Assembly (NCBI RefSeq): GCF_032814565.1
Contig: NZ_CP136521.1
Coordinates: 1,832,501 to 1,896,500 of the forward strand
DNA from: Hwangdonia lutea
Lineage (GTDB): Bacteria > Bacteroidota > Bacteroidia > Flavobacteriales > Flavobacteriaceae
Length of the DNA: 64,000 nucleotides
Reading direction: 5' to 3'
In this document: piece by piece, positions 1 through 64,000 of the stretch
How the letters are laid out: every line of letters starts with the position of its first letter
Position numbering within the stretch: the stretch's first letter is position 1
Notes under the pieces: model-generated
Database searches by the model: none
What the model was told of the DNA's origin: nothing
The model's input: only the letters and a program-made list of their open reading frames with translations
Position numbers and translations under genes: made by a program

Positions 1-391
1 TCAACTTACTCCGGGCAGAACAAGTTATGGAACCAATAAAAACTATACGGTAATTCGCTATGCCGAAGTGTTGCTTATGTATGCCGAAGCACTAACCAGA
101 GGCGCTACTGGTAATGCTGGTTCAGCAGATAGTGCTATTAACGAAGTAAGGCAAAGGGCCGGATTATCACCAATAAACGGCGCCACGAGTCAAGACGTTA
201 TAGACGAAAAATTTGCTGAGTTCGCCATGGAATGGGGTATAAGATACGCAGATATGGTTCGTTTGGAAAAAACCAACGAATTAAGTTACGACGGAAGAAC
301 ATTTACCATGGACAAAGCTTATTTGCCTTATCCTTTGGCACAATTGGAGCAGAGTTTCATCCTCAGGGAATATGCTAACAACAACAACTAA
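1..391 (+). CDS. SusD/RagB-family glycan-binding lipoprotein, C-terminal fragment
   Basis: The frame is already open at the window edge (first full codon at base 2), so only about the last 129 residues are visible. The motif RYAEVLLMYAEAL followed by a short helix-rich stretch (INEVRQRAG, then EFAMEWGIRYADMVRL) is the diagnostic C-terminal part of SusD proteins. These are outer-membrane lipoproteins that form the lid over a SusC TonB-dependent transporter and capture oligosaccharides. The matching susC gene would be expected upstream, outside the window. The gene ends 6 bases before the LamG lipoprotein gene, consistent with one polysaccharide utilisation operon. The glycan cannot be read from this fragment. 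Confidence 0.93.
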   Translation, partial: QLTPGRTSYGTNKNYTVIRYAEVLLMYAEALTRGATGNAGSADSAINEVRQRAGLSPINGATSQDVIDEKFAEFAMEWGIRYADMVRLEKTNELSYDGRTFTMDKAYLPYPLAQLEQSFILREYANNNN

Positions 392-397
392 AAAATT

Positions 398-2191
398 ATG
401 AAGACTATATTAAAAAGAATAATGACTTTATTATTGGTATCGCTAATTTTTACGGCATGCGATAATAATAATATCGATCCAATAACCGAAGTTGCCCCTG
501 GTGCTGATGCCGGGGCACCAGAGATAACCTTAAAATATCCTACCGATGGTACAAAAATTAAGGTGAATGACCCTGTAGTGGCTATAAATATTGAATTTCA
601 AGTGGTAGATGATATTGAGATAGATAACATAGCTGTACTTATCAACAATAATCAAATTAAATCTTTGAGCGGTGATTTTTTGGATTATAGAAAAGTTATT
701 GCCGAAGTACCTTTTGATAATGTTACAACAGGCCAACACGAACTAAAAATTGTAGCTACAGATATCAGTGGTAAATCTACCACTGCAACGGCCAATTTTG
801 AAAAAGAACCACCTTACGTACCTCTTTTTGCCAATGAAGTTGTGTACATGGATTTCGAGAGCGATTACACCGAATTCATCACTGTAACCAAAGCAACAAT
901 AGTTGGTAACCCAGGTTTTGCAGGCGAAGGTTTGGCGAGTAACAACGCCTATGCCGGTGCCGAAGATTCTTATTTAACACTACCTACCGCACCAATGCAA
1001 TTTGGCAGTGAGGTTTCGGCTATATTTTGGTACAAGGTCAATGCCTCTCCAGACAGGGCAGGTATTTTGGTTGTAGGACCAGAAGATCTCGATAACCCTG
1101 ACTATCCAGAAAAGCAGAATAATAGAAATGCAGGGTTCAGGTTATTCAGGGAAAATGCCGGTGGCAATCAACGTGTCAAACTAAATGTTGGTATCGGAAC
1201 CAAAAACGTGTGGGTAGATGGCGGCACTGCTTCAGATATCGACCCCAATAAAAACGAATGGGCAAGTATAGCACTTACCATTTCGCCAACCGAAGCGCGG
1301 GTATATATCAATGGTGTTTTGGCCAAAGAAAGTGCTTTGGAAAGCCCAATAGATTGGACAGGTACCGATATTATGTCTATCATGTCCGGCGCACCACGTT
1401 TTACGGGATGGAACCACAAATCCGATCATAGTTTTATGGACGAGTTGCGTTTCTTCAATGTGGCTTTATCGCAAAGCGAAATACAAAATATCCTAGGAGT
1501 TACCAACCCGTATGAACCAGCCGATGGCGAAACCGTTTACATGCCTTTTGAAGGCGATTTTAGAAACTGGGTAACTGGTGCCACGGCAACAGAGGTTGGT
1601 ACGCCCGGTCTTGCAGGCGAATCAAAAAAAGGCGCAGACGCCTATGCCGGTGCCACAGATTCTTATTTAACGGTACCAACCACGGGCTTATTGGGCGAAA
1701 ACTTTAGCGCTACCATGTGGCATAAAATCAATGCAACACCAGACCGTGCAGGAGTTTTGGTCATTGGGCCAGAAGACACAGAAAACGCAGGTTATCCAGA
1801 TACACAAAATAACAGAAAAAGCGGATTTAGGTTTTTTAGAGAAAATGCTGGTGGCATGCAACGTTTTAAATTGAATGTTGGTAACGGAACTGCTGATACT
1901 TGGGTAGATGGCGGAACTGCCGCCGATGTCGATCCTACGGCCAACGAATGGGTACACTTGGCCTTTACCATTTCGCCAACCAAAGCCATTGTTTACATCA
2001 ACGGCGAGGCGGTAAAAGAAAGCGATATAACAGGAGTAGATTGGACAGGCTGCGATGTTATGTCAATCATGTCCGGGGCACCGCGTTTTACGGGCTGGAA
2101 TCACAAGTCCGATTTAAGCTTTCTAGACGAACTGCATACTTACAATAAGACCCTTACTCAATCGGAGATTCAAGCTATAATGACTGATTAA
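398..2191 (+). CDS. Surface lipoprotein with tandem duplicated LamG-like (concanavalin-type) domains
   Basis: A signal peptide ends in the lipobox IFTAC, so the mature protein should be a lipoprotein beginning at Cys21. Residues about 35-135 look like an Ig-like or cadherin-like beta domain (EITLKYPTDGTKI ... HELKIVATD). Two LamG-like jelly-roll domains follow, at about 146-366 and 377-597. Each contains the same signatures: VYMxFExD, YAGAxDSYLT, PDRAG, SIMSGAPRFTGWNHKSD and a closing TxSEIQ helix. Proteins in this position next to SusD usually act as surface glycan-binding proteins (SusE/F role), and no catalytic residues are recognised. The two halves remain clearly similar at DNA level. 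The glycan specificity is unknown. Confidence 0.85.
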   Translation: MKTILKRIMTLLLVSLIFTACDNNNIDPITEVAPGADAGAPEITLKYPTDGTKIKVNDPVVAINIEFQVVDDIEIDNIAVLINNNQIKSLSGDFLDYRKVIAEVPFDNVTTGQHELKIVATDISGKSTTATANFEKEPPYVPLFANEVVYMDFESDYTEFITVTKATIVGNPGFAGEGLASNNAYAGAEDSYLTLPTAPMQFGSEVSAIFWYKVNASPDRAGILVVGPEDLDNPDYPEKQNNRNAGFRLFRENAGGNQRVKLNVGIGTKNVWVDGGTASDIDPNKNEWASIALTISPTEARVYINGVLAKESALESPIDWTGTDIMSIMSGAPRFTGWNHKSDHSFMDELRFFNVALSQSEIQNILGVTNPYEPADGETVYMPFEGDFRNWVTGATATEVGTPGLAGESKKGADAYAGATDSYLTVPTTGLLGENFSATMWHKINATPDRAGVLVIGPEDTENAGYPDTQNNRKSGFRFFRENAGGMQRFKLNVGNGTADTWVDGGTAADVDPTANEWVHLAFTISPTKAIVYINGEAVKESDITGVDWTGCDVMSIMSGAPRFTGWNHKSDLSFLDELHTYNKTLTQSEIQAIMTD

Positions 2192-2234
2192 TAGCAGTCT
2201 AGTTGAGTTAGTTTTTTTTAATTTAGTTGAATTT

Positions 2235-2265
2235 TTAGCTGCACTTTATCATAAGGTGCAGCTAA
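2235..2265 (+). terminator. Hairpin between the binding-protein gene and the first GH144-type gene
   Basis: A 10-base perfect inverted repeat (TTAGCTGCAC and its complement) surrounds an 11-base loop. On the plus strand only AATTA follows, so it is a weak rho-independent terminator there. It may instead stabilise or attenuate the susCD-side transcript ahead of the enzyme genes. Confidence 0.5.
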
Positions 2266-2284
2266 AATTAATGAACACATTTCT

Positions 2285-3658
2285 ATGACCTTTTTTCGTA
2301 AAAACATTACTTTTCTAATATCTTTTTTGCTGTTGTTTTTCAGCTTCAGTTGCAAAAACAACAACAAAAACGTTGAAACGACAACTACTTCGGTAAACAA
2401 TATATGGTTAGATGACGACGCTTTGTTAGACACGATTCAAAAGCAAACCATCAATTATTTTTGGGAAGGCGCAGAACCCAATTCCGGTCTCGCCCGCGAG
2501 CGTTTGCATATTGACGGTGTTTACCCAACATCGCCCAAACACACTGTTACAACTGGCGGAAGTGGCTTTGGCCTAATGGCCATATTGGTAGGTGTTGAAA
2601 GAGGGTATATTGCCAAGGAAGAGGCCTTTTTACGATTTGAGAAAATAGTAGATTTTCTTGAAAAAGCAGATCGATTCCACGGCGCATGGCCACATTGGTT
2701 GGATGGACAAACGGGTAAAGCAATGCCATTCAGTAAAAAAGACAATGGCGGCGATTTGGTTGAAACCGCATTTTTGGTACAAGGTCTGCTCACGGTAGCC
2801 GAATATTTTAAAGATGGCAATAAAAAAGAACAGGTCCTTGTTGCCAAAATCGATAAACTTTGGCGCGAAGTAGAATGGGATTGGTACACCAAAAACGGCG
2901 AAGATGTGCTGTATTGGCATTGGTCTCCAGAATTTGGTTGGGAGATGGATTTTCCAGTTGGCGGCTACAACGAATGTTTAATCATGTATGTTTTGGCGGC
3001 CTCATCGCCAACGCATCCTATAGAACCCTCGGTTTATCATAAAGGATGGGCTAAAAATGGTGACATTGTATCAAACGAAAAATTTTACGACGAAGATTTG
3101 ATTCTAAATTATTACGAGCACAACAAAGCTCCTGTTGGCCCCATGTTTTGGGCACATTATTCTTATTTGGGGTTAAATCCAAAAGGGCTATCGGATAAGT
3201 ATGCTGATTATTGGAACCTGGTGCAAAATCAAGCTAAAATCCATTATAAATACGCGGTCGATAATCCTAAAAATTATAAGGGTTATGGAGATAGCTTATG
3301 GGGACTAACCTCAAGCTATTCGGTAAAAGGCTACAAAGGACACAGACCTGGTAACGACTTTGGGGTTATCTCGCCAACGGCGGCTTTATCGTCGTTCCCC
3401 TATACGCCTAAAGAAAGTATGCAAATGCTAAAAAAAATGTACAAAGACCACGATTCCTTAATAGGAAAATATGGCCCTTACGATGCCTTTAGCTTAGAGC
3501 ACAATTGGTATTTGCCGCGTTATTTGGCCATAGACCAAGGCCCAATTCCGGTAATGATAGAAAATTACCGCTCCGAGATGCTATGGGATTTATTTATGAA
3601 AAATACTGATGTCCAATCTGGGCTCGATAAACTCGGATTCAAATATAACAAACCATGA
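2285..3658 (+). CDS. PF10091 glycosidase, GH144-like (putative beta-1,2-glucanase), lipoprotein
   Basis: A 457-residue protein with a lipoprotein signal ending in FSFSC. The body matches the bacterial 'glucoamylase-like' PF10091 family. Visible signatures are INYFWEGAEPNSGLARER near the N terminus, TTGGSGFGLMAILVGVERGY, FHGAWPHW, the acidic GGDLVETAFLVQG block, and a C-terminal YLAIDQGPIPVMIEN motif. Characterised relatives (GH144, for example the Chitinophaga enzyme) are endo-beta-1,2-glucanases with an alpha/alpha-barrel. Membrane anchoring suggests action at the outer surface or in the periplasm. The stop overlaps the next gene by 4 bases (ATGA), so the two paralogues are translationally coupled. 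Family is secure, substrate is inferred. Confidence 0.85.
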   Translation: MTFFRKNITFLISFLLLFFSFSCKNNNKNVETTTTSVNNIWLDDDALLDTIQKQTINYFWEGAEPNSGLARERLHIDGVYPTSPKHTVTTGGSGFGLMAILVGVERGYIAKEEAFLRFEKIVDFLEKADRFHGAWPHWLDGQTGKAMPFSKKDNGGDLVETAFLVQGLLTVAEYFKDGNKKEQVLVAKIDKLWREVEWDWYTKNGEDVLYWHWSPEFGWEMDFPVGGYNECLIMYVLAASSPTHPIEPSVYHKGWAKNGDIVSNEKFYDEDLILNYYEHNKAPVGPMFWAHYSYLGLNPKGLSDKYADYWNLVQNQAKIHYKYAVDNPKNYKGYGDSLWGLTSSYSVKGYKGHRPGNDFGVISPTAALSSFPYTPKESMQMLKKMYKDHDSLIGKYGPYDAFSLEHNWYLPRYLAIDQGPIPVMIENYRSEMLWDLFMKNTDVQSGLDKLGFKYNKP

Positions 3659-5022
3659 AGATGAGGTCTTGGTGCATAATATTTTTTATTTTGATATTAT
3701 CCTGTGCAGGGAATGACGGCCCAGGGTATCAAGAACCTTATGACCCTAATGACGACGACCCTGTAGTTGAAAAACTAACAGATACCGAAATGATGGATCT
3801 GGTACAAAAAGAAACCTTTAAGTACTTTTGGGATTTTGCCGAAACAAATTCTGGTGCGGCTAGAGAGCGCTACCATCCCAAAGAACCCACATTAAATCAG
3901 AATGTTGTAACTACTGGCGGTACGGGTTTTGGTTTGATGAGTATTTTGGTGGGTATTGAAAGAGGCTATATTACCAACGCAGAAGGCGTTGCAAGGCTGA
4001 ATAAAATATTGGGTTTTTTTGAAACCGCCGACCGTTTTCACGGCGCGTGGCCACACTGGATTAATGGAACCAACGGAAACGTTATTCCGTTTAGTACCAA
4101 AGATGACGGCGGCGACCTGGTGGAAACCGCTTTTTTTGCACAAGGATTGGTGTGCGTAAAAGAGTATTTTAAAAACGGAACAACTGAAGAAAAAGCACTG
4201 GCCGATAAAGCCGATGCTTTATGGAAAGGCATCGAATGGGATTGGTACACACAAAACCAAAAGGCTTTGTTTTGGCACTGGAGCCCGAATTATGGGTTTG
4301 ACATCAATTTAAAACTTCGCGGCTATAACGAAGTACTTATTACCTATATATTGGCAGCAGCGTCACCGGATTACAGCATTACCAAAACCGATTATGAAGA
4401 CGGGTGGGCAAATAACGGTGGCATTGTGTCTTCGGCTTCGCAATACGGTATTCCTTTAGTATTAAATCACGCTGGCGGTTCTAATTTTGGTGGCCCCTTG
4501 TTTTTTAGCCATTATTCCTTTTTGGGTTTAAACCCTAAAAACTTAAGCGATCAATACGGTAATTATTGGAATCTTGTTGTGAATCATACTAAAATCAATC
4601 GTCAATATTGCATTACCAATCCTAAAAACTATGTAGATTACGGCGCAGACTGTTGGGGTTTAACGGCAAGTTACTCCAGAAATGCCGATGGCTCTAGAGG
4701 CTATTCAGCGCACAGTCCATCAAACGATAAAGGTGTTATGTCACCAACGGCAGCCATAAGTTCGATACCCTATACACCGGCAGAATCTTTAGAAGTTATG
4801 CATTATCTTTATCAGAACAAAGATAAATTATTGGGGCCGGCAGGTTTTTACGATGCCTTTAGTCCGCATTATAATTTTTGGGTGACCGATACCTATTTAG
4901 CTATCGACCAAGGCCCACAAATTATTATGATTGAAAACCACAGAACAGGATTGCTGTGGAATTTATTTATGCAAAACACCGATGTGAAAAACGGACTGGA
5001 TAAACTAGGATTTAATTATTAA
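3655..5022 (+). CDS. Second PF10091/GH144-like glycosidase, lipoprotein
   Basis: A paralogue of the preceding gene, 455 residues, with lipobox ILSC. It keeps the same landmarks: FKYFWDFAETNSGAARER, TTGGTGFGLMSILVGIERGY, FHGAWPHWING, GGDLVETAFFAQG, NWxLVVNHTKI and YLAIDQGPQIIMIEN. The sequences have diverged clearly, for instance in the loop around KLRGYNEVLITY versus PVGGYNECLIMY, so they may split endo/exo or chain-length roles rather than be redundant. The start overlaps the previous stop (ATGA). Beta-1,2-glucanase activity follows from the family and is not proven by sequence. Confidence 0.85.
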   Translation: MKMRSWCIIFFILILSCAGNDGPGYQEPYDPNDDDPVVEKLTDTEMMDLVQKETFKYFWDFAETNSGAARERYHPKEPTLNQNVVTTGGTGFGLMSILVGIERGYITNAEGVARLNKILGFFETADRFHGAWPHWINGTNGNVIPFSTKDDGGDLVETAFFAQGLVCVKEYFKNGTTEEKALADKADALWKGIEWDWYTQNQKALFWHWSPNYGFDINLKLRGYNEVLITYILAAASPDYSITKTDYEDGWANNGGIVSSASQYGIPLVLNHAGGSNFGGPLFFSHYSFLGLNPKNLSDQYGNYWNLVVNHTKINRQYCITNPKNYVDYGADCWGLTASYSRNADGSRGYSAHSPSNDKGVMSPTAAISSIPYTPAESLEVMHYLYQNKDKLLGPAGFYDAFSPHYNFWVTDTYLAIDQGPQIIMIENHRTGLLWNLFMQNTDVKNGLDKLGFNY

Positions 5023-5036
5023 AACATAAAGACATA

Positions 5037-5828
5037 ATGGGTAAACATTCAAAAAACATTTTAATATTAATTTTTATTGGAGCAACAAATATGTTGACTG
5101 CACAACATGAGGCTATGTATTCAAAAGAACTTTATATCAGTCAATCTGATACCTTGCAATATCGCATGATGATGCCAAAGGACTTTGACGATTCCAAGCA
5201 ATATCCAATCATATTATTTCTTCATGGAGCTGGTGAGCGCGGAAGCGATAATAAGGCACAATTGGTGCATGGCAGTAAATTGTTTGCTTCCGATGAAAAC
5301 AGAGAAAAATTTCCGGCTATCGTAATTTTTCCGCAATGCCCTAAAAACAGTTATTGGGCAAACGCCCGAATAGATAGGTCCACAAACCCATTAAAAATTG
5401 AATTCCCATTAGATATCGAACCCACAAAACCGCTCAACTTGGTTATGCAATTGATGGACGAGATAAGCGCGAAACCCTACGTAAATAAAAACAAAATTTA
5501 CATTGGTGGCTTGTCTATGGGCGGTATGGGTACTTTCGAAATGGTTTACCGAAAACCACAATTTTTTGCCGCAGCAATTAGTATTTGCGGTGCCGGAAAC
5601 CCCGAAGCTACCAAAGCTTATGCCAAAACAACACCGTTTTGGGTGTTTCATGGCGCCAACGATAATGTTGTAAATCCACTGGCCTCGGTTAATATGGTTG
5701 AAGGCATGCTTAAAAACGGCGGCAAACCAAATTTTACTTTATACGCTAACGATAATCATAATAGTTGGGATTCAGCCTTTGCTGAACCTCAATTTTTACC
5801 TTGGCTTTTTTCAAATATAAAACAGTAA
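5037..5828 (+). CDS. Secreted alpha/beta-hydrolase, PHB-depolymerase/CE1-like esterase
   Basis: 263 residues with an N-terminal signal peptide ending near MLTAQ, so it is probably periplasmic. The oxyanion-loop motif FLHGAGERGSDN, the nucleophile elbow GGLSMGGMG (Ser160) and a late His in NDNHNSWD give a catalytic triad of the alpha/beta-hydrolase fold. The closest general class is the phospholipase/carboxylesterase or polyhydroxybutyrate-depolymerase-like esterases common in polysaccharide loci, where they remove acyl or aromatic esters from glycans. It lies 14 bases after the second GH144-like gene and 6 bases before the GH3 gene, clearly in the operon. The actual ester substrate is unknown. 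Confidence 0.8.
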   Translation: MGKHSKNILILIFIGATNMLTAQHEAMYSKELYISQSDTLQYRMMMPKDFDDSKQYPIILFLHGAGERGSDNKAQLVHGSKLFASDENREKFPAIVIFPQCPKNSYWANARIDRSTNPLKIEFPLDIEPTKPLNLVMQLMDEISAKPYVNKNKIYIGGLSMGGMGTFEMVYRKPQFFAAAISICGAGNPEATKAYAKTTPFWVFHGANDNVVNPLASVNMVEGMLKNGGKPNFTLYANDNHNSWDSAFAEPQFLPWLFSNIKQ

Positions 5829-5834
5829 CGAATA

Positions 5835-8090
5835 ATGAAAACACTAACCAAAACAATGCTTTTTATAGGAATCATTTCTTTGTTCCTTTTAGGATGCAAT
5901 ACTTCAGAAGACAAAAAAAACAATTCAACTACAGAAACCGTATTTGACGCTAAGGTCGATTCTTTAATGAGCTTAATGACTTTACAAGAAAAAGTCGGTC
6001 AAATGGTTATGTACAGTGGTAGTGGCGCAATTACGGGACCAACGGTAAATACAAATTTCAGAACCTATATTAAAGAAGCCAATGTGGGTGCGATGCTGAA
6101 TGTATATTCGGCAAAAGCCACAAGAGATTTACAAAAACTGGCAGTTGAAAATACCCGTTTGGGCATTCCGTTGTTGTTTGGCTACGATGTCATCCACGGT
6201 TTTAAAACCATATTTCCCATCAATTTAGGATTGGCTGCCAGTTGGGATTTAGAGGATATTGAAAAAGGTTCGCGCATTGCCGCCGAAGAAGCTTCGGCCG
6301 TTGGGATCCATTGGACCTTTGCACCCATGGTTGATATCGCCAGAGACCCACGTTGGGGGCGCATTTCAGAAGGCATGGGAGAAGATGTGTACTTAGCAAG
6401 CAAGATAACTAGGGCTTATGTTAGGGGTTTTCAGGGTGACGATCTTTCCAAAACCAACACCATTTTGGCCTGTGCAAAGCACTTTGTAGGCTATGGCGCA
6501 GCCCAAGCCGGAAGGGATTATCATACGGTAAATATGGGAGAGGAAGAGCTTAGAAATGTTTATTTGCCGCCTTTTAAAGCCGCTGTTGATGAAGGCGTAG
6601 AAACCTTTATGACGGCTTTTAACGAAATTAACGGCGTTCCTGCAACGGCAAATAAATTCATTTTTAATGATATTTTGAGAGACGAATGGGGTTTTAACGG
6701 ATTTGTAGTAACCGATTATACGGCCATTAATGAGTTGGTGCCACACGGTTTTGCCAAAGATGAAAAACACGCCACAAAGTTGGCCATTGAAGCGGGCATA
6801 GACCAAGATATGATGAGTAGTGCAAACAGACTTTATTTAGAGGAATTGGTTAATGAAGGCGAAGTGGATGTTGCATTGGTAAACGAAGCTTGCCGAAGAA
6901 TTCTGTTGGCAAAATTTAAATTGGGCTTGTTTGACGACCCTTATAAATATTGTGATGAGCAACGTGAAAAAGAAACCATTTATAAGCCCGAGTTTTTAGA
7001 AGCGGCGAGACATTCGGCGGCCATATCGTCGGTGTTGCTTAAAAATGATGAAAAAGCGTTACCATTAACGTCAGAAAAAACAATAGCCTTAATCGGCCCT
7101 TTAGCAAAAGACAAAGAAAATATTTTAGGTAATTGGGGGGCAGCAGGCGACCGCAGAGGAAAAGCCATAAGTGTACATCAAGGCATTCAAGAGTATGTTG
7201 CCGATGCTAAAATAAACTATGCCAAAGGTTGCGAAATTGAAGGTGATGACGAAAGCGGATTTAACGAGGCCGTTAATGTGGCAAGACAATCAGATATCGT
7301 GGTGATGGTTATGGGCGAGGATTACGATATGAGTGGTGAAGCCGCCAGCAGGACCAACATCAAACTACCCGGTAGCCAAACCAAATTGATAAAGCGTATT
7401 CGCGAAGCTGTTCCAAACAAAAAAATCGTGTTGGTTTTAATGAATGGCCGTCCACTAGATTTATCAGAAGAAGATACCTTGGCCGATGCCATTTTAGAAA
7501 CTTGGTTCCCAGGCACTATGGGTGGTAACGGTGTAGCCGATGTGTTGTTTGGTACATACAACCCATCGGGGAAACTAACCGTAACCTTTCCTAGGAATGT
7601 GGGGCAAGTGCCCATTTATTATAATATGAAAAATACGGGCAGACCCATTCCTGCAAACAATCCAAAAGAAGATTACAAATCCAATTACTTAGATGTGCCA
7701 AATACACCGCTTTACCCTTTTGGGCACGGATTGAGTTATACCACTTTTGAGTATTCAAATTTTAAAATGTCGACGGAAACTATAGGTTTTTCAGACACTT
7801 TAAAGGCATCGGCAACCATTACAAATACAGGTGATTACGATGGGCACGAAGTGGTGCAGCTTTACGTTCACGATAAAGTGGGAAGCATAACCAGACCAGT
7901 AAAAGAACTTAAAGGCTTCGAAAAAATATTCCTTAAAAAAGGAGAAAGTAAAACAGTAAGTTTTGATGTAACTGCTGAAGATTTAAAATTTTTCAACCAC
8001 GAAAAATTTACGGTAGAGCCCGGTGAATTTGAAATTGCCATTAAAGGCTCTTCGGATTTCGATTTTGAACACACATTCACTTTAGAATGA
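5835..8090 (+). CDS. GH3 family beta-glucosidase-like enzyme, lipoprotein
   Basis: 751 residues with lipobox LLGC (Cys21). The order is GH3 N-terminal barrel (about 40-370), GH3 C-terminal alpha/beta domain (about 400-620) and a fibronectin-III-like tail (about 665-745), the full-length architecture of BglX-type enzymes. The nucleophile is predicted as Asp294 in FVVTDYTAI. Other landmarks are GYDVIHGFKTIFP, ARDPRWGRISEGMGED and KHFVGYG. GH3 enzymes release terminal beta-linked glucose. A relative from Bacteroides thetaiotaomicron (BT_3567) acts on beta-1,2-gluco-oligosaccharides, which would fit the GH144-like neighbours. A terminator follows the stop. Confidence 0.93.
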   Translation: MKTLTKTMLFIGIISLFLLGCNTSEDKKNNSTTETVFDAKVDSLMSLMTLQEKVGQMVMYSGSGAITGPTVNTNFRTYIKEANVGAMLNVYSAKATRDLQKLAVENTRLGIPLLFGYDVIHGFKTIFPINLGLAASWDLEDIEKGSRIAAEEASAVGIHWTFAPMVDIARDPRWGRISEGMGEDVYLASKITRAYVRGFQGDDLSKTNTILACAKHFVGYGAAQAGRDYHTVNMGEEELRNVYLPPFKAAVDEGVETFMTAFNEINGVPATANKFIFNDILRDEWGFNGFVVTDYTAINELVPHGFAKDEKHATKLAIEAGIDQDMMSSANRLYLEELVNEGEVDVALVNEACRRILLAKFKLGLFDDPYKYCDEQREKETIYKPEFLEAARHSAAISSVLLKNDEKALPLTSEKTIALIGPLAKDKENILGNWGAAGDRRGKAISVHQGIQEYVADAKINYAKGCEIEGDDESGFNEAVNVARQSDIVVMVMGEDYDMSGEAASRTNIKLPGSQTKLIKRIREAVPNKKIVLVLMNGRPLDLSEEDTLADAILETWFPGTMGGNGVADVLFGTYNPSGKLTVTFPRNVGQVPIYYNMKNTGRPIPANNPKEDYKSNYLDVPNTPLYPFGHGLSYTTFEYSNFKMSTETIGFSDTLKASATITNTGDYDGHEVVQLYVHDKVGSITRPVKELKGFEKIFLKKGESKTVSFDVTAEDLKFFNHEKFTVEPGEFEIAIKGSSDFDFEHTFTLE

Positions 8091-8106
8091 TTAATAGCAA
8101 CTAAAT

Positions 8107-8140
8107 CCACAAGGTTTTATTGGAAATCTTGTGGGTTTTA
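8107..8140 (+). terminator. Terminator-like hairpin after the GH3 gene
   Basis: The perfect stem CCACAAG/CTTGTGG is extended inward by A/T pairs and followed by GTTTTA. It separates the GH3 gene from the second esterase. It also shows that the upstream GTG at 8131 lies inside the hairpin and is not a plausible start for the next gene. Confidence 0.65.
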
Positions 8141-8169
8141 AATTGAGTTTTATACCAAAGGAAACACAA

Positions 8170-9084
8170 ATGAGACAACCACACCTAAAATACAAACTTT
8201 TCATGCTATTATTTAGCATAATCAGTTTTCTGTGGTCTCAAAACAAAATCACGTACACCTACGCCATTAAAGGTACAGATACTTTAAAACTGGATGTTCA
8301 TAGTCCTGAAAATGTTAAACCAAATGATAGTTTACCCGTGTTACTTTGGATGCACGGTGGCGGTTTTTCAGGCGGCACCAGAGACAATAAACATCACGAG
8401 CAAAAGCTGGCTGAATATGTTACCACAAAAGGCTATATAGGCATTTCAATATCGTACAGGTTGTTGCGAAAAGGCACCGAGACCGGTTTTGGTTGCGATT
8501 GCCCCAAAACCGATAAACTGGAAACTTTTAAGCAAGCGGCCATAGATTATTTGGATGCGGCAAAGTTTATTTTAGATAACAAAAAGAAACTACAAGTTGA
8601 CTCCTCAAAAATCATAGCAGGTGGCAGTAGTGCTGGTGCGGAAGGCATATTGAACGCAGTATATATGAAATCATTTTTTGTAGATGAATTAGAGGATTAT
8701 AAAGACGTTAATTTTGCGGGTGTTTTTTCGTTAGCTGGCGCGATGGTAAACGCTGAGTATATTTCTAAGCACAATGCACTACCAACAGTTTTATTCCACG
8801 GAACAGACGATAATTTAGTCCCCTTTGGAAGTGCTCCACATCATTATTGCACCCCAGAAAAACCAGGGTATTTATTGTTGGATGGCTCTGAAGCCATTGC
8901 TCAAAAATTAGATGATTTAGGAGTGTCATATTATTTTCATAAAGTTATTGGTGGCAGACACGAATTATCGTCCATTCCGTTTGATGAACTGGATGCAGTT
9001 TTTGAATTTTTCGGTAAAACCGTGTTGCAGGATGAAATCATTCAAACCAAAAAAATAATTACTAAAAAATCAAACCAAAACTAA
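8170..9084 (+). CDS. Secreted alpha/beta-hydrolase, HSL/carboxylesterase-like
   Basis: 304 residues from the ATG preceded by an AAAGG Shine-Dalgarno-like stretch. A longer frame would begin at a GTG inside the terminator hairpin and is rejected. A hydrophobic signal peptide (FMLLFSIISFLWSQ) opens the protein. The motif WMHGGGFSGG supplies an HGGG oxyanion hole, GGSSAG holds the nucleophile Ser, and GGRHELSS probably holds the catalytic His. That combination is typical of hormone-sensitive-lipase-type carboxylesterases, often acetyl-esterases in glycan loci. The stop overlaps the sulfatase start (TAATG), so the two should be made together. This hints at a substrate that carries both ester and sulfate groups. 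Confidence 0.82.
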   Translation: MRQPHLKYKLFMLLFSIISFLWSQNKITYTYAIKGTDTLKLDVHSPENVKPNDSLPVLLWMHGGGFSGGTRDNKHHEQKLAEYVTTKGYIGISISYRLLRKGTETGFGCDCPKTDKLETFKQAAIDYLDAAKFILDNKKKLQVDSSKIIAGGSSAGAEGILNAVYMKSFFVDELEDYKDVNFAGVFSLAGAMVNAEYISKHNALPTVLFHGTDDNLVPFGSAPHHYCTPEKPGYLLLDGSEAIAQKLDDLGVSYYFHKVIGGRHELSSIPFDELDAVFEFFGKTVLQDEIIQTKKIITKKSNQN

Positions 9085-10751
9085 TGCAGAGAATCCTATT
9101 ATTTGTGCTTATTGTTATTGCTTTTCAGTCATGTAAAAATGAAAAAAAAGACGAGGCTATTGAAACCGCAAAACAGCGTCCTAATATTGTTTTCATTATG
9201 GCAGACGATCATGCAACGCAAGCCATAAGTGCTTACGGGCACCCCATCAGTCAATTGGCACCAACACCGAATATTGATAGGATTGCCAACGAAGGTGCCA
9301 TTTTTAAAAATAATTTCTGCACCAATTCTATATGTGGCCCAAGTCGTGCTGTAATTCTCACCGGAAAACACAGTCATGTTAACGGGTTTAGAATGAACGG
9401 AAACCGTTTTGATGGCAGCCAGCAAACCTATCCAAAGCTCTTGCAAAAAGCGGGTTATAAAACCGCCATGTTTGGCAAATGGCATTTACACGGCGAGCCG
9501 GAAGGCTTTGATTATTGGAACATATTACAAGACCAAGGTAATTATTACAACCCTAATTTTATTTCCGTAAATCCTAAAACCAAAAAAGTAGATACTACGA
9601 TGGTTCAAGGGTATGCCACCGATATTGTTACTGAAGATGCGCTGCGCTATTTAGATAAAATTAAAAACGATGAGCAACCATTTATGCTCATGGTACAGCA
9701 CAAAGCGCCGCACAGAAATTGGATGCCTGCGTTGCGCCATGTTAATAAATACGATGCGGTTACCTTTCCAGTTCCCGACACTTATTTTACAAATCATGAA
9801 GGCTCAACGGCCTCAAAAGAGCAGTATCAAACCATTTATAGGGATATGTACGAAGGCCACGATTTAAAAATGACCAAGAAAAAAGGTAGCCCAGAATTGG
9901 CACACAATCCGTGGAAAACAGATTTTGACCGTATGACAACCGAACAACGTGAAGCATGGGACAAGGCCTATCAGCCAAAAAACGATGCGTTTCACGACGC
10001 CAATTTATCGGGGAAAGAATTGGATTTATGGAAGCTACAACGCTATCTGCAAGATTATTTGGCTACCATTGCCGCAGTTGATGAAGGTGTTGGAAAAATT
10101 TTGGATTACTTAAAAGCAAATAATTTAGAAGACAATACCATTGTAGTTTACACCACCGACCAAGGATTTTATTTAGGTGAAAAAGGCTGGTTCGATAAAC
10201 GTTTTATGTACGAAGAATCCTTGGCAATGCCTATGTTAATGAAATATCCGAAGCTTATAAAACCGGGAACCGAAGTTACGGCATTAACACAAAACCTTGA
10301 TTTTGCCCAAACTTTTTTAGATTTTGCACAAGTGGATATTCCAGAAGATATGCAAGGAAAATCTTTAAAGCCATTATTGATCAACGCTGTTGAAGATGTC
10401 GATTTTAGAGATGCTGTATACTACCACTACTATGATTTTCCTGCCTTTCACATGGTTAAAAAGATGTACGGAATAAGAACCGATCGCTTTAAGTTGATTC
10501 ACGTTTATGATGATATTGACGAATGGGAGCTGTACGATTTAAGAGAAGACCCATCGGAAACCAATAACGTTATCGATGATGAAATTTATAGCGAAATTGA
10601 ACATATTTTGCGACAGCGATTAGCTGAACTACAAGAGCAGTATCAAGTTACCGAAAAAGAATTTGAACGCGCCAGTCCGGAAGCCATCAAACGCGCCTAT
10701 AAAGGTTTTGAACGATTAAGAGGCCAGCCTATGACAGCTTATGAGCATTAA
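9084..10751 (+). CDS. S1-family sulfatase, cysteine type, lipoprotein
   Basis: 555 residues with lipobox FQSC (Cys17). The sulfatase signature CGPSRAVILTG is present. Cys84 is the residue oxidised to formylglycine, and it follows the canonical C-x-P-S-R rule. The metal-binding acidic pair is in FIMADDHA (Asp41-42), TTDQGFYLGEKGWFDKRFMY matches the C-terminal metal and catalytic region, and the last third (WELYDLREDPSETNN) is the usual alkaline-phosphatase-fold C-terminal subdomain. It should hydrolyse sulfate esters on a carbohydrate outside the cytoplasm. It therefore needs a formylglycine-generating enzyme, and a candidate is encoded two genes downstream. The sulfated sugar cannot be named from sequence. 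Confidence 0.95.
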   Translation: MQRILLFVLIVIAFQSCKNEKKDEAIETAKQRPNIVFIMADDHATQAISAYGHPISQLAPTPNIDRIANEGAIFKNNFCTNSICGPSRAVILTGKHSHVNGFRMNGNRFDGSQQTYPKLLQKAGYKTAMFGKWHLHGEPEGFDYWNILQDQGNYYNPNFISVNPKTKKVDTTMVQGYATDIVTEDALRYLDKIKNDEQPFMLMVQHKAPHRNWMPALRHVNKYDAVTFPVPDTYFTNHEGSTASKEQYQTIYRDMYEGHDLKMTKKKGSPELAHNPWKTDFDRMTTEQREAWDKAYQPKNDAFHDANLSGKELDLWKLQRYLQDYLATIAAVDEGVGKILDYLKANNLEDNTIVVYTTDQGFYLGEKGWFDKRFMYEESLAMPMLMKYPKLIKPGTEVTALTQNLDFAQTFLDFAQVDIPEDMQGKSLKPLLINAVEDVDFRDAVYYHYYDFPAFHMVKKMYGIRTDRFKLIHVYDDIDEWELYDLREDPSETNNVIDDEIYSEIEHILRQRLAELQEQYQVTEKEFERASPEAIKRAYKGFERLRGQPMTAYEH

Positions 10752-10794
10752 TTTTTAAATGATTAAAACCCGTCAGGTCTAAAAAAATATTCCC

Positions 10795-12657
10795 ATGAAA
10801 TTATTAAAAAAATCAAATATAATTGTGTGTTTAATAAGTTTGGTTTGTTTTCAATCTTGTAAAGAAGCTACATCAAATCCAGAAAAAACCCTCGAAAATC
10901 AAACATCAAAATCATCAAAAGAAACCCTTAAAACTTATTGTAATCCTTTGGATATAGACTACACCTATATGGTTTACAATTCAAGCAAAAACAAATCGTA
11001 TCGTTCAGGAGCTGACCCCGCTGTTATTGAGTTTCGGGGCGAATATTATATGTTCGTTACACGTTCCTTTGGCTATTGGCATTCCCAAGATCTTGTAGAC
11101 TGGAAGTTTATAAAACCAAAGCAATGGTTTTTTGAAGGAAGCAATGCACCTACGGCATTCAATTACAAAGATTCGCTGGTTTACTTTGCAGGAAATCCTG
11201 CTGGTTATGGGAGTATTCTTTATACAGACGACCCGAAAAAGGGAACTTGGACACCAACTGCTTCCATTTCTAAAAACATTCAGGATTCGGAATTATTTAT
11301 TGATGATGACGGCAAAACATATCTCTATTGGGGCTCATCAAACGTGCACCCAATCCGCGTAAAAATGCTGAATAAAGACGACCGTTTTTTGGAAACTGGC
11401 GTGAGAAAAGAATTGATTAACCTTAATGAAGAAGAACACGGATGGGAACGATTTGGCGAAAACAATTTCCACCCAACTTTAAAGGAAGGTTACATGGAAG
11501 GGGCATCCATGACAAAGCACAACGGGAAATACTATTTGCAATATGCCGCTCCGGGAACGCAGTTTAATGTGTATGCCGATGGTGCCTATGTTGGAGACAC
11601 GCCACTTGGTCCTTTTAGGTATATGAAAAATAACCCCATGAGTTTTAAACCAGGTGGATTTACCAATGGTGCGGGACATGGCATTACTGTAAAACAAACC
11701 AATGGGCAGTACTGGCATTTTGCTACTATGGCGCTGGCGTCTAATGCGCAATGGGAACGTCGTTTATGTATGTTTCCAACCTATTTTGATGATGAAGGGT
11801 TGATGTATTCCATTACCGATTATGGAGACTACCCAAGGTATGCGCCCAATCACCCCACAAAAGCAGGTCAACATAATGGTTGGATGTTATTGTCGTATAA
11901 AGGAAATGTTACGGTGTCGTCGTCGTTAATGCAAATTATGAAATTTACGTCTAATGATGATGACGTAAAAATAACGGAATTACCTACTGAAAAAGATGCC
12001 GAAGGGCATATTACATCCAAAGTTTTAACCGATGAAAATCCGAAAACATTTTGGGTGGCTGAGGCTAATAACGACAAACAATGGATTACTATTGAAATGA
12101 AAAAACCCGGGAACATCCACGCTATTCAACTAAATTTTCATGACCACGAATCGGGAATTTACACGCGCGTAGAAGGATTGAAACATCGTTTTACTATTGA
12201 AACTTCCGAGGATGGTGAAAATTGGCAAAAGGTAGTAGACAGAAGCAAAAGCAACATAGATGCGCCTAACGCCTATATTGTTTTAGAAAAACCCGTTAAT
12301 GCGAAGTATGTACGTTATAACAACGTTGAAGTACCCGGTGCAAACTTTGCTATGTCCGAGATTAGAGTCTTCGGATTGGGTTTAGGCGAAAAACCAGCTG
12401 AGGTTAAAGGCTTTGAAATTAAAAGGCAAAAAGACCGTAGAGATGCCTCATTTTCATGGGATCCTGTTAACGGCGCACAAGGCTATAACATCCGTTGGGG
12501 CATTGCTCCAAACAAACTTTACCAGTCGTGGCAGATTTACGATACCAATGAACATTTTATGCGTAATTTAGACCGAGATACCCCTTATTATTTTACGATT
12601 GAAGCATTCAACGAAAACGGAATTTCAGAAAGAAGTGAGGTGTTGTTTATAGAATAA
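10795..12657 (+). CDS. GH43-like glycosidase with F5/8-type C and fibronectin-III-like domains, lipoprotein
   Basis: 620 residues with lipobox FQSC (Cys22). Residues about 45-360 form a five-bladed propeller of the GH43 type. RSGADPAVIEF gives the general-base Asp74, DSELFIDDDGKTYLYWG resembles the pKa-modulating Asp blade, and EGASMTKHNGKYYLQYA resembles the general-acid Glu blade. A discoidin (F5/8 C, about 395-525) and a fibronectin-III-like domain (about 530-615) follow and probably bind carbohydrate or space the domains. GH43 enzymes usually act on arabinose, xylose or galactose linkages, which would be side-chain removal here. It is the last plus-strand gene of the locus and converges on the FGE gene. 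Confidence 0.85.
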   Translation: MKLLKKSNIIVCLISLVCFQSCKEATSNPEKTLENQTSKSSKETLKTYCNPLDIDYTYMVYNSSKNKSYRSGADPAVIEFRGEYYMFVTRSFGYWHSQDLVDWKFIKPKQWFFEGSNAPTAFNYKDSLVYFAGNPAGYGSILYTDDPKKGTWTPTASISKNIQDSELFIDDDGKTYLYWGSSNVHPIRVKMLNKDDRFLETGVRKELINLNEEEHGWERFGENNFHPTLKEGYMEGASMTKHNGKYYLQYAAPGTQFNVYADGAYVGDTPLGPFRYMKNNPMSFKPGGFTNGAGHGITVKQTNGQYWHFATMALASNAQWERRLCMFPTYFDDEGLMYSITDYGDYPRYAPNHPTKAGQHNGWMLLSYKGNVTVSSSLMQIMKFTSNDDDVKITELPTEKDAEGHITSKVLTDENPKTFWVAEANNDKQWITIEMKKPGNIHAIQLNFHDHESGIYTRVEGLKHRFTIETSEDGENWQKVVDRSKSNIDAPNAYIVLEKPVNAKYVRYNNVEVPGANFAMSEIRVFGLGLGEKPAEVKGFEIKRQKDRRDASFSWDPVNGAQGYNIRWGIAPNKLYQSWQIYDTNEHFMRNLDRDTPYYFTIEAFNENGISERSEVLFIE

Positions 12658-12663
12658 AAATGT

Positions 12664-13761
12664 CTATTCACTCGTCAACATTTCTGGTGTTACCACCGTT
12701 CTAAACCCAATATGTTCTGATGAAGAGTCTGTACTCGATCCCATTTTAGATGAAATTCTGTAACTGGCGCAATAGGTGTAACTACATAAAAAAGAACCGC
12801 CTTTTATAATTTTTTCCTGCACATACGGGTTGTTGGGATTGTAAGCTTCAGTTGCACCTTTAGGATTGATTGCTGGTGTATTTTTCGAAGCTAATTCCTT
12901 ATAATAATTTACGTTGTACCAATCGTTGGTCCACTCCCAAACATTGCCGGCCATATCGTACAATCCAAAGTCGTTTTCTGGATACGATTTTACGGGTGCC
13001 GTTCTTTCAAAACCATCTTCTAAGGTATTGAACACAGGAAATTCGCCTTCCCAAGTATTGGCTTTTTCAGGGAGTAAACCTACATCATCGCCCCAAAAAT
13101 AAGTGGTGTTTTCTTTGTTCCCTCTGGCGGCATATTCCCACTCTGCTTCGGTTGGCAGGCGTTTTCCTGCCCATTTGCAATAGGCTTGCGCATCTTCAAA
13201 AGAAATATGGGTTACGGGATAATTTTCTTTTCCTTCAATAGAAGAGTCTACTCCACTTGGGTGTTTCCAATTCACGCCAATCACCCAGCGCCACCACTGT
13301 GAAAAATCGTATAAATTAGGCACCGATGTTTTGGTTTTTTTAAACATTAAAGACCCCGGTTGCAAAATGGTATCGTGTGGCTTGGGTGTGCCTTCGGGCA
13401 ATTGCTTTTTCATGTCTTCCCAATCAATGTCCCTTTCAGCTGTGGTAATGTAACCGGTGGCCTCTACAAATTTTGAAAATTGGGCGTTTGTGACTTCGGT
13501 GATATCCATAAAAAACCCATCTAAGCGCACTTCGTGTTGTGGTTTTTCGTGCAACATGGCTATATCGTCATGCGCAACAGCACCCTGTAAAAAAGTACCT
13601 CCCGGAATCCAAACCATTCCTGTTGGTGGATGGTTGATTAAACTATCCAATGTGCTTTCGCTTAAAATGTTATTGTTGCTTTCAAGCGTTTCTTTCTTTT
13701 GATTTTTACAACTAAAAAAAGCTAAAAAACAAACAATAAAGCAAATTAAAGGGGTTTTCAT
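12664..13761 (-). CDS. Formylglycine-generating enzyme (SUMF1/FGE family), predicted lipoprotein
   Basis: 365 residues. The FGE-sulfatase fold is recognisable from MVWIPGGTFLQGA, FFMDITEVTNAQFSKFV, FEDAQAYCKWAGKRLPTEA, GLYDMAGNVWEWTNDWY and GGSFLCSYTYCASYR. The last motif keeps the two cysteines (Cys326 and Cys331, spaced C-x4-C) that bind copper and do the chemistry in true aerobic FGEs. Many SUMF1 paralogues lack them. The N terminus has a signal peptide with lipobox FFSC (Cys18), so activation of sulfatases would occur after export, near the lipoprotein sulfatase encoded next door. It converges on the GH43 gene with 6 bases between stops. A GldJ/GldK-like structural role is the main alternative. 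Confidence 0.88.
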   Translation of the reverse strand: MKTPLICFIVCFLAFFSCKNQKKETLESNNNILSESTLDSLINHPPTGMVWIPGGTFLQGAVAHDDIAMLHEKPQHEVRLDGFFMDITEVTNAQFSKFVEATGYITTAERDIDWEDMKKQLPEGTPKPHDTILQPGSLMFKKTKTSVPNLYDFSQWWRWVIGVNWKHPSGVDSSIEGKENYPVTHISFEDAQAYCKWAGKRLPTEAEWEYAARGNKENTTYFWGDDVGLLPEKANTWEGEFPVFNTLEDGFERTAPVKSYPENDFGLYDMAGNVWEWTNDWYNVNYYKELASKNTPAINPKGATEAYNPNNPYVQEKIIKGGSFLCSYTYCASYRISSKMGSSTDSSSEHIGFRTVVTPEMLTSE

Positions 13762-13808
13762 TGGAGATCGGTATCAAATTGATTGTAAAAATATTAATTT
13801 ACTTTAAA

Positions 13809-13990
13809 CCCGTTGTGCATTTTGAATGAAAATAATTTCAATATGTCAGTTCGAGTGATTTTGAGGAATGAAAAATTGTATCGAGAACCCATAGATGGTT
13901 CAAAAAATTCTTGTTCTCGATACTAATTTCACTCATTTCTATCGTAAAATTCACTCGAATTGACAGAATTCTGCCAAAATGCACAACAGG
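13809..13990. repeat. Long imperfect palindromic intergenic repeat
   Basis: Three nested arm pairs are visible: CCCGTTGTGCATTTTG with CAAAATGCACAACAGG at the ends, TGTCAGTTCGAGTGA with TCACTCGAATTGACA inside, and GTATCGAGAAC with GTTCTCGATAC around the centre. The whole could fold into one hairpin of about 90 base pairs with bulges. It resembles dispersed non-coding palindromes of flavobacterial genomes. It could also stop transcription from both sides. Confidence 0.8.
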
Positions 13991-14113
13991 TTGCTTTCAC
14001 TAAATCTCTATGCTTATGCTAAAAGTCTCCACTTTACAAATCCGTAGAAAAATGAAGTTTTATGAAACCAAACTAATTGTAAGCAATACATTTTCTAAAC
14101 CTTAGCTTTTACT

Positions 14114-14121
14114 TACCTTTG
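14114..14121 (+). promoter_or_regulatory. Bacteroidota-type -7 box of yicC
   Basis: TACCTTTG matches the TAnnTTTG consensus and lies 22 bases before the chosen ATG. A clear -33 element is not obvious. Confidence 0.55.
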
Positions 14122-14143
14122 CACAACTCAATATATTTTGAAT

Positions 14144-15001
14144 ATGATACATTCAATGACAGGTTACGGAAAATCTGTATTACAATTACCAACCAAAAAA
14201 ATTACGATAGAGCTTAAATCTTTAAACAGTAAAAATTTAGATTTAAATGCCAGAATGCCTTCAATTTACAGAGAAAAAGAACTGGCCATAAGAAAGCTTC
14301 TCGCCAAAAAATTAGAGCGCGGTAAAATAGATTTTTCAATTTATGTTGAAACCACAGCTGAGGATACGTCAACACAAATTAACGTGCCTGTTGTAAAACA
14401 GTACATCAATCAATTAAAAAAAGTGGTTGATGGTGATGATATGGATTTGCTAAAAATGGCAGTTCGTTTTCCGGATGCTTTAAACACCATTCGCGAGGAA
14501 ATTGACGAAACCGAATGGCAATTAATTCTTACTGAAATCCATACCGCCATAGAAAACTTAACAAGTTACCGCTTATCTGAGGGTAAGGTTTTAGAGCAAG
14601 ATTTTAATAATCGTATCGTTACCATTGCCGATTTATTGGAGCAGGTTATAGCCATGGATCCTGATAGAATTGATGGGGTTCGCGAGCGCTTAACAAAGGG
14701 TATTGAAGAGTTAAAAGAGAAATACGACGAAAATCGTTTTGAGCAAGAACTCGTTTACTACATTGAAAAATTTGATATTACCGAAGAGAAAGTACGCTTA
14801 AAAAACCATTTAGATTATTTTGCTGAAAGTTTAAATTCAAAAGATTCAAACGGAAAAAAATTGGGCTTTATAAGTCAAGAAATGGGCAGGGAAATAAACA
14901 CCATTGGCTCAAAAAGTAATTATGCGCCCATGCAACAATTGGTGGTGCAAATGAAAGATGAATTGGAGAAAATTAAAGAACAATTACTGAATGTGCTTTA
15001 A
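14144..15001 (+). CDS. yicC: YicC-family endoribonuclease/stress protein
   Basis: 285 residues from the ATG giving MIHSMTGYGKS, the hallmark start of the family. An upstream in-frame TTG would add only two residues. The N-terminal YicC domain (about 1-155) and the C-terminal DUF1732 domain (about 200-285, ending with HLDYFAESLN, GRKLGF-like and EINTIGSKS motifs) are complete. YicC proteins are RNA-related, and the E. coli member has been linked to RyhB decay and endoribonuclease activity. It is followed by guanylate kinase and NadD, the common Bacteroidota order. Confidence 0.93.
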   Translation: MIHSMTGYGKSVLQLPTKKITIELKSLNSKNLDLNARMPSIYREKELAIRKLLAKKLERGKIDFSIYVETTAEDTSTQINVPVVKQYINQLKKVVDGDDMDLLKMAVRFPDALNTIREEIDETEWQLILTEIHTAIENLTSYRLSEGKVLEQDFNNRIVTIADLLEQVIAMDPDRIDGVRERLTKGIEELKEKYDENRFEQELVYYIEKFDITEEKVRLKNHLDYFAESLNSKDSNGKKLGFISQEMGREINTIGSKSNYAPMQQLVVQMKDELEKIKEQLLNVL

Positions 15002-15078
15002 AAGAAGCCTATTAAGAAAACAAATGTCACACTGAGCGTATTCGAAGTACTTTCGAAGCGTTCTTAAAAAGTATAAAC

Positions 15079-15666
15079 TTGGTTCAAAACAAAAAAAACA
15101 AAGGTAAACTCATCGTATTTTCGGCGCCATCGGGCTCTGGTAAAACAACCATTGTAAGGCACTTATTGGGGATTAAAGACCTAAATTTGGAATTCTCGGT
15201 ATCGGCAACGTCGCGAACCAAACGCGGTACGGAAATCGACACCAAAGACTATTATTTTTTATCCGCCAAAGAATTTAAAAACAAAATTAAAAACGACGAG
15301 TTTTTAGAGTGGGAAGAAGTGTATCGCGATAATTTTTACGGCACTTTAAAAACTGAGGTTGAGCGTATTTGGGCCAAAGGGAAACACGTTATATTCGATA
15401 TCGATGTTTCGGGTGGATTGCGTATAAAACGCAAATTCCCCGATGAAACCTTGGCCGTTTTTGTAAAGCCGCCAAGTATCGATGAGCTTAAAATCAGATT
15501 AAAAAAACGCAAAACCGAAAGCGACGATAAAATAAATATGCGCATCGCAAAGGCTTCGGCAGAATTGGCTACGGCGCCTCTGTTTGATGTGATTATTGAA
15601 AACGATAATTTGGAAAATGCACTTAAAGAAGCCGAGACTTTAATAAGTGATTTTGTGTCCCAATAG
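15079..15666 (+). CDS. gmk: Guanylate kinase
   Basis: 195 residues. The P-loop APSGSGKTTI, the GMP-binding SATSRTKRGTE block, YFLSAKEFKNKI and VIFDIDVSGGL identify guanylate kinase, which phosphorylates GMP to GDP. No in-frame ATG lies before the P-loop. The in-frame ATG further up runs into a stop, so the start is taken as TTG (residues MVQNKKNKGK). The upstream spacer contains repeat-like sequence and no strong Shine-Dalgarno. The stop codon lies inside a short palindrome (15657-15676, GTCCC...GGGAC), so the last residues VSQ derive from a repeat. Confidence 0.93.
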   Translation: MVQNKKNKGKLIVFSAPSGSGKTTIVRHLLGIKDLNLEFSVSATSRTKRGTEIDTKDYYFLSAKEFKNKIKNDEFLEWEEVYRDNFYGTLKTEVERIWAKGKHVIFDIDVSGGLRIKRKFPDETLAVFVKPPSIDELKIRLKKRKTESDDKINMRIAKASAELATAPLFDVIIENDNLENALKEAETLISDFVSQ

Positions 15667-15682
15667 CTATCGGGACTTAAAA

Positions 15683-15716
15683 AGACCTTTCAGGATTTTG
15701 ATAACCTGACAGGTCT
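15683..15716. repeat. GACCTGTCAGG-type hairpin repeat between gmk and nadD
   Basis: AGACCTTTCAGG pairs with CCTGACAGGTCT around a 10-base loop. The plus strand then reads AAAA, not T, so terminator function is doubtful. The same repeat occurs before hemE in a perfect form and as a half-copy before the GH43 gene. Confidence 0.7.
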
Positions 15717-15738
15717 AAAAATAATTGAAATTATAAAC

Positions 15739-16317
15739 ATGAAAATCGGCTTATATTTTGGTTCTTTTAACCCCATACACATTGGGCATTTGGTGATTGC
15801 AAACCATTTGGTAGAGCATAGCGATTTGGATCAAATATGGTTTGTGGTGACACCCCACAATCCGTTTAAAAAAAAGAGTAGCCTATTAGATAATTACCAA
15901 CGTTTGGAAATGGTTTATCGCGCCACCAAAGACTATCCAAAACTGCAACCCAGCGATATAGAATTTAACTTGCCACAACCTAATTACACTATAAATACGC
16001 TGGTTTATTTACAAGAAAAACACCCAGATTATAAGTTTTCGCTAATTATGGGCGAAGACAATTTAAAGAGTTTCCACAAGTGGAAAAACTACGAATTGAT
16101 ACTCGAAAACCATCATATTTACGTGTACCCAAGACTTTCAAAAGGGCATGTTGAAACACAGTTCGATAATCATAAAAAAATACATCATATCGATGCGCCC
16201 ATAATGGAACTCTCGTCTACCTTTATTCGCAGTGCCATTAAAGCGGGCAAAAACATTCAACCTATGTTGCCACAACATGTTTGGGAATATTTGGATGAAA
16301 TGAATTTTTATAAATAA
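15739..16317 (+). CDS. nadD: Nicotinate-nucleotide adenylyltransferase
   Basis: 192 residues, normal for NadD. The nucleotidyltransferase signature GLYFGSFNPIHIGHL with the (T/H)xGH element is at the N terminus. FVVTPHNPFKKKSSLLD is the mononucleotide-recognition stretch, and SSTFIRSAIKAGK near the C terminus is the ISxTxIR-type ATP-binding motif. The enzyme adenylates nicotinate mononucleotide to deamido-NAD in NAD synthesis. It follows gmk after a hairpin repeat and may be on the same transcript. Confidence 0.95.
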   Translation: MKIGLYFGSFNPIHIGHLVIANHLVEHSDLDQIWFVVTPHNPFKKKSSLLDNYQRLEMVYRATKDYPKLQPSDIEFNLPQPNYTINTLVYLQEKHPDYKFSLIMGEDNLKSFHKWKNYELILENHHIYVYPRLSKGHVETQFDNHKKIHHIDAPIMELSSTFIRSAIKAGKNIQPMLPQHVWEYLDEMNFYK

Positions 16318-16539
16318 TCCGATAATTTGTCAGGTTGAGCGCTCCCGATAGTTATCTGTATAAAATCTATAATAACCATCCTTTATCAATACCTTTCGAT
16401 TCAGTTCAATTTGAAATCATAAATATCATTTCTATCTTTTAATTCAGAATGGATTTTAATCGAATTTTCGTCTTATTTTTTCAACAAATAACATCGGTTT
16501 TCCTATATATTAAAACTAAGTTTTTATGTATTTTTGGGC

Positions 16540-17277
16540 ATGCTTAAACTCTTATCATACCCTTTAACGGTTATTTATTTAGTCTTTTTTTTATTGACGT
16601 TACTGGTGTTCCATCCCATACAATGGTTTTGTTTTAATGTTTTTGGATACCAAGCGCATAAAAAAAGTGTTGATTGTTTACAATTTTGTCTTATGCGCTG
16701 CATAAATATTTTAGGCACGCGTTTTAGCTTTAATAATCCACATTATATTGATACCAATCAGCCTTTAATCATTGTAGCAAACCACCAAAGTATGTACGAT
16801 ATATCGCCCATTATGTGGTACATGCGAAAACACCATCCTAAGTTTATAAGTAAAATAGAATTGGGGAAAGGCATACCCAGTGTGTCGTATAATTTGCGCC
16901 ATGGTGGGTCGGTTTTAATCGATAGAAAGAACCCGCGCCAATCTTTACCCGCCATCATGAAATTTGGCGAGTATATTGAAAAAAACAAACGTGCTGCCGT
17001 TATTTTCCCCGAAGGTACACGCAGTAAAAACGGCGAACCAAAACCATTTCAGACCAAAGGATTGGAAATACTATTTAAAAAAATACCATCGGCCATGGTG
17101 GTTCCTATTTCCATAAATAACTCCTGGAAAACCTTGCGCTACGGTAAATTTCCTATGGGATTAGGCACGCATATTACTTTTACCGTGCATAAGCCTATAA
17201 AAGTTAGTACCTTTACAGATAAGCAAGCGCTTATACATAGTGTTGAAACCACTATAAAAGAACATATTCACCCTTAA
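16540..17277 (+). CDS. plsC: 1-acyl-sn-glycerol-3-phosphate acyltransferase (PlsC-like)
   Basis: 245 residues from the ATG. A TTG two codons upstream is possible but less likely. Two hydrophobic segments open the protein. The acyltransferase motifs are ANHQSMYD (HX4D), GGSVLIDRKNP, FPEGTRSKNGEPKPFQTKG and VVPISINNS, all in the correct order for PlsC. It should acylate lysophosphatidic acid to phosphatidic acid at the inner membrane. It sits directly before the acyl-ACP desaturase, suggesting joint control of membrane lipid composition. Confidence 0.9.
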   Translation: MLKLLSYPLTVIYLVFFLLTLLVFHPIQWFCFNVFGYQAHKKSVDCLQFCLMRCINILGTRFSFNNPHYIDTNQPLIIVANHQSMYDISPIMWYMRKHHPKFISKIELGKGIPSVSYNLRHGGSVLIDRKNPRQSLPAIMKFGEYIEKNKRAAVIFPEGTRSKNGEPKPFQTKGLEILFKKIPSAMVVPISINNSWKTLRYGKFPMGLGTHITFTVHKPIKVSTFTDKQALIHSVETTIKEHIHP

Positions 17278-17288
17278 AAATAAAAACG

Positions 17289-18281
17289 ATGTCTGCGAAA
17301 AATGTGAGATTAGAGGTAATGCAGTTTTTAGAAAAAGACGTAGAATCTCTAATAGAAAAATACCTGATTCCAATAGAAAAAATATGGCAACCCACAGATT
17401 TTTTACCAAACTCTGAGGGGAACAATTTTTTTGAGGAAGTTACAGAAATACGAGAATTGTCAAAAGAATTACCCTATGATTTTTGGGTGGTTTTAGTAGG
17501 CGATATGATTACCGAAGAAGCCTTACCAACCTACGAATCGTGGCTCATGGATGTTGAAGGTGTTAAACAACAAGATAGAGAAAACGCTTGGGCAAAATGG
17601 GTACGCCATTGGACCGGTGAAGAAAACCGCCACGGCGATGTGCTTAACAAATACCTGTACCTTTCAGGAAGGGTAAACATGCGCGAAATTGAAAAAACCA
17701 CACAGTATTTAATTGCCGATGGTTTTGATATTGGCACCGATAGAGACCCATATAAAAACTTTGTTTATACCAGTTTTCAGGAGTTGGCCACTTATGTGTC
17801 GCACAACCGTGTGGCAAAACTCGCCAAAGAAAAAGGGAATAAGCAATTGGCTAAAATGTGTAAGATTATTTCGGGCGACGAGATGCGTCACCACCATGCG
17901 TATTCTGAATTTGTGGAGCGTATTTTTAAAGTCGATCCCAGCCAAATGATGCTAGCATTTCATTATATGATGAAACAAAAAATTACGATGCCCGCGCATT
18001 TTTTAAGAGAATCGGGAGATAAAATAAGTACCGCTTTCGAAGAGTTTTCAAATACCGCGCAACGTATTGGCGTGTACACCTCAAGAGATTATGTTGATAT
18101 TTTGCAAAAACTAATCGATCGCTGGGAAATCGATAAAATCACCAACCTCACCGACGAAGCCGAAAAAGCCAGGGATTACCTCATGAAACTCCCAAACAGA
18201 ATGCTACGTTTAGCCGACCGCATTAAAATCCCTGAAAATTCTTATGAGTTTAAATGGGTGGAGCCTGCGGTTGCTAAATAG
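17289..18281 (+). CDS. Acyl-ACP desaturase (ferritin-like di-iron enzyme)
   Basis: 330 residues. The two di-iron motifs are visible: an early acidic residue with EENRHGD (EExxH) and DEMRHHHAYSEF (DExRH), the pattern of soluble plant-type stearoyl-ACP desaturases. The enzyme introduces a double bond into acyl chains on acyl carrier protein, using oxygen and ferredoxin. It begins 11 bases after the PlsC-like gene. Soluble acyl-ACP desaturases of this type are common in flavobacteria and would serve to adjust membrane fluidity. Confidence 0.9.
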   Translation: MSAKNVRLEVMQFLEKDVESLIEKYLIPIEKIWQPTDFLPNSEGNNFFEEVTEIRELSKELPYDFWVVLVGDMITEEALPTYESWLMDVEGVKQQDRENAWAKWVRHWTGEENRHGDVLNKYLYLSGRVNMREIEKTTQYLIADGFDIGTDRDPYKNFVYTSFQELATYVSHNRVAKLAKEKGNKQLAKMCKIISGDEMRHHHAYSEFVERIFKVDPSQMMLAFHYMMKQKITMPAHFLRESGDKISTAFEEFSNTAQRIGVYTSRDYVDILQKLIDRWEIDKITNLTDEAEKARDYLMKLPNRMLRLADRIKIPENSYEFKWVEPAVAK

Positions 18282-18306
18282 TGATTTTTTATTAAACTCT
18301 TAAATC

Positions 18307-18390
18307 AAAGGCTATCTAAAAAGTCTTTTAAAGTTGAGTGCTTCGACTGCGCTCAAGATGACATTATACTTGTTTTTTTAGACAACCTCT
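18307..18390. repeat. Palindromic repeat, AGGC-T-TCTAAAAAGTC family, copy 1
   Basis: The ends AAAGGCTATCTAAAAAGTC and TTTTTTAGACAACCTCT form inverted arms. The centre carries the GACTGCGCTCAAG core of another dispersed repeat. The same outer arms recur after fbp at 49879-50015. Confidence 0.75.
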
Positions 18391-18403
18391 ATATCTTTAC
18401 CCC

Positions 18404-19063
18404 ATGTATAATTCCGAAGAACTCATAAACAAAACCAAAACTTTCGTAAAAGAAGCACTCGCTGATGCTGAAGGCGGACACGATTGGTTCCATACTGAGC
18501 GTGTTCATAAAAATGCATTGCTCATTTCCAAAAGTGAAAATGTTGATGTGTTTATTGTGCAATTGGCGGCGTTGCTTCACGATATTGCCGATAGTAAATT
18601 TAATGATGGCGACGATACCATTGGCCCCAAAATAGCACGTGAGTTTTTGTTTAAACACAACGTAGATTCCGCAATTATCGAACATGTTGTAAACATTATT
18701 GAAAATGTATCCTTTAACAAATCGCTTGAAAAAGGACAAAAATTCAAATCGATAGAATTGGAAGTCGTGCAAGACGCCGACCGGCTCGATGCCATTGGTG
18801 CCATTGGCATTGCCCGTTGTTTTAATTACGGCGGTTTTAAAAACAGGGCGCTTTATAACCCAGATATTCCACCGAATCTCAATATGAGCAAAGCGGAATA
18901 TAAAACGTCAAATGCCCCAACCATCAATCATTTTTACGAAAAATTATTGCTGTTAAAAGACCAAATGAATACCCAAACCGGGAGGGAAATCGCCCAAAAA
19001 AGGCACGATTACATGCTTGATTTTCTCAATCAGTTCTATGCTGAATGGGAGGGTAAAATTTAA
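18404..19063 (+). CDS. HD-domain phosphohydrolase
   Basis: 219 residues. The HD metal-binding residues are visible as HDWFHTERVH and LLHDIAD, with a later Asp in QDADRLDAIGAIGIAR. This order fits the small YedJ/YpgQ-like HD hydrolases, some of which dephosphorylate nucleotides. No extra regulatory domain is present. It appears monocistronic, preceded by a repeat element 13 bases from the ATG and followed by a 279-base spacer with more repeat-like sequence. The substrate is not known. Confidence 0.88.
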   Translation: MYNSEELINKTKTFVKEALADAEGGHDWFHTERVHKNALLISKSENVDVFIVQLAALLHDIADSKFNDGDDTIGPKIAREFLFKHNVDSAIIEHVVNIIENVSFNKSLEKGQKFKSIELEVVQDADRLDAIGAIGIARCFNYGGFKNRALYNPDIPPNLNMSKAEYKTSNAPTINHFYEKLLLLKDQMNTQTGREIAQKRHDYMLDFLNQFYAEWEGKI

Positions 19064-19138
19064 ACGGTTAAGTTTCTTTTAAGCTTAAGGTTGTTTATTG
19101 TTGGTTTGATATAAATGCTCATCATTTTTGCGCGAATA

Positions 19139-19262
19139 AGCAATAAAATAGTGTGTTGTTACCTTGAGCGCAGTCGAAAGGTCTTTAAAAGTCTAACACC
19201 TTAAAAGGTTTCTACTGAGCCTATGCTGAGCACAGTGGAAATACTCAACCTGATAAAAAAGG
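19139..19262. repeat. Dispersed repeat cluster with TGAGCGCAGTCGAA core
   Basis: The spacer after the HD gene holds CCTTGAGCGCAGTCGAAAGG and, some 50 bases on, the related CTGAGCACAGTGGAA followed by CTCAACCTGA. These are cores of the same palindromic repeat seen at other intergenic positions in the window. Nothing coding is seen. Confidence 0.6.
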
Positions 19263-19342
19263 TAAATTATAATAATCAGCATATTATATGATTGTTAGGT
19301 CGAATTTACCATATCTAATTATTTTACATTAGCTTTAAGCTT

Positions 19343-19885
19343 ATGAAAACAGTATTTATACTTATGGCACTTCTTTCCTCCGCTTCGGGCATTGTTTTTA
19401 ATTTTGGCACACAACATAACACTGAAAAATGGCGCATTGTTAACGATGGGGTTATGGGTGGCGTATCAACATCAAGTTTAACCGAGAATGATAACGCGAT
19501 ACTTTTTAAGGGAGAAACATCATTGGATAATAATGGTGGTTTTGCTAGTATCCGTACGCTTATTGAAAAAGGTCGTTTAAAAGACTGTAAAACCATGACG
19601 ATACGCTTTAAAAGCTCGAGCACTCACAGAACGTTTGGGTTGTCGCTTAAAACGTCGCAACGTTACTACATACCTTATCATAAATTTACGTTTACCCCAA
19701 AATCAACCGATTGGGAAGAATTAAAAATTAATATTACGGAATTTAAACATTACCGAATTTCAGAAATAATAGGCGAAAACATGCCGTTAGAAGTATTAAA
19801 GGAAGTCTTTAATATTGCTTTGATTGTTAGCGACGGTAAAGCTGGAGATTTTAATATCGAAATTGATTATATAAAGTTTGAGTAG
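19343..19885 (+). CDS. CIA30-family protein
   Basis: 180 residues with a short hydrophobic N terminus (VFILMALLSSASGIV) that may be a signal peptide. The body, from KWRIVNDGVMGGVSTS through FRIS-like ITEFKHYRISEIIG to EIDYIKFE, matches the CIA30 galactose-binding-like beta-sandwich family. That family is named after a mitochondrial complex I assembly factor. Bacterial members have no proven role. It converges on the radical SAM gene with 22 bases between the stops. Confidence 0.8.
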   Translation: MKTVFILMALLSSASGIVFNFGTQHNTEKWRIVNDGVMGGVSTSSLTENDNAILFKGETSLDNNGGFASIRTLIEKGRLKDCKTMTIRFKSSSTHRTFGLSLKTSQRYYIPYHKFTFTPKSTDWEELKINITEFKHYRISEIIGENMPLEVLKEVFNIALIVSDGKAGDFNIEIDYIKFE

Positions 19886-19907
19886 CTTATTTAAAACCGA
19901 GCCCATT

Positions 19908-20981
19908 TTAAAACAACTTTAACTGACCATCTTTAAATGATTCATGCAAATCGCAGTTTAGTTTGGGCATCGTTTTGTTTTTAAAATATTTTTTCCGCGC
20001 CAAACGAATCAACATATTTATTTGTTCGGCAATTTTACCTTCACCGTGCATGCGTGTCCCGTAACGGCTATCATTTAAATTGCCGCCGTGGCAACTTTCA
20101 ATTTGGTGCAATACTTTATCGGCGCGATCGGGCATGGTTTTTTTAATCCAATCGGTAAAAATTTCGCCAATAGCGCCATTAAGTCTTACAATGGTGTGCG
20201 CGATGCCCAGGGCGCCGTTGTCCGATGCGGCTTTGGCCAGTGGTAAAATTTCGTGGCTGTTTATAGAGGGAATAATGGGTGCCAACATCACGTTAACAGG
20301 AATCCCGTTTTCGCTTAAGGTTTTAACCGTTTCCAATCGTTTTTTAATGCTGGCCGTTCTAGGTTCTAAAAGGCGTCGTGTATCTTCATTCAGCGATGTA
20401 ATCGATAGGTTTACACCAATGAGATTATCGGTAGCCAATGCTTTTAAAATATCCAAATCCCTTAAAATCAAAGCGTTTTTTGTAATAATGGCCACCGGGT
20501 GTTTGTATTTTAAAAAAAACTGTAAACACTGTCGGGTAATTTCAAATTGTTTTTCAGCGGGTTGGTAGCAATCGGTATTTCCGGACAATACGATGGGGTG
20601 GGCTTTCCAACTTTTCTTTTTAATTAATGCTTCCAATAGTTTTGGCGCGTCCTTTTTTACCATAATCCGGCGCTCAAAATCCAAACCCGCGCTATAACCC
20701 CAAAACTCGTGCGAATTTCGGGCGTAGCAGTACACGCAACCGTGTTCGCAACCTTGGTATGGATTCATCGAGTAGGCCATCCCAATATCGGGGCTTTCCA
20801 CTTTATTCACAATGGTTTTAGGGAACACCTCCAAATACAGCGTTTTGTTTTTGTCGCTGGTTTCACCTTCCTTTTGGCAATACTCCAGAAAGTCGTCGCG
20901 TATGTCGTGGCTCAATTCGAAAAAACGATTGGAGACGTTTAGTTGGGCACCACGCCCTTTTATGGTAGATTTTGGATTCAT
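19908..20981 (-). CDS. PA0069-type radical SAM protein
   Basis: 357 residues. The cluster motif CEHGCVYCYAR (C-x3-C-x2-C) binds the [4Fe-4S] cluster and S-adenosylmethionine. Downstream VVLSGNTDCYQPAEKQF, AIITKNALILRD and NVMLAPIIPSIN follow the barrel strands typical of the PA0069/SplB-like radical SAM group. The N-terminal KGRGAQLN and the conserved C-terminal segment are family features. No substrate has been assigned to this group with confidence, although spore photoproduct lyase is a distant relative. It is a single gene. Confidence 0.87.
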   Translation of the reverse strand: MNPKSTIKGRGAQLNVSNRFFELSHDIRDDFLEYCQKEGETSDKNKTLYLEVFPKTIVNKVESPDIGMAYSMNPYQGCEHGCVYCYARNSHEFWGYSAGLDFERRIMVKKDAPKLLEALIKKKSWKAHPIVLSGNTDCYQPAEKQFEITRQCLQFFLKYKHPVAIITKNALILRDLDILKALATDNLIGVNLSITSLNEDTRRLLEPRTASIKKRLETVKTLSENGIPVNVMLAPIIPSINSHEILPLAKAASDNGALGIAHTIVRLNGAIGEIFTDWIKKTMPDRADKVLHQIESCHGGNLNDSRYGTRMHGEGKIAEQINMLIRLARKKYFKNKTMPKLNCDLHESFKDGQLKLF

Positions 20982-21112
20982 TACAGAAAATATAGCCCCT
21001 TAAAATTAGGTATTATTTGTATTGGAAAGTGTTAAAAGTAGGATGGGTTATTAACAAAATTGATGAGTTGAGGTTTAAGTAAAAAAAGAGATAAATATCT
21101 GTACATTTTATA

Positions 21113-21143
21113 TTGATTTTGTAGAAATATTCGGCTAGATTTG
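21113..21143 (+). promoter_or_regulatory. Bacteroidota-type promoter of the small gene
   Basis: TAGATTTG (21136-21143) matches TAnnTTTG exactly, and a TTG occurs 20 bases upstream (21113-21115). The ATG of the next gene follows 38 bases later. Confidence 0.5.
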
Positions 21144-21180
21144 TTAGTCTACTTTTATGTAATTATATGTATAAAGAAAA

Positions 21181-21420
21181 TTGATGAAAGCTGAAGAACT
21201 TTTAAAACAATTTGATAAAATAAACACTAATGGAATGCAACTTTCAAAAAGAAGAGGATTATTAACTTCAACTTGGTTGTTATATCAAAAAAATAATTTT
21301 TATTACTTCTTTGATATCATGGATAATATTGTATTCTGCGATGATTACAAATATTCAAAAGATGAATTTCTTGAAGAGTATAAAAATTCATATTTTAAAA
21401 TAGATTGTGAAATTTCTTAA
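21181..21420 (+). CDS. Small hypothetical protein
   Basis: 79 residues, rich in Lys, Phe, Tyr and Asp, with no signal peptide, membrane segment or motif I recognise. It reads MKAEELLKQFDKIN at the N terminus and continues with a compact mixed pattern (YYFFDIMDNIVFCDDYKYS). A good promoter precedes it, and its stop lies 4 bases from the stop of the convergent nuclease gene. Small proteins of this kind are often immunity or anti-restriction partners, but nothing in the sequence proves that. It is probably real because it has a promoter and fills the gap. Confidence 0.55.
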   Translation: MMKAEELLKQFDKINTNGMQLSKRRGLLTSTWLLYQKNNFYYFFDIMDNIVFCDDYKYSKDEFLEEYKNSYFKIDCEIS

Positions 21421-21423
21421 AAA

Positions 21424-21894
21424 TCACAAATTTATTTGAAATTGAATTCTTTTATTTCTTATAATCTTTTCGAATTCTTCAATAGTTAACATTGCATGCG
21501 AAGGAGATTTTTCATTTAAACAAACAAAACAAAATCTAAATCTATCGCCTAATAATTTACCAAAATTGAATTCATTTTCAGTAGCACCAAAAAAGAATCC
21601 TTTAGGGTTTTCAGGAAGGTGTTTTTTGGTTGTTTTTAATTCTACAAATAGAATTTCATCTAGATGAGTTTCAATAAAGTCTTTTTCAAATTTTATACCT
21701 CTTAATTTAGGAATGTAAACCATATCAAATGATTGCAGATAATTATGAGGAATATTTACTCTATCCAAAAGTTCCTTTTTCATATCTTTATCTATTTTGA
21801 AAAATCCTGTTTGTTCTTCAATCAGATAATTTATTCCTTGTTTCTCTGTAACATTATTTGATATTGTCAATTTGAATGAATGTTTTCTTGACAT
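21424..21894 (-). CDS. Putative PD-(D/E)XK-type restriction endonuclease
   Basis: 156 residues. I see SFDMVYIPK (Asp57) and, 28 residues later, EILFVELKTTKK (Glu85-x-Lys87). This is the acidic residue plus E-x-K pattern on predicted beta strands that defines PD-(D/E)XK nucleases. No methyltransferase gene is nearby. The start overlaps the stop of the helix-turn-helix gene by one base (TAATG), the tight coupling seen in controller-plus-restriction-enzyme operons. Base composition is AT-rich like the rest of the island. Nuclease activity is an inference from the short motif. An alternative is an uncharacterised DNA-binding partner. Confidence 0.6.
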   Translation of the reverse strand: MSRKHSFKLTISNNVTEKQGINYLIEEQTGFFKIDKDMKKELLDRVNIPHNYLQSFDMVYIPKLRGIKFEKDFIETHLDEILFVELKTTKKHLPENPKGFFFGATENEFNFGKLLGDRFRFCFVCLNEKSPSHAMLTIEEFEKIIRNKRIQFQINL

Positions 21895-22157
21895 TAATCT
21901 TCTGTTTTTAATTTATAGTGTTTAAGTAATTCTGTAGCTTTCTTAAACTTTAGAAGTTCATCAATTGTCAAATTGAACACTTTTGCAAAAACAGCCATAT
22001 TGGTAAGTGAAATGTTTCTTTCACCTCTTTCTATCATTCCTATGTAAGTCCTGTGAAATCCTGTTTTATAAGAAAGTTGTTCTTGACTCAATTTTTCTTG
22101 AGTTCTTAAGTAACGAATTCTTTTGCCAAATTCTTTTAAGAGAAAGTTATTTATCAT
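21894..22157 (-). CDS. XRE-family helix-turn-helix regulator, controller-protein-like
   Basis: 87 residues, nearly all one HTH_3 domain: FGKRIRYLRTQEKLSQEQL, GFHRTYIGMIERGERNIS and LFAKVFNLTIDELL-like helices. Size and layout are those of C-proteins of type II restriction systems, small dimeric regulators that bind their own promoter. An inverted repeat, GAAACtATAC-N5-GTATGTTTC, sits just upstream of the start codon. The gene is translationally coupled to the putative nuclease. It is the clearest sign that the island was a restriction-type module. Confidence 0.85.
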   Translation of the reverse strand: MINNFLLKEFGKRIRYLRTQEKLSQEQLSYKTGFHRTYIGMIERGERNISLTNMAVFAKVFNLTIDELLKFKKATELLKHYKLKTED

Positions 22158-22162
22158 AATTC

Positions 22163-22186
22163 GAAACTATACTAATTGTATGTTTC
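22163..22186 (-). promoter_or_regulatory. Operator-like inverted repeat upstream of the HTH gene
   Basis: Arms GAAAC-t-ATAC and GTAT-GTTTC flank the 5-base centre TAATT, with one unpaired base. It lies 6-29 bases before the controller start codon and overlaps a near-consensus -7 box (TAGTTTCG on the minus strand). Binding there by the HTH protein would repress its own operon. Confidence 0.6.
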
Positions 22187-22313
22187 AATCAACCGACAAT
22201 GTGTATCAATAAACAAAGCTTTTTTATTAGCTTAACAAATGCAATTTCTGTAATTATAGAGTGAAGTAATTTTAATAATAAAAAAGAAAACCGTAAAAGA
22301 AATAACTGAATAA

Positions 22314-22502
22314 GGAATAATAAAAACTTTTTTGCCAAAGAAAACTGAAAACAGAATAAGTCACGTTAGACCACACGCAAGAAATGCAGCAGATACTTTT
22401 GAATTACCTGTCGCAGATAAATTAACAGGATTGACTGAATATACGAAACATTGTTTTTGGCTAAACGCAAGTTACGTGAAAGACGAAATATATCTGAAAT
22501 AA
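22314..22502 (+). pseudogene. 3' remnant of a MutH/Sau3AI-like restriction nuclease gene
   Basis: An open frame without a start codon encodes about 62 residues and ends in a normal stop. It contains LPKKTENRISHVRPHARNA, the word TFELP, and EYTKHCFWLNASYV. I recognise this succession (HVRPHxxNxxDT, then Q/H-xFWLNxxY) as the C-terminal end of MutH/Sau3AI-family endonucleases. A stop codon directly precedes the frame, and no catalytic N-terminal part is present here. It therefore looks like the 3' stump of a deleted gene, in opposite orientation to the neighbouring controller and nuclease. Confidence 0.6.
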
Positions 22503-22523
22503 ATTAAGCAATAAGGAACAAAA

Positions 22524-23306
22524 CTACTCCCCCACAAACTCCGCCTTCCGCTTCTCTAAAAACGCCGTAGTCCCTTCGGTAAAATCTTGGGTATCAAAAC
22601 AGTTTCCAAATTCCGAAATTTCAACATCAAAACCGTTGGTACCGTCTTTATAGTTGGCGTTAATGGCTTTAATGGCAGCGCTAATGGCCACCGAGGAGTT
22701 TCGTGTAATTTTACCGGCAATTTTTTCGCAAAGCGTCAATAATTCTTCGGGTGCCGTTACGTGGTTTATCAAACCGTAGCTCAGGGCTTGATTGGCGTCA
22801 ATCATACCTGCGGTCATAATCAGTTCCATGGCGCGCCCTTTGCCTATAAGTTGTGGCAAACGTTGTGTACCGCCATACCCTGGAATAACCCCAAGGGACA
22901 CTTCGGGCAAGCCCATTTTGGCATTGTTGCTGGCTACCCTAAAATGGCAGGCCATAGCCAATTCCAATCCGCCACCAAGCGCAAAACCGTTAATAGCGGC
23001 AATGGTTGGTGTGCCTAGATTTTCGACAAAATCGAACAATAACTCCTGACCTTTTTTGGCGAGTTTCTTGCCTTTTTTAGAATCGAAATGCGCAAATTCC
23101 GATATATCGGCGCCCGCCACAAAAGCCTTTTCGCCGCTGCCCGTTACAATAATAACCTTGGTGTTTTTATCGGTATCGGCCTGTTTAAAAGCCTCGTGCA
23201 ATTCTGTAATCGTGGCTTTGTTTAAAGCGTTTAATTTACTGGGGCGGTTTATGGTAATGGTTGTAATGCCCTTGTTGAATGCGGTTAAAATGTTATTGTA
23301 ATTCAT
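22524..23306 (-). CDS. Enoyl-CoA hydratase/isomerase (crotonase family)
   Basis: 260 residues, the standard crotonase length. The oxyanion-hole segments are GEKAFVAGADISEF and GFALGGGLELAMACHFR, and LPEVSLGVIPGYGGTQRLP carries the catalytic Glu of hydratases. It should hydrate enoyl-CoA thioesters in fatty-acid or related degradation. Its start overlaps the end of the histidine kinase gene by 14 bases, so the two are co-transcribed, an unexplained but tight pairing. Substrate chain length is not predictable. Confidence 0.92.
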   Translation of the reverse strand: MNYNNILTAFNKGITTITINRPSKLNALNKATITELHEAFKQADTDKNTKVIIVTGSGEKAFVAGADISEFAHFDSKKGKKLAKKGQELLFDFVENLGTPTIAAINGFALGGGLELAMACHFRVASNNAKMGLPEVSLGVIPGYGGTQRLPQLIGKGRAMELIMTAGMIDANQALSYGLINHVTAPEELLTLCEKIAGKITRNSSVAISAAIKAINANYKDGTNGFDVEISEFGNCFDTQDFTEGTTAFLEKRKAEFVGE

Positions 23307-24798
23307 GGTGTAATGCTTTTGGAAATGTTACTGTAAATGTTGTGCCTTTATCTTTTTTTGATGTAAAAGTGATACTGCCGTTATAGGTTTCCACAATGTT
23401 TTTTACCATGGCTAACCCTAAACCCATGCCACTGGTTTTGGTGGTGAATTTGGGCTCGAAAACCTTGGTTTTATTTTCTTCGGAGATGCCTTTGCCGTTA
23501 TCGGAAACCACAATGTTGATGTGGTCGTTTTGGGAAGTTACCCGAACCACCACGCTGGGGTTCTCACTATCTTCCGGAATGGATTGAATGCCGTTTTTCA
23601 CCAAATTGGTAACCACCCGAATAAGTTGTGTGCGATCCATTTTGGCAACAATCTCGTCGTCATCGGCTTGAAAATGAATATAATCTTCGTTAAAAATATC
23701 TAAGGCCAGCTTAATGATTTTTACCACGTTTAAGGTTTCGTTTTGTTGCGCTGGCATTTTTGCAAAGTTTGAAAATGCCGAGGCAATCGAACTCATGGTA
23801 TCGATTTGCTGGATTAGGGTTTTGCTGTATTCATCTACTTTTTTATCGATGTTTTCGTCCTGCGGATTAAATTTGCGTTGAAAGTTTTGAACCGTTAAAC
23901 GCATGGGTGTTAACGGGTTTTTAATTTCGTGTGCCACTTGTTTTGCCATTTCCCTCCACGCTTGTTCGCGCTCGCTTTTTGCCAATTGTACGGCGCTTTC
24001 TTCAAGCTCGTCAATCATACTATTGTACGATTTTACGAGGGTTGAAATTTCTTCGCTGGTATCATGAATCACAATTTTTTCGTTGCGCTTTTCCAATCGT
24101 GTGGTATTGATTTTATCGCTAATGGTTTTAAGCGATTTGGTAATGTATTTTGAAAGTAAAAAGGCAACCCCAATAGCCATAAGCAACACAAAGGAATAGG
24201 CGTAGGCAATACGCTCCAAAAACTCGTTGAGCTCTTTGGTTAAAAAATCGTCGTTCTCTAAATAGGGTATATTTAATATGGCTAAGGGTTTTGATTTTCT
24301 ATCGTTAATATAAGTGTATAAAGATTGAAAAGTTTCCCCGTTTTCTTTGTGATAATCTACAAACCGATGTTCTGGCGTATTGGTAATACTGTTTATTTCC
24401 AGGGTATGCGATAGGTTGTTTAAAATTTCGGCGGCAATACATTTGTCTTTTTCACTGGGTTGAATATTGGCTTTTGATGAGATTAAAAGCGTGCCTTCCA
24501 AATCGTATAAATTGATTTGCAATCGGTGTATTTCGGCAATATTCCCAATTTCTTCCTTAAAGATTAATGGGATGTTTTCGGTTTTAACTTCCCAGGTATT
24601 TTGACGGCTTTTTAAAACCCTACTGATATGCGTTTTTATATTTTGCTCTTTACGCTCCAAACGCTCTTTGTGGTAGTCTTTTGTTTCTTCGCGATACTGA
24701 TAAATGGCAACGCCAGCAATTAAAATAGACGCCAATAAAACCAAGAGAATCATGGTTAAAAAAATGCGCGTTCGTAAGGAGAGTTTTTTTAGTTTCAT
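23293..24798 (-). CDS. Membrane sensor histidine kinase (NtrY-like)
   Basis: 501 residues. One transmembrane helix (about 12-34) and another (about 200-216) bracket a roughly 165-residue extracytoplasmic sensor region. A HAMP linker follows (LSKYITKSLKTISDKIN). The phosphorylated His290 lies in VAHEIKNPLTPMRLT, and the ATPase domain has the N box VTNLVKNGIQS and the glycine boxes VSDNGKGIS and TSGMGLGLAMVKN. The H box KNPLTP is of the NtrY type. No response regulator is adjacent, so its partner is elsewhere. It precedes and overlaps the enoyl-CoA hydratase gene. Confidence 0.93.
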   Translation of the reverse strand: MKLKKLSLRTRIFLTMILLVLLASILIAGVAIYQYREETKDYHKERLERKEQNIKTHISRVLKSRQNTWEVKTENIPLIFKEEIGNIAEIHRLQINLYDLEGTLLISSKANIQPSEKDKCIAAEILNNLSHTLEINSITNTPEHRFVDYHKENGETFQSLYTYINDRKSKPLAILNIPYLENDDFLTKELNEFLERIAYAYSFVLLMAIGVAFLLSKYITKSLKTISDKINTTRLEKRNEKIVIHDTSEEISTLVKSYNSMIDELEESAVQLAKSEREQAWREMAKQVAHEIKNPLTPMRLTVQNFQRKFNPQDENIDKKVDEYSKTLIQQIDTMSSIASAFSNFAKMPAQQNETLNVVKIIKLALDIFNEDYIHFQADDDEIVAKMDRTQLIRVVTNLVKNGIQSIPEDSENPSVVVRVTSQNDHINIVVSDNGKGISEENKTKVFEPKFTTKTSGMGLGLAMVKNIVETYNGSITFTSKKDKGTTFTVTFPKALHHELQ

Positions 24799-24886
24799 TT
24801 AAAATCTAGTCGAGCATAAATATAGCAATAATCGAACCAAAACAGGCTAAGGCTGATTTAAAAAAAACATAACTTTGCTGATAGGC

Positions 24887-25016
24887 GCGTTAGGGATTGA
24901 ACGGTTCGACTGCGCTCACCGCAGGCTAAATGTTTGAGCTCGCCGACGCAGGAGGAAGCGAGTAGTGAAAGCCCGACCTGTCACCCTGAGCGCAGTCGAA
25001 GGGCAAGGTAACGCCC
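24887..25016 (-). repeat. MITE-like element, copy 1 (rearranged core)
   Basis: Read on the minus strand it begins GGGCGTTACC, continues through AGGTCGGGCTTTC and ends TCAATCCCTAACGC. These ends and the internal word match the element at 31702-31900, but the left and central parts are replaced by the dispersed CTTCGACTGCGCTCA repeat, present twice in opposite orientation. It is non-coding. Confidence 0.8.
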
Positions 25017-25027
25017 AAAGAAAAACT

Positions 25028-25588
25028 TTAAGCTTCGGGATTCTTTTCCCTGATGTTTTTGTAAAGTTTAAATCCGAGCATAATTAATAGACCCAAAACA
25101 AAGATGCCGACTACACCAAACACCCAATTTATGGCGCTTTTTAAGATGACTAAAAAGATGACGGCAAACAGGATAAAGGTGGCGCCTTCGTTCCAGATAC
25201 GCATAAAACTGGATGTTTTTTTTACCACACCGTTCTGTAATTGTTTAAAATATTGATGGGTTTTTAAATGATATAAAATGAGGAGCACCACAAAGGTAAG
25301 CTTAACATGCATCCACGGTTGATGCAGTAAAGACGGGTTTAAAACAAATAAGAGGATGCCAAAAAAAGTGGCTAATATAGCCGATGGCCAGGTGATGATA
25401 TGCCACAGCCGTTTTGCCATAATTTTAAGCTGTGCGCCTAAAATATCCTTATCTGGTGCGGGTTTGTGGTAGGCTTCTATTTGATATACAAACAAGCGCG
25501 GAATGTAAAATAAACCGGCAAACCAGGTGATTATAAAAATAATATGAAAGGCTTTTATATACTGGTAATAGTCTAAAAAATCATCCAT
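25028..25588 (-). CDS. hemJ: Protoporphyrinogen IX oxidase HemJ
   Basis: 186 residues with about four to five transmembrane helices. The opening YIKAFHIIFIITWFAGLFY and RLFVYQ carry the conserved His and aromatic residues of the HemJ (UPF0093/CopD-like) family. HemJ oxidises protoporphyrinogen IX to protoporphyrin IX in bacteria that lack HemG and HemY. Its product is the substrate of ferrochelatase, encoded immediately upstream with 3 bases between them, which strongly supports the assignment. Confidence 0.9.
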   Translation of the reverse strand: MDDFLDYYQYIKAFHIIFIITWFAGLFYIPRLFVYQIEAYHKPAPDKDILGAQLKIMAKRLWHIITWPSAILATFFGILLFVLNPSLLHQPWMHVKLTFVVLLILYHLKTHQYFKQLQNGVVKKTSSFMRIWNEGATFILFAVIFLVILKSAINWVFGVVGIFVLGLLIMLGFKLYKNIREKNPEA

Positions 25589-25591
25589 AAA

Positions 25592-26623
25592 TTATACGGT
25601 TTCAAGCTTTTTGTCTGCCCATGCGTTTATCCAACCAGACAATAAATCAACAAACTCTTGGTCGTCGTTTAAACACGGAATTGTAGTGAAATTTTCACCG
25701 CCCATTTCATGGAAAATCTCTTGACCTTCCATGGCAATTTCCTCTAAGGTTTCTAAACAATCGCTAACAAATGCTGGTGTAACGATGGCCATATTTTTAA
25801 TGCCTTTTTTGCCTAAACGCTCAATGGTTCTGTCGGTATACGGTAACAGCCATGGGTCGAATCCTAAACGCGATTGAAAGGATGTGGAATAGCTGTTTTC
25901 TTTTAGCTGTAGTTTTTCGGCAACCAGTCGGGTAACTTCCAAACATTGGTGTCTGTAACAAAATTCGTGGGCTTTACTTGGGGTTACGCAACAGCTTTTG
26001 TCTATTTTGCAATGCGAGTTTGTAATATCGCTTTTTCGAATATGACGTTCGGGTACACCGTGATACGAAAACAACAAGTGCTCGTAATCAATACCTTTTA
26101 AATGGTTTTTTATGGAGTTTGAAAGCACCTCGATATAATCGGGTTTGTTGTAAAATGCAGGTACCGATTCAATGGAAATTTGCGGGAAATATTGCTGACG
26201 AAGTTCTTCGGCCAAAACCGTAATGGTTTCAGTTGTTGCCATGGCAAACTGCGGATATAACGGAAAAAGCAATACTTCGGTAACGCCTTTGTCAACCAAT
26301 TCCTGAAGCCCTTTTTTAATGGTTAAACTACCGTAGCGCATGGCTAATGCCACAGGCATCGTGGTTTGCTTTTGAATTTTTTTCTGTAATCGCTCAGAGA
26401 TTACAATAAGCGGAGAGCCTTCTTTCCACCATATTTTTTTATAAGCCGCCGCCGATTGTTTGGGGCGTGTTTTTAAAATAATGCCTTTTACCAAAGCGGT
26501 ACGGGCAATGAGCGGAATATCGATAACACGCTCGTCCATTAAAAATTCGCCTAAATACTTTTTTACATCTTTTGGGGTTGGACTGTCTGGAGATCCAAGG
26601 TTTACTAGTAATATTCCTTTCAT
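25592..26623 (-). CDS. hemH: Ferrochelatase
   Basis: 343 residues, typical HemH length. Conserved elements include KGILLVNLGSPDSP at the N terminus, the catalytic His in LLFSYHGVPERH, and VTPAFVSDCLETLEEI with the second conserved acidic cluster. The enzyme inserts ferrous iron into protoporphyrin IX to form heme. Cysteines in DKSCCVTPSKAHEFCYRHQC are present but I would not claim an iron-sulfur cluster. It is read toward hemJ and lies beside the AraC-type regulator. Confidence 0.95.
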   Translation of the reverse strand: MKGILLVNLGSPDSPTPKDVKKYLGEFLMDERVIDIPLIARTALVKGIILKTRPKQSAAAYKKIWWKEGSPLIVISERLQKKIQKQTTMPVALAMRYGSLTIKKGLQELVDKGVTEVLLFPLYPQFAMATTETITVLAEELRQQYFPQISIESVPAFYNKPDYIEVLSNSIKNHLKGIDYEHLLFSYHGVPERHIRKSDITNSHCKIDKSCCVTPSKAHEFCYRHQCLEVTRLVAEKLQLKENSYSTSFQSRLGFDPWLLPYTDRTIERLGKKGIKNMAIVTPAFVSDCLETLEEIAMEGQEIFHEMGGENFTTIPCLNDDQEFVDLLSGWINAWADKKLETV

Positions 26624-26652
26624 TTACATTTTATTTTTTTATAATCCTGCAA

Positions 26653-26687
26653 GCCCCGATACTTCGGGATTAAAACTTTGCGGGACT
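26653..26687. repeat. Short GC-rich hairpin between the araC-type gene and hemH
   Basis: CCCGA/TCGGG arms with the loop TACT, plus a flanking CGGGAC word, resemble the CCCGATA...TCGGGA repeat found near gmk. It lies between the stop of the regulator and the start of hemH and could weaken read-through. Confidence 0.5.
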
Positions 26688-26688
26688 T

Positions 26689-27588
26689 TTATGCCTGAGA
26701 CATTAAATATTTTTTTGGTGTTGTGCCGTATTTCTTTTTAAAAGCAGCAATAAAATGGCTTGATGTACTGTAACCCACTTTATGGCCAACTTCGGTAACA
26801 TTGTGGTCGCCGGTTTCCAATAGTTTTCTGGCGAATTCCATTTTGTAATCAAATAAAAAGCTAAAAACCGAATCGCCATAAATTTGCTTAAAGCCTTCTT
26901 TTAGTTTTTTAAGGTTCAATCCTATTTCATCAGAAAGTTCCTGTAAAGTTGGGGGCTCTGCCATTCTGGAAATAATAATATCTTTGGCTTTTCGTATTTT
27001 TATAACGTTGGTTTCATCCACTAAAAACGGACATTGCTCAATATCGGCGTCTTCACTTCTATTAAAATACAAACTTAACAATTCAAAAGCTTTTCCTTTA
27101 AAATAAAGGCTTTTTATAGACTGATTGAGATTAAAACTTATTAATTGGTTTAATACAATGGCCATGGATGGCGAAATAACGCCGTCTTTATAGTATTTTT
27201 TATCTCGGTTATCTTCATTTAAAAATGAAATATAATCGGCTTCTTGAGAGAACAAACCGTGAAATTTTTTAATTGAAATCATTAAAGATACCATCCACGA
27301 ATTAGGATTCACCTCTAAATTGATGGGTAAATCGCGTTGCGGATTGTAAAGCAACAACGAGTTTTCTTCTTGAATATTTAAAGCATATCGGCCTTCGTTA
27401 AAAAGAAATTTACTCAACCCCTTAACGCAAAAATGAAATTGGATGTAGTCGCAATCTATAGCACGGGTTACTTTTTCAACAAAGTTGTTATCGTTTTTAT
27501 AGGTGAAAACTAAAAAGCCCTCGTCTACTTGAGTCTCATTAAAAGAACTTTCAGCGATATTTTTTTTTGCAATTTCTTGGCTATTCAT
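26689..27588 (-). CDS. AraC-family transcriptional regulator
   Basis: 299 residues. The C-terminal AraC DNA-binding domain (about 205-297) has two helix-turn-helix units: LQELSDEIGLNLKKLKEGFK and VTEVGHKVGYSTSSHFIAAF, followed by KKYGTTPKKYL. The N-terminal 200 residues form an unassigned cupin-like sensor region. The long second helix (KEGFKQIYGDSVFSFL) resembles PchR-type regulators, which sense siderophore or iron status. It is divergent from hemA and upstream of hemH, so control of heme synthesis is a reasonable inference, not shown. Confidence 0.88.
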   Translation of the reverse strand: MNSQEIAKKNIAESSFNETQVDEGFLVFTYKNDNNFVEKVTRAIDCDYIQFHFCVKGLSKFLFNEGRYALNIQEENSLLLYNPQRDLPINLEVNPNSWMVSLMISIKKFHGLFSQEADYISFLNEDNRDKKYYKDGVISPSMAIVLNQLISFNLNQSIKSLYFKGKAFELLSLYFNRSEDADIEQCPFLVDETNVIKIRKAKDIIISRMAEPPTLQELSDEIGLNLKKLKEGFKQIYGDSVFSFLFDYKMEFARKLLETGDHNVTEVGHKVGYSTSSHFIAAFKKKYGTTPKKYLMSQA

Positions 27589-27722
27589 TCTACTTTATTT
27601 AGATTCATTCTAAACTAATAGGTCAAAACCCATTGATTTCACTACAAAAATATGACATTTATCATATATTGTTCAAAAAAAAGCTTAAAAAACCACAAAC
27701 GATACTAAAAGTTCTTTTAGCG

Positions 27723-27754
27723 TTGTTTTTATTCTAATCATAAATATACATTTG
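27723..27754 (+). promoter_or_regulatory. Promoter of hemA
   Basis: TACATTTG (27747-27754) matches the TAnnTTTG -7 consensus. A TTG at 27723-27725 sits 21 bases before it as a -33 element. The hemA ATG follows 22 bases after the box. Confidence 0.65.
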
Positions 27755-27776
27755 CTAAGGAATTTACAAAACACTA

Positions 27777-29042
27777 ATGCAAAAATATAATATATCAAGA
27801 AGTAACTACTTTTATGCTATTGGTTTAAGTTACAAAAAAGCCGATGCTGAAATTAGAGGGCACTTTAGCTTAGATGAAGATGCTAAATTAGCATTGATGA
27901 ACCAAGCTAAAGCCAATGATATTGAGAGTTTGATAGTAACTTCAACATGCAATCGGACCGAAATTTACGGTTTTGCACAGCATCCTTTTCAGTTGATTCA
28001 GTTGCTTTGCGATAACACGAGGGGGACGGTTGACGAGTTTCAAAAAGTAGCGTACGTTTATAAAAACAAAGATGCCATTGCGCACATGTTTCGTGTGGGC
28101 TCGGGTTTAGACAGCCAGATTTTAGGCGATTTCGAAATTATTAGTCAGCTTAAAAAAAGCGCTAAACTATCCAGAAAATTTGGGTTGTTCAATCCGTTTT
28201 CCGAGCGTTTGGTAAATGCCGTTATTCAAGCGAGCAAGCGTATTAAAACCGAAACGAATATTTCGTCGGGAGCTACATCGGTATCATTTGCCTCGGTGCA
28301 GTATATTCTAAACAACATTGAAAACGTATCCAATAAAAACATCCTGCTTTTTGGTACCGGAAAAATAGGCAGAAACACTTGCGAGAATTTGGTTAAACAC
28401 ACCAAAAATGAACAAATTACTTTAATAAACAGAACGAAGGATAAGGCCGAAAAAATTGCTGGAAAATTTAATTTGGTGGTTAAGGATTATGCCAATTTAC
28501 AGGAAGAAATTAATTCTTCGGGGATATTGATTGTCGCAACCGGTGCGCAGCGCCCAACGATTGATAAACACTTGATTAATACCAACAAACCGCTTTTAAT
28601 TTTAGATTTGTCCATTCCTAAAAACGTGGATGAAAACGTAACTGAATTGGAAAACGTGTCGTTGGTGCATTTAGATCACTTATCAAAATTAACAGATCAA
28701 ACTTTAGAGGAAAGAAAAAAGCACATTCCTTTGGCAGTAGCGATTATTGAAGAGGTTAATTCCGAATTTAACGATTGGTTGGAAACCAGAAAATTTGCGC
28801 CAACCATTAAAGCTTTAAAGCACAAGTTAAACGATTTTAAAACCGCTGAGTTGGATACACAGCGTAAAAAACTGTCAGACTTTAACGAAAAGCAAGCTGA
28901 AATAATTAGTAATAATATCATTCAAAAAATTACCAATCATTTTGCGCATCATTTAAAAGATGACAACATTTCTACCGACGAGAGTCTCGACCTTATTAAA
29001 AAAGTATTTCAGCTAGAAGAATCTACAAAAACAAATGTCTAA
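27777..29042 (+). CDS. hemA: Glutamyl-tRNA reductase
   Basis: 421 residues. The catalytic Cys58 is in VTSTCNRTEIYG. IRGHFSLDEDA, GSGLDSQILGDFEI, ETNISSGATSVSFA and the NADPH-binding LLFGTGKIGRNT define the enzyme, and a C-terminal dimerisation helix is present. It reduces glutamyl-tRNA to glutamate-1-semialdehyde, the first step of C5-pathway tetrapyrrole synthesis. The stop overlaps the start of hemCD by 8 bases. The next-step aminomutase gene hemL is not in the window. Confidence 0.96.
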   Translation: MQKYNISRSNYFYAIGLSYKKADAEIRGHFSLDEDAKLALMNQAKANDIESLIVTSTCNRTEIYGFAQHPFQLIQLLCDNTRGTVDEFQKVAYVYKNKDAIAHMFRVGSGLDSQILGDFEIISQLKKSAKLSRKFGLFNPFSERLVNAVIQASKRIKTETNISSGATSVSFASVQYILNNIENVSNKNILLFGTGKIGRNTCENLVKHTKNEQITLINRTKDKAEKIAGKFNLVVKDYANLQEEINSSGILIVATGAQRPTIDKHLINTNKPLLILDLSIPKNVDENVTELENVSLVHLDHLSKLTDQTLEERKKHIPLAVAIIEEVNSEFNDWLETRKFAPTIKALKHKLNDFKTAELDTQRKKLSDFNEKQAEIISNNIIQKITNHFAHHLKDDNISTDESLDLIKKVFQLEESTKTNV

Positions 29043-30612
29043 AATCATAAAAATTGGTACGCGCGATAGTGAGTTAGCACTATGGCAAGCTAAAACCGTA
29101 CAACAACTACTCGAAAATTTAGGTCATAAAACAGAATTAGTGCCTGTAAAATCTACAGGCGATTTGGTTTTAGACCGACCCTTGTATCAATTAGGCATTA
29201 CGGGTATTTTTACGAGAACCCTGGATATTACTATGTTGAATAACGACATCGATATCGCCGTTCACTCTTCAAAAGACGTACCTACCTTGTTGCCAAAAGG
29301 CATCGTGCAAGCCGGCGTAATAAAACGCGGAAACGTTAACGATACACTGGTTTTTAAAAATAACGAAGAGTTTTTAAGCGCCAAGGATGCCACCATTGCA
29401 ACCGGTAGTTTACGCCGAAAAGCACAATGGTTAAACAGATACCCAACCCATACCATTGCAGACATTCGTGGTAATGTGAATTCCCGACTGCAAAAACTTA
29501 AGGATAACGAGGATTGGAACGGCACTATTTTCGCAGCAGCAGGTATTGGGCGTATTGGCGTAAGACCCGAAGAAGCCATTAATTTAGATTGGATGGTTCC
29601 TGCGCCGGCACAGGGCGCTATAATGATTACGGCTTTGGAGGACGACGAAGAAGTTAGAGCCATTTGCAGAGAACTTAATCACGAGGAAACTGAAATTTGC
29701 ATCAATATTGAACGTGAATTTTTAAATAGACTCGAGGGCGGTTGTACAGCACCCATTGGCGCACTCGCTTATATAAAAAACGAAGAAGTGCATTTTAAAG
29801 GTGTTTTGCTTAGTGAAGATGGCACTAAAAGAATCGATGTAACTCGTGTTAAAAAACTGGGGGAACACCAAGACATGGCTAAGTTTTGTGCCGATTTTGT
29901 TATTGAGCGTGGTGGCAAACGATTAATGGACACCATTAAAAATTCCACAAAAAAAGCCAACGTGTATTCCACAAAATCGCTTACCGAAAGCCAGCGTCTT
30001 TTGTTTCACCAAAAAGTAAAGGCTGAAAGTATCGATTTTATAAAAATAAGCTTAAACCGAATTCACCCAAGGTTTCTAAAGCATGAAATTGAAAATGTAA
30101 TCATTACGAGTAAAAATGCGGTTGAATCGTTAATTACCAACTATTCAGCAGCCGAATTGCAGTTTAAAAACATCTATTGTGTGGGCAGGCGCACCAAACG
30201 TTTGGTAGAACAGAAAATTGGTAAAGTAACACATTCCGAAAAAAACGCTAAAGCCTTAGCCGAATATTTAGTTGAATATATGGATGGAACCGAAGTTACT
30301 TATTTTTGTAGTGATTTAAGGTTAGACGATTTGCCTACTATTTTAGAAGAAAACCATATAAAAGTAAACGAAGTTGAAGCTTACCAAACCAAATACGATG
30401 GTGTAAAAGTTAACGATTCTATTGAAGGCGTTATGTTTTACAGCCCGTCTACGGTGCAGAGTTTTGTTAAAATAAACAACGCTGAGGTCATCGCATTTTG
30501 CATTGGCGAAAGCACAGCAAAAGAAGCAAAAAAACACTTTAACGATGTTAGGGTTGCCAAAGTACCAACAGTGGAAAGTGTGATTGAGTTGGTTAATGAG
30601 CATTATGTTTAA
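29035..30612 (+). CDS. hemC-hemD: Hydroxymethylbilane synthase fused to uroporphyrinogen-III synthase
   Basis: 525 residues, against about 310 for HemC alone. Residues 1-310 are HemC: IGTRDSELALWQ, HSSKDVPT, GSLRRKAQW, and the dipyrromethane-cofactor Cys237 in LEGGCTAPIGA. Residues about 315-525 have no HemC motif but match HemD, with IITSKNAVESL, YCVGRRTKRLV, FYSPSTVQSF and CIGESTAKEA. The fusion would pass the unstable linear tetrapyrrole hydroxymethylbilane directly to the cyclising enzyme, limiting spontaneous closure to the wrong isomer. It is translationally coupled to hemA. Confidence 0.95.
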   Translation: MSKIIKIGTRDSELALWQAKTVQQLLENLGHKTELVPVKSTGDLVLDRPLYQLGITGIFTRTLDITMLNNDIDIAVHSSKDVPTLLPKGIVQAGVIKRGNVNDTLVFKNNEEFLSAKDATIATGSLRRKAQWLNRYPTHTIADIRGNVNSRLQKLKDNEDWNGTIFAAAGIGRIGVRPEEAINLDWMVPAPAQGAIMITALEDDEEVRAICRELNHEETEICINIEREFLNRLEGGCTAPIGALAYIKNEEVHFKGVLLSEDGTKRIDVTRVKKLGEHQDMAKFCADFVIERGGKRLMDTIKNSTKKANVYSTKSLTESQRLLFHQKVKAESIDFIKISLNRIHPRFLKHEIENVIITSKNAVESLITNYSAAELQFKNIYCVGRRTKRLVEQKIGKVTHSEKNAKALAEYLVEYMDGTEVTYFCSDLRLDDLPTILEENHIKVNEVEAYQTKYDGVKVNDSIEGVMFYSPSTVQSFVKINNAEVIAFCIGESTAKEAKKHFNDVRVAKVPTVESVIELVNEHYV

Positions 30613-30625
30613 AATTTAATTATCA

Positions 30626-30662
30626 GACCTGTCAGGTTTAAAAAACCTGACAGGTCTTTTTA
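30626..30662 (+). terminator. Perfect hairpin with T-tract just before hemE
   Basis: GACCTGTCAGGTTT and its exact complement form a 14-base-pair stem around AAA, followed by six T. This is a textbook rho-independent terminator and also a perfect copy of a dispersed repeat. It ends 5 bases before the hemE ATG, leaving no room for a separate promoter downstream. Confidence 0.8.
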
Positions 30663-30667
30663 AGACT

Positions 30668-31693
30668 ATGATAAAAAACGATTTATTTTTAAGAGCATTA
30701 AAAGGAGAAACTGTTGATCGCCCACCCGTTTGGATGATGCGTCAAGCAGGTCGGTATTTACCAGAATTTATGGCCATCAAAGAGAAATACGATTTCTTTA
30801 CAAGATGCCGAACGCCAGAACTCGCCAGCGAAATTACGGTACAACCCATTCGCCGTTACGGTATGGATGCCGCCATTTTATTTAGCGACATTTTGGTTAT
30901 TCCGCAGGCCATGAATATCGAGGTGCAAATGAAACCTAATTTTGGGCCGTATTTGCCCAATCCGGTGCGTACCCAAAAGGATGTCGATAATGTTATTGTG
31001 CCTGATGTTACGGTAGAATTGGACTATGTGTATCAAGCCATAAAAGCCACGAAGGAATTATTGAATAACGATATTCCCTTAATCGGTTTTGCAGGCTCAC
31101 CCTGGACCATTTTGTGCTATTGCGTGCAAGGTCAAGGCAGTAAAAATTTCGATAAAGCCAAAGAATTCTGTTTTACAAACCCAATAGCGGCACATCAATT
31201 ATTGCAAAAAATAACCGATACCACCATTGCATATTTAAAAGAAAAAGTAAAAGCGGGTGTAAATGCGGTTCAGGTTTTCGATTCTTGGGGTGGCATGCTA
31301 TCGCCAACCGATTATCAAGAATTTTCGTGGCAATATATCAATCAAATCATTGAAGCTTTAAAAGACGATGCGCCAGTTATCGCCTTTGGTAAAGGCTGTT
31401 GGTTCGCCCTTGGCGATATGGCAAAATCCAACGCCTCCGCCTTAGGTATCGATTGGACCTGCTCGCCACAAAACGCCCGTTATTTAACAGGCGGTAACAT
31501 AACGCTTCAAGGCAATTTCGACCCAACGCGACTATTTTCCCCGCCGTCGGAAATTAAAAAAAAGGTGCATCAAATGATTAACGAATTTGGCAAAGACAAA
31601 TACATTGTAAACTTGGGTCATGGCATTTTACCAAACATCCCATTAGATCATGCCAAGGCGTTTATAGATGCCGTTAAGGAATACGGAAATTAA
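30668..31693 (+). CDS. hemE: Uroporphyrinogen decarboxylase
   Basis: 341 residues. The substrate-binding signature [17 protein letters not shown] is at the N terminus. [40 protein letters not shown] and [11 protein letters not shown] follow in the usual order. It removes four carboxyl groups from uroporphyrinogen III to give coproporphyrinogen III. A terminator hairpin occupies the leader, so expression relative to hemCD may be reduced. It is followed by a MITE-like element. Confidence 0.96.
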
Positions 31694-31701
31694 AATACTT
31701 T

Positions 31702-31900
31702 GGGCGTTACCTACTTTTTTATGTAACATTAGGTTTTAAAAATCTACTTATCGTTGTAAAAAAGTAGGTCGGGCTTTCCGCTATATCTTTTTTTTCGTCA
31801 TAGCGAGGAGGAACGACGTGGCTATCTGTTAAATGTTAGTTTTAAAATAAAGTATGTTTTCCACTTTTCAAAAAAAGGATGCCGCATCAATCCCTAACGC
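31702..31900 (+). repeat. MITE-like element, copy 2 (fuller form)
   Basis: It opens GGGCGTTACC, contains TAGGTCGGGCTTTCCGC and TATATCTTTTTTTTCG, and ends TCAATCCCTAACGC. The outermost GCGTTA words are inverted. A TCATAGCGAGGAGGAACGAC block, itself a dispersed repeat core, is nested inside. No coding capacity. It matches the ends and one internal word of the copy at 24887-25016. Confidence 0.8.
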
Positions 31901-31915
31901 AAAACCAACGAGGTT

Positions 31916-32671
31916 ATGATAAAAAATATAACATCAGCAATCAAAGCATATTTGGGCGCTTTTAGCTTAATATCCAAACTAAAACTCTGGAAATATTTTG
32001 CCATACCTATACTTATTAGTGTGGTAACGGCCATAAGTATTGGTGTTTCAGCCTATGGGTTGTCAGATAATATTGGTTATTATATTTCTAAAATCTGGGT
32101 CTGGAAATGGGGCAAAGAAACCTTTACAACCATAGGTAATATTATTGGTGGATTGTTAATCATCGCTATCGGACTCATTCTTTACAAGCACATCATAATG
32201 GCATTATCAGCGCCTTTTATGAGTCCCGTGTCCGAAAAAATCGAAGCCTATTTAACAGGAAAACAAGAGCATTCACACAGAAACACCTCGTTTTTCCAAC
32301 AACTTTGGCGTGGTTTACGTATTAATATTCGTAACCTATTTATGGAAATTATGCTAACTATTTTAATATTAATTATCAGCTTAATTCCCGTTATTGGTTG
32401 GATTACCTCGTTGTTGCTCTTCGTGGTTCAGGCCTATTATGCAGGGTTTGGTAATATGGACTACACTTTAGAACGCCATTATAAATATGCCGATAGCATA
32501 AAATTCGTTCGTAAACATCATGGATTGGCTATTGGTAACGGTCTGGTTTTTATGGGGTTTCTCTTTATTCCGGTAATTGGTGTTATTTTAGTGCTGCCTT
32601 TATCGGTAACCGCGGCCACCCTAAAAACCGTTGAAGCCTTACGACCTAAACAAATTGAACGTGCTATTTGA
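31916..32671 (+). CDS. EI24-domain membrane protein (CysZ-like)
   Basis: 251 residues with about four to five hydrophobic helices (for example KYFAIPILISVVTAISIGV, IIGGLLIIAIGLILY, LTILILIISLIPVIGW and FIPVIGVILVLPLS). The charged insert SEKIEAYLTGKQEHS after LSAPFMSPV is the EI24/CysZ signature. CysZ relatives move sulfate, but a sulfate role is not evident here. A family member lodged in a heme operon suggests only shared transcription. Start ATG with a GAGG Shine-Dalgarno-like motif. Confidence 0.85.
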   Translation: MIKNITSAIKAYLGAFSLISKLKLWKYFAIPILISVVTAISIGVSAYGLSDNIGYYISKIWVWKWGKETFTTIGNIIGGLLIIAIGLILYKHIIMALSAPFMSPVSEKIEAYLTGKQEHSHRNTSFFQQLWRGLRINIRNLFMEIMLTILILIISLIPVIGWITSLLLFVVQAYYAGFGNMDYTLERHYKYADSIKFVRKHHGLAIGNGLVFMGFLFIPVIGVILVLPLSVTAATLKTVEALRPKQIERAI

Positions 32672-33203
32672 TTTAGAATCATATTATATCGAACCTATAA
32701 AAACTGAAGATGCTTGGAGTCTTTGCAATTTTATAGTTTCAAATGAAGACCGATTAAAACGCTATTTCCCTAAAACCTTAGAACAGAATTTAACACCAGA
32801 TTTATCAAAGGTTTTTGTTGAAAAAAAGGCAAATCAATTCCGACTAAAAGAAGAGTTTTTATTCACTTTAAAGGAAAAGAACAGTCATCAATTGGCAGGT
32901 TTAATCTATATAAAAGAAATCGATGCCATTAAAAAACAAGGTGAGTTTGCGTATTGCATCGGCTATCCGTTTGAAGGCAAAGGACTAACAACAAAATCAG
33001 TAAAAGTATTAACGAGATTTGCCTTTAAGGATTTAGGTTTAAAAACGCTTCAAATTATTGTACATAAAGATAACCTAGCAAGCGTAAAAATCGCTGAAAA
33101 TTGTAATTTTATCTGGAAAAAAACACTTAAAAATGAGTTTACGCCAAATGGCGAATTACCTTTAGATATGGAGCTTTATGAGCTTTATTTTGAAAATGAA
33201 TGA
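32661..33203 (+). CDS. GNAT acetyltransferase, RimJ/RimL-like
   Basis: 180 residues from a GTG start. The frame could open ten codons earlier at TTG, but that would lie deeper inside the EI24 gene. YYIEPIKTEDAWSLCNFI, the acetyl-CoA-binding region FEGKGLTTKSVKVL, and IIVHKDNLASVKIAENCNF, with an N-x-x-S and a hydrophobic end, are GNAT features. RimJ/L relatives acetylate protein N-termini or small amines. The gene overlaps EI24 (11 bases) and hemF (ATGA), so it is part of the operon. The target is unknown. Confidence 0.82.
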   Translation: MLFDLESYYIEPIKTEDAWSLCNFIVSNEDRLKRYFPKTLEQNLTPDLSKVFVEKKANQFRLKEEFLFTLKEKNSHQLAGLIYIKEIDAIKKQGEFAYCIGYPFEGKGLTTKSVKVLTRFAFKDLGLKTLQIIVHKDNLASVKIAENCNFIWKKTLKNEFTPNGELPLDMELYELYFENE

Positions 33204-34108
33204 AAATGAAAAACAAATTCTACCAATACATACAAGATTTACAAGACACTATTACCTCAAAATTAGAAGCCATAGATGGTAAAGCCAAATTCCAAGAAGA
33301 TATTTGGAAACGGCCCGAAGGCGGTGGCGGACGAACACGCGTAATTGAAAATGGCCGTGTTTTTGAAAAAGGCGGCGTTAATATTTCCGGTGTTCACGGC
33401 AAATTACCAAAAAGTATGCAAGCTTACTTTAAGGTTGGCGATGTCGATTTTTTTGCCTGCGGCTTAAGCTTGGTTTTGCATCCTGAAAACCCGATGGTGC
33501 CAACCGTACATGCCAATTGGCGCTATTTTGAAATGTACGATAAAGATGGAAATATTATTGATAGTTGGTTTGGTGGCGGACAAGATTTAACGCCATATTA
33601 TCTGTTTGAAGAAGACGCCAAACATTTTCATCAAATCTGTAAAATAGCATGCGACAAACATAATCCCGAGTTTTATCCAAATTATAAAAAACGCTGCGAC
33701 GAGTACTTTTACAATGCCCACCGAAACGAGGGCAGAGGCATAGGCGGCTTGTTTTTCGATTATTGCAAAACTTCAGAAACCATGAGCATGGAAAATTGGT
33801 ATAATTTTGTTACCGAGGTTGGCGATAGTTTCCTTGAAGCCTACGTACCCATTGTTGAAAAACGAAAAGACCTGCCTTATACCGAAGCACAACGCAATTG
33901 GCAGGAAATCCGTCGTGGGCGTTACGTAGAATTTAATCTCGTTCACGATAAAGGCACGCTTTTCGGATTGAAAACCAACGGACGCATTGAAAGTATTTTA
34001 ATGAGTTTGCCACCACACGTCCAATGGGTTTACGACCACCATCCCGAAGATGGAAGTGACGAAGAAAAATTAATAGACGTATTAAAAAAACCGAAAGTTT
34101 GGGTTTAA
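33200..34108 (+). CDS. hemF: Oxygen-dependent coproporphyrinogen-III oxidase
   Basis: 302 residues. The conserved stretches WKRPEGGGGRTRVIENG, VHANWRYFEMYD, FGGGQDLTPYYLFEEDA, GRGIGGLFFDY and RRGRYVEFNLVHDKGT are all present. The enzyme decarboxylates coproporphyrinogen III oxidatively with O2, so heme synthesis here can run aerobically. It overlaps the GNAT stop (ATGA). The anaerobic counterpart hemN is not seen in the window. Confidence 0.96.
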   Translation: MKMKNKFYQYIQDLQDTITSKLEAIDGKAKFQEDIWKRPEGGGGRTRVIENGRVFEKGGVNISGVHGKLPKSMQAYFKVGDVDFFACGLSLVLHPENPMVPTVHANWRYFEMYDKDGNIIDSWFGGGQDLTPYYLFEEDAKHFHQICKIACDKHNPEFYPNYKKRCDEYFYNAHRNEGRGIGGLFFDYCKTSETMSMENWYNFVTEVGDSFLEAYVPIVEKRKDLPYTEAQRNWQEIRRGRYVEFNLVHDKGTLFGLKTNGRIESILMSLPPHVQWVYDHHPEDGSDEEKLIDVLKKPKVWV

Positions 34109-34126
34109 CACAAATTAAAAATCAAA

Positions 34127-34151
34127 TGTCAGGTTGAGCGCAGTCGAAACC
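34127..34151. repeat. Dispersed repeat core in the hemB leader
   Basis: TGTCAGGTTGAGCGCAGTCG followed by AAACC is a short copy of the repeat seen at several other intergenic sites. It creates a spurious TTG start twelve codons upstream of hemB. Confidence 0.65.
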
Positions 34152-34169
34152 TATCAAAATATAAAAACC

Positions 34170-35159
34170 ATGTACCCATTAAGAAGAAACCGAAGATTAA
34201 GAACCAACGAAGCCATTCGTAGTTTAGTTCGTGAAACCATAATCACGCCAAACGATTTTTTAGTCCCACTTTTTGTTGTTGAAGGCAAAGGCGTTAAAGA
34301 AGAAATCGCATCGATGCCCAATTACTTTCGATATAGTTTGGACTTATTGGAAAACGAAGTGAAAGAACTTTGGAAACTCGGATTAAAATCGGTGTTGCTT
34401 TTTGTAAAAGTGCCCGATAATTTAAAAGATAATAAAGGAAAAGAAGCCTTAAACCCAAACGGATTGATGCAACGCGCCATTAAAACCGTAAAAAATGTGT
34501 GCCCCGATATGTTGGTAATGACCGATGTGGCACTCGACCCATATTCTATGTACGGACACGATGGTATTATTGAAAACGGCGTTGTAGTTAACGACGATAC
34601 CGCAGATTTTCTGGCAGAAATGAGTGTGTCCCACGCCAAAGCCGGAGCCAATTTTGTGGCACCAAGCGATATGATGGACGGCCGTATTTTAACCATTCGC
34701 GAAGCTTTGGAAGACGAAGGTTTTACCGATACGGGCATTATGAGTTACTCCGCAAAATATGCCTCGGCGTTTTATGGGCCTTTTCGAGATGCTTTGGATT
34801 CTGCTCCTGTAGATTTAAAGGACATTCCGAAAGACAAAAAAACCTATCAAATGGATGTCGCCAATCGCCACGAAGCAATTAGGGAAACCGAAATGGATAT
34901 TGATGAAGGTGCCGATATTGTGATGGTAAAACCAGGTATGTCGTATTTAGATATTTTAAGCGATATTAAAAATGAATTTGATGTGCCTGTTGCCGTGTAT
35001 CAAGTTTCGGGCGAATATGCCATGATTAAAGCCGCCGCCGAAAAAGGTTGGTTAAATCACGACCAAATAATTCTGGAAACCACCACCGCTTTTAAACGCG
35101 CTGGTGCCGATGTGATTGCGAGTTACTTTGCTAAAGATATTGTAAAATTGATTTCGTAA
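34170..35159 (+). CDS. hemB: Delta-aminolevulinic acid dehydratase (porphobilinogen synthase)
   Basis: 329 residues from the ATG giving MYPLRRNRRLRTNEAIR, the usual HemB start. A longer frame would begin inside a repeat. VVEGKGVKEEIASMPNYFR, VMTDVALDPYSMYGHDG, SDMMDGRILTIREAL, GIMSYSAKYAS with the Schiff-base Lys region, and IVMVKPGMSYLDIL identify the enzyme. It joins two 5-aminolevulinate molecules into porphobilinogen. It closes the plus-strand heme operon, although its step comes before that of HemC. Confidence 0.96.
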   Translation: MYPLRRNRRLRTNEAIRSLVRETIITPNDFLVPLFVVEGKGVKEEIASMPNYFRYSLDLLENEVKELWKLGLKSVLLFVKVPDNLKDNKGKEALNPNGLMQRAIKTVKNVCPDMLVMTDVALDPYSMYGHDGIIENGVVVNDDTADFLAEMSVSHAKAGANFVAPSDMMDGRILTIREALEDEGFTDTGIMSYSAKYASAFYGPFRDALDSAPVDLKDIPKDKKTYQMDVANRHEAIRETEMDIDEGADIVMVKPGMSYLDILSDIKNEFDVPVAVYQVSGEYAMIKAAAEKGWLNHDQIILETTTAFKRAGADVIASYFAKDIVKLIS

Positions 35160-35185
35160 CTTTCAAGCCCATAATTAATTCATAT

Positions 35186-36478
35186 ATGATTCGTTTTAAA
35201 ATTTTTTTAGTCTGCTGTTTTGTGTTTTGTGTTCAAACAGTAAACGCGCAACTAAGTTATGATACCCCTGATTCGGTTGGGCTCGATTCAACTTATATAA
35301 AAACCAATGTCGACTCTATAATGCGCGATGCCATCATTCAAAAAGCATTTCCGGGCGCACAATTGTTGGTTGCTAAACAAGGTAAAATCATTTTTCATGA
35401 AGCTTATGGTTTCCATACTTACGATAGCATTCAAAAAGTAAATTTAGACGATGTTTACGATTTGGCATCCGTAACCAAAATAGCGGGACCGTTACCGGCT
35501 TTAATGAAACTTTTTGAGGAAGGTAAATTAGATTTGGATGCGCCTTTTAGCACTTATTGGAAAGACTGGAAACACAAAAAGGATAAAAAAGACATCACAC
35601 TTAGGGAGCTGTTGGCGCATCAATCGGGGATAAAGCCTTATATTGTTTTTTTAGCGGAGGTTTATAAAAAGAACGGAAAAATAAAAAAGCGTTTTATTAA
35701 AACTAAAAAAAGCAAACGGTTTTCGCAGCAATATTATAACGATATTTATGTGAAAAACAGATTTAAAAATAAAATCTACAGACATATAAAACGCGTTAAG
35801 GCCGATGGTAAAAAAGAATATTTATACTCGGGTATTGCATCATTGATTTATCCGCAAATTATAGAAGATATCACGGGTGTGCCGTACCGAACCTATCTTC
35901 AAGATAATTTTTACAAACCACTGGGTTGCAACACGCTTGGTTATCTTCCAAAGGATAAAAATTTTAAAAACGCCATTGTGCCCACGGAAATAGATACCGT
36001 GTTTAGAAAGACCTTGGTTAACGGTTGGGTACACGACGATAATGCGGCACTTTTGGGTGGTATCTCTGGAAATGCAGGTTTGTTTGGTAGCGCCACGGAT
36101 TTGGCGAAATTTATGCAAATGCTTGTTCAAAACGGAACTTATGCCAACAAACAATATTTTAAACCCGAAACCGTAAAGGAATTTACCAGAATTCAATACC
36201 CAGAAAACAACAACCGCCGAGGCTTAGGGTTCGATAAACCATTAATTGGTAACGATACCTTAAGTATAAAGGAAGCTTATCCGGCGCCACAAGTGAGTCC
36301 GGAAAGTTTTGGTCATGCAGGATTTACAGGTACGTTTGTTTGGGCAGACCCCAAAAACGAGCTTGTTTTTATATTTCTTTCCAATCGGGTTTATCCAAGC
36401 CGAACACACCGAAATATTTACACTTTGAATATTAGACCCAAATTGCAACAATTATTTTATACCGCTATAAAAAATTAA
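35186..36478 (+). CDS. Secreted serine hydrolase, beta-lactamase/class C PBP-like
   Basis: 430 residues with a signal peptide ending near QTVNAQ. The serine-hydrolase motifs are SVTK (Ser95-x-x-Lys98 in YDLASVTKIAG), a YSG motif in EYLYSGIASL, and HAGFTG in place of the KTG box. A basic insert rich in Lys (KKNGKIKKRFIKTKKSKRF) is unusual between the motifs. Members hydrolyse esters, D-amino peptides or, rarely, beta-lactams. The function is not predictable. It follows hemB by 26 bases but need not be in that operon. Confidence 0.85.
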   Translation: MIRFKIFLVCCFVFCVQTVNAQLSYDTPDSVGLDSTYIKTNVDSIMRDAIIQKAFPGAQLLVAKQGKIIFHEAYGFHTYDSIQKVNLDDVYDLASVTKIAGPLPALMKLFEEGKLDLDAPFSTYWKDWKHKKDKKDITLRELLAHQSGIKPYIVFLAEVYKKNGKIKKRFIKTKKSKRFSQQYYNDIYVKNRFKNKIYRHIKRVKADGKKEYLYSGIASLIYPQIIEDITGVPYRTYLQDNFYKPLGCNTLGYLPKDKNFKNAIVPTEIDTVFRKTLVNGWVHDDNAALLGGISGNAGLFGSATDLAKFMQMLVQNGTYANKQYFKPETVKEFTRIQYPENNNRRGLGFDKPLIGNDTLSIKEAYPAPQVSPESFGHAGFTGTFVWADPKNELVFIFLSNRVYPSRTHRNIYTLNIRPKLQQLFYTAIKN

Positions 36479-36524
36479 ACCAAAACTCATAAATTATTAG
36501 TATTTTAGACCTTTAAATTTTCTT

Positions 36525-37643
36525 ATGGGATTACTTCTGTTTTACGCTTTTATTTCGGTTTTTTTTTCATTTTTATGTTCCATTTTAGAGGCTGTTCTGT
36601 TAAGCGTTACACCAACTTTTATTAATGTAAAAAAGCAGGAAGGTAAAGATTATGCCTTTGCTTTAGAAGCTTTAAAAAAAGATGTAGACAGACCACTTAT
36701 TGCTATTCTTACCTTAAATACCATTGCGCACACCGTTGGTGCTATTTTAGTGGGTGTACAAGCAAAATCTGCCTATGCCGAATTATACGGTTCGGAAACA
36801 AGAACCATTCTTGGTGTTACGTTTACCGAAGATTTAATGGTTGGTGTGGTATCGACAATTATGACGATTTTAATATTAGTGGCTTCAGAAATAATACCAA
36901 AAACCATTGGCGCAACGTATTGGAAATCGTTGGTTAATTTTACCACCAAAGCCTTAAGGGTTCTAATATTTCCATTAAAATGGACTGGCTTACTCTGGTT
37001 GCTTCAACTCACTACAAAACTCATTGGTGGGAAAAGCCACGGCAGCATTTTAAGTCGTGAAGATTTTCATGCCATGGCAGATATCGCACACGAAGAAGGT
37101 GTTTTTCAAGAATCGGAAAGTAAAGTCATAAAAAACCTGTTGACCTTTAAAGAAATTAAAGCCAAAGACGTCATGACCCCGCGAACGGTTATGAAAACAG
37201 AAAGTGCAGATACCACCGTTGAAGATTTTTTCAATAAAAATTTAAACCTCAGGTTCTCTCGTGTTCCTATTTATGCCGATACCGAAGACAATATAAAAGG
37301 ACTGGTTTTAAAAGACGACGTGTTTAAGGAAATGGCCTTGGGTAACGGCAACAAAAAACTCTCTGAACTGAAACGCGACATTATTGTAATAACTCGAAAT
37401 ATGGCCATTCCTACGCTATTTGAAGAGCTTGTGGAAACCCGAAACCACATGGCCTTGGTAGTTGATGAATACGGTACCGTAAGCGGCATTGTAACCATGG
37501 AAGATGTTATTGAAACTTTGTTGGGTCTGGAAATTATGGACGAAAGCGATAACGTATCAGATTTGCAAGTACAAGCACGAAAAAACTGGGAAGCCCGGGC
37601 CAAAAAGTTAGGTATTTTAGACGATATGAATACCGAGGAATAA
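36525..37643 (+). CDS. CNNM/CorC-family transporter (DUF21 plus CBS pair)
   Basis: 372 residues. The DUF21 membrane domain (about 1-165) has several helices beginning LLFYAFISVFFSFLCSILEAV. Two CBS domains (about 190-340) contain VMTPRTVMKTE and HMALVVDEYGTVSGIVTMED. The C-terminal CorC/HlyC transporter-associated domain found in many relatives is absent. After the CBS pair only about 30 residues remain. Family members move magnesium or related ions or serve in magnesium resistance. The role here is inferred from the family. Confidence 0.85.
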   Translation: MGLLLFYAFISVFFSFLCSILEAVLLSVTPTFINVKKQEGKDYAFALEALKKDVDRPLIAILTLNTIAHTVGAILVGVQAKSAYAELYGSETRTILGVTFTEDLMVGVVSTIMTILILVASEIIPKTIGATYWKSLVNFTTKALRVLIFPLKWTGLLWLLQLTTKLIGGKSHGSILSREDFHAMADIAHEEGVFQESESKVIKNLLTFKEIKAKDVMTPRTVMKTESADTTVEDFFNKNLNLRFSRVPIYADTEDNIKGLVLKDDVFKEMALGNGNKKLSELKRDIIVITRNMAIPTLFEELVETRNHMALVVDEYGTVSGIVTMEDVIETLLGLEIMDESDNVSDLQVQARKNWEARAKKLGILDDMNTEE

Positions 37644-37729
37644 AAAAAACATACCTGTTTAAAACATGTACTGAAAAGCTATTTTAAAATGAATGTGGCA
37701 ACTGACCATTGTAAAGTAAAAATAATTAG

Positions 37730-38212
37730 ATGAAAAGCTGCATCATCAAATCGCCTTTGGGGTTCACTAAAATTATGGGTGATGATGATGGCATTGCTTC
37801 GGTTACGGTCTTAAATAGTAAAGCATCAGAAGAAAAAATTACCGATATTATACCTGTTGAATTGGAAGATTGCGTCATTCAACTTCATGAGTATTTTGAA
37901 GGTTCTCGAAAACAATTCAACTTAAACCTCAATCCAAAGGGTACCGATTTTCAACAAAAAGTGTGGAAAGCTTTAGAGCAAATCCCTTACGGAAAAACCC
38001 TTTCGTATTTAGATTTATCAAAACAACTGGGCGATGTAAAAGCCATTCGCGCTGTTGCCAATGCCAATGGCAAAAATCCACTTTGGATAATTGTTCCGTG
38101 TCATCGTGTTATTGGTAGCGACGGTAGTTTAACCGGTTACGCCGGCGGTTTACACCGAAAAAAATGGCTGTTGGAACACGAAAGTCCGTATAAGCAACAA
38201 TCGTTATTTTAG
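37730..38212 (+). CDS. ogt: Methylated-DNA-protein cysteine methyltransferase
   Basis: 160 residues. The acceptor Cys124 is in IIVPCHRVIGSDGSLTGYAGG, and the helix-turn-helix segment FQQKVWKALEQIPYGKTLSY precedes it, the classic Ogt/MGMT arrangement. The protein removes alkyl groups from O6-alkylguanine and is used up in the process. No Ada regulatory domain is attached. The gene stands alone between the transporter and a second serine hydrolase. Confidence 0.95.
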   Translation: MKSCIIKSPLGFTKIMGDDDGIASVTVLNSKASEEKITDIIPVELEDCVIQLHEYFEGSRKQFNLNLNPKGTDFQQKVWKALEQIPYGKTLSYLDLSKQLGDVKAIRAVANANGKNPLWIIVPCHRVIGSDGSLTGYAGGLHRKKWLLEHESPYKQQSLF

Positions 38213-38265
38213 TTTACTTAAAACATAAAATTTTTCCTATATTTATTTTAACTAAAATTCTTAAA

Positions 38266-39423
38266 ATGAAATTCCTGAAAAAATTCTTAAAATGGATAGT
38301 CATCCTATTTGGTTTATTAATAATCGTACTTTACGCCACCGATACCGATTACTTACTTAAAGCGGTTAGAACCATTTATCTTAGCGGACACTCTACGGCT
38401 TATTTAGAAGATTACAAAAAATTTGACAACCAAGTGGTTGAAAACGGTACGCCCCAACCCTGGCCAAATCATAAAAATTACAACACCGTTCAAGAATCCG
38501 AAGGTTTAAAGGAAATCAATAAAGCCAACGGTACCATTGCTTATGTGATTATAAAAAACGATAGTATTTGGTTTGAAAATTATTACGATGGTTTTAACGA
38601 AAACTCAAAAACCAATTCGTTTTCCATGGCTAAAAGCTATGTGTCCGGGCTTATGGGCAAAGCCATTCAAGACGGTTATATAAAAAGTTTAGACCAACCA
38701 GTTTGCGATTTCTTGCCGGAATTTTGCGAAGGAAAAGCTGCTAAAATGACGGTTGGCGATTTATCAAGTATGGCATCTGGTACCAATTGGGATGAGCATT
38801 ATTATTCGCCTTTGTCTATTACAACACGGGCCTATTTTGATGACGATCTGGAAAAAGTCATGCTCGGTTTAAAAGTTGTTGAAGACCCCGGGAAAGCTTT
38901 TAAATACTCAAGTGGCGACACCCAAATGCTGGCTATGGTTATTGAAAAAGCCACAGGTAAAAAACTGTACGATTACCTAACCGAAAGTTTTTGGAAACCT
39001 TTGGGAAGCGAAAACCCAACGCTTTGGCAAGTGGATAGTGAGGCGCACGATTTAGTAAAAGCCTATTGTTGTATTGCCAGTAATGCCAAGGATTTTGCAC
39101 GTTTTGGAAAACTGTATAAAGACCATGGCAAATGGAACGGCAAACAATTGTTGGATTCTGCTTTTGTGGCAAAGTCTATTAAACCCCGATTTGAAAATTA
39201 TCCAATGTATGGTTATGGCATTTGGTTAAAAACCATTGGGAGCAAAAACTTTTTTATGATGCGCGGGCACCTTGGGCAATACGTAATTGTTGAACCTAAT
39301 GATAATATCATCATCGTCAGACTTGGGCATTCCAAAGGAAACAACAATAAAGTCGGGCAATTTACGGGCGATATTTTTACTTATATTGAAGAAGCATATA
39401 ACATGTTGGGTTATGATCTCTAA
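38266..39423 (+). CDS. Membrane-anchored serine hydrolase, beta-lactamase-like
   Basis: 385 residues with an N-terminal hydrophobic anchor (WIVILFGLLIIVLYAT). Ser120-Met-Ala-Lys123 in NSFSMAKSYVSGL is the SxxK nucleophile, and KYSSGDTQML supplies the Tyr motif. The third motif appears as MRGHLGQYV (HxG). This is the 6-aminohexanoate-dimer-hydrolase/esterase-like branch. The substrate is unknown. The last 11 bases overlap the start of the exonuclease gene, so the two are coupled, though no functional link is evident. Confidence 0.85.
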   Translation: MKFLKKFLKWIVILFGLLIIVLYATDTDYLLKAVRTIYLSGHSTAYLEDYKKFDNQVVENGTPQPWPNHKNYNTVQESEGLKEINKANGTIAYVIIKNDSIWFENYYDGFNENSKTNSFSMAKSYVSGLMGKAIQDGYIKSLDQPVCDFLPEFCEGKAAKMTVGDLSSMASGTNWDEHYYSPLSITTRAYFDDDLEKVMLGLKVVEDPGKAFKYSSGDTQMLAMVIEKATGKKLYDYLTESFWKPLGSENPTLWQVDSEAHDLVKAYCCIASNAKDFARFGKLYKDHGKWNGKQLLDSAFVAKSIKPRFENYPMYGYGIWLKTIGSKNFFMMRGHLGQYVIVEPNDNIIIVRLGHSKGNNNKVGQFTGDIFTYIEEAYNMLGYDL

Positions 39424-40126
39424 ACTAAACTTAGAAAACATTTTATTTCTGGACATTGAAACCGTACCGGAAACCAAGCAGTTCTCAGATTTGGAAGAAA
39501 CCAAACAAGTGCTTTGGGAACAAAAATCGCAATACCAACGTAAAGATGAATTTACTGCAGAGGAGTTTTATGAACGTGCCGGAATTTGGGCTGAGTTTGG
39601 CAAAATAGTTTGCATTTCGGTGGGGTATTTTACCTTACAGGGCGATAACAGAACATTTAGGGTTACCTCATTTTTTGGCGACGAAATTAAAATTCTTAAA
39701 GATTTTAAAAACCTTTTAATATCGCATTTTAGTGAAACCAAGCACTTACTTTGTGCGCACAATGGCAAGGAATTTGACTTTCCGTACATAGCGAGACGGA
39801 TGATAATCCATAACATCGAATTGCCGTATAAACTGAATCTGTTCGGGAAAAAACCTTGGGAAGTACCGCATTTAGATACGTTGGAACTCTGGAAATTTGG
39901 TGATTATAAAACCTATACCTCGTTAAAATTACTGACCAATGTTTTGGGTATTCCTTCGCCAAAAGATGATATTGACGGTAGCGAAGTTTATCGCGTTTAT
40001 TATGAAGAAAACGACATAGACCGCATCATTATTTACTGCGAAAAAGACACCATTGCAGTAGCGCAAATATTTTTAAGGTTACGAGGTGATGCGCTTTTGG
40101 GTGATGACGAGATTATTCATGTTTAA
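39413..40126 (+). CDS. DEDD-type 3'-5' exonuclease (PolB-exonuclease-like)
   Basis: 237 residues from the ATG giving MISKLNLENIL. A longer frame reaches back inside the preceding gene and is not used. Exo I is FLDIETVPET (Asp and Glu), Exo II lies in LLCAHNGKEFDFPYIARR, and Exo III in YCEKDTIAVAQIFLRL. This matches the predicted 3'-5' exonucleases related to the proofreading domain of family B polymerases, which act as stand-alone proteins. The specific nucleic-acid substrate is not known. Confidence 0.88.
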   Translation: MISKLNLENILFLDIETVPETKQFSDLEETKQVLWEQKSQYQRKDEFTAEEFYERAGIWAEFGKIVCISVGYFTLQGDNRTFRVTSFFGDEIKILKDFKNLLISHFSETKHLLCAHNGKEFDFPYIARRMIIHNIELPYKLNLFGKKPWEVPHLDTLELWKFGDYKTYTSLKLLTNVLGIPSPKDDIDGSEVYRVYYEENDIDRIIIYCEKDTIAVAQIFLRLRGDALLGDDEIIHV

Positions 40127-40210
40127 TAATATTTTGAAATTGTAAACAAACGTTTGTGGGTCTTAAAATTCATGTTGTTATAAAAAGAATGGAACTCATT
40201 TATTTTTAGA

Positions 40211-40294
40211 TTGTCATTCCGAACGAGGAACGAGGAGGAATCACATAATTATAAGATTTCTCGTTGCTCGTACCTTGCTCTGTAGAAACGACAA
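40211..40294. repeat. Palindromic repeat of the TTGTCATTCCGAACGAGG type
   Basis: The ends TTGTC and GACAA and the inner words ATTCCGAACGAGG and CTCTGTAGAAACGA pair imperfectly into a long hairpin. The same family occurs at 59352 onward and at 43991. It lies between convergent-looking transcription units in a 253-base spacer. Confidence 0.65.
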
Positions 40295-40379
40295 GAGTTT
40301 TTGAAAAGTTTTAAAAAATCAATGTAATCACAACGAATCACATATCCAACGAGAGCAGAATTTAACTTTAATCTTGAAA

Positions 40380-40790
40380 ATGAAAAAAATCATTATTGTA
40401 TTTGCCCTTCTAATTTTGGCATTGTTGTTAGTGTTTCAAATTGGGAAATACGCCATCGTTTCGGGAGATTTAAAAACAGAAATAGTAATTGCCAGTATCG
40501 CGATCGTTTTCTTTTTTGTTGGTGTTTATATAAACAAAAAGAGCCTTCAGAAACAAAACACACCATCAAAAGAAATCAACCATAAAAAAATTGAAGCATT
40601 GGGAATCACCAATCGCGAATACGAAGTTTTACAACATATTTCCTTAGGCTTATCCAATAAAGAAATTGCCGATACATTATACCTTTCAGAAAGCACCATA
40701 AAAACGCACGTCTCAAATTTGCTGGTAAAATTAAATGCAAAACGACGCACCCAAGCAATGCAAATCGCAAAAAAATTACAGATTATTTAA
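40380..40790 (+). CDS. Membrane-anchored LuxR-type DNA-binding protein
   Basis: 136 residues from ATG. A TTG two codons earlier is also possible. Two transmembrane helices come first (IIIVFALLILALLLVFQIG and IVIASIAIVFFFVGVYI). A linker leads to a complete LuxR/GerE helix-turn-helix: LTNREYEVLQHISLGLSNKEIA-type residues and SESTIKTHVSNLLVKLNAKRR. No receiver or sensor domain is present. A DNA-binding domain tethered directly to the inner membrane is a one-component design. The signal and targets are unknown. Confidence 0.87.
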   Translation: MKKIIIVFALLILALLLVFQIGKYAIVSGDLKTEIVIASIAIVFFFVGVYINKKSLQKQNTPSKEINHKKIEALGITNREYEVLQHISLGLSNKEIADTLYLSESTIKTHVSNLLVKLNAKRRTQAMQIAKKLQII

Positions 40791-40867
40791 AATTCGTACT
40801 TTAGTATGAATTCTAAAAAAGGGGTTTAAACTACTTTTAGGGCGATATTAATATTAAAATAAAATTT

Positions 40868-41239
40868 ATGGAATTAGGAGCATTTTCTGCAAGCTTAAAT
40901 GTGAAAGACATTAATAAATCTAAATCATTTTATGAAGCATTGGGGTTTTCTGTTTTTGCCGGCGACATTGAAATGAATTATTTAATCATGAAAAACGGCA
41001 ATGCCTTAATTGGTCTTTTTCAAGGCATGTTTGAAAACAACATTTTAACTTTTAATCCCGGTTGGGATGAAAGCGCAAACAAATTGGAAACGTTTACCGA
41101 TGTTCGCGAGATTCAAAAACATTTAAAAAACAAATCGATAAAACTAGAAAGAGAAGCCGACGAGAGTACCGAAGGTCCCGCAAGTATTGTACTGTTCGAT
41201 CCCGATGGCAATACCATTCTTATCGATCAGCATGTTTAA
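40868..41239 (+). CDS. VOC-superfamily protein (glyoxalase/bleomycin-resistance-like)
   Basis: 123 residues with two beta-alpha-beta-beta-beta modules: SASLNVKDINKSKSFYEALGF at the N terminus and a C-terminal SIVLFDPDGNTILI ending. The fold usually binds a divalent metal and a small substrate. Which metal ligands are kept is uncertain from sequence alone. Such proteins range from lyases to drug-binding proteins, so no activity is claimed. It lies in a run of small genes with spacings under 20 bases from here on. Confidence 0.8.
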   Translation: MELGAFSASLNVKDINKSKSFYEALGFSVFAGDIEMNYLIMKNGNALIGLFQGMFENNILTFNPGWDESANKLETFTDVREIQKHLKNKSIKLEREADESTEGPASIVLFDPDGNTILIDQHV

Positions 41240-41254
41240 CCCACACCTCAAACA

Positions 41255-41713
41255 ATGAAAACCACAATAATTAAATACGGAATTTTTGGTGGCATCACGG
41301 GTTTTGTCATTTTTTTATCACACTTGGCATTTGCCAAAAATTTAAGCTTTTCTACCTTAGAAGTATTAGGTTATATTTCGATTTTCATATCGCTGTCATT
41401 CATTTATTTTGCGATAAAACACTACAGAGACCATGTTAATCAAGGAGTGATTTCATTAGGCAAAGCGATAACTGTTGGCTTATTGATTTCAGTGTTGGTG
41501 GGCATAGGCATTGGGCTTGCCGATTTTATTTACACTAAATTTCTAAACCCTAATTTTTTTCAGGATTATGCACAAATGTTAATTGACCAAGGAAGAGGCG
41601 ATGAGGTTATTGAAATAACAAGCACTATGGGCGCTTTATTTATGCTCGCTCTGGTAACCGTAATTGGGTTTATCATCTCGCTAATTTCTGGATTAATATT
41701 ACAACGTAAATAA
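41255..41713 (+). CDS. DUF4199-family membrane protein
   Basis: 152 residues with four hydrophobic helices (YGIFGGITGFVIFLSHLAF, LGYISIFISLSFIYFAIK, ITVGLLISVLVGIGIGLADF, and a C-terminal VTVIGFIISLISGLIL). The order and the YFAIKHYRD motif after helix 2 match DUF4199, a Bacteroidota family without an assigned role. It lies 15 bases after a VOC gene and 11 before a DUF1801 gene. Confidence 0.8.
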   Translation: MKTTIIKYGIFGGITGFVIFLSHLAFAKNLSFSTLEVLGYISIFISLSFIYFAIKHYRDHVNQGVISLGKAITVGLLISVLVGIGIGLADFIYTKFLNPNFFQDYAQMLIDQGRGDEVIEITSTMGALFMLALVTVIGFIISLISGLILQRK

Positions 41714-41724
41714 AAAATAAAAAT

Positions 41725-42189
41725 ATGCAGTACAACGCCACATCACCAGAAGATTACATCAGTCAAGTCCCTGAAGAACGTCAGAACGCCCTAAAAAAAT
41801 TACGAAAAGTCATTAACGATAATTTGCCTAAAGATTTTGAGGAAGGTATCATTTATAAAATGATTGGATATTACGTGCCACATTCGGTTTATCCCAATGG
41901 GTACCATTGCGATCCTAAAACACCGTTGCCTTTTATGAGTTTTGCATCACAAAAAAACTCGGTAAACTTATACCACAGCGGTATTTATGCTAAAAAAGAA
42001 TTGCACGATTGGTTTGTAAACGAATACCCCAAACATTGCAAACGCAAATTAGATATGGGTAAAAGCTGTATCCGATTTAAGTATTTGGACGACATTCCTT
42101 TTGAACTTATTGGCGAATTAACCAGAAAAATGACTTGCCAAGAGTGGATTGATATTTACGAAAGTGCCATAAAAAACAGAAAAAAATGA
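41725..42189 (+). CDS. DUF1801-family protein (YdhG/CyaY-like fold)
   Basis: 154 residues. EDYISQVPEERQNALKKLRK at the start and SCIRFKYLDDIPFELIGEL near the end are typical of DUF1801. The central MIGYYVPHSVYPNGYH and FMSFASQKNSVNLYHSG give a beta-rich core. The family is distantly like frataxin in shape, but no iron function is established. The stop overlaps the next VOC gene (ATGA), indicating one transcript. Confidence 0.8.
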   Translation: MQYNATSPEDYISQVPEERQNALKKLRKVINDNLPKDFEEGIIYKMIGYYVPHSVYPNGYHCDPKTPLPFMSFASQKNSVNLYHSGIYAKKELHDWFVNEYPKHCKRKLDMGKSCIRFKYLDDIPFELIGELTRKMTCQEWIDIYESAIKNRKK

Positions 42190-42572
42190 AAAAACGAGTA
42201 ACAGGAATAGGCGGATTATTTTTTAAAACCAAAGACCCAAAAGCATCGCGAGATTGGTACAAAAAACACTTAGGTTTTAATACCGATGACTACGGATGCA
42301 CCTTTTGGTGGAAGGATAAAGACGGGAATGACTGCACAACTCAATGGAGTGCTTTTGCAGAAGACACCAAGTATTACGAGCCATCAAAAAAAGACTTTAT
42401 GTTTAATTATAGGGTTGAAAATTTAGAGGAGCTTTTAAAGGTTTTAAAAGAAGAAGGCGTTACCATTGTTGGCAAAGTTGAAGAATACGATTACGGAAAA
42501 TTTGGTTGGATTTTAGATAACGACGGCAACAAAATAGAACTTTGGGAACCTGTAGATAGTGCTTTTTTGTAA
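42186..42572 (+). CDS. VOC-superfamily protein
   Basis: 128 residues. KRVTGIGGLFFKTKDP and ASRDWYKKHLGF form the first module, and GKFGWILDNDGNKIELWEP closes the second with the conserved Glu. The acidic ending fits metal-binding VOC enzymes, but no substrate is evident. It is translationally coupled to the DUF1801 gene and precedes the TauE/SafE gene. Confidence 0.82.
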   Translation: MKKRVTGIGGLFFKTKDPKASRDWYKKHLGFNTDDYGCTFWWKDKDGNDCTTQWSAFAEDTKYYEPSKKDFMFNYRVENLEELLKVLKEEGVTIVGKVEEYDYGKFGWILDNDGNKIELWEPVDSAFL

Positions 42573-42598
42573 ATTCGTTTTTTATCTAAAAGGAACTT

Positions 42599-43363
42599 TT
42601 GCCCTATTTCGAAATACTTCAATCGTATCAACTAACTGCATTACAATGGGCAGTTATTGGTTTTGCAGTTTTTTTGTTGGGTTTATCTAAATCGGGAATT
42701 AAAGGCATCGGTATTATCATTGTTGTTATACTCGCCTTTGTTTTTGGCGAAAAAGCATCGACGGGTATTCTGCTTCCCCTGTTAATTTGTGCTGATGTTT
42801 TCGCCGTTATTTATTATAACAGACACGCCCAATGGCATATTATTAAAAAGCTCATCCCATGGATGATTGTTGGTGTTTTAGTGGGCGTGTGGGTTGGTAA
42901 TGATATTTCCGAAGTCCTTTTTAAAAGGCTCATGGCTATCATAATAATTGCCTCGGTAATGATTATGTTTTACTCCGAAAGCAGAAATTCCAATAAAGTG
43001 CCAACGCATAAATTATTTTCATCGGGAACGGGTTTTTTAGCGGGTTTCACAACGATGATTGGTAATTTGGCAGGCCCCATTTCAAACATTTATTTTTTAG
43101 CCATGCGTTTTCCTAAAAACGAATTTATTGGTACGGCTGCATGGTTGTTTTTCATTATAAATGTATTCAAATTACCTTTTCATATTTTTATTTGGAAAAC
43201 CGTAACCTTTGAATCCTTGGTTTTAAATTCGGCGTTAATCCCAGCAGTTATTATAGGGTTTTTCCTGGGCGCCTATATAGTCAAGTTAATTTCAAATATA
43301 AAATACAGACGTTTTATTTTAATTGTTACAGCTATTGGCGGTGTAATTATGTTATTCAGATGA
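42599..43363 (+). CDS. TauE/SafE-family membrane permease
   Basis: 254 residues with about eight transmembrane helices. GFAVFLLGLSKSGIKGIGII is the family's N-terminal signature, and GFLAGFTTMIGNLAGPISNIY is the repeat-half motif. TauE/SafE proteins are anion exporters (sulfite, sulfoacetate and other organic acids). The start is taken as TTG because an AGGA Shine-Dalgarno is 5 bases upstream and no ATG is in frame before the first helix. The substrate is not known. Confidence 0.85.
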   Translation: MPYFEILQSYQLTALQWAVIGFAVFLLGLSKSGIKGIGIIIVVILAFVFGEKASTGILLPLLICADVFAVIYYNRHAQWHIIKKLIPWMIVGVLVGVWVGNDISEVLFKRLMAIIIIASVMIMFYSESRNSNKVPTHKLFSSGTGFLAGFTTMIGNLAGPISNIYFLAMRFPKNEFIGTAAWLFFIINVFKLPFHIFIWKTVTFESLVLNSALIPAVIIGFFLGAYIVKLISNIKYRRFILIVTAIGGVIMLFR

Positions 43364-43481
43364 TTTATTATTTAAAGTGATTTGTAACAATTAACCTATT
43401 TTAAATACTAATAGTTTTAAGAAATAGTTAATAATGCATAAATTTATTAACTTTATGGTCTAACCAAAATTATTAAATAAA

Positions 43482-43943
43482 ATGTCCGACGAAAAAAATT
43501 TAAGCGACGACCTAAACGATATGTTAGGTGATGCCAAAGAAGGTGCAAAAAAAGCGGCTGGTAAAGCAGGAGAATTTGCTGATGATGCCAAAGAAAAAGC
43601 AAAACATATTGCTGATGAAGCTAAAGAAACAGCTTCTGAATTTGCTGATAGCGCCAAGGAAACATTTGCCTCTGGTGGCGAAAATAAAAAAATATTAGCA
43701 GGTATTTTAGGTATTCTTTTTGGCGGATTGGGAGTTCATAAGTTTATTTTAGGGTATAATAAAGAAGGTGGCATCCTTTTAGGAGCAACATTAATTGGGA
43801 TACTTTTATCTTGTGTTGGTGTGGGACTTTTAATTGTTTGGGTACCCGGTGTGGTAGGATTTATCGAAGGTATTATCTACCTAACAAAATCTGATGAAGA
43901 GTTTTATAACACCTATCAAGTAGGAAAAAAACCTTGGTTTTAA
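43482..43943 (+). CDS. TM2-domain protein with an amphipathic Ala/Lys/Glu-rich N-terminal region
   Basis: 153 residues. Residues 1-65 are built from near-repeats of A-(D/E)-D-A-K-E-x-A-K (for example GEFADDAKEKAKHIADEAKE and ASEFADSAKETFA), like LEA or YtxH-type helices. Residues about 67-145 form a TM2 domain with KKILAGILGILFGGLGVHKF and two hydrophobic helices, ending YLTKSDEEFYNTY. TM2 proteins are small membrane proteins of unknown job. The helical N-terminal region could lie on the membrane surface. A terminator follows. Confidence 0.85.
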   Translation: MSDEKNLSDDLNDMLGDAKEGAKKAAGKAGEFADDAKEKAKHIADEAKETASEFADSAKETFASGGENKKILAGILGILFGGLGVHKFILGYNKEGGILLGATLIGILLSCVGVGLLIVWVPGVVGFIEGIIYLTKSDEEFYNTYQVGKKPWF

Positions 43944-43956
43944 TTGAAAAGAAATT

Positions 43957-43980
43957 CCTCGTTTTTTTAACGAGGTTTCC
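43957..43980 (+). terminator. Terminator-like hairpin after the TM2 gene
   Basis: CCTCGTT and AACGAGG pair around a T-rich loop, followed by TTTCC. It is 14 bases after the stop of the TM2 gene. Confidence 0.7.
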
Positions 43981-43990
43981 GTTGATATTG

Positions 43991-44012
43991 TCATTCCCGT
44001 GAAAACGGGAAT
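43991..44012. repeat. TCATTCCCGTGAAAACGGGAAT palindrome
   Basis: ATTCCCGT pairs with ACGGGAAT around GAAA. The related palindrome ATTCCTGCGAAGGCAGGAAT occurs at 44457-44476, so the ArsR gene is bracketed by two copies of one repeat type. Confidence 0.6.
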
Positions 44013-44046
44013 CTTAATAAATCTTAAATATCATAATTGAAAAAAA

Positions 44047-44076
44047 AGCCAAAAAAAATCAATTTTGGCTTTTTTA
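44047..44076. terminator. AGCCAAAA/TTTTGGCT hairpin with T-tract
   Basis: The 8-base arms surround AAAATCAA and are followed by six or more T. It is an A/T-flanked rho-independent terminator that could work from both strands, shielding the ArsR promoter from upstream transcription. Confidence 0.65.
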
Positions 44077-44088
44077 ATTAAATATAAC

Positions 44089-44104
44089 ATCGTAATATTG
44101 CGAT
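44089..44104 (+). promoter_or_regulatory. ArsR operator-like palindrome
   Basis: ATCGTAATATTGCGAT is an inverted repeat with a single mismatched pair, 15 bases before the ArsR ATG. Short palindromes of this type, directly upstream of ArsR-family genes, commonly bind the regulator in the absence of metal. Confidence 0.65.
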
Positions 44105-44118
44105 ATATAGATAATAAA

Positions 44119-44442
44119 ATGGGAGTAACTAAATCACAAATATTTACCGAACAACAAAACGATTTAGCGCAGCTTTTTAAAGTGCTTGGGCATCCTGCGC
44201 GTATAGCAATTTTACAGTATATAAGTCGTCAGAACGCCTGTATATGCAACGATTTGGTTGAAGAAATTGGCTTAGCACAAGCTACCATTTCTCAGCATTT
44301 AAAAGAACTAAAAAGTATGGGTTTGCTTAACGGAGAAGTAGAAGGGAAGCGTATGTGTTATTGCATTAATGTAAACCGATGGAATGATTTGCAGAATCAA
44401 TTAAATACATTTTTTAATGCTACAAAATCCAACTGTTGCTAG
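44119..44442 (+). CDS. ArsR/SmtB-family metal-responsive repressor
   Basis: 107 residues from the ATG giving MGVTKSQIF. A longer frame runs through the operator and is not used. The winged-helix region FKVLGHPARIAILQYI, LVEEIGLAQATISQHLKEL and VEGKRMCYCIN is complete. Cys residues sit in NACICNDLV at the helix that binds As(III) or other thiophilic metals in ArsR proteins, with more in RMCYCI. The C terminus is SNCC. Regulation by a soft metal or arsenite is likely. An operator-like palindrome is just upstream. Confidence 0.88.
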   Translation: MGVTKSQIFTEQQNDLAQLFKVLGHPARIAILQYISRQNACICNDLVEEIGLAQATISQHLKELKSMGLLNGEVEGKRMCYCINVNRWNDLQNQLNTFFNATKSNCC

Positions 44443-44548
44443 TTGGTTTTGTTGTTATTCCTGCGAAGGCAGGAATTTTCAAATATTGAAATAGGAAAAT
44501 AGAATGGATTCTCTCCTTGGAGGCAATAAAAATAAAAATCACTTAATT

Positions 44549-45058
44549 ATGAAAACACAAGAATTATTTAACGTTTTAGAACAGAACAAAGACAAATCTT
44601 TGGTGTTCGAATATGCACCAAACAAATGGGTTGGCGCCAACTATCATATTACCGAAGTAAAGCATGTTGCCATAGAATCTGTGGATTGCGGGGCACAAAC
44701 CGATACTTGGAAAGAAACCATTATCCAACTTTGGGAAAGCCCTTTAGAAAAAGGTAAAACCGAGTATATGTCGGTTTACAAAGCCATGGCCATTCTTAAA
44801 AAAGTGGGTAAAATGAAGGCTTACAATTTAGATGCCGAAGTTAAATTTGAATATAGCAATGCGACGTTTAATACAGCGCAATTGTTTGTTAACGATTTCG
44901 AAATACGCGATAACGACTTTATAGTTAAATTGGCTATTGAAAAAACCGATTGTAAAGCCAAAAGCGTTTGTGGTGTTCCTGAAAAGATAGTTAATGTATC
45001 AGAAAAAATAGTTGAAAAGGTTGAGGCATGTTGCTCTCCAGAAGGAAATTGCTGTTAA
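44549..45058 (+). CDS. DUF6428-family protein with a cysteine-rich tail
   Basis: 169 residues from the ATG giving MKTQELFNVLEQNK. A longer frame has 15 extra residues and no Shine-Dalgarno. The body (YHITEVKHVAIESVDCGAQ, WESPLEKGK, FEIRDNDFIVKLAIEKTDC) matches DUF6428, usually encoded with ArsR repressors in Bacteroidota arsenic-resistance loci. The tail reads CCSPEGNCC, and further Cys occur at VDCG, TDCK and SVCG, so soft-metal binding is plausible. Here it lies next to ArsR with no arsenite pump in the window. The molecular role is unknown. Confidence 0.75.
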   Translation: MKTQELFNVLEQNKDKSLVFEYAPNKWVGANYHITEVKHVAIESVDCGAQTDTWKETIIQLWESPLEKGKTEYMSVYKAMAILKKVGKMKAYNLDAEVKFEYSNATFNTAQLFVNDFEIRDNDFIVKLAIEKTDCKAKSVCGVPEKIVNVSEKIVEKVEACCSPEGNCC

Positions 45059-45094
45059 ATAAAATCGTCATTTCGATTCCTTCTCGTAATTACC

Positions 45095-46924
45095 TTAACC
45101 CCCATTATTCTCCATAAACTTACGTTCCAGTTCCGCTTGAAATTCTTCCATAACAGGACGCACGGTGCTCTCGGGCAAGTCGGCAATTTTAATGTACATT
45201 AAACCATCAACGGCGTTGTTAAACAGCGGATCCACATTAAAGGCCACCAATCGCGCGTTTTGTTTTATGTATTTTTTAAGCAGCACGGGGAGGCGCAATG
45301 CACCCGGTTCCACCTCGTCAATAATTTTATCGAATTTGTTTAAATCGGCTTCGGTTTCATCAAAAACAAACTCTTTATCGGCATCTTTCAGTTTTACCTT
45401 AAATTCTTTTTTTGGATGTACATATTGCGCGATGTAGGGGTCGTAATAATGCGATTTCATAAACTCGATCATCAACGATTTTGAGAAATTTGAAAACTGA
45501 TTGCTAATACTTACACCACCAATTAAAAATTTATGCTCTGGATAGCGTAATGTGGTGTGCACAATACCTTTCCAAAGTAAAAATAAAGGCATGGGTTTTT
45601 GTTGGTATTCCTTTATGATGAAAGCACGACCCATTTCGATGGATTGGCTCATCATTTTATACAATTCAGGCTCAAACCTAAATAAATCCTGCAAGTAAAA
45701 GCCATCAATTCCGTAGCGTTCAAAAATCTGCGAACCCAATCCCATTCTATAGGCACCGGCAATTAAATTACGTTCGTTGTCCCATAAAAACATGTGGTGG
45801 TAATAGGTGTCAAAACCATCCAAATCGATAGATTCGTTGGTGCCTTCGCCCACCTCGCGAAACGTAATCTCACGTAGGCGACCAATTTCCCTTAATATGT
45901 TCGGGATGCTTTTGGCAGGTGCCAAATACACCTCGTAATTCTTACTCGTAAGCAATCTGAAATCCTCCTTTTTAAGCGCTTCAACCTCAGAAATCATGGT
46001 TTCTGAATCTACGGGTGTTACAATTTTTTTGGGTATTTTATGAGGCTTAAGCGTTGATGAAATATTATCTAAAATCTTAGATTTTTCCTCAAAAGCATTG
46101 GAAAGCATATAGGTTTTTCGCCTTAAAAAACCAGAAAACTCATCAAGTGTTGTGTGTTCTTTTTGGTCGTTAACCGAAATAGCTTTTCCTATTCTAACCT
46201 TGATAACGCGTCGTTTTTGGGTTAATAATTCCGATGGTAATTTAGCCGTTCTAAAAATGTCGCTAATTTTAGAAAGCTTGTAAAACAATTTACTGTTTTT
46301 GGCATGAAAATAAATAGGCACAATGGGCACTTCGGCTTTTTGCGCGAGTTTCATGGCCGCTTCTTCCCACGGTTTATCCACCACTAATTTACCATCGCGA
46401 TAGGTTGAAACCTCTCCGGCTGGAAAAATACCGAGCGGATGTCCATCCTTTAAATGACGAATCGCATTTTTAAAACCGGCAATGCTAGATTTAACGTCTT
46501 TGCGGTCTTCAAAAGGGTTTACAGGCATAATATAAGGCTTCATCGGTTCGATGCGATGCAACAAAAAATTGGCAATAATTTTAAAATCACTGCGTTGTTC
46601 CAGCATTAATTTTAAAAGCAAAATCCCATCAATACCTCCTAGCGGATGGTTGGATACGGTAATGTAAGCACCGTCTTTTGGCAAACGTTTTAGGTCTTCT
46701 TCGGGGATTTCAAACTTGATTTGAAATTCACCTAAAATCCCATTCAAAAATTCTAAATGGCTTAAATGCTTATTTCTATTGTATATTTTATTGAGTGTAG
46801 ATATTTTAAGAAGTTTCATTAAAAGCCAACCTAAAAATGTACCAATAAATCCATATTTATCTAACTGTATGGCTTTGGCTACTTCTTTGGCGCTTACCAA
46901 TCCTGTATTTAGTTGCTTGGTCAT
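45095..46924 (-). CDS. Bifunctional acyltransferase, PlsC domain plus GNAT-like domain (OlsF-like)
   Basis: 609 residues, longer than any single PlsC. Residues about 60-290 are an acyltransferase with SNHPLGGIDGILLLKL and IFPAGEVSTYRDGKLV. Residues about 320-600 are a GNAT-like acyl/acetyltransferase (ILREIGRLREITFREVGEG, FLWDNERNLIAGAYRMGLG, MGRAFIIKEYQQKP). The same two-domain arrangement occurs in OlsF, an ornithine-lipid synthase described in Serratia and flavobacteria: one half N-acylates the amino acid and the other adds the second chain. Glycine or other aminolipids are alternatives in Bacteroidota. Confidence 0.78.
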   Translation of the reverse strand: MTKQLNTGLVSAKEVAKAIQLDKYGFIGTFLGWLLMKLLKISTLNKIYNRNKHLSHLEFLNGILGEFQIKFEIPEEDLKRLPKDGAYITVSNHPLGGIDGILLLKLMLEQRSDFKIIANFLLHRIEPMKPYIMPVNPFEDRKDVKSSIAGFKNAIRHLKDGHPLGIFPAGEVSTYRDGKLVVDKPWEEAAMKLAQKAEVPIVPIYFHAKNSKLFYKLSKISDIFRTAKLPSELLTQKRRVIKVRIGKAISVNDQKEHTTLDEFSGFLRRKTYMLSNAFEEKSKILDNISSTLKPHKIPKKIVTPVDSETMISEVEALKKEDFRLLTSKNYEVYLAPAKSIPNILREIGRLREITFREVGEGTNESIDLDGFDTYYHHMFLWDNERNLIAGAYRMGLGSQIFERYGIDGFYLQDLFRFEPELYKMMSQSIEMGRAFIIKEYQQKPMPLFLLWKGIVHTTLRYPEHKFLIGGVSISNQFSNFSKSLMIEFMKSHYYDPYIAQYVHPKKEFKVKLKDADKEFVFDETEADLNKFDKIIDEVEPGALRLPVLLKKYIKQNARLVAFNVDPLFNNAVDGLMYIKIADLPESTVRPVMEEFQAELERKFMENNGG

Positions 46925-46946
46925 GAGTGTAAATGTACTAAATAAA

Positions 46947-48197
46947 CTATTTAGTTACTACTTGAATGGTTTCTTGTGTTAATTGTTTTAGTAACACGGT
47001 TTTACCGGTTTCTATTTGCTTAATCGCACTTTCGTTATAATGCCGAATGGTGTAAAGCGAGACATTTTCGTAACAAGTAACTTTAAATTTTGATTTTAAA
47101 TGATGTAATAATGCTTCGAGATTGTTATACATATTATCGACACAAACTGAAAAACTGATGGCTGAGTTTTGAATCACATCAACCTTCATTTTATATTGGT
47201 GCAAAAGTTTGAAAATTTCACTGATGTTATCTTCAACAATGTATGAAAAATCTAAAGATGAGAGCGAAATAAGTACTTGGTTTTTCTTTACAATAAAACA
47301 CGGAATCATGGGTTCTAAAGCACTATCCTTTCCTACCAAAGTTCCAACTTGCTCCGGATTTAAAAAGGATTTTACGTAAAGCGGAATTTCCTTTCTTTGT
47401 AAAGGTTGCAATGTTTTTGGATGAATAACCGAAGCGCCATAAAAAGCCAGCTCTATGGCTTCGCGATACGATATTTTTTTAAGTAATTGTGCGTTTTCAA
47501 AATACCGAGGATCGGCGTTTAAAACACCCGGAACATCTTTCCAAATGGTAACGCTTTCTGCATTTAAACAGTAGGCGTAAATGGCAGCCGTATAATCGCT
47601 ACCTTCTCGCCCTAAAGTTGTTGTAAAATTGTTGGCATCGCTACCTAAAAATCCCTGTGTAATATTCAAAACATTTTTGTTGAATTGTGCGGTAATTAAT
47701 CGTTGGGTATCGTCCCATTTAACATGGGCACGTCTGTAATATTTATCGGTTTTTATATGATTGCGAACATCAATCCAATTGTTTTTTATGCCAATGGTAT
47801 TTAAATATTCGCTGATGATTGTTGTTGAAATAAGCTCTCCAAAACCAACTGTTTGATCGTAAACAAAGTTGTAATTTGGCGATTTATTGGTATTTAAGAA
47901 ACTGTTTAGCTCATCAAACAACAGGGCTATTTTTTTAAAAACAGGATGGTTTTCGTTTTCAAATAAATCTAATAAAATTTGATTGTGAAACTTTTTAACA
48001 TCTTGAATCGAGCTTTGTAACTGCGCTTTATTAGTAAAATAATTTTTTAAAACCAATTCCATGGCATTGGTGGTTTTGCCCATGGCCGAAACTACAATTA
48101 AGGTGTTGTTATAACCTGTTTTCTGCAACACTGCCGCTAAGTTTTTAACACCATTTGCGTCTTTAACCGATGCACCACCAAATTTGAATACTTGCAT
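46947..48197 (-). CDS. Aspartate kinase
   Basis: 416 residues. The N-terminal FKFGGASVKDANGVKNL and FLGSDANNFTTTLGREGSDYTAA (nucleotide and aspartate sites) are canonical for aspartokinases. Two ACT domains (about 280-416) follow, the sites of feedback control by lysine or threonine. It catalyses the first step to lysine, threonine and methionine. No homoserine dehydrogenase is fused, so it is monofunctional. Its end is near the start of the acyltransferase gene (22 bases). Confidence 0.9.
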   Translation of the reverse strand: MQVFKFGGASVKDANGVKNLAAVLQKTGYNNTLIVVSAMGKTTNAMELVLKNYFTNKAQLQSSIQDVKKFHNQILLDLFENENHPVFKKIALLFDELNSFLNTNKSPNYNFVYDQTVGFGELISTTIISEYLNTIGIKNNWIDVRNHIKTDKYYRRAHVKWDDTQRLITAQFNKNVLNITQGFLGSDANNFTTTLGREGSDYTAAIYAYCLNAESVTIWKDVPGVLNADPRYFENAQLLKKISYREAIELAFYGASVIHPKTLQPLQRKEIPLYVKSFLNPEQVGTLVGKDSALEPMIPCFIVKKNQVLISLSSLDFSYIVEDNISEIFKLLHQYKMKVDVIQNSAISFSVCVDNMYNNLEALLHHLKSKFKVTCYENVSLYTIRHYNESAIKQIETGKTVLLKQLTQETIQVVTK

Positions 48198-48268
48198 GTT
48201 TTATTAGAGTGATTGAGTGATTGATTATAAAGTTATTTGTGCGTATTGCCTAATAACTTAATACCGGT

Positions 48269-48751
48269 TTATCCTAACTTCGAAATATAATTTTTTATAC
48301 CTTCTTCGTTTAAATGCACCACAAACCAATCGCGTTTAACATCGGCGCCTTTTTTTTCGTAAAATGCAATGGCAGGTTCGTTCCAGTCCAGTACTTCCCA
48401 ATTTACCCGCTTTACGCCTAATTGGTAAGCGTATTTTATCACTTCATCTAAAAGTGCGGTGCCTAGGCCAGAGCCTCTCATTTTCTCGCTAACAATTAAA
48501 TCTTCTAAATGAATGGCTTTTCCTTTCCATGTGGAATATCGATTATATACCAATGCAATACCTTCAATTTGGTTATTCACTTCGGCAACAAAACAATGAA
48601 ATTGAGGGTGTTCTCCGTAGCCATCTTTTTGTAAATCTTCAACCGTTATTTCAACGGCATCGGCCTCTTTTTCAAAAAGAGCCAACTCCTTTATCAAACG
48701 CAGCACATGTGGCATATCGTGCGCGGTGGCATTTCTTATTTTATAAGTCAT
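48269..48751 (-). CDS. GNAT acetyltransferase, spermidine/spermine-like (SSAT family)
   Basis: 160 residues. YKIRNATAHDMPHVLRLIKELA starts the fold, and EDLIVSEKMRGSGLGTALLDEV is the acetyl-CoA-binding motif A (RxxGxG). WNEPAIAFYEKKGADV closes it. The overall pattern follows diamine/thialysine N-acetyltransferases. The amine substrate is not certain. It is adjacent to, and read in the same direction as, the aspartate kinase gene, but a 72-base gap separates them. Confidence 0.88.
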   Translation of the reverse strand: MTYKIRNATAHDMPHVLRLIKELALFEKEADAVEITVEDLQKDGYGEHPQFHCFVAEVNNQIEGIALVYNRYSTWKGKAIHLEDLIVSEKMRGSGLGTALLDEVIKYAYQLGVKRVNWEVLDWNEPAIAFYEKKGADVKRDWFVVHLNEEGIKNYISKLG

Positions 48752-48871
48752 AGGGTTAAAATAATTTCAAATATAGTTTAAAGTTGAATATGTAAGCCCA
48801 TTAATCTTTTACGAAATCGTTGTAGTTGGTTAAAAATTAATAGATATTTGCACAAACAAAAATCCGTTTTC

Positions 48872-49879
48872 ATGACTAGAAAAAACCAAACTTTAGGAGA
48901 GTTTATTATTGAAAATCAAGCATCGTTTAAATATAGTTCGGGGGAGTTATCTCGACTTATTAATTCCATTCGATTGGCGGCAAAAGTAGTAAATCACGAA
49001 GTTAATAAAGCTGGATTGGTTGATATTATTGGAGCCGTTGGCGATACTAATATACAAGGTGAAGATCAGCAAAAACTAGATGTTTACGCTAACGAAAAAT
49101 TTATTCAAACCCTTACCAAAAGAAATATTGTTTGCGGAATTGCCAGCGAAGAAGAAGACGATTTTATTTCGATTAACAGTCAAGACGAAAACAACCAAAA
49201 TAAGTACGTGGTTTTAATTGACCCGTTAGATGGCTCTTCAAATATTGATGTTAATGTATCGGTGGGTACTATTTTTTCAGTTTACAGGCGCGTAACCCCA
49301 GTGGGAACACCAGTAACCCTCGCCGATTTTTTACAAAAGGGGAGCAAACAAGTTGCTGCTGGATATGTTATTTATGGCACATCTACCATGTTGGTTTACA
49401 CGACGGGCGATGGGGTAAACGGGTTTACCTTAAACCCCGCCATTGGTACTTTTTATCTATCGCACCCTAATATGCAATTTCCTAAAGACGGAAAAATTTA
49501 TTCGGTTAACGAAGGTAATTATATCCATTTTCCTCAAGGGATAAAAAACTACATTAAGTATTGCCAACAAGAAGAAGGTGATAGACCGTACACATCGCGG
49601 TATATTGGTTCTTTAGTGTCCGATTTTCATAGAAACATGATTAAGGGCGGTATTTATCTGTACCCAAAAAGCTCGATGAATTCCAACGGAAAATTACGAT
49701 TACTTTATGAATGTAATCCTATGGCATTTTTGGCTGAACAGGCCAACGGAAAATCGAGTGATGGCTTTACAAGAACCTTGGATGTAGAGCCTACCGAATT
49801 ACACCAGCGTGTACCTTTTGTTTGCGGCAGTAAAAATATGGTTGAAAAATGTGAGGAGTTTATGAGGAATTCCAAATAA
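48872..49879 (+). CDS. fbp: Class I fructose-1,6-bisphosphatase
   Basis: 335 residues from the ATG ([13 protein letters not shown]). A TTG eight codons earlier lies in a promoter-like ATATTTG and is rejected. Active-site elements are DEEDDFIS-like [25 protein letters not shown] (metal and phosphate site) and [10 protein letters not shown]. It dephosphorylates fructose-1,6-bisphosphate, the key gluconeogenic step. The stop runs into a palindromic repeat shared with gltD's 3' side. Confidence 0.95.
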
Positions 49880-50015
49880 AAGAGGCTGTCTAAAAAGTCC
49901 TTTGGATTTAATTTGTCAGGTTGAGCTTGTCGAAACCGATCTTGATTGTCAATAAGTTAAAATATTTCGACAAGCTCAATATGACATAGAATTAGACTTT
50001 TTAAACAACCTCTTT
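49879..50015. repeat. Palindromic repeat, AGAGGCTGTCTAAAAAGTC family, copy 2
   Basis: The arms AAAGAGGCTGTCTAAAAAGTC and TAGACTTTTTAAACAACCTCTTT pair. Inside, TTGAGCTTGTCGAAA pairs with TTTCGACAAGCTCAA. It forms a long hairpin in the convergent gap between fbp and gltD and could terminate transcription from both. Confidence 0.8.
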
Positions 50016-50036
50016 GGTTATACACTAATATTAAAG

Positions 50037-51500
50037 TTACACCCCAACCAAATCGCCGGCGGCATTTTTAGTGGCCAAATCAGATTTGCCCATCAAATAA
50101 ATATCCACTTGTCGTGCTGCTTCCCTGCCTTCAGAAATGGCCCAAACAATCAAGGATTGCCCGCGACGCATATCGCCTGCGGTAAATATATTTGGGATGT
50201 TGGTTTGATACTTGCCATATTCTGCTTTGTAATTTGAGCGCGCATCGGTTTCTATACCTAACTTATCGGCTAGCGTACTTTCCGGTCCGGTAAATCCTAA
50301 AGCCAAAAGTGCCAAATCACAAGGCCACGTTTTTTCGGTACCTTTAATTTCTATAAGCTTTGGGCGTTCGCCCGGAATCATTTCCCACTCGACATTTATG
50401 GTTTTTAATGCCGTTAGCTTTCCGTTTTTATCGGTTATAAATTCTTTGGTGTTAATAAGCCAGTTTCTTTCAACTCCTTCCTTATGCGAAGACGATGTTT
50501 TTAACTGCAATGGCCAATAAGGCCACGGTGTAGTTGGCGAACGATGCCCCGGAGGTTTGGGCATAATCTCAAAATTTACGACCGATTTTGCACCTTGGCG
50601 GTTTGAGGTGCCCACACAATCCGATCCTGTATCGCCACCTCCAATTACAATCACGTTTTTATCGGTTGCCAATACTTGATCTTCTACTTTTTTTCCAAAC
50701 AATACTTTGGTTTGTTGGGTTAAAAAATCCATAGCTTGTACCACCCCATCGGCATCAATACCGGGTGTTGGTAAACTACGTCTTTCGGTCGCACCGCCAC
50801 AAAGTACTACGGCATCAAAAGCTTTTAAGGCCTCAACATCATAATTTACACCAACATTCACATTGGTTTTAAAAATGATACCCTCGGCTTTTAAAATGGC
50901 TAAACGTCTGTCGATAATTTCCTTTTCCATTTTAAAATTAGGGATACCATATCGCAATAGGCCTCCAATTTCGTCATCACGTTCAAAAACGGTTACCGTG
51001 TGTCCCGCTCTATTTAGCTGTTGGGCTGCTGCCAAACCAGCTGGCCCAGAGCCTACAATGGCAATGGTTTTACCTGTTCTTGTTTTTGGTGGTTGTGGTT
51101 TAATCCAACCTTCTTTAAAGGCACGCTCAACGATATTTTTTTCAATATTTTCTATAGAAATCGGGTCTTCAATAATACCTAAAACGCAGGCCTGCTCACA
51201 TGGTGCAGGACATAAGCGCCCTGTAAATTCAGGGAAATTATTGGTGGAATGTAGTATCCACGAGGCTTTTTGCCATTCGCCTTGATGTACCATGTGGTTA
51301 AAATCCGGGATTAAATTCCCTAATGGGCAACCACTATGGCAAAATGGAATACCACAATCCATACAACGCGATCCTTGTTTTTTTTGTTCGTCTTCAGAAA
51401 GCGGTATAGTAAATTCCTTATAATGTTTTACACGATCCTTTACAGGTGTGTATGCTTCATCTTGTCTTTCAAATTCTTTAAAACCTGTTATTTTTCCCAT
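50037..51500 (-). CDS. gltD: Glutamate synthase small subunit
   Basis: 487 residues. Two iron-sulfur motifs at the N terminus (CMDCGIPFCHSGCPLGN and CPAPCEQACVLG), an FAD-binding AIVGSGPAGLAAAQQL and an NADPH-binding VIGGGDTGSDCVGTSN are all present. The subunit passes electrons from NADPH through FAD to the large subunit, which forms glutamate from glutamine and 2-oxoglutarate. It follows gltB by 4 bases on the same strand. Confidence 0.97.
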   Translation of the reverse strand: MGKITGFKEFERQDEAYTPVKDRVKHYKEFTIPLSEDEQKKQGSRCMDCGIPFCHSGCPLGNLIPDFNHMVHQGEWQKASWILHSTNNFPEFTGRLCPAPCEQACVLGIIEDPISIENIEKNIVERAFKEGWIKPQPPKTRTGKTIAIVGSGPAGLAAAQQLNRAGHTVTVFERDDEIGGLLRYGIPNFKMEKEIIDRRLAILKAEGIIFKTNVNVGVNYDVEALKAFDAVVLCGGATERRSLPTPGIDADGVVQAMDFLTQQTKVLFGKKVEDQVLATDKNVIVIGGGDTGSDCVGTSNRQGAKSVVNFEIMPKPPGHRSPTTPWPYWPLQLKTSSSHKEGVERNWLINTKEFITDKNGKLTALKTINVEWEMIPGERPKLIEIKGTEKTWPCDLALLALGFTGPESTLADKLGIETDARSNYKAEYGKYQTNIPNIFTAGDMRRGQSLIVWAISEGREAARQVDIYLMGKSDLATKNAAGDLVGV

Positions 51501-51504
51501 CGTA

Positions 51505-54500
51505 TTATGCTGTTTCTAATGCTTCAACTAGTACTTCTCCTTTTTCCAAACGCTCTAAAGCTTTCTTGTATTCGATTGGCATCACCCTAACAAAATGTTT
51601 TAAGCTGGCATCCCAATCCTTTAATAATGTTTTACCAAGTTTACTGTTTGTATATAAAACGTGTTTTTCAATAAGTTCTTTTAAATCCTTGGCATCTGCT
51701 TCTAAAATATCTTCAAACTCAATGGTTTCGGTATTACACAATCCGTTAGTAAATTTATTTTCAGGATCGTAAACATAGGCAATACCGCCACTCATGCCTG
51801 CGGCAAAATTGCGCCCCGTTTTACCTAAAACCACTACTTTTCCACCAGTCATGTATTCGCAACAATGGTCGCCAACACCTTCCACTACAGCAGTTGCACC
51901 GGAGTTTCGTACGGCAAAACGTTCGCCTGCAATACCATTAATATAGGCTTCACCTTCAACGGCACCGAACAAACACACGTTTCCAACAATAATGTTGTTT
52001 TCTGCTGAAAAGGTTGCCTTGGCTGGTTTCTTTACAATTAATTTAGCGCCTGAAAGTCCTTTGCCTAAATAATCGTTCGTGTTGCCATCCAATGTAAATG
52101 TAAGTCCGTTGGCTCCAAAAGCACCAAAACTTTGACCTGCCGAACCTGTAAAATTGATGTTTAGGGTATCTTCAGGTAATCCCAAGTGTCCGTATTTTTT
52201 GGAGATTTCGTTACTTACAATAGCGCCAACCGTTCGGTTTATGTTATTGATTGGATAAGCTAAAGTCATTTTTTCTTTACGGTATAAAGCCCGGTGTGAA
52301 TCTTTTAGAATTTGAAAATCCATAACGTTATCAATACCATGGTCTTGTTTTTCTGAATTTCTAACAGGCATTTCATTGTAAACGGCTGGCCTGTGTAAGA
52401 TTGACGACAAGTCCAATCCTTTAGCTTTGTAGTGTTTAATGGCTTTATTGGCGTTTATTTTATGGGTTTGACCAATCATTTCATCCATGGTTCTAAACCC
52501 TAATTGCGCCATAATGCCTCGTAATTCTTCAGCGATATAATAGAAGAAATTAATAACATGCTCCGGTGTGCCTTTAAAGTTTTTTCGCAATTCTTTATCT
52601 TGGGTAGCGATACCCACCGGACAGGTGTTTAAGTGGCATTTACGCATCATAATACAACCCGAAGCAACCAATGGTGCTGTGGCGAAACCAAATTCTTCGG
52701 CGCCCAATAAAGTGGCAATGGCCACATCGCGCCCTGTTTTTAATTGACCGTCGCACTCCACCACAATTCTACTTCTTAGCTTGTTTAAAACCAAGGTTTG
52801 TTGAGCTTCGGCTAAACCTAATTCCCAAGGCAATCCAGCGTGTTTTAACGAGGTTAAAGGTGATGCACCGGTACCGCCATCGTATCCTGCGATTAAAACC
52901 ACATCGGCTTTGGCTTTTGCTACACCGGCTGCAATAGTGCCAACACCAACTTCTGAAACCAATTTTACATTAATTCGCGCTTCGCGATTAGCATTTTTTA
53001 AATCGTAAATGAGTTGCGCTAAATCTTCAATGGAATAAATATCGTGATGCGGCGGTGGTGAAATTAAGCCCACAAAAGGGGTAGAGTTACGAGCCGCGGC
53101 AATCCACGGTAATACTTTTTCGCCGGGTAATTGGCCGCCTTCACCGGGTTTAGCACCTTGTGCCATTTTAATTTGAATCTCTTTGGCATTGGTTAAATAA
53201 TGCGAAGTCACTCCAAAACGACCAGATGCTACTTGCTTTATTGCAGAGTTTCGGCTGTCTCCATTAACATCGGGTTGAAAACGGTTTCTGTCTTCGCCAC
53301 CTTCGCCAGAATTGGATTTTCCGCCAATACGATTCATGGCAATGGCTAAATTTTCGTGTGCTTCACGTGAAATGGAGCCGTAGGACATCGCTCCTGTTTT
53401 AAAGCGTTTTACGATTTCTGTCCAAGGTTCCACTTCATCTATTGGAATGGGATCTAAATTATCAAACTCAAACAAACCACGGATGGTCATTAAATTTTCA
53501 GACTGTTCGTTTACAGCTTTAGCATAAACATCGTAACTAGCTTGGTCGCTTAACCTAACGGCTTGCTGCAATTTTGCAACGGTTGTTGGGTTAAACATGT
53601 GGCGTTCGCCATTACGTCGCCAACGGTAATCGCCACCAATATTTAAGCCTAGTCGTTTGTCGATTAATTTATCTGGATAAGCGTATTTGTAACGTTCGTT
53701 AATTTCTTTTTCAATTTCGTATAATCCAATACCTTCAATTCTTGAAGCGGTATAGGGGAAATATTTTTCAACAAAAGAAGAATTGAACCCTACAATTTCG
53801 AATATTTGAGAACCTCGATACGAATGTAAGGTAGAGATTCCTATTTTGTTCATTATTTTTAGGATGCCTTTTCCGATGGCTTTATTGAAATTATCGACCG
53901 CTTTTTGCTCGTCCATTCCTGTGATAAAGCCCTCTTTTACTTGAGAACGGATGATTTCGTTTACCATATACGGGTTTATAGCACTGGCGCCATAACCGAA
54001 TAAAGTGGCAAAATGATGCGGCTCACGAGGTTCGGCAGATTCGATGATAATATCAAAATACGAACGCTTGCGTAAGCGGTTCATTTGATGGTTTACATAC
54101 GAACAGGCCAACAAAGCTGGAATAGGCGCAAGCTCTTTATTAACACCTCTATCCGACAAAATGATGATGTTTGTTTTGCGGTCGAGTGCTTTTTCAATTT
54201 GAACGATTATATCGTCTAGAGCATCTTCAAGCCCATTAAGCCCTTGTGCTTTTGGATAGAGCATTTCTATGGTTTCAGCCTTAAAACTTTCAACCGAGAT
54301 GCATCTTATTTTTTCTAAATCGGCATTGGAAATTACAGGATTCTGTATTTTTAACTTTCTACATTGTCTTTCAGAAATACTGAAAATATTGCGGTCTTTA
54401 CCCAGATTTAAACTGATGTCTGTGACAATTTCCTCGCGAATACCATCCAAGGGCGGATTGGTAACTTGGGCAAATAATTGTTTAAAATAGTTTGAAATAA

Positions 54501-56019
54501 GTTGCGGTCTATCCGATAAAACTGCCAAAGGTGTATCGATTCCCATAGAGCCCAAAGCTTCTTTAGCGTTTACGGCCATTGGAGTGATAACTTCTTGAAT
54601 ATCCTCGAATGTATAATTGAATAAACGCTGGCGGGTTTTTAAATCGATGGTTTCAATGGGGCAGGTTTCGTTGTTATAAGGAATGTCCTTTAAATGTAAT
54701 CGGGTTTTATCCAACCATTCTTGATAGGGTCTTTCCGAAACAATTTTGCTTTTAATTTCTTCGTCATTTATAATGCGCCCTTCGTTCATATCAACCAAAA
54801 ACATTTTTCCGGGTTCTAAACGGCCGTGGCTTTCAATATCTTCGGGAGCAATATCAACCACCCCAATTTCTGAGGACATAATGAGTTTACCACTTTTGGT
54901 AACGGTGTATCGCGAAGGTCTCAAACCGTTTCTATCCAATAAGGCGCCAATATAATTACCATCGGTAAAAGGTACCGATGCGGGGCCGTCCCAAGGTTCC
55001 ATAATACAGGCATTGTACTCGTAAAAGGCCTTGCGCTCTGGCGACATGGTTTTGTGTTTTTCCCAAGCCTCGGGAATCATCATCATCATGACTTCCGGTA
55101 ACGAGCGTCCGGTATGCGTTAACAATTCAACGACCATATCCATGGAAGCCGAATCTGATTTTCCGGGTAAAATTATGGGGAATAATTTATCAATTTGAGG
55201 ACCGAAAACCTCACTTTTCATAATTTCTTCCCGAACACGCATACGGCTTACATTACCACGAAGTGTATTTATTTCCCCGTTTTGGCACATAAACCTAAAC
55301 GGTTGTGCGAGTTCCCAGGTGGGCATCGTGTTGGTAGAAAAACGCTGGTGCACCAATGCCAATCGGGTAACCAAATCGGTTTCTTGTAAATCTTTATAAT
55401 AGGGACCAATATCTTCGGGCATAATTATACCCTTATATATTAAAGTGGTTGTTGATAAACTGGACACATAAAAATATGAGCTTTCTGACATTTTTGAATT
55501 GGCAATAATATGCTCGGTAATTTTTCGGGCCGCATATAATTTGGCCTTAAATACATCTTCCGATATGTCGTTTGTTTTTTCAACAAAAAGCTGTTCGATA
55601 TTGGGTTCGGATGCTAGTGCAATCTCACCCAATTGTGATGAGTCAACCGGAACCTGTCTCCAACCTAAAACCGATAAGCCTTGTTCAACAATCTCTTTTT
55701 CAAAAGTGTCTTTACAAAATTTATATTGGTTTACGTTTTTAGGCAAAAACACCATACCCACAGCATATTTTCCTTGTACCGGAATATCAAAATCGCAAAC
55801 CCTTTTAAAATAGGCGTGCGGTATATCGATTAAAAGTCCTGCGCCATCGCCCGTTTTTCCATCGGCACTAACGCCGCCTCTATGTTCTAGTTTTACTAGA
55901 ATTTCTAAGGCATCGTGTATTATTTGATTGGTTTTTTCTCCCTTTAGATTACATATAAAACCTGCACCGCAATTTTCGTGTTCAAATTCAGGTAAATATA
56001 GTCCTTGTTTCTTCAGCAT
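51505..56019 (-). CDS. gltB: Glutamate synthase large subunit
   Basis: 1504 residues from the ATG giving [13 protein letters not shown]. The frame could open three codons earlier at TTG. The glutaminase nucleophile is Cys17 in HENCGAGFI, so a 16-residue propeptide must be removed. Domains are the Ntn-type glutaminase (17 to about 430), the central domain, the FMN-binding synthase ([36 protein letters not shown]), a 3Fe-4S site in [13 protein letters not shown], and the C-terminal GXGXG helix. It forms glutamate from glutamine and 2-oxoglutarate together with GltD. Confidence 0.97.
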
Positions 56020-56474
56020 AATCAACAAATTTTAAGTTAAAAATAGGTGTTGAAAAGCTAAGATATGCACTAGAATTTGAATAATAACAAGGGTTGAATC
56101 ATTATTCCGATTTTGAAAATTAAGTCAATGCAAAACTAATTATATATCAATCAAACAAAAATATTTTAATAAATACTCAATTCATAAAAACGGGTTTTAA
56201 AAGCAAAAGCATGAATTAATGTTAGTAAAAGGTCATTTGTATAAAATTAAAATCAATTAAAAATGAGAAAAGCTAATAATAATTCAAAATTCAAATTAAA
56301 AATATCTAAAAAAAATAAAGTCAAATCTTTATACCCTCAAAAAAATAGGGTTGAAATATAAAAATTAACAAAAATGAATTAGTTAACCCCATTTTTTATG
56401 GGGTTAAAATATTTTTTAAATAGTTTTGACCTGTTCTTAGAAAATAATAGAACTAATAACTAAAATTGAAACTT
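56020..56474. promoter_or_regulatory. Divergent control region between gltB and the porin-PII-amtB operon
   Basis: A 455-base AT-rich gap with no credible gene. It must contain the promoters of both nitrogen operons. The main structure seen is a perfect hairpin (entered separately) and a near-repeat of CCCT...AGGG at 56333-56350. I found no clear sigma-54 -24/-12 site and no exact TAnnTTTG box. Confidence 0.5.
56383..56407. promoter_or_regulatory. Perfect inverted repeat TTAACCCCAT-N5-ATGGGGTTAA
   Basis: Ten-base exact arms surround TTTTT. It lies 68 bases before the porin start in the nitrogen control region. It could be an operator or a leader hairpin. Without a T-tract on the plus side it is a weak terminator. 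Confidence 0.6.
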
Positions 56475-57524
56475 ATGAAAAAAATTACAACACTATTAAT
56501 GTGTTTTGTGGCAACTGCGATGTTTGCACAAGAAAAAGCAACCACTCCAAAGTTTAGCTTTAGCGGAAGCGTTGATGCTTATTATAGAGCTAACTTTTCG
56601 GCGCCTAACGATGAAAATCATGTTGCGCCGGGGTCTTCATTTGCTAATTTGCCTGGTTTTGCCTTAGGAATGGTAAATCTTGTTGCTAGTTATGAAGGTA
56701 AAAAAACAGGATTTGTTGCCGATTTAATGTTTGGTCCGAGAGGGACGGACGCCATATTTAATTCTCCAATGTACCCTGTAGGAAATGAGGAAATAGGCAC
56801 GGGCAACATCGTAGCCCAATTATATGCTTACTGGAACGTGAGTGAATCCGTAAAACTTACCATAGGTAATTTCAATACTTTTTTAGGTTATGAGGTTATT
56901 TCGCCTGTTGTTAACTTTAACTATAGCACATCTTACCTGTTCTCCTATGGGCCTTTTACCCACACAGGGCTGAAAGCTGATTTTGCTTTATCTGAAGATT
57001 TCAGCTTAATGTTGGGTGTTATGAATGATACAGACATCACTGAATTTAATCCAACCGGTGATTACGCATTTGGCGCCCAATTAGGATATTCAGGACAGTT
57101 CCTAAATGTATTGGTAGACCCTTCATTTTTTGAAATTGATTTTACCGGAGGAATTGATTTATTCGATACTTTCTTCTTAGGTATCAATGCAGCGCATTTA
57201 AGTTACGAAGATAATGGCGGTTCATTTACAGGTGGAGCAATATATCCGCAGTATGCAATAAGTGAAAGCTTTACTGCCGGTTTAAGAGCTGAGTATTTTT
57301 CTGAATCTGATTTTGGCGCAGGAGGTATCGGAGCATATGATACCAATGGATACGGTTCTGTATTTGCACTAACATTAACAGGTAGCTATGCCGTTGAAAA
57401 CTTAACCATAAAACCAGAAATAAGATTGGATTCAACAAGTGAAGAAGGGGCTTTTTGGGATAACGATTTAATGCCATCAAAAAGCTTGGGGTCTTTCGTA
57501 ATGGCAGCCATCTATTCATTTTAA
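56475..57524 (+). CDS. Outer-membrane beta-barrel porin (BBP2/OmpL-like)
   Basis: 349 residues from the ATG giving MKKITTLLMCF. A TTG three codons earlier is possible. The signal peptide ends near MFAQ. The rest alternates hydrophobic and polar residues in many short strands (for example SVDAYYRANFSA, GMVNLVASYEGKKTGF, LTGSYAVENLTI) and ends in F (AAIYSF), as outer-membrane barrels do. It matches the PF07642 putative porin type. It is 17 bases before the PII gene, so its role is probably tied to ammonium or nitrogen uptake. Confidence 0.8.
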   Translation: MKKITTLLMCFVATAMFAQEKATTPKFSFSGSVDAYYRANFSAPNDENHVAPGSSFANLPGFALGMVNLVASYEGKKTGFVADLMFGPRGTDAIFNSPMYPVGNEEIGTGNIVAQLYAYWNVSESVKLTIGNFNTFLGYEVISPVVNFNYSTSYLFSYGPFTHTGLKADFALSEDFSLMLGVMNDTDITEFNPTGDYAFGAQLGYSGQFLNVLVDPSFFEIDFTGGIDLFDTFFLGINAAHLSYEDNGGSFTGGAIYPQYAISESFTAGLRAEYFSESDFGAGGIGAYDTNGYGSVFALTLTGSYAVENLTIKPEIRLDSTSEEGAFWDNDLMPSKSLGSFVMAAIYSF

Positions 57525-57541
57525 TTTAAAATAAAGCAATC

Positions 57542-57880
57542 ATGAAAAAAATTGAAGCAATTATTAGAAAATCCAAGTACAGCGAAGTTAGGGATGCCTT
57601 GCACGAAGTAGGCGTAAATTTTTTCTCGTACTGGGATGTAACCGGGTTAGGAAACGAAAAAGAAGGCCATGTGTACCGAGGGGTTTCCTATAGTACGAGC
57701 GATATTCAGCGCAGATATCTATCCATTGTGGTTAACGATGATTTTGAGGAAATAACCATAGACACCATTTTAAGAGTAGCGCGAACAGGCGATGTTGGCG
57801 ATGGGAAAATTTTTGTTTCCGATGTCAAGGAATGTTACAGAATACGAACCGGACAAAAAGGCGGAGATACCTTAAGATAA
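57542..57880 (+). CDS. PII nitrogen-regulatory protein (GlnB/GlnK type)
   Basis: 112 residues, the normal PII length. Tyr50 in VYRGVSYSTS aligns with the uridylylated Tyr51 of E. coli PII. The C-terminal GKIFVSDVKECYRIRTGQ is the ATP/2-oxoglutarate-sensing signature. The T-loop (about 37-55) differs from enterobacterial ones (GNEKEGHVYRGV). PII monitors nitrogen status and usually blocks AmtB when nitrogen is plentiful. It is encoded between the porin and amtB, a GlnK-like position. Confidence 0.92.
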   Translation: MKKIEAIIRKSKYSEVRDALHEVGVNFFSYWDVTGLGNEKEGHVYRGVSYSTSDIQRRYLSIVVNDDFEEITIDTILRVARTGDVGDGKIFVSDVKECYRIRTGQKGGDTLR

Positions 57881-57911
57881 TCATCATCATTTAAATAATC
57901 ATTAAAATATT

Positions 57912-59216
57912 ATGGAATTACTTACTACAAACAATGTATGGATGATGATCTGTACAGCACTCGTTTTCTTTATGCATATGGGTTTTGCCCTCTTGGAAAT
58001 AGGATTAACGAGACAAAAAAATACATTAAACATCCTTTTTAAAAACATATTTATTATTACCGTTGGCTTGCTTTTATATGCTCTGGTTGGGTTTAACTTA
58101 ACCTATCCAGGGTTTGAATCTGGTGATTGGGGGATATTCGGATTTGCAGGATTTGGACTGGATTCACCATTAACCAGTGCAGGAACTTTGGATCTCGCCT
58201 ATAATGAAGGCTATACCTATTGGACCGACTTTTTGTTTCAAGGTATGTTTGCAGCAACGGCAGCGACCATAGTTTCGGGAGCAGTGGCTGAACGTATGAA
58301 GATTGGCGCGTTTATGATTTACGCTGTAATTTATGTTGGCTTTGTTTACCCCATTGCGGGTTCATGGAAATGGGGCGGCGGATTTTTAGACCAATTGGGC
58401 TTTTATGATTTTGCAGGTTCTACTTTAGTGCACTCTGTTGGAGGATGGGGCGCCTTGGTAGCTGTGTGTTTATTGGGTGCCAGAATAGGTAAATTTAAAA
58501 ACGGAAAAATACAGGCCATTCCAGGGCATAATATTCCTTTGGCAACGGCGGGTGTATTAATTCTTTGGTTAGGTTGGTTTGGTTTTAACGGTGGCTCTGT
58601 GCTTTCTGCAGACCCAGGATTAACCTCTTTGGTTTTAGTTACCACGTGTTTAGCCGCAGCAAGTGGTGGGGTTGTAGCTGCCATTACCTCAACAATCGTC
58701 TACAAAAATTTAGATTTAACCATGTTTTTAAATGGTATTCTTGGAGGCCTTGTGGGTATTACTGCTGGTGCAGACGTAATGTCGCCAACAGCGGCTATAA
58801 TAATAGGTGCCGTATCGGGTGCGCTCATTGTTTTTGCCGTTGGGTGTATTGATAGGCTAAAGTTAGACGATCCTGTTGGGGCCATTGCCGTACATTTAGT
58901 TTGTGGTATTTGGGGAACGCTGGCTGTTGGTATCTTCGGATTTAGTGCCGTTACCAATGATGCAGGTGATTTTTTAAACGCCAAGGGCGATGTGGTTGCA
59001 ACGATTTCTGAAGCGGCCAATAGTTTATCGTTTTTACCGCAATTATATGGTGTACTAGCTTATGCCGCCATTTGTACCATTTCTACCTTTTTAATTGTTT
59101 TTGTATTGAAGAAAACAATCGGTATCAGGGTCTCAGAACTCGAAGAACTTGAAGGTTTAGATTCTCACGAACACGGTATGGACGCCTATCCGGATTTTAG
59201 ATTGAATGAGCATTAA
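57912..59216 (+). CDS. amtB: Ammonium transporter (Amt family)
   Basis: 434 residues with about eleven transmembrane helices. The pore His residues are seen in STLVHSVGGWGALV and AVHLVCGIWGTLAVG, and NTLNILFKNI, LFQGMFAATAATIVSGAVAER and WLGWFGFNGGS are family motifs. It carries ammonium or ammonia across the inner membrane. It follows the PII gene by 31 bases. PII trimer binding would close the cytoplasmic pore. Confidence 0.95.
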   Translation: MELLTTNNVWMMICTALVFFMHMGFALLEIGLTRQKNTLNILFKNIFIITVGLLLYALVGFNLTYPGFESGDWGIFGFAGFGLDSPLTSAGTLDLAYNEGYTYWTDFLFQGMFAATAATIVSGAVAERMKIGAFMIYAVIYVGFVYPIAGSWKWGGGFLDQLGFYDFAGSTLVHSVGGWGALVAVCLLGARIGKFKNGKIQAIPGHNIPLATAGVLILWLGWFGFNGGSVLSADPGLTSLVLVTTCLAAASGGVVAAITSTIVYKNLDLTMFLNGILGGLVGITAGADVMSPTAAIIIGAVSGALIVFAVGCIDRLKLDDPVGAIAVHLVCGIWGTLAVGIFGFSAVTNDAGDFLNAKGDVVATISEAANSLSFLPQLYGVLAYAAICTISTFLIVFVLKKTIGIRVSELEELEGLDSHEHGMDAYPDFRLNEH

Positions 59217-59520
59217 AACATAGAATTAGCCTATTTAGTTTAAAATGCCTTGCGAATTTCGTGAGGCATTTTTTTATTATCAAGTTACAGGTTTACATCC
59301 TACAATTTCATTGCGGTTATTTTAGTTTCTAAAAACTTTTAAGAGTGTTTTGTCATTTCGATAGTACGCGGAACGAGTGATGACAAACCTTATACCGATG
59401 AGATTCCTCTTCGTACCTCATTCGGAATGGCAAGCAAGTTTCAAAAGGAATTTTATTCTTTATTTAAAACTATAGGTTTCAAATCCATAAAGGTTTATTT
59501 CTTTAAAAAGGAGGTGTTTT

Positions 59521-59550
59521 TTTGAGTTCCAATAATTACTGGAACTCAAA
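59521..59550. repeat. Perfect palindrome TTTGAGTTCCA-N8-TGGAACTCAAA
   Basis: Eleven-base exact arms surround ATAATTAC. A run of T precedes it. It could be a terminator or a recombination relic. Confidence 0.6.
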
Positions 59551-59693
59551 CGTTAGTAGTAATTTTAAACTTTTTTTGGAAGGTTCGTTTATTGGTTTTG
59601 TATATGAAACGTAGCGTGTAAAAAGACGCTGACTTTTCGGATTATACACGAGCCGAATTTTTAAATTTTTCTTTTTACTTTATTTTACTAAAA

Positions 59694-59713
59694 GCCAAAT
59701 TTAAAAATTTGGC
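59694..59713. repeat. Palindrome GCCAAATTT-N2-AAATTTGGC
   Basis: Nine-base exact arms with only two bases between them, upstream of the cassette border. It has no visible role. Confidence 0.55.
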
Positions 59714-59789
59714 GACTTTCCAAATATGCCTTAACTTCGATTATGCAACTGACTAGCTATGAGCTATATACGTTATTGCCAGTAGTGCT

Positions 59790-60143
59790 TTACGCTACTT
59801 TGAAGTCAAAATCGTTCATTTCGACGCTAAACTTGACATTTGCTTTTAAGGCTCTAAATACTTTTAAGATCGTTTCTATTGTAACGTTTTTTGTGTTTCG
59901 TTCCAATTTAGATATTTGCGATTTCTGAACCCCTATTAATTCGCCAAGTTGTTCTTGTGTTAAATTTCTTTCTTTTCGAACAGATTTTATCATATCTCCA
60001 AGTACTTCCATACGCAAGTCAAATTCATATTTGTCTCGTTCTGGTGTCCCAATCTTCCCGATGTCTTTGTCCTTCATTTGGTCAAGTGTCATCATTTTCA
60101 TTTTTTTGTTTTTCGTTGCCATAATTTCAGATTTATTCTTCAA
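59790..60143 (-). CDS. XRE-family antitoxin (HigA-like)
   Basis: 117 residues. A Lys/Met-rich N-terminal region (ATKNKKMKMMTLDQM) leads to an HTH_3 domain: VRKERNLTQEQLGELIGVQ, KSQISKLERNTKNV, TIETILKVFRALKANVKF. The gene lies downstream of and overlaps the toxin gene by 11 bases, the toxin-first order characteristic of higBA modules. Such antitoxins bind the toxin and repress the operon. A start at the later ATG (MATKNKK) is also possible. Confidence 0.85.
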   Translation of the reverse strand: MKNKSEIMATKNKKMKMMTLDQMKDKDIGKIGTPERDKYEFDLRMEVLGDMIKSVRKERNLTQEQLGELIGVQKSQISKLERNTKNVTIETILKVFRALKANVKFSVEMNDFDFKVA

Positions 60144-60465
60144 AATATTCAGCTCTTATTTTCAATGCTTTCTCAATTTGTGATTTCGGAACTTTATTTA
60201 CTTTCTTAATCATTCCGTGTGTTGATAACACAAGCGTTTCAGTTTTGTCAGTTTTATCCCAAAAGGCAAAAAGTCTGTATTGAATTCCTTGGTAAAGTGT
60301 TCTAAATTCCCAAATTTCATCTGTCAATTTCTTAAAAAGCTTTGGGTCATTTTCGAGTTTTGCTTTATCCAAATTATAATAGATTTTCTTTTTAGCTTTC
60401 GCATCTATTTTGGACATAAAGTCAATAGCTTGTTCAAGAAAAACTACTTCAAATTTTGGTTTCAT
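60133..60465 (-). CDS. RelE/HigB-family toxin
   Basis: 110 residues of the PF05973 (Gp49-like) type: FVFLEQAIDFMSKIDAKAKKK-like residues at the N terminus, LTDEIWEFRTLYQGIQYRLFAFWD in the core, and VLSTHGMIKKVNKVPKSQIEKA at the end. RelE/HigB toxins cleave mRNA on the ribosome. Translation precedes the antitoxin, consistent with higBA. A promoter and an inverted repeat lie directly upstream. Confidence 0.87.
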   Translation of the reverse strand: MKPKFEVVFLEQAIDFMSKIDAKAKKKIYYNLDKAKLENDPKLFKKLTDEIWEFRTLYQGIQYRLFAFWDKTDKTETLVLSTHGMIKKVNKVPKSQIEKALKIRAEYFEE

Positions 60466-60491
60466 TCAGTTTATTTGTCGATTTACTTTAG

Positions 60492-60499
60492 CAAAGATA
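60492..60499 (-). promoter_or_regulatory. Promoter -7 box of the toxin-antitoxin operon
   Basis: On the minus strand this reads TATCTTTG, an exact TAnnTTTG match, 27 bases before the toxin start. Confidence 0.55.
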
Positions 60500-60501
60500 A
60501 C

Positions 60502-60529
60502 AAAAAGTTGAATTAAAAGGAAACTTTTT
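60502..60529. promoter_or_regulatory. Operator-like inverted repeat of the toxin-antitoxin operon
   Basis: AAAAAGTT and AACTTTTT flank a 12-base centre, immediately upstream of the -7 box. It is a plausible binding site for the antitoxin helix-turn-helix. Confidence 0.45.
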
Positions 60530-60561
60530 AGGTTTACCTCGCATTACTGGCAGGGGCCTTA

Positions 60562-60594
60562 GGATATAAATTGTCTGGAATATTGTTTATATCC
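60562..60594. repeat. Hairpin GGATATAAA / TTTATATCC
   Basis: Nine-base arms with a 15-base loop, downstream of ppc on its strand and beside the cassette border. It may be the ppc transcript end. Confidence 0.5.
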
Positions 60595-60663
60595 GCCGAT
60601 AAACGAAGTTATGTTTTTTTCTGACAAATTCAAATGTTGTAAATAGTAAATATGTAATACTAT

Positions 60664-63255
60664 TTAAGCCGAATTTCTACTCGCATTAATATTCCCGAAA
60701 AGCGAACGGGTTACTATTTTTTCATAAATCTTCTTTTCTTCATCATCATTACTAACCCCTGCTTTTTCCAGTTCCTGGATTTTTTTAAGCGCATATTGTT
60801 GTATGGTCAACAACGGCAAAACAATAGATTCCCTAACCTCTATTGAGGCTTTTCCAGTGGGTTCGTTTTCCATTAATTCAGTATAGCCTGTAAGTTTTAA
60901 AAGCAACCTTTTGGTGGTGGTGTATTCATCGTAAATGATATTCCAGAAATCACCAAACTCCTCGTCTTTAGACATGTATTTTGTTAAATCGAAAAACGAT
61001 TTTGTTAAAGACATCATACTGTTTTCCAACAAGGTTTTAAAGAATTTTGAGTTTTTGTAAAGTGCTTCAACTTTATCAAACTCACCGGCATCTTCATATT
61101 TTTTAAGCGCGGTGCCTACGCCAAAAAAGCCTGGAACATTTTGTTTTAATTGACTCCATGAGCCCACAAATGGTATGGCTCTTAAATCTGAAAACACCAA
61201 TTTATCTGAAGACCCACGTTTGGTCGGGCGGCTTCCAATATTGGTTTTTGCGTAGAATTTTAAGGTGCTCATCCGCTCTAAATACGGAATAAACATGGGG
61301 TGGCTTTTAAAATCCTTGTAGGTTTTATAGCTGGTTTCGGCTAAATCCGTCATAACGGCTCTATCAGCATCCGATAATTTGTTGCGCCCGCCAGAAATTC
61401 TGTTGTCTATTCCAGAACTAATAAGCTGTTCTAAGTTATATTGCGACGAATCCAAGGTGCCAAAATTAGAGCTAATGGTTTGCCCTTGAATGGTAAGCTG
61501 CACTTCTTTGTCCTCAATAGTGGGGCCTAAAGACGAGTAAAACTGATGTGTTTTTCCGCCGCCTCGTGCCGGTGGCCCACCACGACCATCAAAAAATATA
61601 GCCGTTACATCGTATTTTCTAGACATTTCGGTAAGTAGCTCCTTGGCTTTAAAAATACCCCAGTTGGCCATTAAATAACCACCGTCTTTGGTGCCATCAG
61701 AAAAACCAAGCATGATGGTTTGTTTGTTGCCCCGGCTTTCTAAATGGGCTCTGTATGCAGGGTTTGAATACAGCTGCTCCATAACTGCCGGTGCATTTTC
61801 CAAGTCGGTAATGGTTTCAAAGAGTGGCACAACATCAACGGTTAAGCGCTCTTTAAACGCCACTATTTTAAGCATGGCGAAAAGCTGCATAACATTTAAA
61901 GCTGTTTGGTTGTTGCTTATTATATAACGATTGGCTCCGCGCTCGCCATTGGTTGCTTGAATATCTTCAATAGCTTCAATGGTTCTTAACGTGTTGCGCA
62001 CCATTTCATCCTCAAAAGCATCAATGTCTATAGCTTCGTGCTTAGCTTTTGATAATATGTTTATCTGTTCGTCTTCGCTTAAATCATTATAATTTTTTGG
62101 GAACGAATCACTTTCTTTTTCAATTAAATGATTGATAACGGTAGAGAAAACATTGTCATGAATGCGGCTGTCTTGCCTAATATCCAAAGTGGCAAAATGG
62201 TATCCAAACAAATGGATTCTGTTTATTAAATTATGAATTTCACTAATGTATAACGATTGGTGTTCTTTTACAATGTGATTTCTTATGCTTAACAATTCCT
62301 TGATAAGCTCTTTTGAAGAAATGGTTTTTTTAGTGTTTAAATTGATGCTATAGTTATATAAAATAGTCTCTAATTTAATAATCCGTTCTTCTACATCTCT
62401 AAAGGTGAGCTTGCGCCTTAAAGCTTTTAGGTCTTGATAGTATTTTTTTAGAATGGCTTTTTTAAGTTTTTTAGCCACCTTTATGGTTGTTTTTGGTTTT
62501 ACAAACGGATTTCCGTCGCGGTCTCCCCCTGGCCAAAAACCAATATTTATTATCTCGTTATGCTTTTTGCCGTCGTCGTAAATATTTTGTTGAATGTAAT
62601 TGTAAATTTCTCCAAACGAAGTGTAAAACACATTTTCCAAATACCAAATAAGGCTTTTTGCTTCCCGATACGGCGTTGGTTTTTGGCGTTTAAAAAAGGG
62701 TGTTTTCCCCAATTGGGCAAATAAGTTATTAATTTCTGATAGGTTATTGTCTTTTATGGCTTCGGTTAAATCGGTAATAATGCCCAAAACCGAACCTGGG
62801 TAAAACTGTGTTGGGTGGGCCGTTAATACAATACGAACCTTAAATTCTTCAAGATAGGCTTTCAAATCTTCCAACCTGTTTTCGGCTGTGGCCGACTCTT
62901 TAAGATTTCTTAAGGTACCAAGCCCTTCCATATTATTTATAATTGGGAATGCGGCATCTTCAATAGCATCAAATAAAACAACCTGCCGTTCAATGTATTG
63001 AATAAAACGAAATAGCAAATTTATTTGGCTCTGTTTATTGCGGCGCGCTTGGTATTTTTTAAAAAATGTATCTACAATGGTTGTGGGATCTTCTTCGTGT
63101 GCAAATCCTTTTTTACAGGTTTCATGAAACAAGGGTAATAATGCCCCTGTTTTTGTAACGGTATCAAATGGTAATGTCATAAATACACTATTGTAAATTT
63201 GGTATTTAGACAGTACGTTTTGCTTAAATCTAACTAATTTTGGTTCTACAGACAT
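60664..63255 (-). CDS. ppc: Phosphoenolpyruvate carboxylase, Bacteroidota-divergent type
   Basis: 863 residues, a little under the usual 880-930. His147 in VLTAHPTQFY is the catalytic His region. The usual Glu of LTAHPTE is a Gln here. FFDGRGGPPARGGGKTHQFY is the variant form of the FHGRGGxxGRGG bicarbonate loop, and GFWPGGDRDGNPFV and MLGFSDGTKDGGYL are standard. The C-terminal ending NASRNSA differs from the usual R-N-T-G. The enzyme makes oxaloacetate from phosphoenolpyruvate and bicarbonate to refill the citric acid cycle. Confidence 0.9.
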   Translation of the reverse strand: MSVEPKLVRFKQNVLSKYQIYNSVFMTLPFDTVTKTGALLPLFHETCKKGFAHEEDPTTIVDTFFKKYQARRNKQSQINLLFRFIQYIERQVVLFDAIEDAAFPIINNMEGLGTLRNLKESATAENRLEDLKAYLEEFKVRIVLTAHPTQFYPGSVLGIITDLTEAIKDNNLSEINNLFAQLGKTPFFKRQKPTPYREAKSLIWYLENVFYTSFGEIYNYIQQNIYDDGKKHNEIINIGFWPGGDRDGNPFVKPKTTIKVAKKLKKAILKKYYQDLKALRRKLTFRDVEERIIKLETILYNYSINLNTKKTISSKELIKELLSIRNHIVKEHQSLYISEIHNLINRIHLFGYHFATLDIRQDSRIHDNVFSTVINHLIEKESDSFPKNYNDLSEDEQINILSKAKHEAIDIDAFEDEMVRNTLRTIEAIEDIQATNGERGANRYIISNNQTALNVMQLFAMLKIVAFKERLTVDVVPLFETITDLENAPAVMEQLYSNPAYRAHLESRGNKQTIMLGFSDGTKDGGYLMANWGIFKAKELLTEMSRKYDVTAIFFDGRGGPPARGGGKTHQFYSSLGPTIEDKEVQLTIQGQTISSNFGTLDSSQYNLEQLISSGIDNRISGGRNKLSDADRAVMTDLAETSYKTYKDFKSHPMFIPYLERMSTLKFYAKTNIGSRPTKRGSSDKLVFSDLRAIPFVGSWSQLKQNVPGFFGVGTALKKYEDAGEFDKVEALYKNSKFFKTLLENSMMSLTKSFFDLTKYMSKDEEFGDFWNIIYDEYTTTKRLLLKLTGYTELMENEPTGKASIEVRESIVLPLLTIQQYALKKIQELEKAGVSNDDEEKKIYEKIVTRSLFGNINASRNSA

Positions 63256-63511
63256 AATAGCAATCTAATTGAGATTAACCGTAAAAATACTAAAGGAAAA
63301 ACGAAATGGCATAGGTACAATTAAGTTTTATCAATTTTTATTGTTGTGCCGATTCTTATTAAGAATAATTAAATAAAACGGGAGCTATCCTTACATCTTT
63401 ATAATTGGTAATGCTAATTTTTTGGGAAGTAAAATCTGCAGCATTCTTTTTATAAACAATGCAATTCAAAAAAGTATGATAATTATCATATTCGGTGGAT
63501 TATCAACTCAA

Positions 63512-63519
63512 TACCTTTG
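63512..63519 (+). promoter_or_regulatory. Bacteroidota-type -7 box before the last gene
   Basis: TACCTTTG is an exact TAnnTTTG match 18 bases before the ATG of the truncated gene. Confidence 0.55.
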
Positions 63520-63537
63520 CCGATTAATGCAAGATGT

Positions 63538-64000
63538 ATGAAAAAAGCACACTCGTTTCACATTCCGGTAATGGGAATTGGATTCACAATAGATACGCCT
63601 TTAAAGGTGGCCCAATACGGTATGGACTCTGTAATTTCTTTAGTTGATGATATTTTACTTGAGAAATTAAGAAAAATGTACAGCGAAAAATTCAAGATGC
63701 CCTACAGCGAAATCACCGATAAGATAGATGATTTTAGAGCTAAAAGAATTACCTCATATTTGAATTTGATAAGCGATTTAGCCGATAAAAAGTTTGAATC
63801 GTTAAAACAGTTAACCACCGAAAAAAGCGACGATTTATTGGCCTACATCAATATGCTTCCGGATGGTTCGAAACTAAAGTCTGAGTTTAAGAAAATAACG
63901 TCTAAAGAATTTCATTTTCCGGATATTAAAAAATGGGCAAACAGCAATTTGTCAATGGGCAGTATTGATGTTAATATCATGACCAAAGTTGATAAAGACA
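63538..64000 (+). CDS. Hypothetical protein, 5' part only
   Basis: An open frame of 154 codons from the ATG (MKKAHSFHIPVMGIGFTIDTP) to the window edge, with no stop. I do not recognise a domain. Residues KVAQYGMDSVISLVDDILLE and a mostly helical run of Lys/Asp/Ser-rich sequence follow. GIGFTIDTPLKVAQYG resembles the beginning of a TIM-barrel or flavin-binding oxidoreductase, but this is weak. A good -7 box precedes it. The rest of the gene is needed for any assignment. Confidence 0.75.
   Translation, partial: MKKAHSFHIPVMGIGFTIDTPLKVAQYGMDSVISLVDDILLEKLRKMYSEKFKMPYSEITDKIDDFRAKRITSYLNLISDLADKKFESLKQLTTEKSDDLLAYINMLPDGSKLKSEFKKITSKEFHFPDIKKWANSNLSMGSIDVNIMTKVDKD

Follow-up and report, generated by a model that had tools for sequence, protein, structure and literature searches.

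A possible methylase-independent nuclease cassette in place of Sau3AI-type restriction-modification operons

Restriction-modification (R-M) systems are viewed as selfish and difficult to shed, since a cell deprived of the methylase can be killed by the endonuclease. How, then, can a controller and a restriction-like nuclease persist in an island that encodes no methyltransferase? This question is raised by a locus of Hwangdonia lutea that lies in a stretch of 64,000 nucleotides, analysed here as a whole (hereafter the window). An earlier note had read the locus as a decayed restriction-type island, in which the nuclease is inactive, requires modified DNA or is countered by a small protein. The relevant features are the following (other loci and genomes are cited by L and G numbers, G000 being the genome of the window).

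21184..21420, plus strand: p79, a protein of 78/79 aa convergent with nuc, function unassigned, predicted alpha-beta fold
21424..21894, minus strand: nuc, a PD-(D/E)XK-like nuclease of 156 aa, presumed catalytic residues E17, D57, E85 and K87
21894..22157, minus strand: HTH, a controller-type (C-protein-like) regulator of 87 aa
22162..22208, minus strand: probable operator 5' of HTH, an imperfect inverted repeat
22293..22502, plus strand: relic of a Sau3AI-type restriction endonuclease, C-terminal ~70 codons, open part 22332-22502

The G+C content is 25.6% in the island and 42-45% in the genes on either side. The coupling of an HTH controller to a nuclease-like protein by a TAATG overlap, already described in the earlier note, is confirmed. 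The first gene matches HTH_3 (7e-14), and its best PADLOC model is Control_protein (4.1e-19). It adjoins nuc in 38 of the 43 nuc relatives. Of the 39 upstream regions compared, most show the inverted repeat 5' of HTH, which we take to be C-box-like, in Bacteroidota and Sulfurimonas alike; it is not recognisable in L042, L046 and L047 and only partly so in L048. An HTH protein of about 80 aa with a putative palindromic operator 5' of its own gene has the arrangement of a C protein.

The nuclease itself has no match in PADLOC and none above the cut-off in Pfam, and a sequence search of the PDB gave nothing meaningful. Its sub-threshold Pfam matches include nuclease domains (FokI cleavage, 0.011; NOV_C, 0.018), and it carries no separate modification-reading domain. 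The AlphaFold2 model (pLDDT 79.9, pTM 0.79; residues 14-16 and 149-156 below 50) had no Foldseek match at E ≤ 0.001, while VIA-align placed PD-(D/E)XK nucleases on top: Hjc (Z 5.9), the SPARDA nuclease (5.9) and RecU (5.6), followed among others by MspI (4.5), I-Ssp6803I (4.5), PvuII (4.4) and DpnI (4.0). The nuclease-like character read from the sequence is thus upheld by the predicted structure, and nuc probably belongs to the PD-(D/E)XK superfamily by fold, with all scores below Z 6 and hence a generic fold match. With type II, homing and repair enzymes interspersed at Z 4-6, the function cannot be read from these matches, and a family outside the list is also conceivable. The acidic and lysine residues expected of the superfamily, presumably catalytic, are invariant in the alignment of 43 rows, and nuc has a median dN/dS of 0.034 over 30 usable pairs and of 0.067 over 44. 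Both genes of the pair are evidently intact and under strong purifying selection, which speaks against an inactive nuclease. Among the phages, plasmids and viral contigs searched there was no nuc relative, so nuc looks chromosomal within what was searched.

What has decayed in the island is, judging from the sequences, a separate Sau3AI-type R-M system and not the HTH-nuc pair; this part had been overlooked when the island as a whole was called decayed. The relic at 22293-22502 matches NCBIfam NF040973 (2.6e-11, profile positions 414-474 of 475), has a stop near its start and is 84.5% identical over 71 aa to the Sau3AI-like protein of L010 and 90% identical to that of L011 over the compared part. 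Its score is far below the full-length cut-off of 300 bits, as expected of a fragment of this family, in which two intact relatives score 550.6 and 562.8 bits.

Comparison of loci revealed both empty and filled sites. The nine empty ones hold a full-length operon of methylase and Sau3AI-type endonuclease without HTH-nuc (a linked HTH2 was recognised in 6/9). In 20 of the 43 copies, nuc is reversed and has what is left of a Sau3AI-type cytosine methylase and its endonuclease on one or both sides; this count includes L026, despite an identity of only 36% in its Sau3AI-like neighbour, and leaves out the low-identity C5 rows L030, L044 and G205. The methylase relics are C-terminally truncated in 13/13 loci, their alignments ending at codon 103-156 of 415/428, or at 336 of 428 in L020 and L024. 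These two longer methylases are probably inactive as well; that of L020 matches PF00145 to position 251 of 324. In 19/19 loci the alignment of the endonuclease relic leaves out at least the first 30 of 467 codons. The commonly deleted core covers the last ~92 methylase codons and the first ~30 endonuclease codons (L075, 6013-6365). Wherever the two genes are visible in a filled locus, both are disrupted, and the junction and orientation of the insertion are the same in several R-M lineages, with exact breakpoints that vary. The cassette thus appears to occupy and inactivate a methylase gene. In the remaining 23 copies no R-M relic is found in the available flanks, some of which end at contig ends. 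The copy in the window, where little but the cassette is left, appears to be a late, worn-down example.

The filled state is scattered over several R-M lineages. In a tree of 16 rows it requires four changes between filled and empty, three of them forced by well-supported branches; a single gain together with two losses could make up three of the changes, and scores this low were reached by 117 of 500 shuffles. With at least three changes forced by the tree, invasion has probably recurred. The nuclease is 97-99% identical among L024, L029, L031 and L032, where the methylase relics are only 67-94% identical. The methylase relic of L031 is a mosaic, like L032/L028 beside a repeat (92-97%) and like the intact L073 further out (93-98%), which points to spread by homologous recombination. 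The repeat in question was considered as a terminal repeat of the cassette itself and rejected because it is dispersed: its 30 loci comprise 11 cassette loci (nine different cassettes), 17 without any island part, one that adjoins another C5 methylase and one without match to island parts. At L102, which has no nuc, an unrelated C5 methylase borders on a copy of this repeat, so damage to R-M systems next to repeats also occurs without the nuclease.

We tentatively favour, as the best explanation of these observations, a self-contained mobile restriction cassette that works without a methylase and displaces Sau3AI-type R-M operons, its nuclease cutting the mark of the displaced methylase in the manner of drg in Neisseria. 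A C-protein-like regulator would control the small PD-(D/E)XK endonuclease, probably through its own operator. The endonuclease would need no cognate methylase, and the cassette would spread horizontally, land reversed at the junction of methylase and endonuclease and break both genes, the leftovers eroding until little else remains. Most likely no methylase is needed because the nuclease cuts DNA that bears the displaced methylase's mark, probably 5-methylcytosine in GATC. The requirement for modified DNA, which had been offered earlier as one option, would then be correct. The benefit would be restriction of DNA and R-M systems that bring this mark, and the controller may hold back the nuclease for as long as the old mark is still being diluted. 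Killing specific to methylated DNA does not by itself explain why 20/43 copies lie in relics; the explanation also has to assume spread along homologous relics. The lack of a separate modification-reading domain in nuc weighs against this reading as well.

Such a nuclease should not be found with the methylase that it displaces. None of the 45 nuclease genomes has an intact methylase closely homologous to that of L070 (E ≤ 1e-30), and no intact Sau3AI-type methylase lies beside nuc in any of the 43 relatives. Truncated methylases of the L070 type, at least 66% identical, are present in 13/45 genomes, and a different C5 methylase gives a partial match (40%) in G205. Reciprocally, nuc is missing from all 10 genomes with a Sau3AI-type match (G171 served as positive control), two of these matches being only 31-37% identical. 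Sau3AI-type enzymes are rare (11 of 395 genomes of the order, the relic of the window included), so 0/45 is weak evidence alone. As with drg, the nuclease seems never to accompany the intact methylase (0/45 and 0/10), in statistics that are weak because the systems are rare, and the insertion by its nature accounts for part of the missing coexistence.

The strongest rival, which we consider rather unlikely, is a homing-type endonuclease. It would cut a long site in the C-terminus of the methylase and the N-terminus of the endonuclease and be copied in through the relic arms; insertion would destroy its own target, so that no methylase would be needed. A fuller version, to which we give the same low credence, is a mobile killer of R-M systems: a C-protein-controlled cassette, often flanked by repeats, that homes into the Sau3AI-type junction across lineages, breaks both genes, so that the host survives, and afterwards keeps such systems out. 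The constant place and orientation of the cassette in several R-M lineages and the commonly deleted core look as if related targets had been entered again and again at one site, as expected of homing; the mosaic flank of L031, the lack of coexistence and the presence of I-Ssp6803I among the fold matches agree with it. Against it stand the 23 copies without a visible relic, allowing for flanks cut by contig ends. Homing enzymes without targets usually decay, whereas the Sulfurimonas copies, which lack R-M relics, are under purifying selection (median dN/dS 0.069, 6 pairs), as are those of the Acidobacteriota group. C-protein-like control would also be unusual for a homing enzyme.

The same control gene bears on a second rival, an improbable one, namely that HTH is the antitoxin of a DNase toxin and that the island is kept by addiction. 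An overlapping unit of regulator and nuclease with a conserved putative operator would suit this reading, and HTH has a weak match to an antitoxin model (couple_hipB, 4.2e-8, 33 bits against a cut-off of 71.65). However, its best match is the R-M Control_protein, its alignment ends at residue 71-74 of 87 in several relatives with no conserved toxin-binding tail seen, and nuc occurs without HTH in L017 and L049, so the toxin is not always accompanied by its supposed antitoxin.

Somewhat less probable still is an ordinary type II enzyme, the product of an orphan operon of controller and restriction gene, tolerated because a methylase is encoded elsewhere or because its sites are few. Gene order, PvuII-like size and the C-protein-like operator would fit. 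In L044 an intact MerR-fused C5 methylase (416 aa, PF00145 2.7e-87) follows nuc at 90 bp on the same strand and could be its cognate partner; this nuc lacks the first 9 aligned residues, and no HTH is seen in a locus that starts only 69 bp upstream. Some C5 methylase of unassigned specificity is present in most nuclease genomes (33/47 genome entries). But no family is common to all: five of the 45 nuclease genomes (G000, G202, G208, G209 and G239) have no match to the C5, D12 or N6/N4 families. The statement of the earlier note that the island lacks a modification enzyme holds, and the methyltransferase elsewhere that it had named as counter-evidence did not turn up, G000 having no match at E ≤ 0.001 to the three type II families sought (PF00145, PF02086 and PF01555). 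The four strong N6_Mtase matches of G000 adjoin, by eye, apparent type I specificity genes. The nuclease of the window would thus seem to lack the cognate methylase of a type II R-M system. A common D12 partner was also considered, as D12 methylase genes adjoin the pair in five relatives (L015, L016, L032, L033 and L037), and rejected because 22/45 nuclease genomes have no D12 match.

Site scarcity gives a mixed picture of this type II reading. GATC is the most depleted 4-bp palindrome of the window's genome (O/E 0.28), but 104 kb of G000 still contain 75 copies. All 4-bp and 4+N palindromes and 63/64 six-base ones occur in the window, so nuc, if expressed, cannot cut them efficiently in their unmodified state. 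GATC is lower in nuclease genomes at p = 0.038, uncorrected and as one of 16 palindromes (20-kb pieces, 17 against 16 genomes, after 4/20 comparison stretches shorter than 15 kb were dropped), in groups unmatched by phylogeny and with comparison genomes drawn from two samples, unsorted by R-M status and including two with weak, stop-containing nuc matches (G160 and G172). A wider set of 31 nuclease genomes, of unequal length and including other phyla, gave p = 0.002 against the same 16.

We find it very doubtful that nuc is a structure-specific or repair nuclease, similar to Hjc and RecU or analogous to Vsr for a C5 methylase, that arrived with the R-M system: Hjc and RecU are among its top structural scores, it has C5 methylase neighbours and such an enzyme would be harmless without a methylase, but the fold match is generic, intact R-M operons lack nuc, and neither stand-alone copies nor C-protein-like control fit.

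A decayed island with a nuclease inactive or restrained by p79 is barely credible, even if the methylase is missing and a decayed R-M system is indeed present, given the selection on nuc, its invariant catalytic residues and the patchy occurrence of p79. Homologues of p79 adjoin nuc in only 11/43 relatives, other small genes replace it in some, and intact nuc genes without such a neighbour exist (L013 and L018, for example), against the suggestion that it confers immunity; it is probably an optional passenger. Its predicted structure (pLDDT 92.5) has no PDB match at E ≤ 0.001 and no convincing fold match, and the protein matches nothing in Pfam or NCBIfam at E ≤ 0.01 and has no plasmid relative. 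The other small genes scanned at or near its position had no match above a cut-off.

Set against the reputation of R-M systems as hard to lose, these loci have both R-M genes broken and a replacement nuclease that stays, and they recur in different R-M lineages. If the cassette acts as drg does, replacement of a methylase is a more general process that has a dedicated enzyme family and control gene, and not an oddity of Neisseria; if it homes, genetic elements that hunt R-M systems exist. Both readings are directly testable with the 156-aa protein.

We recognised no such cassette in the literature searched, which does not establish its absence from print. Among known systems, NOV_C (DUF3883) nucleases resemble nuc through a weak profile match in 34/43 members (E ≤ 1, best 8.8e-4), but the nuclease of the window stays below the Pfam cut-off (PF13020, 15.6 bits against a gathering cut-off of 22.1) and is a stand-alone protein. 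I-Ssp6803I shares size, fold class and the logic of its insertion site; unlike it, nuc has no intron and only a putative target site. Type II operons of controller and restriction gene likewise have a small HTH regulator overlapping a small PD-(D/E)XK enzyme and a palindromic operator, whereas nuc has no intact Sau3AI-type methylase beside it, its other methylase neighbours being the D12 genes and the intact, different C5 gene described above. In the conflict of PcaRCI and PcaRCII, discussed with the idea of McrBC as a safeguard, a solitary methylation-dependent enzyme is incompatible with an R-M methylase (PMC8989522), as proposed here; the R-M methylase there silences the nuclease gene, which encodes an HNH fold, while here the nuclease cassette sits in a broken R-M system. 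The closest parallel is drg of Neisseria (NmeBII, DpnI-like), an endonuclease gene that lies inside the dam methylase gene and inactivates it, the dam+/drg- and dam-/drg+ states being mutually exclusive in 84 isolates; the gonococcal enzyme cuts GmeATC, and the gene spreads by horizontal exchange with a low dN/dS of 0.11 (PMC516771, PMC4269198). The two differ in that no relation was seen (DpnI reaches only Z 4.0), in that the available text of these reports mentions no C-protein-like regulator and places drg in Neisseriaceae at one locus, and in that the specificity of drg is proven where that of nuc is inferred. Finally, drg has a solitary Dam as its target, whereas nuc would displace a C5 R-M operon, in which the endonuclease has to be lost as well.

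The island in the window (positions 1832501-1896500 of the 3.9-Mb single-contig genome of Hwangdonia lutea, G000) is AT-rich, with a G+C content of 25.6% against 42-45% in the two flanking genes. The features are the following (names of the flanking genes were read from the sequence):

19908-20981, radical-SAM-like gene, flanking the island
21184-21420, plus strand, gene of 78/79 residues (p79), convergent with the nuclease gene
21424-21894, minus strand, nuclease gene (156 residues), overlapping the controller gene as TAATG
21894-22157, minus strand, helix-turn-helix (HTH) controller gene (87 residues), overlapping the nuclease gene as TAATG
22293-22502, plus strand, C-terminal remnant of a restriction endonuclease of the Sau3AI family (NF040973, E 2.6e-11, profile positions 414-474 of 475)
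22524-23306, enoyl-CoA-hydratase-like gene, flanking the island

The endonuclease relic is 84.5% identical over 71 residues to a relative and has a stop codon close to its start. On the p79 side we saw neither a methylase relic nor a relic of the HTH gene linked to intact operons (HTH2). The earlier note regarded the whole as a decayed restriction island. A decayed Sau3AI-type restriction-modification (R-M) system is indeed present, and had been overlooked at 22293-22502, but the nuclease cassette is intact. The island is an intact nuclease cassette on the grave of an R-M system, not a decayed island with an idle nuclease.

Relics of Sau3AI-type operons accompany the cassette in 20 of the 43 relatives of the nuclease, in addition to the window; 19 of the 20 include the endonuclease, and L033 has a methylase relic alone (the count includes L026, a distant match at 36%). 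Full-length methylase-endonuclease operons lacking the pair were found in nine fetched loci, six with a recognisable HTH2; the short contig of a tenth locus, L079, carries just the endonuclease. Compared with the intact operons, the pair is reversed and lies at the junction between methylase and endonuclease. Alignable methylase relics stop at codon 103-156 (336 in L020 and L024) and the least eroded endonuclease relics start at codon 31-48 of 467. Both genes are thus broken in every filled locus, i.e. every cassette-bearing remnant, where they are visible, and there is therefore no danger from an endonuclease lacking its methylase. Displacement of the Sau3AI-type system by the cassette is well supported.

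Some loci have additional peculiarities. The intact-type operon of L074 has a 389-aa gene (6289-7458) separating the two enzymes, at the spot where the cassette lands elsewhere, and is otherwise full-length. L010 encodes a 452-aa Sau3AI-like ORF (3838-5193) with its first ~38 codons replaced, in a genome where C5 methylase matches are fragments only and D12 matches were not found. In L032, the Sau3AI-type island is enclosed by a complete D12 adenine methylase gene on one side and an additional N-terminal fragment of it on the other (3900-4895 and 7579-7800; 65% identity over 65 residues), and the pair is beside a similar D12 gene in L015, L016 and L033. The island of L009 (827-9310) is surrounded by three 506-aa ORFs, probably transposases, sharing their first 40 residues.

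The invasion probably happened repeatedly, judging from the locus phylogeny. On the tree of 16 filled and empty (intact-operon) loci, the state needs four changes, at least three forced by well-supported branches, and none of 200 bootstrap trees allows a single change. The filled state is hardly clustered (117 of 500 shuffles are equally low in changes). Three changes could formally represent one gain and two losses, but each loss would have to rebuild the two broken genes, for instance through recombination. The methylase relic of L029, outside this tree, is nearest that of the intact L078 (83%, versus 64-76% to others), while its nuclease shares 97-99% identity with the L024, L031 and L032 copies. 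The methylase relic of L031 is a mosaic: near a flanking repeat it resembles the filled L032 and L028, and from about 120-180 bp outward the intact L073. From these discordances, homologous recombination seems to have carried a filled allele into another R-M lineage.

This repeat (78-91 bp), which resembles REP elements, is found at the cassette in 12 of the 43 relatives: as inverted copies on either side in L009, L010, L011, L020 and L031 (some partial), and on one side in L013, L024, L029, L028, L032, L036 and L038. It was not found beside the window cassette. Several genomes have scattered copies of it: G000 has at least 24 matches (~86-90 bp, e.g. G000:C1:834601-834686 and 809102-809192; of 92 first-look candidates, 23 were scored) to this repeat, which accompanies the cassette in other genera. 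In other genomes it is almost restricted to the cassette (two in G201, one in G203). The repeat may be a trace of the cassette's original mode of entry. In L102 (G214:C23) it adjoins a different C5 methylase (32% identical) with the nuclease cassette absent, an arrangement that looks similar in G222:C19:211824-212513 (repeat at 211922-212010).

p79 had been proposed to provide immunity. Its homologues are convergent with the nuclease in just 11 of the 43 relatives, other small genes take its place in some of the rest, and its predicted fold gave no convincing structural match. DNA similarity between cassettes often stops at the nuclease stop codon. A role in immunity is unlikely and not needed, and p79 is best seen as a passenger. 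In L025 (2965-3540), HTH2 and a p79 homologue are fused in one 191-aa ORF, with no methylase in between.

Contrary to the suggestion of inactivity, residues E17, D57, E85 and K87 are invariant in the 43-row alignment and median dN/dS is 0.034 (nine loci, 30 usable pairs) or 0.067 (14 loci, 44 usable pairs); the controller has 0.077 and 0.122 in the same sets. Constraint is likewise seen in copies that lack R-M relics, with values of 0.069 in Sulfurimonas (six pairs), 0.119 in the Acidobacteriota group (five pairs) and 0.126 in 22 mixed loci (34 pairs), a single one of which has a relic. The predicted model (pLDDT 79.9) resembles PD-(D/E)XK enzymes, with structural matches at Z 4-6 to Holliday-junction resolvases, SPARDA nucleases, MspI, PvuII and one homing enzyme; Foldseek gave no match at E ≤ 0.001, and 34 of the 43 family members weakly match NOV_C. 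Among the relatives, L036 has a broken N-terminus, L043 and L044 have unusual first eight or nine residues, and L050 ends at a contig edge. As far as alignment and model can tell, this is a real nuclease kept by selection.

We searched for methylases in 47 entries (45 distinct nuclease genomes, two duplicates). Some C5 match occurs in 33 of the 47 entries, D12 matches in 23/45 genomes and N6/N4 matches in 23/45 (19 above the cut-off). No family is common to all 45, and five genomes, including G000 and G239 (merely 1.0 Mb), matched none of the three. G000 has five N6_Mtase matches, the four strong ones adjoining type I specificity-like genes (judged by eye). None of the 45 genomes has a close homologue of the displaced methylase that is intact (13 have a truncated one), and none of ten genomes with a Sau3AI-type match has the nuclease. 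Against this methylase-free picture, in L044 (70-1923) the N-terminally altered nuclease precedes, on the same strand, an intact C5 methylase with a MerR fusion, which shares 28% identity with the Sau3AI-type methylase over 194 residues. The 69 bp upstream of that nuclease look like the tail of a different gene, perhaps part of an IS.

The window contains all 4-bp and 4+N palindromes and, of the 64 six-base palindromes, 63. On these counts, an expressed and efficient cutter of unmodified short palindromes could not live in G000, so the target of the nuclease would be modified DNA, a rare long site or a structure, unless the enzyme is strictly held back. The likeliest of these is modified DNA, which would explain survival without a methylase, the ruined adjoining methylase (13/13) and selection where R-M is absent. 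Homing to the methylase-endonuclease site would better account for the site preference; it leaves the upkeep of relic-free copies unexplained, and we consider it unlikely. Among 4-bp palindromes, GATC is the most strongly depleted in G000 (75 observed versus 264 expected, O/E 0.28; window, L153 and L154), compatible with a GATC-related history, although the contrast with other genomes is weak; GATC as the probable site of the displaced system is inferred from the Sau3AI family name. Unlike the well-supported displacement, a modified-DNA target of the nuclease is our proposal from sequence and analogy.

The controller adjoins the nuclease in 38 of the 43 relatives. It is absent in L017 and L049; L044 and L050 have little or no upstream DNA and L036 is broken. 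Most copies from Bacteroidota and Sulfurimonas have a palindromic candidate operator in front of the controller gene; none was recognisable in three Acidobacteriota-group copies. The best PADLOC match of the controller is Control_protein. Delayed expression by C-protein-type control is described for R-M systems in the review PMC3874152; such control could hold the nuclease off while an old methylation mark dilutes out. The reading of modified DNA itself has an experimentally proven analogue in Neisseria drg (PMC516771, PMC4269198).
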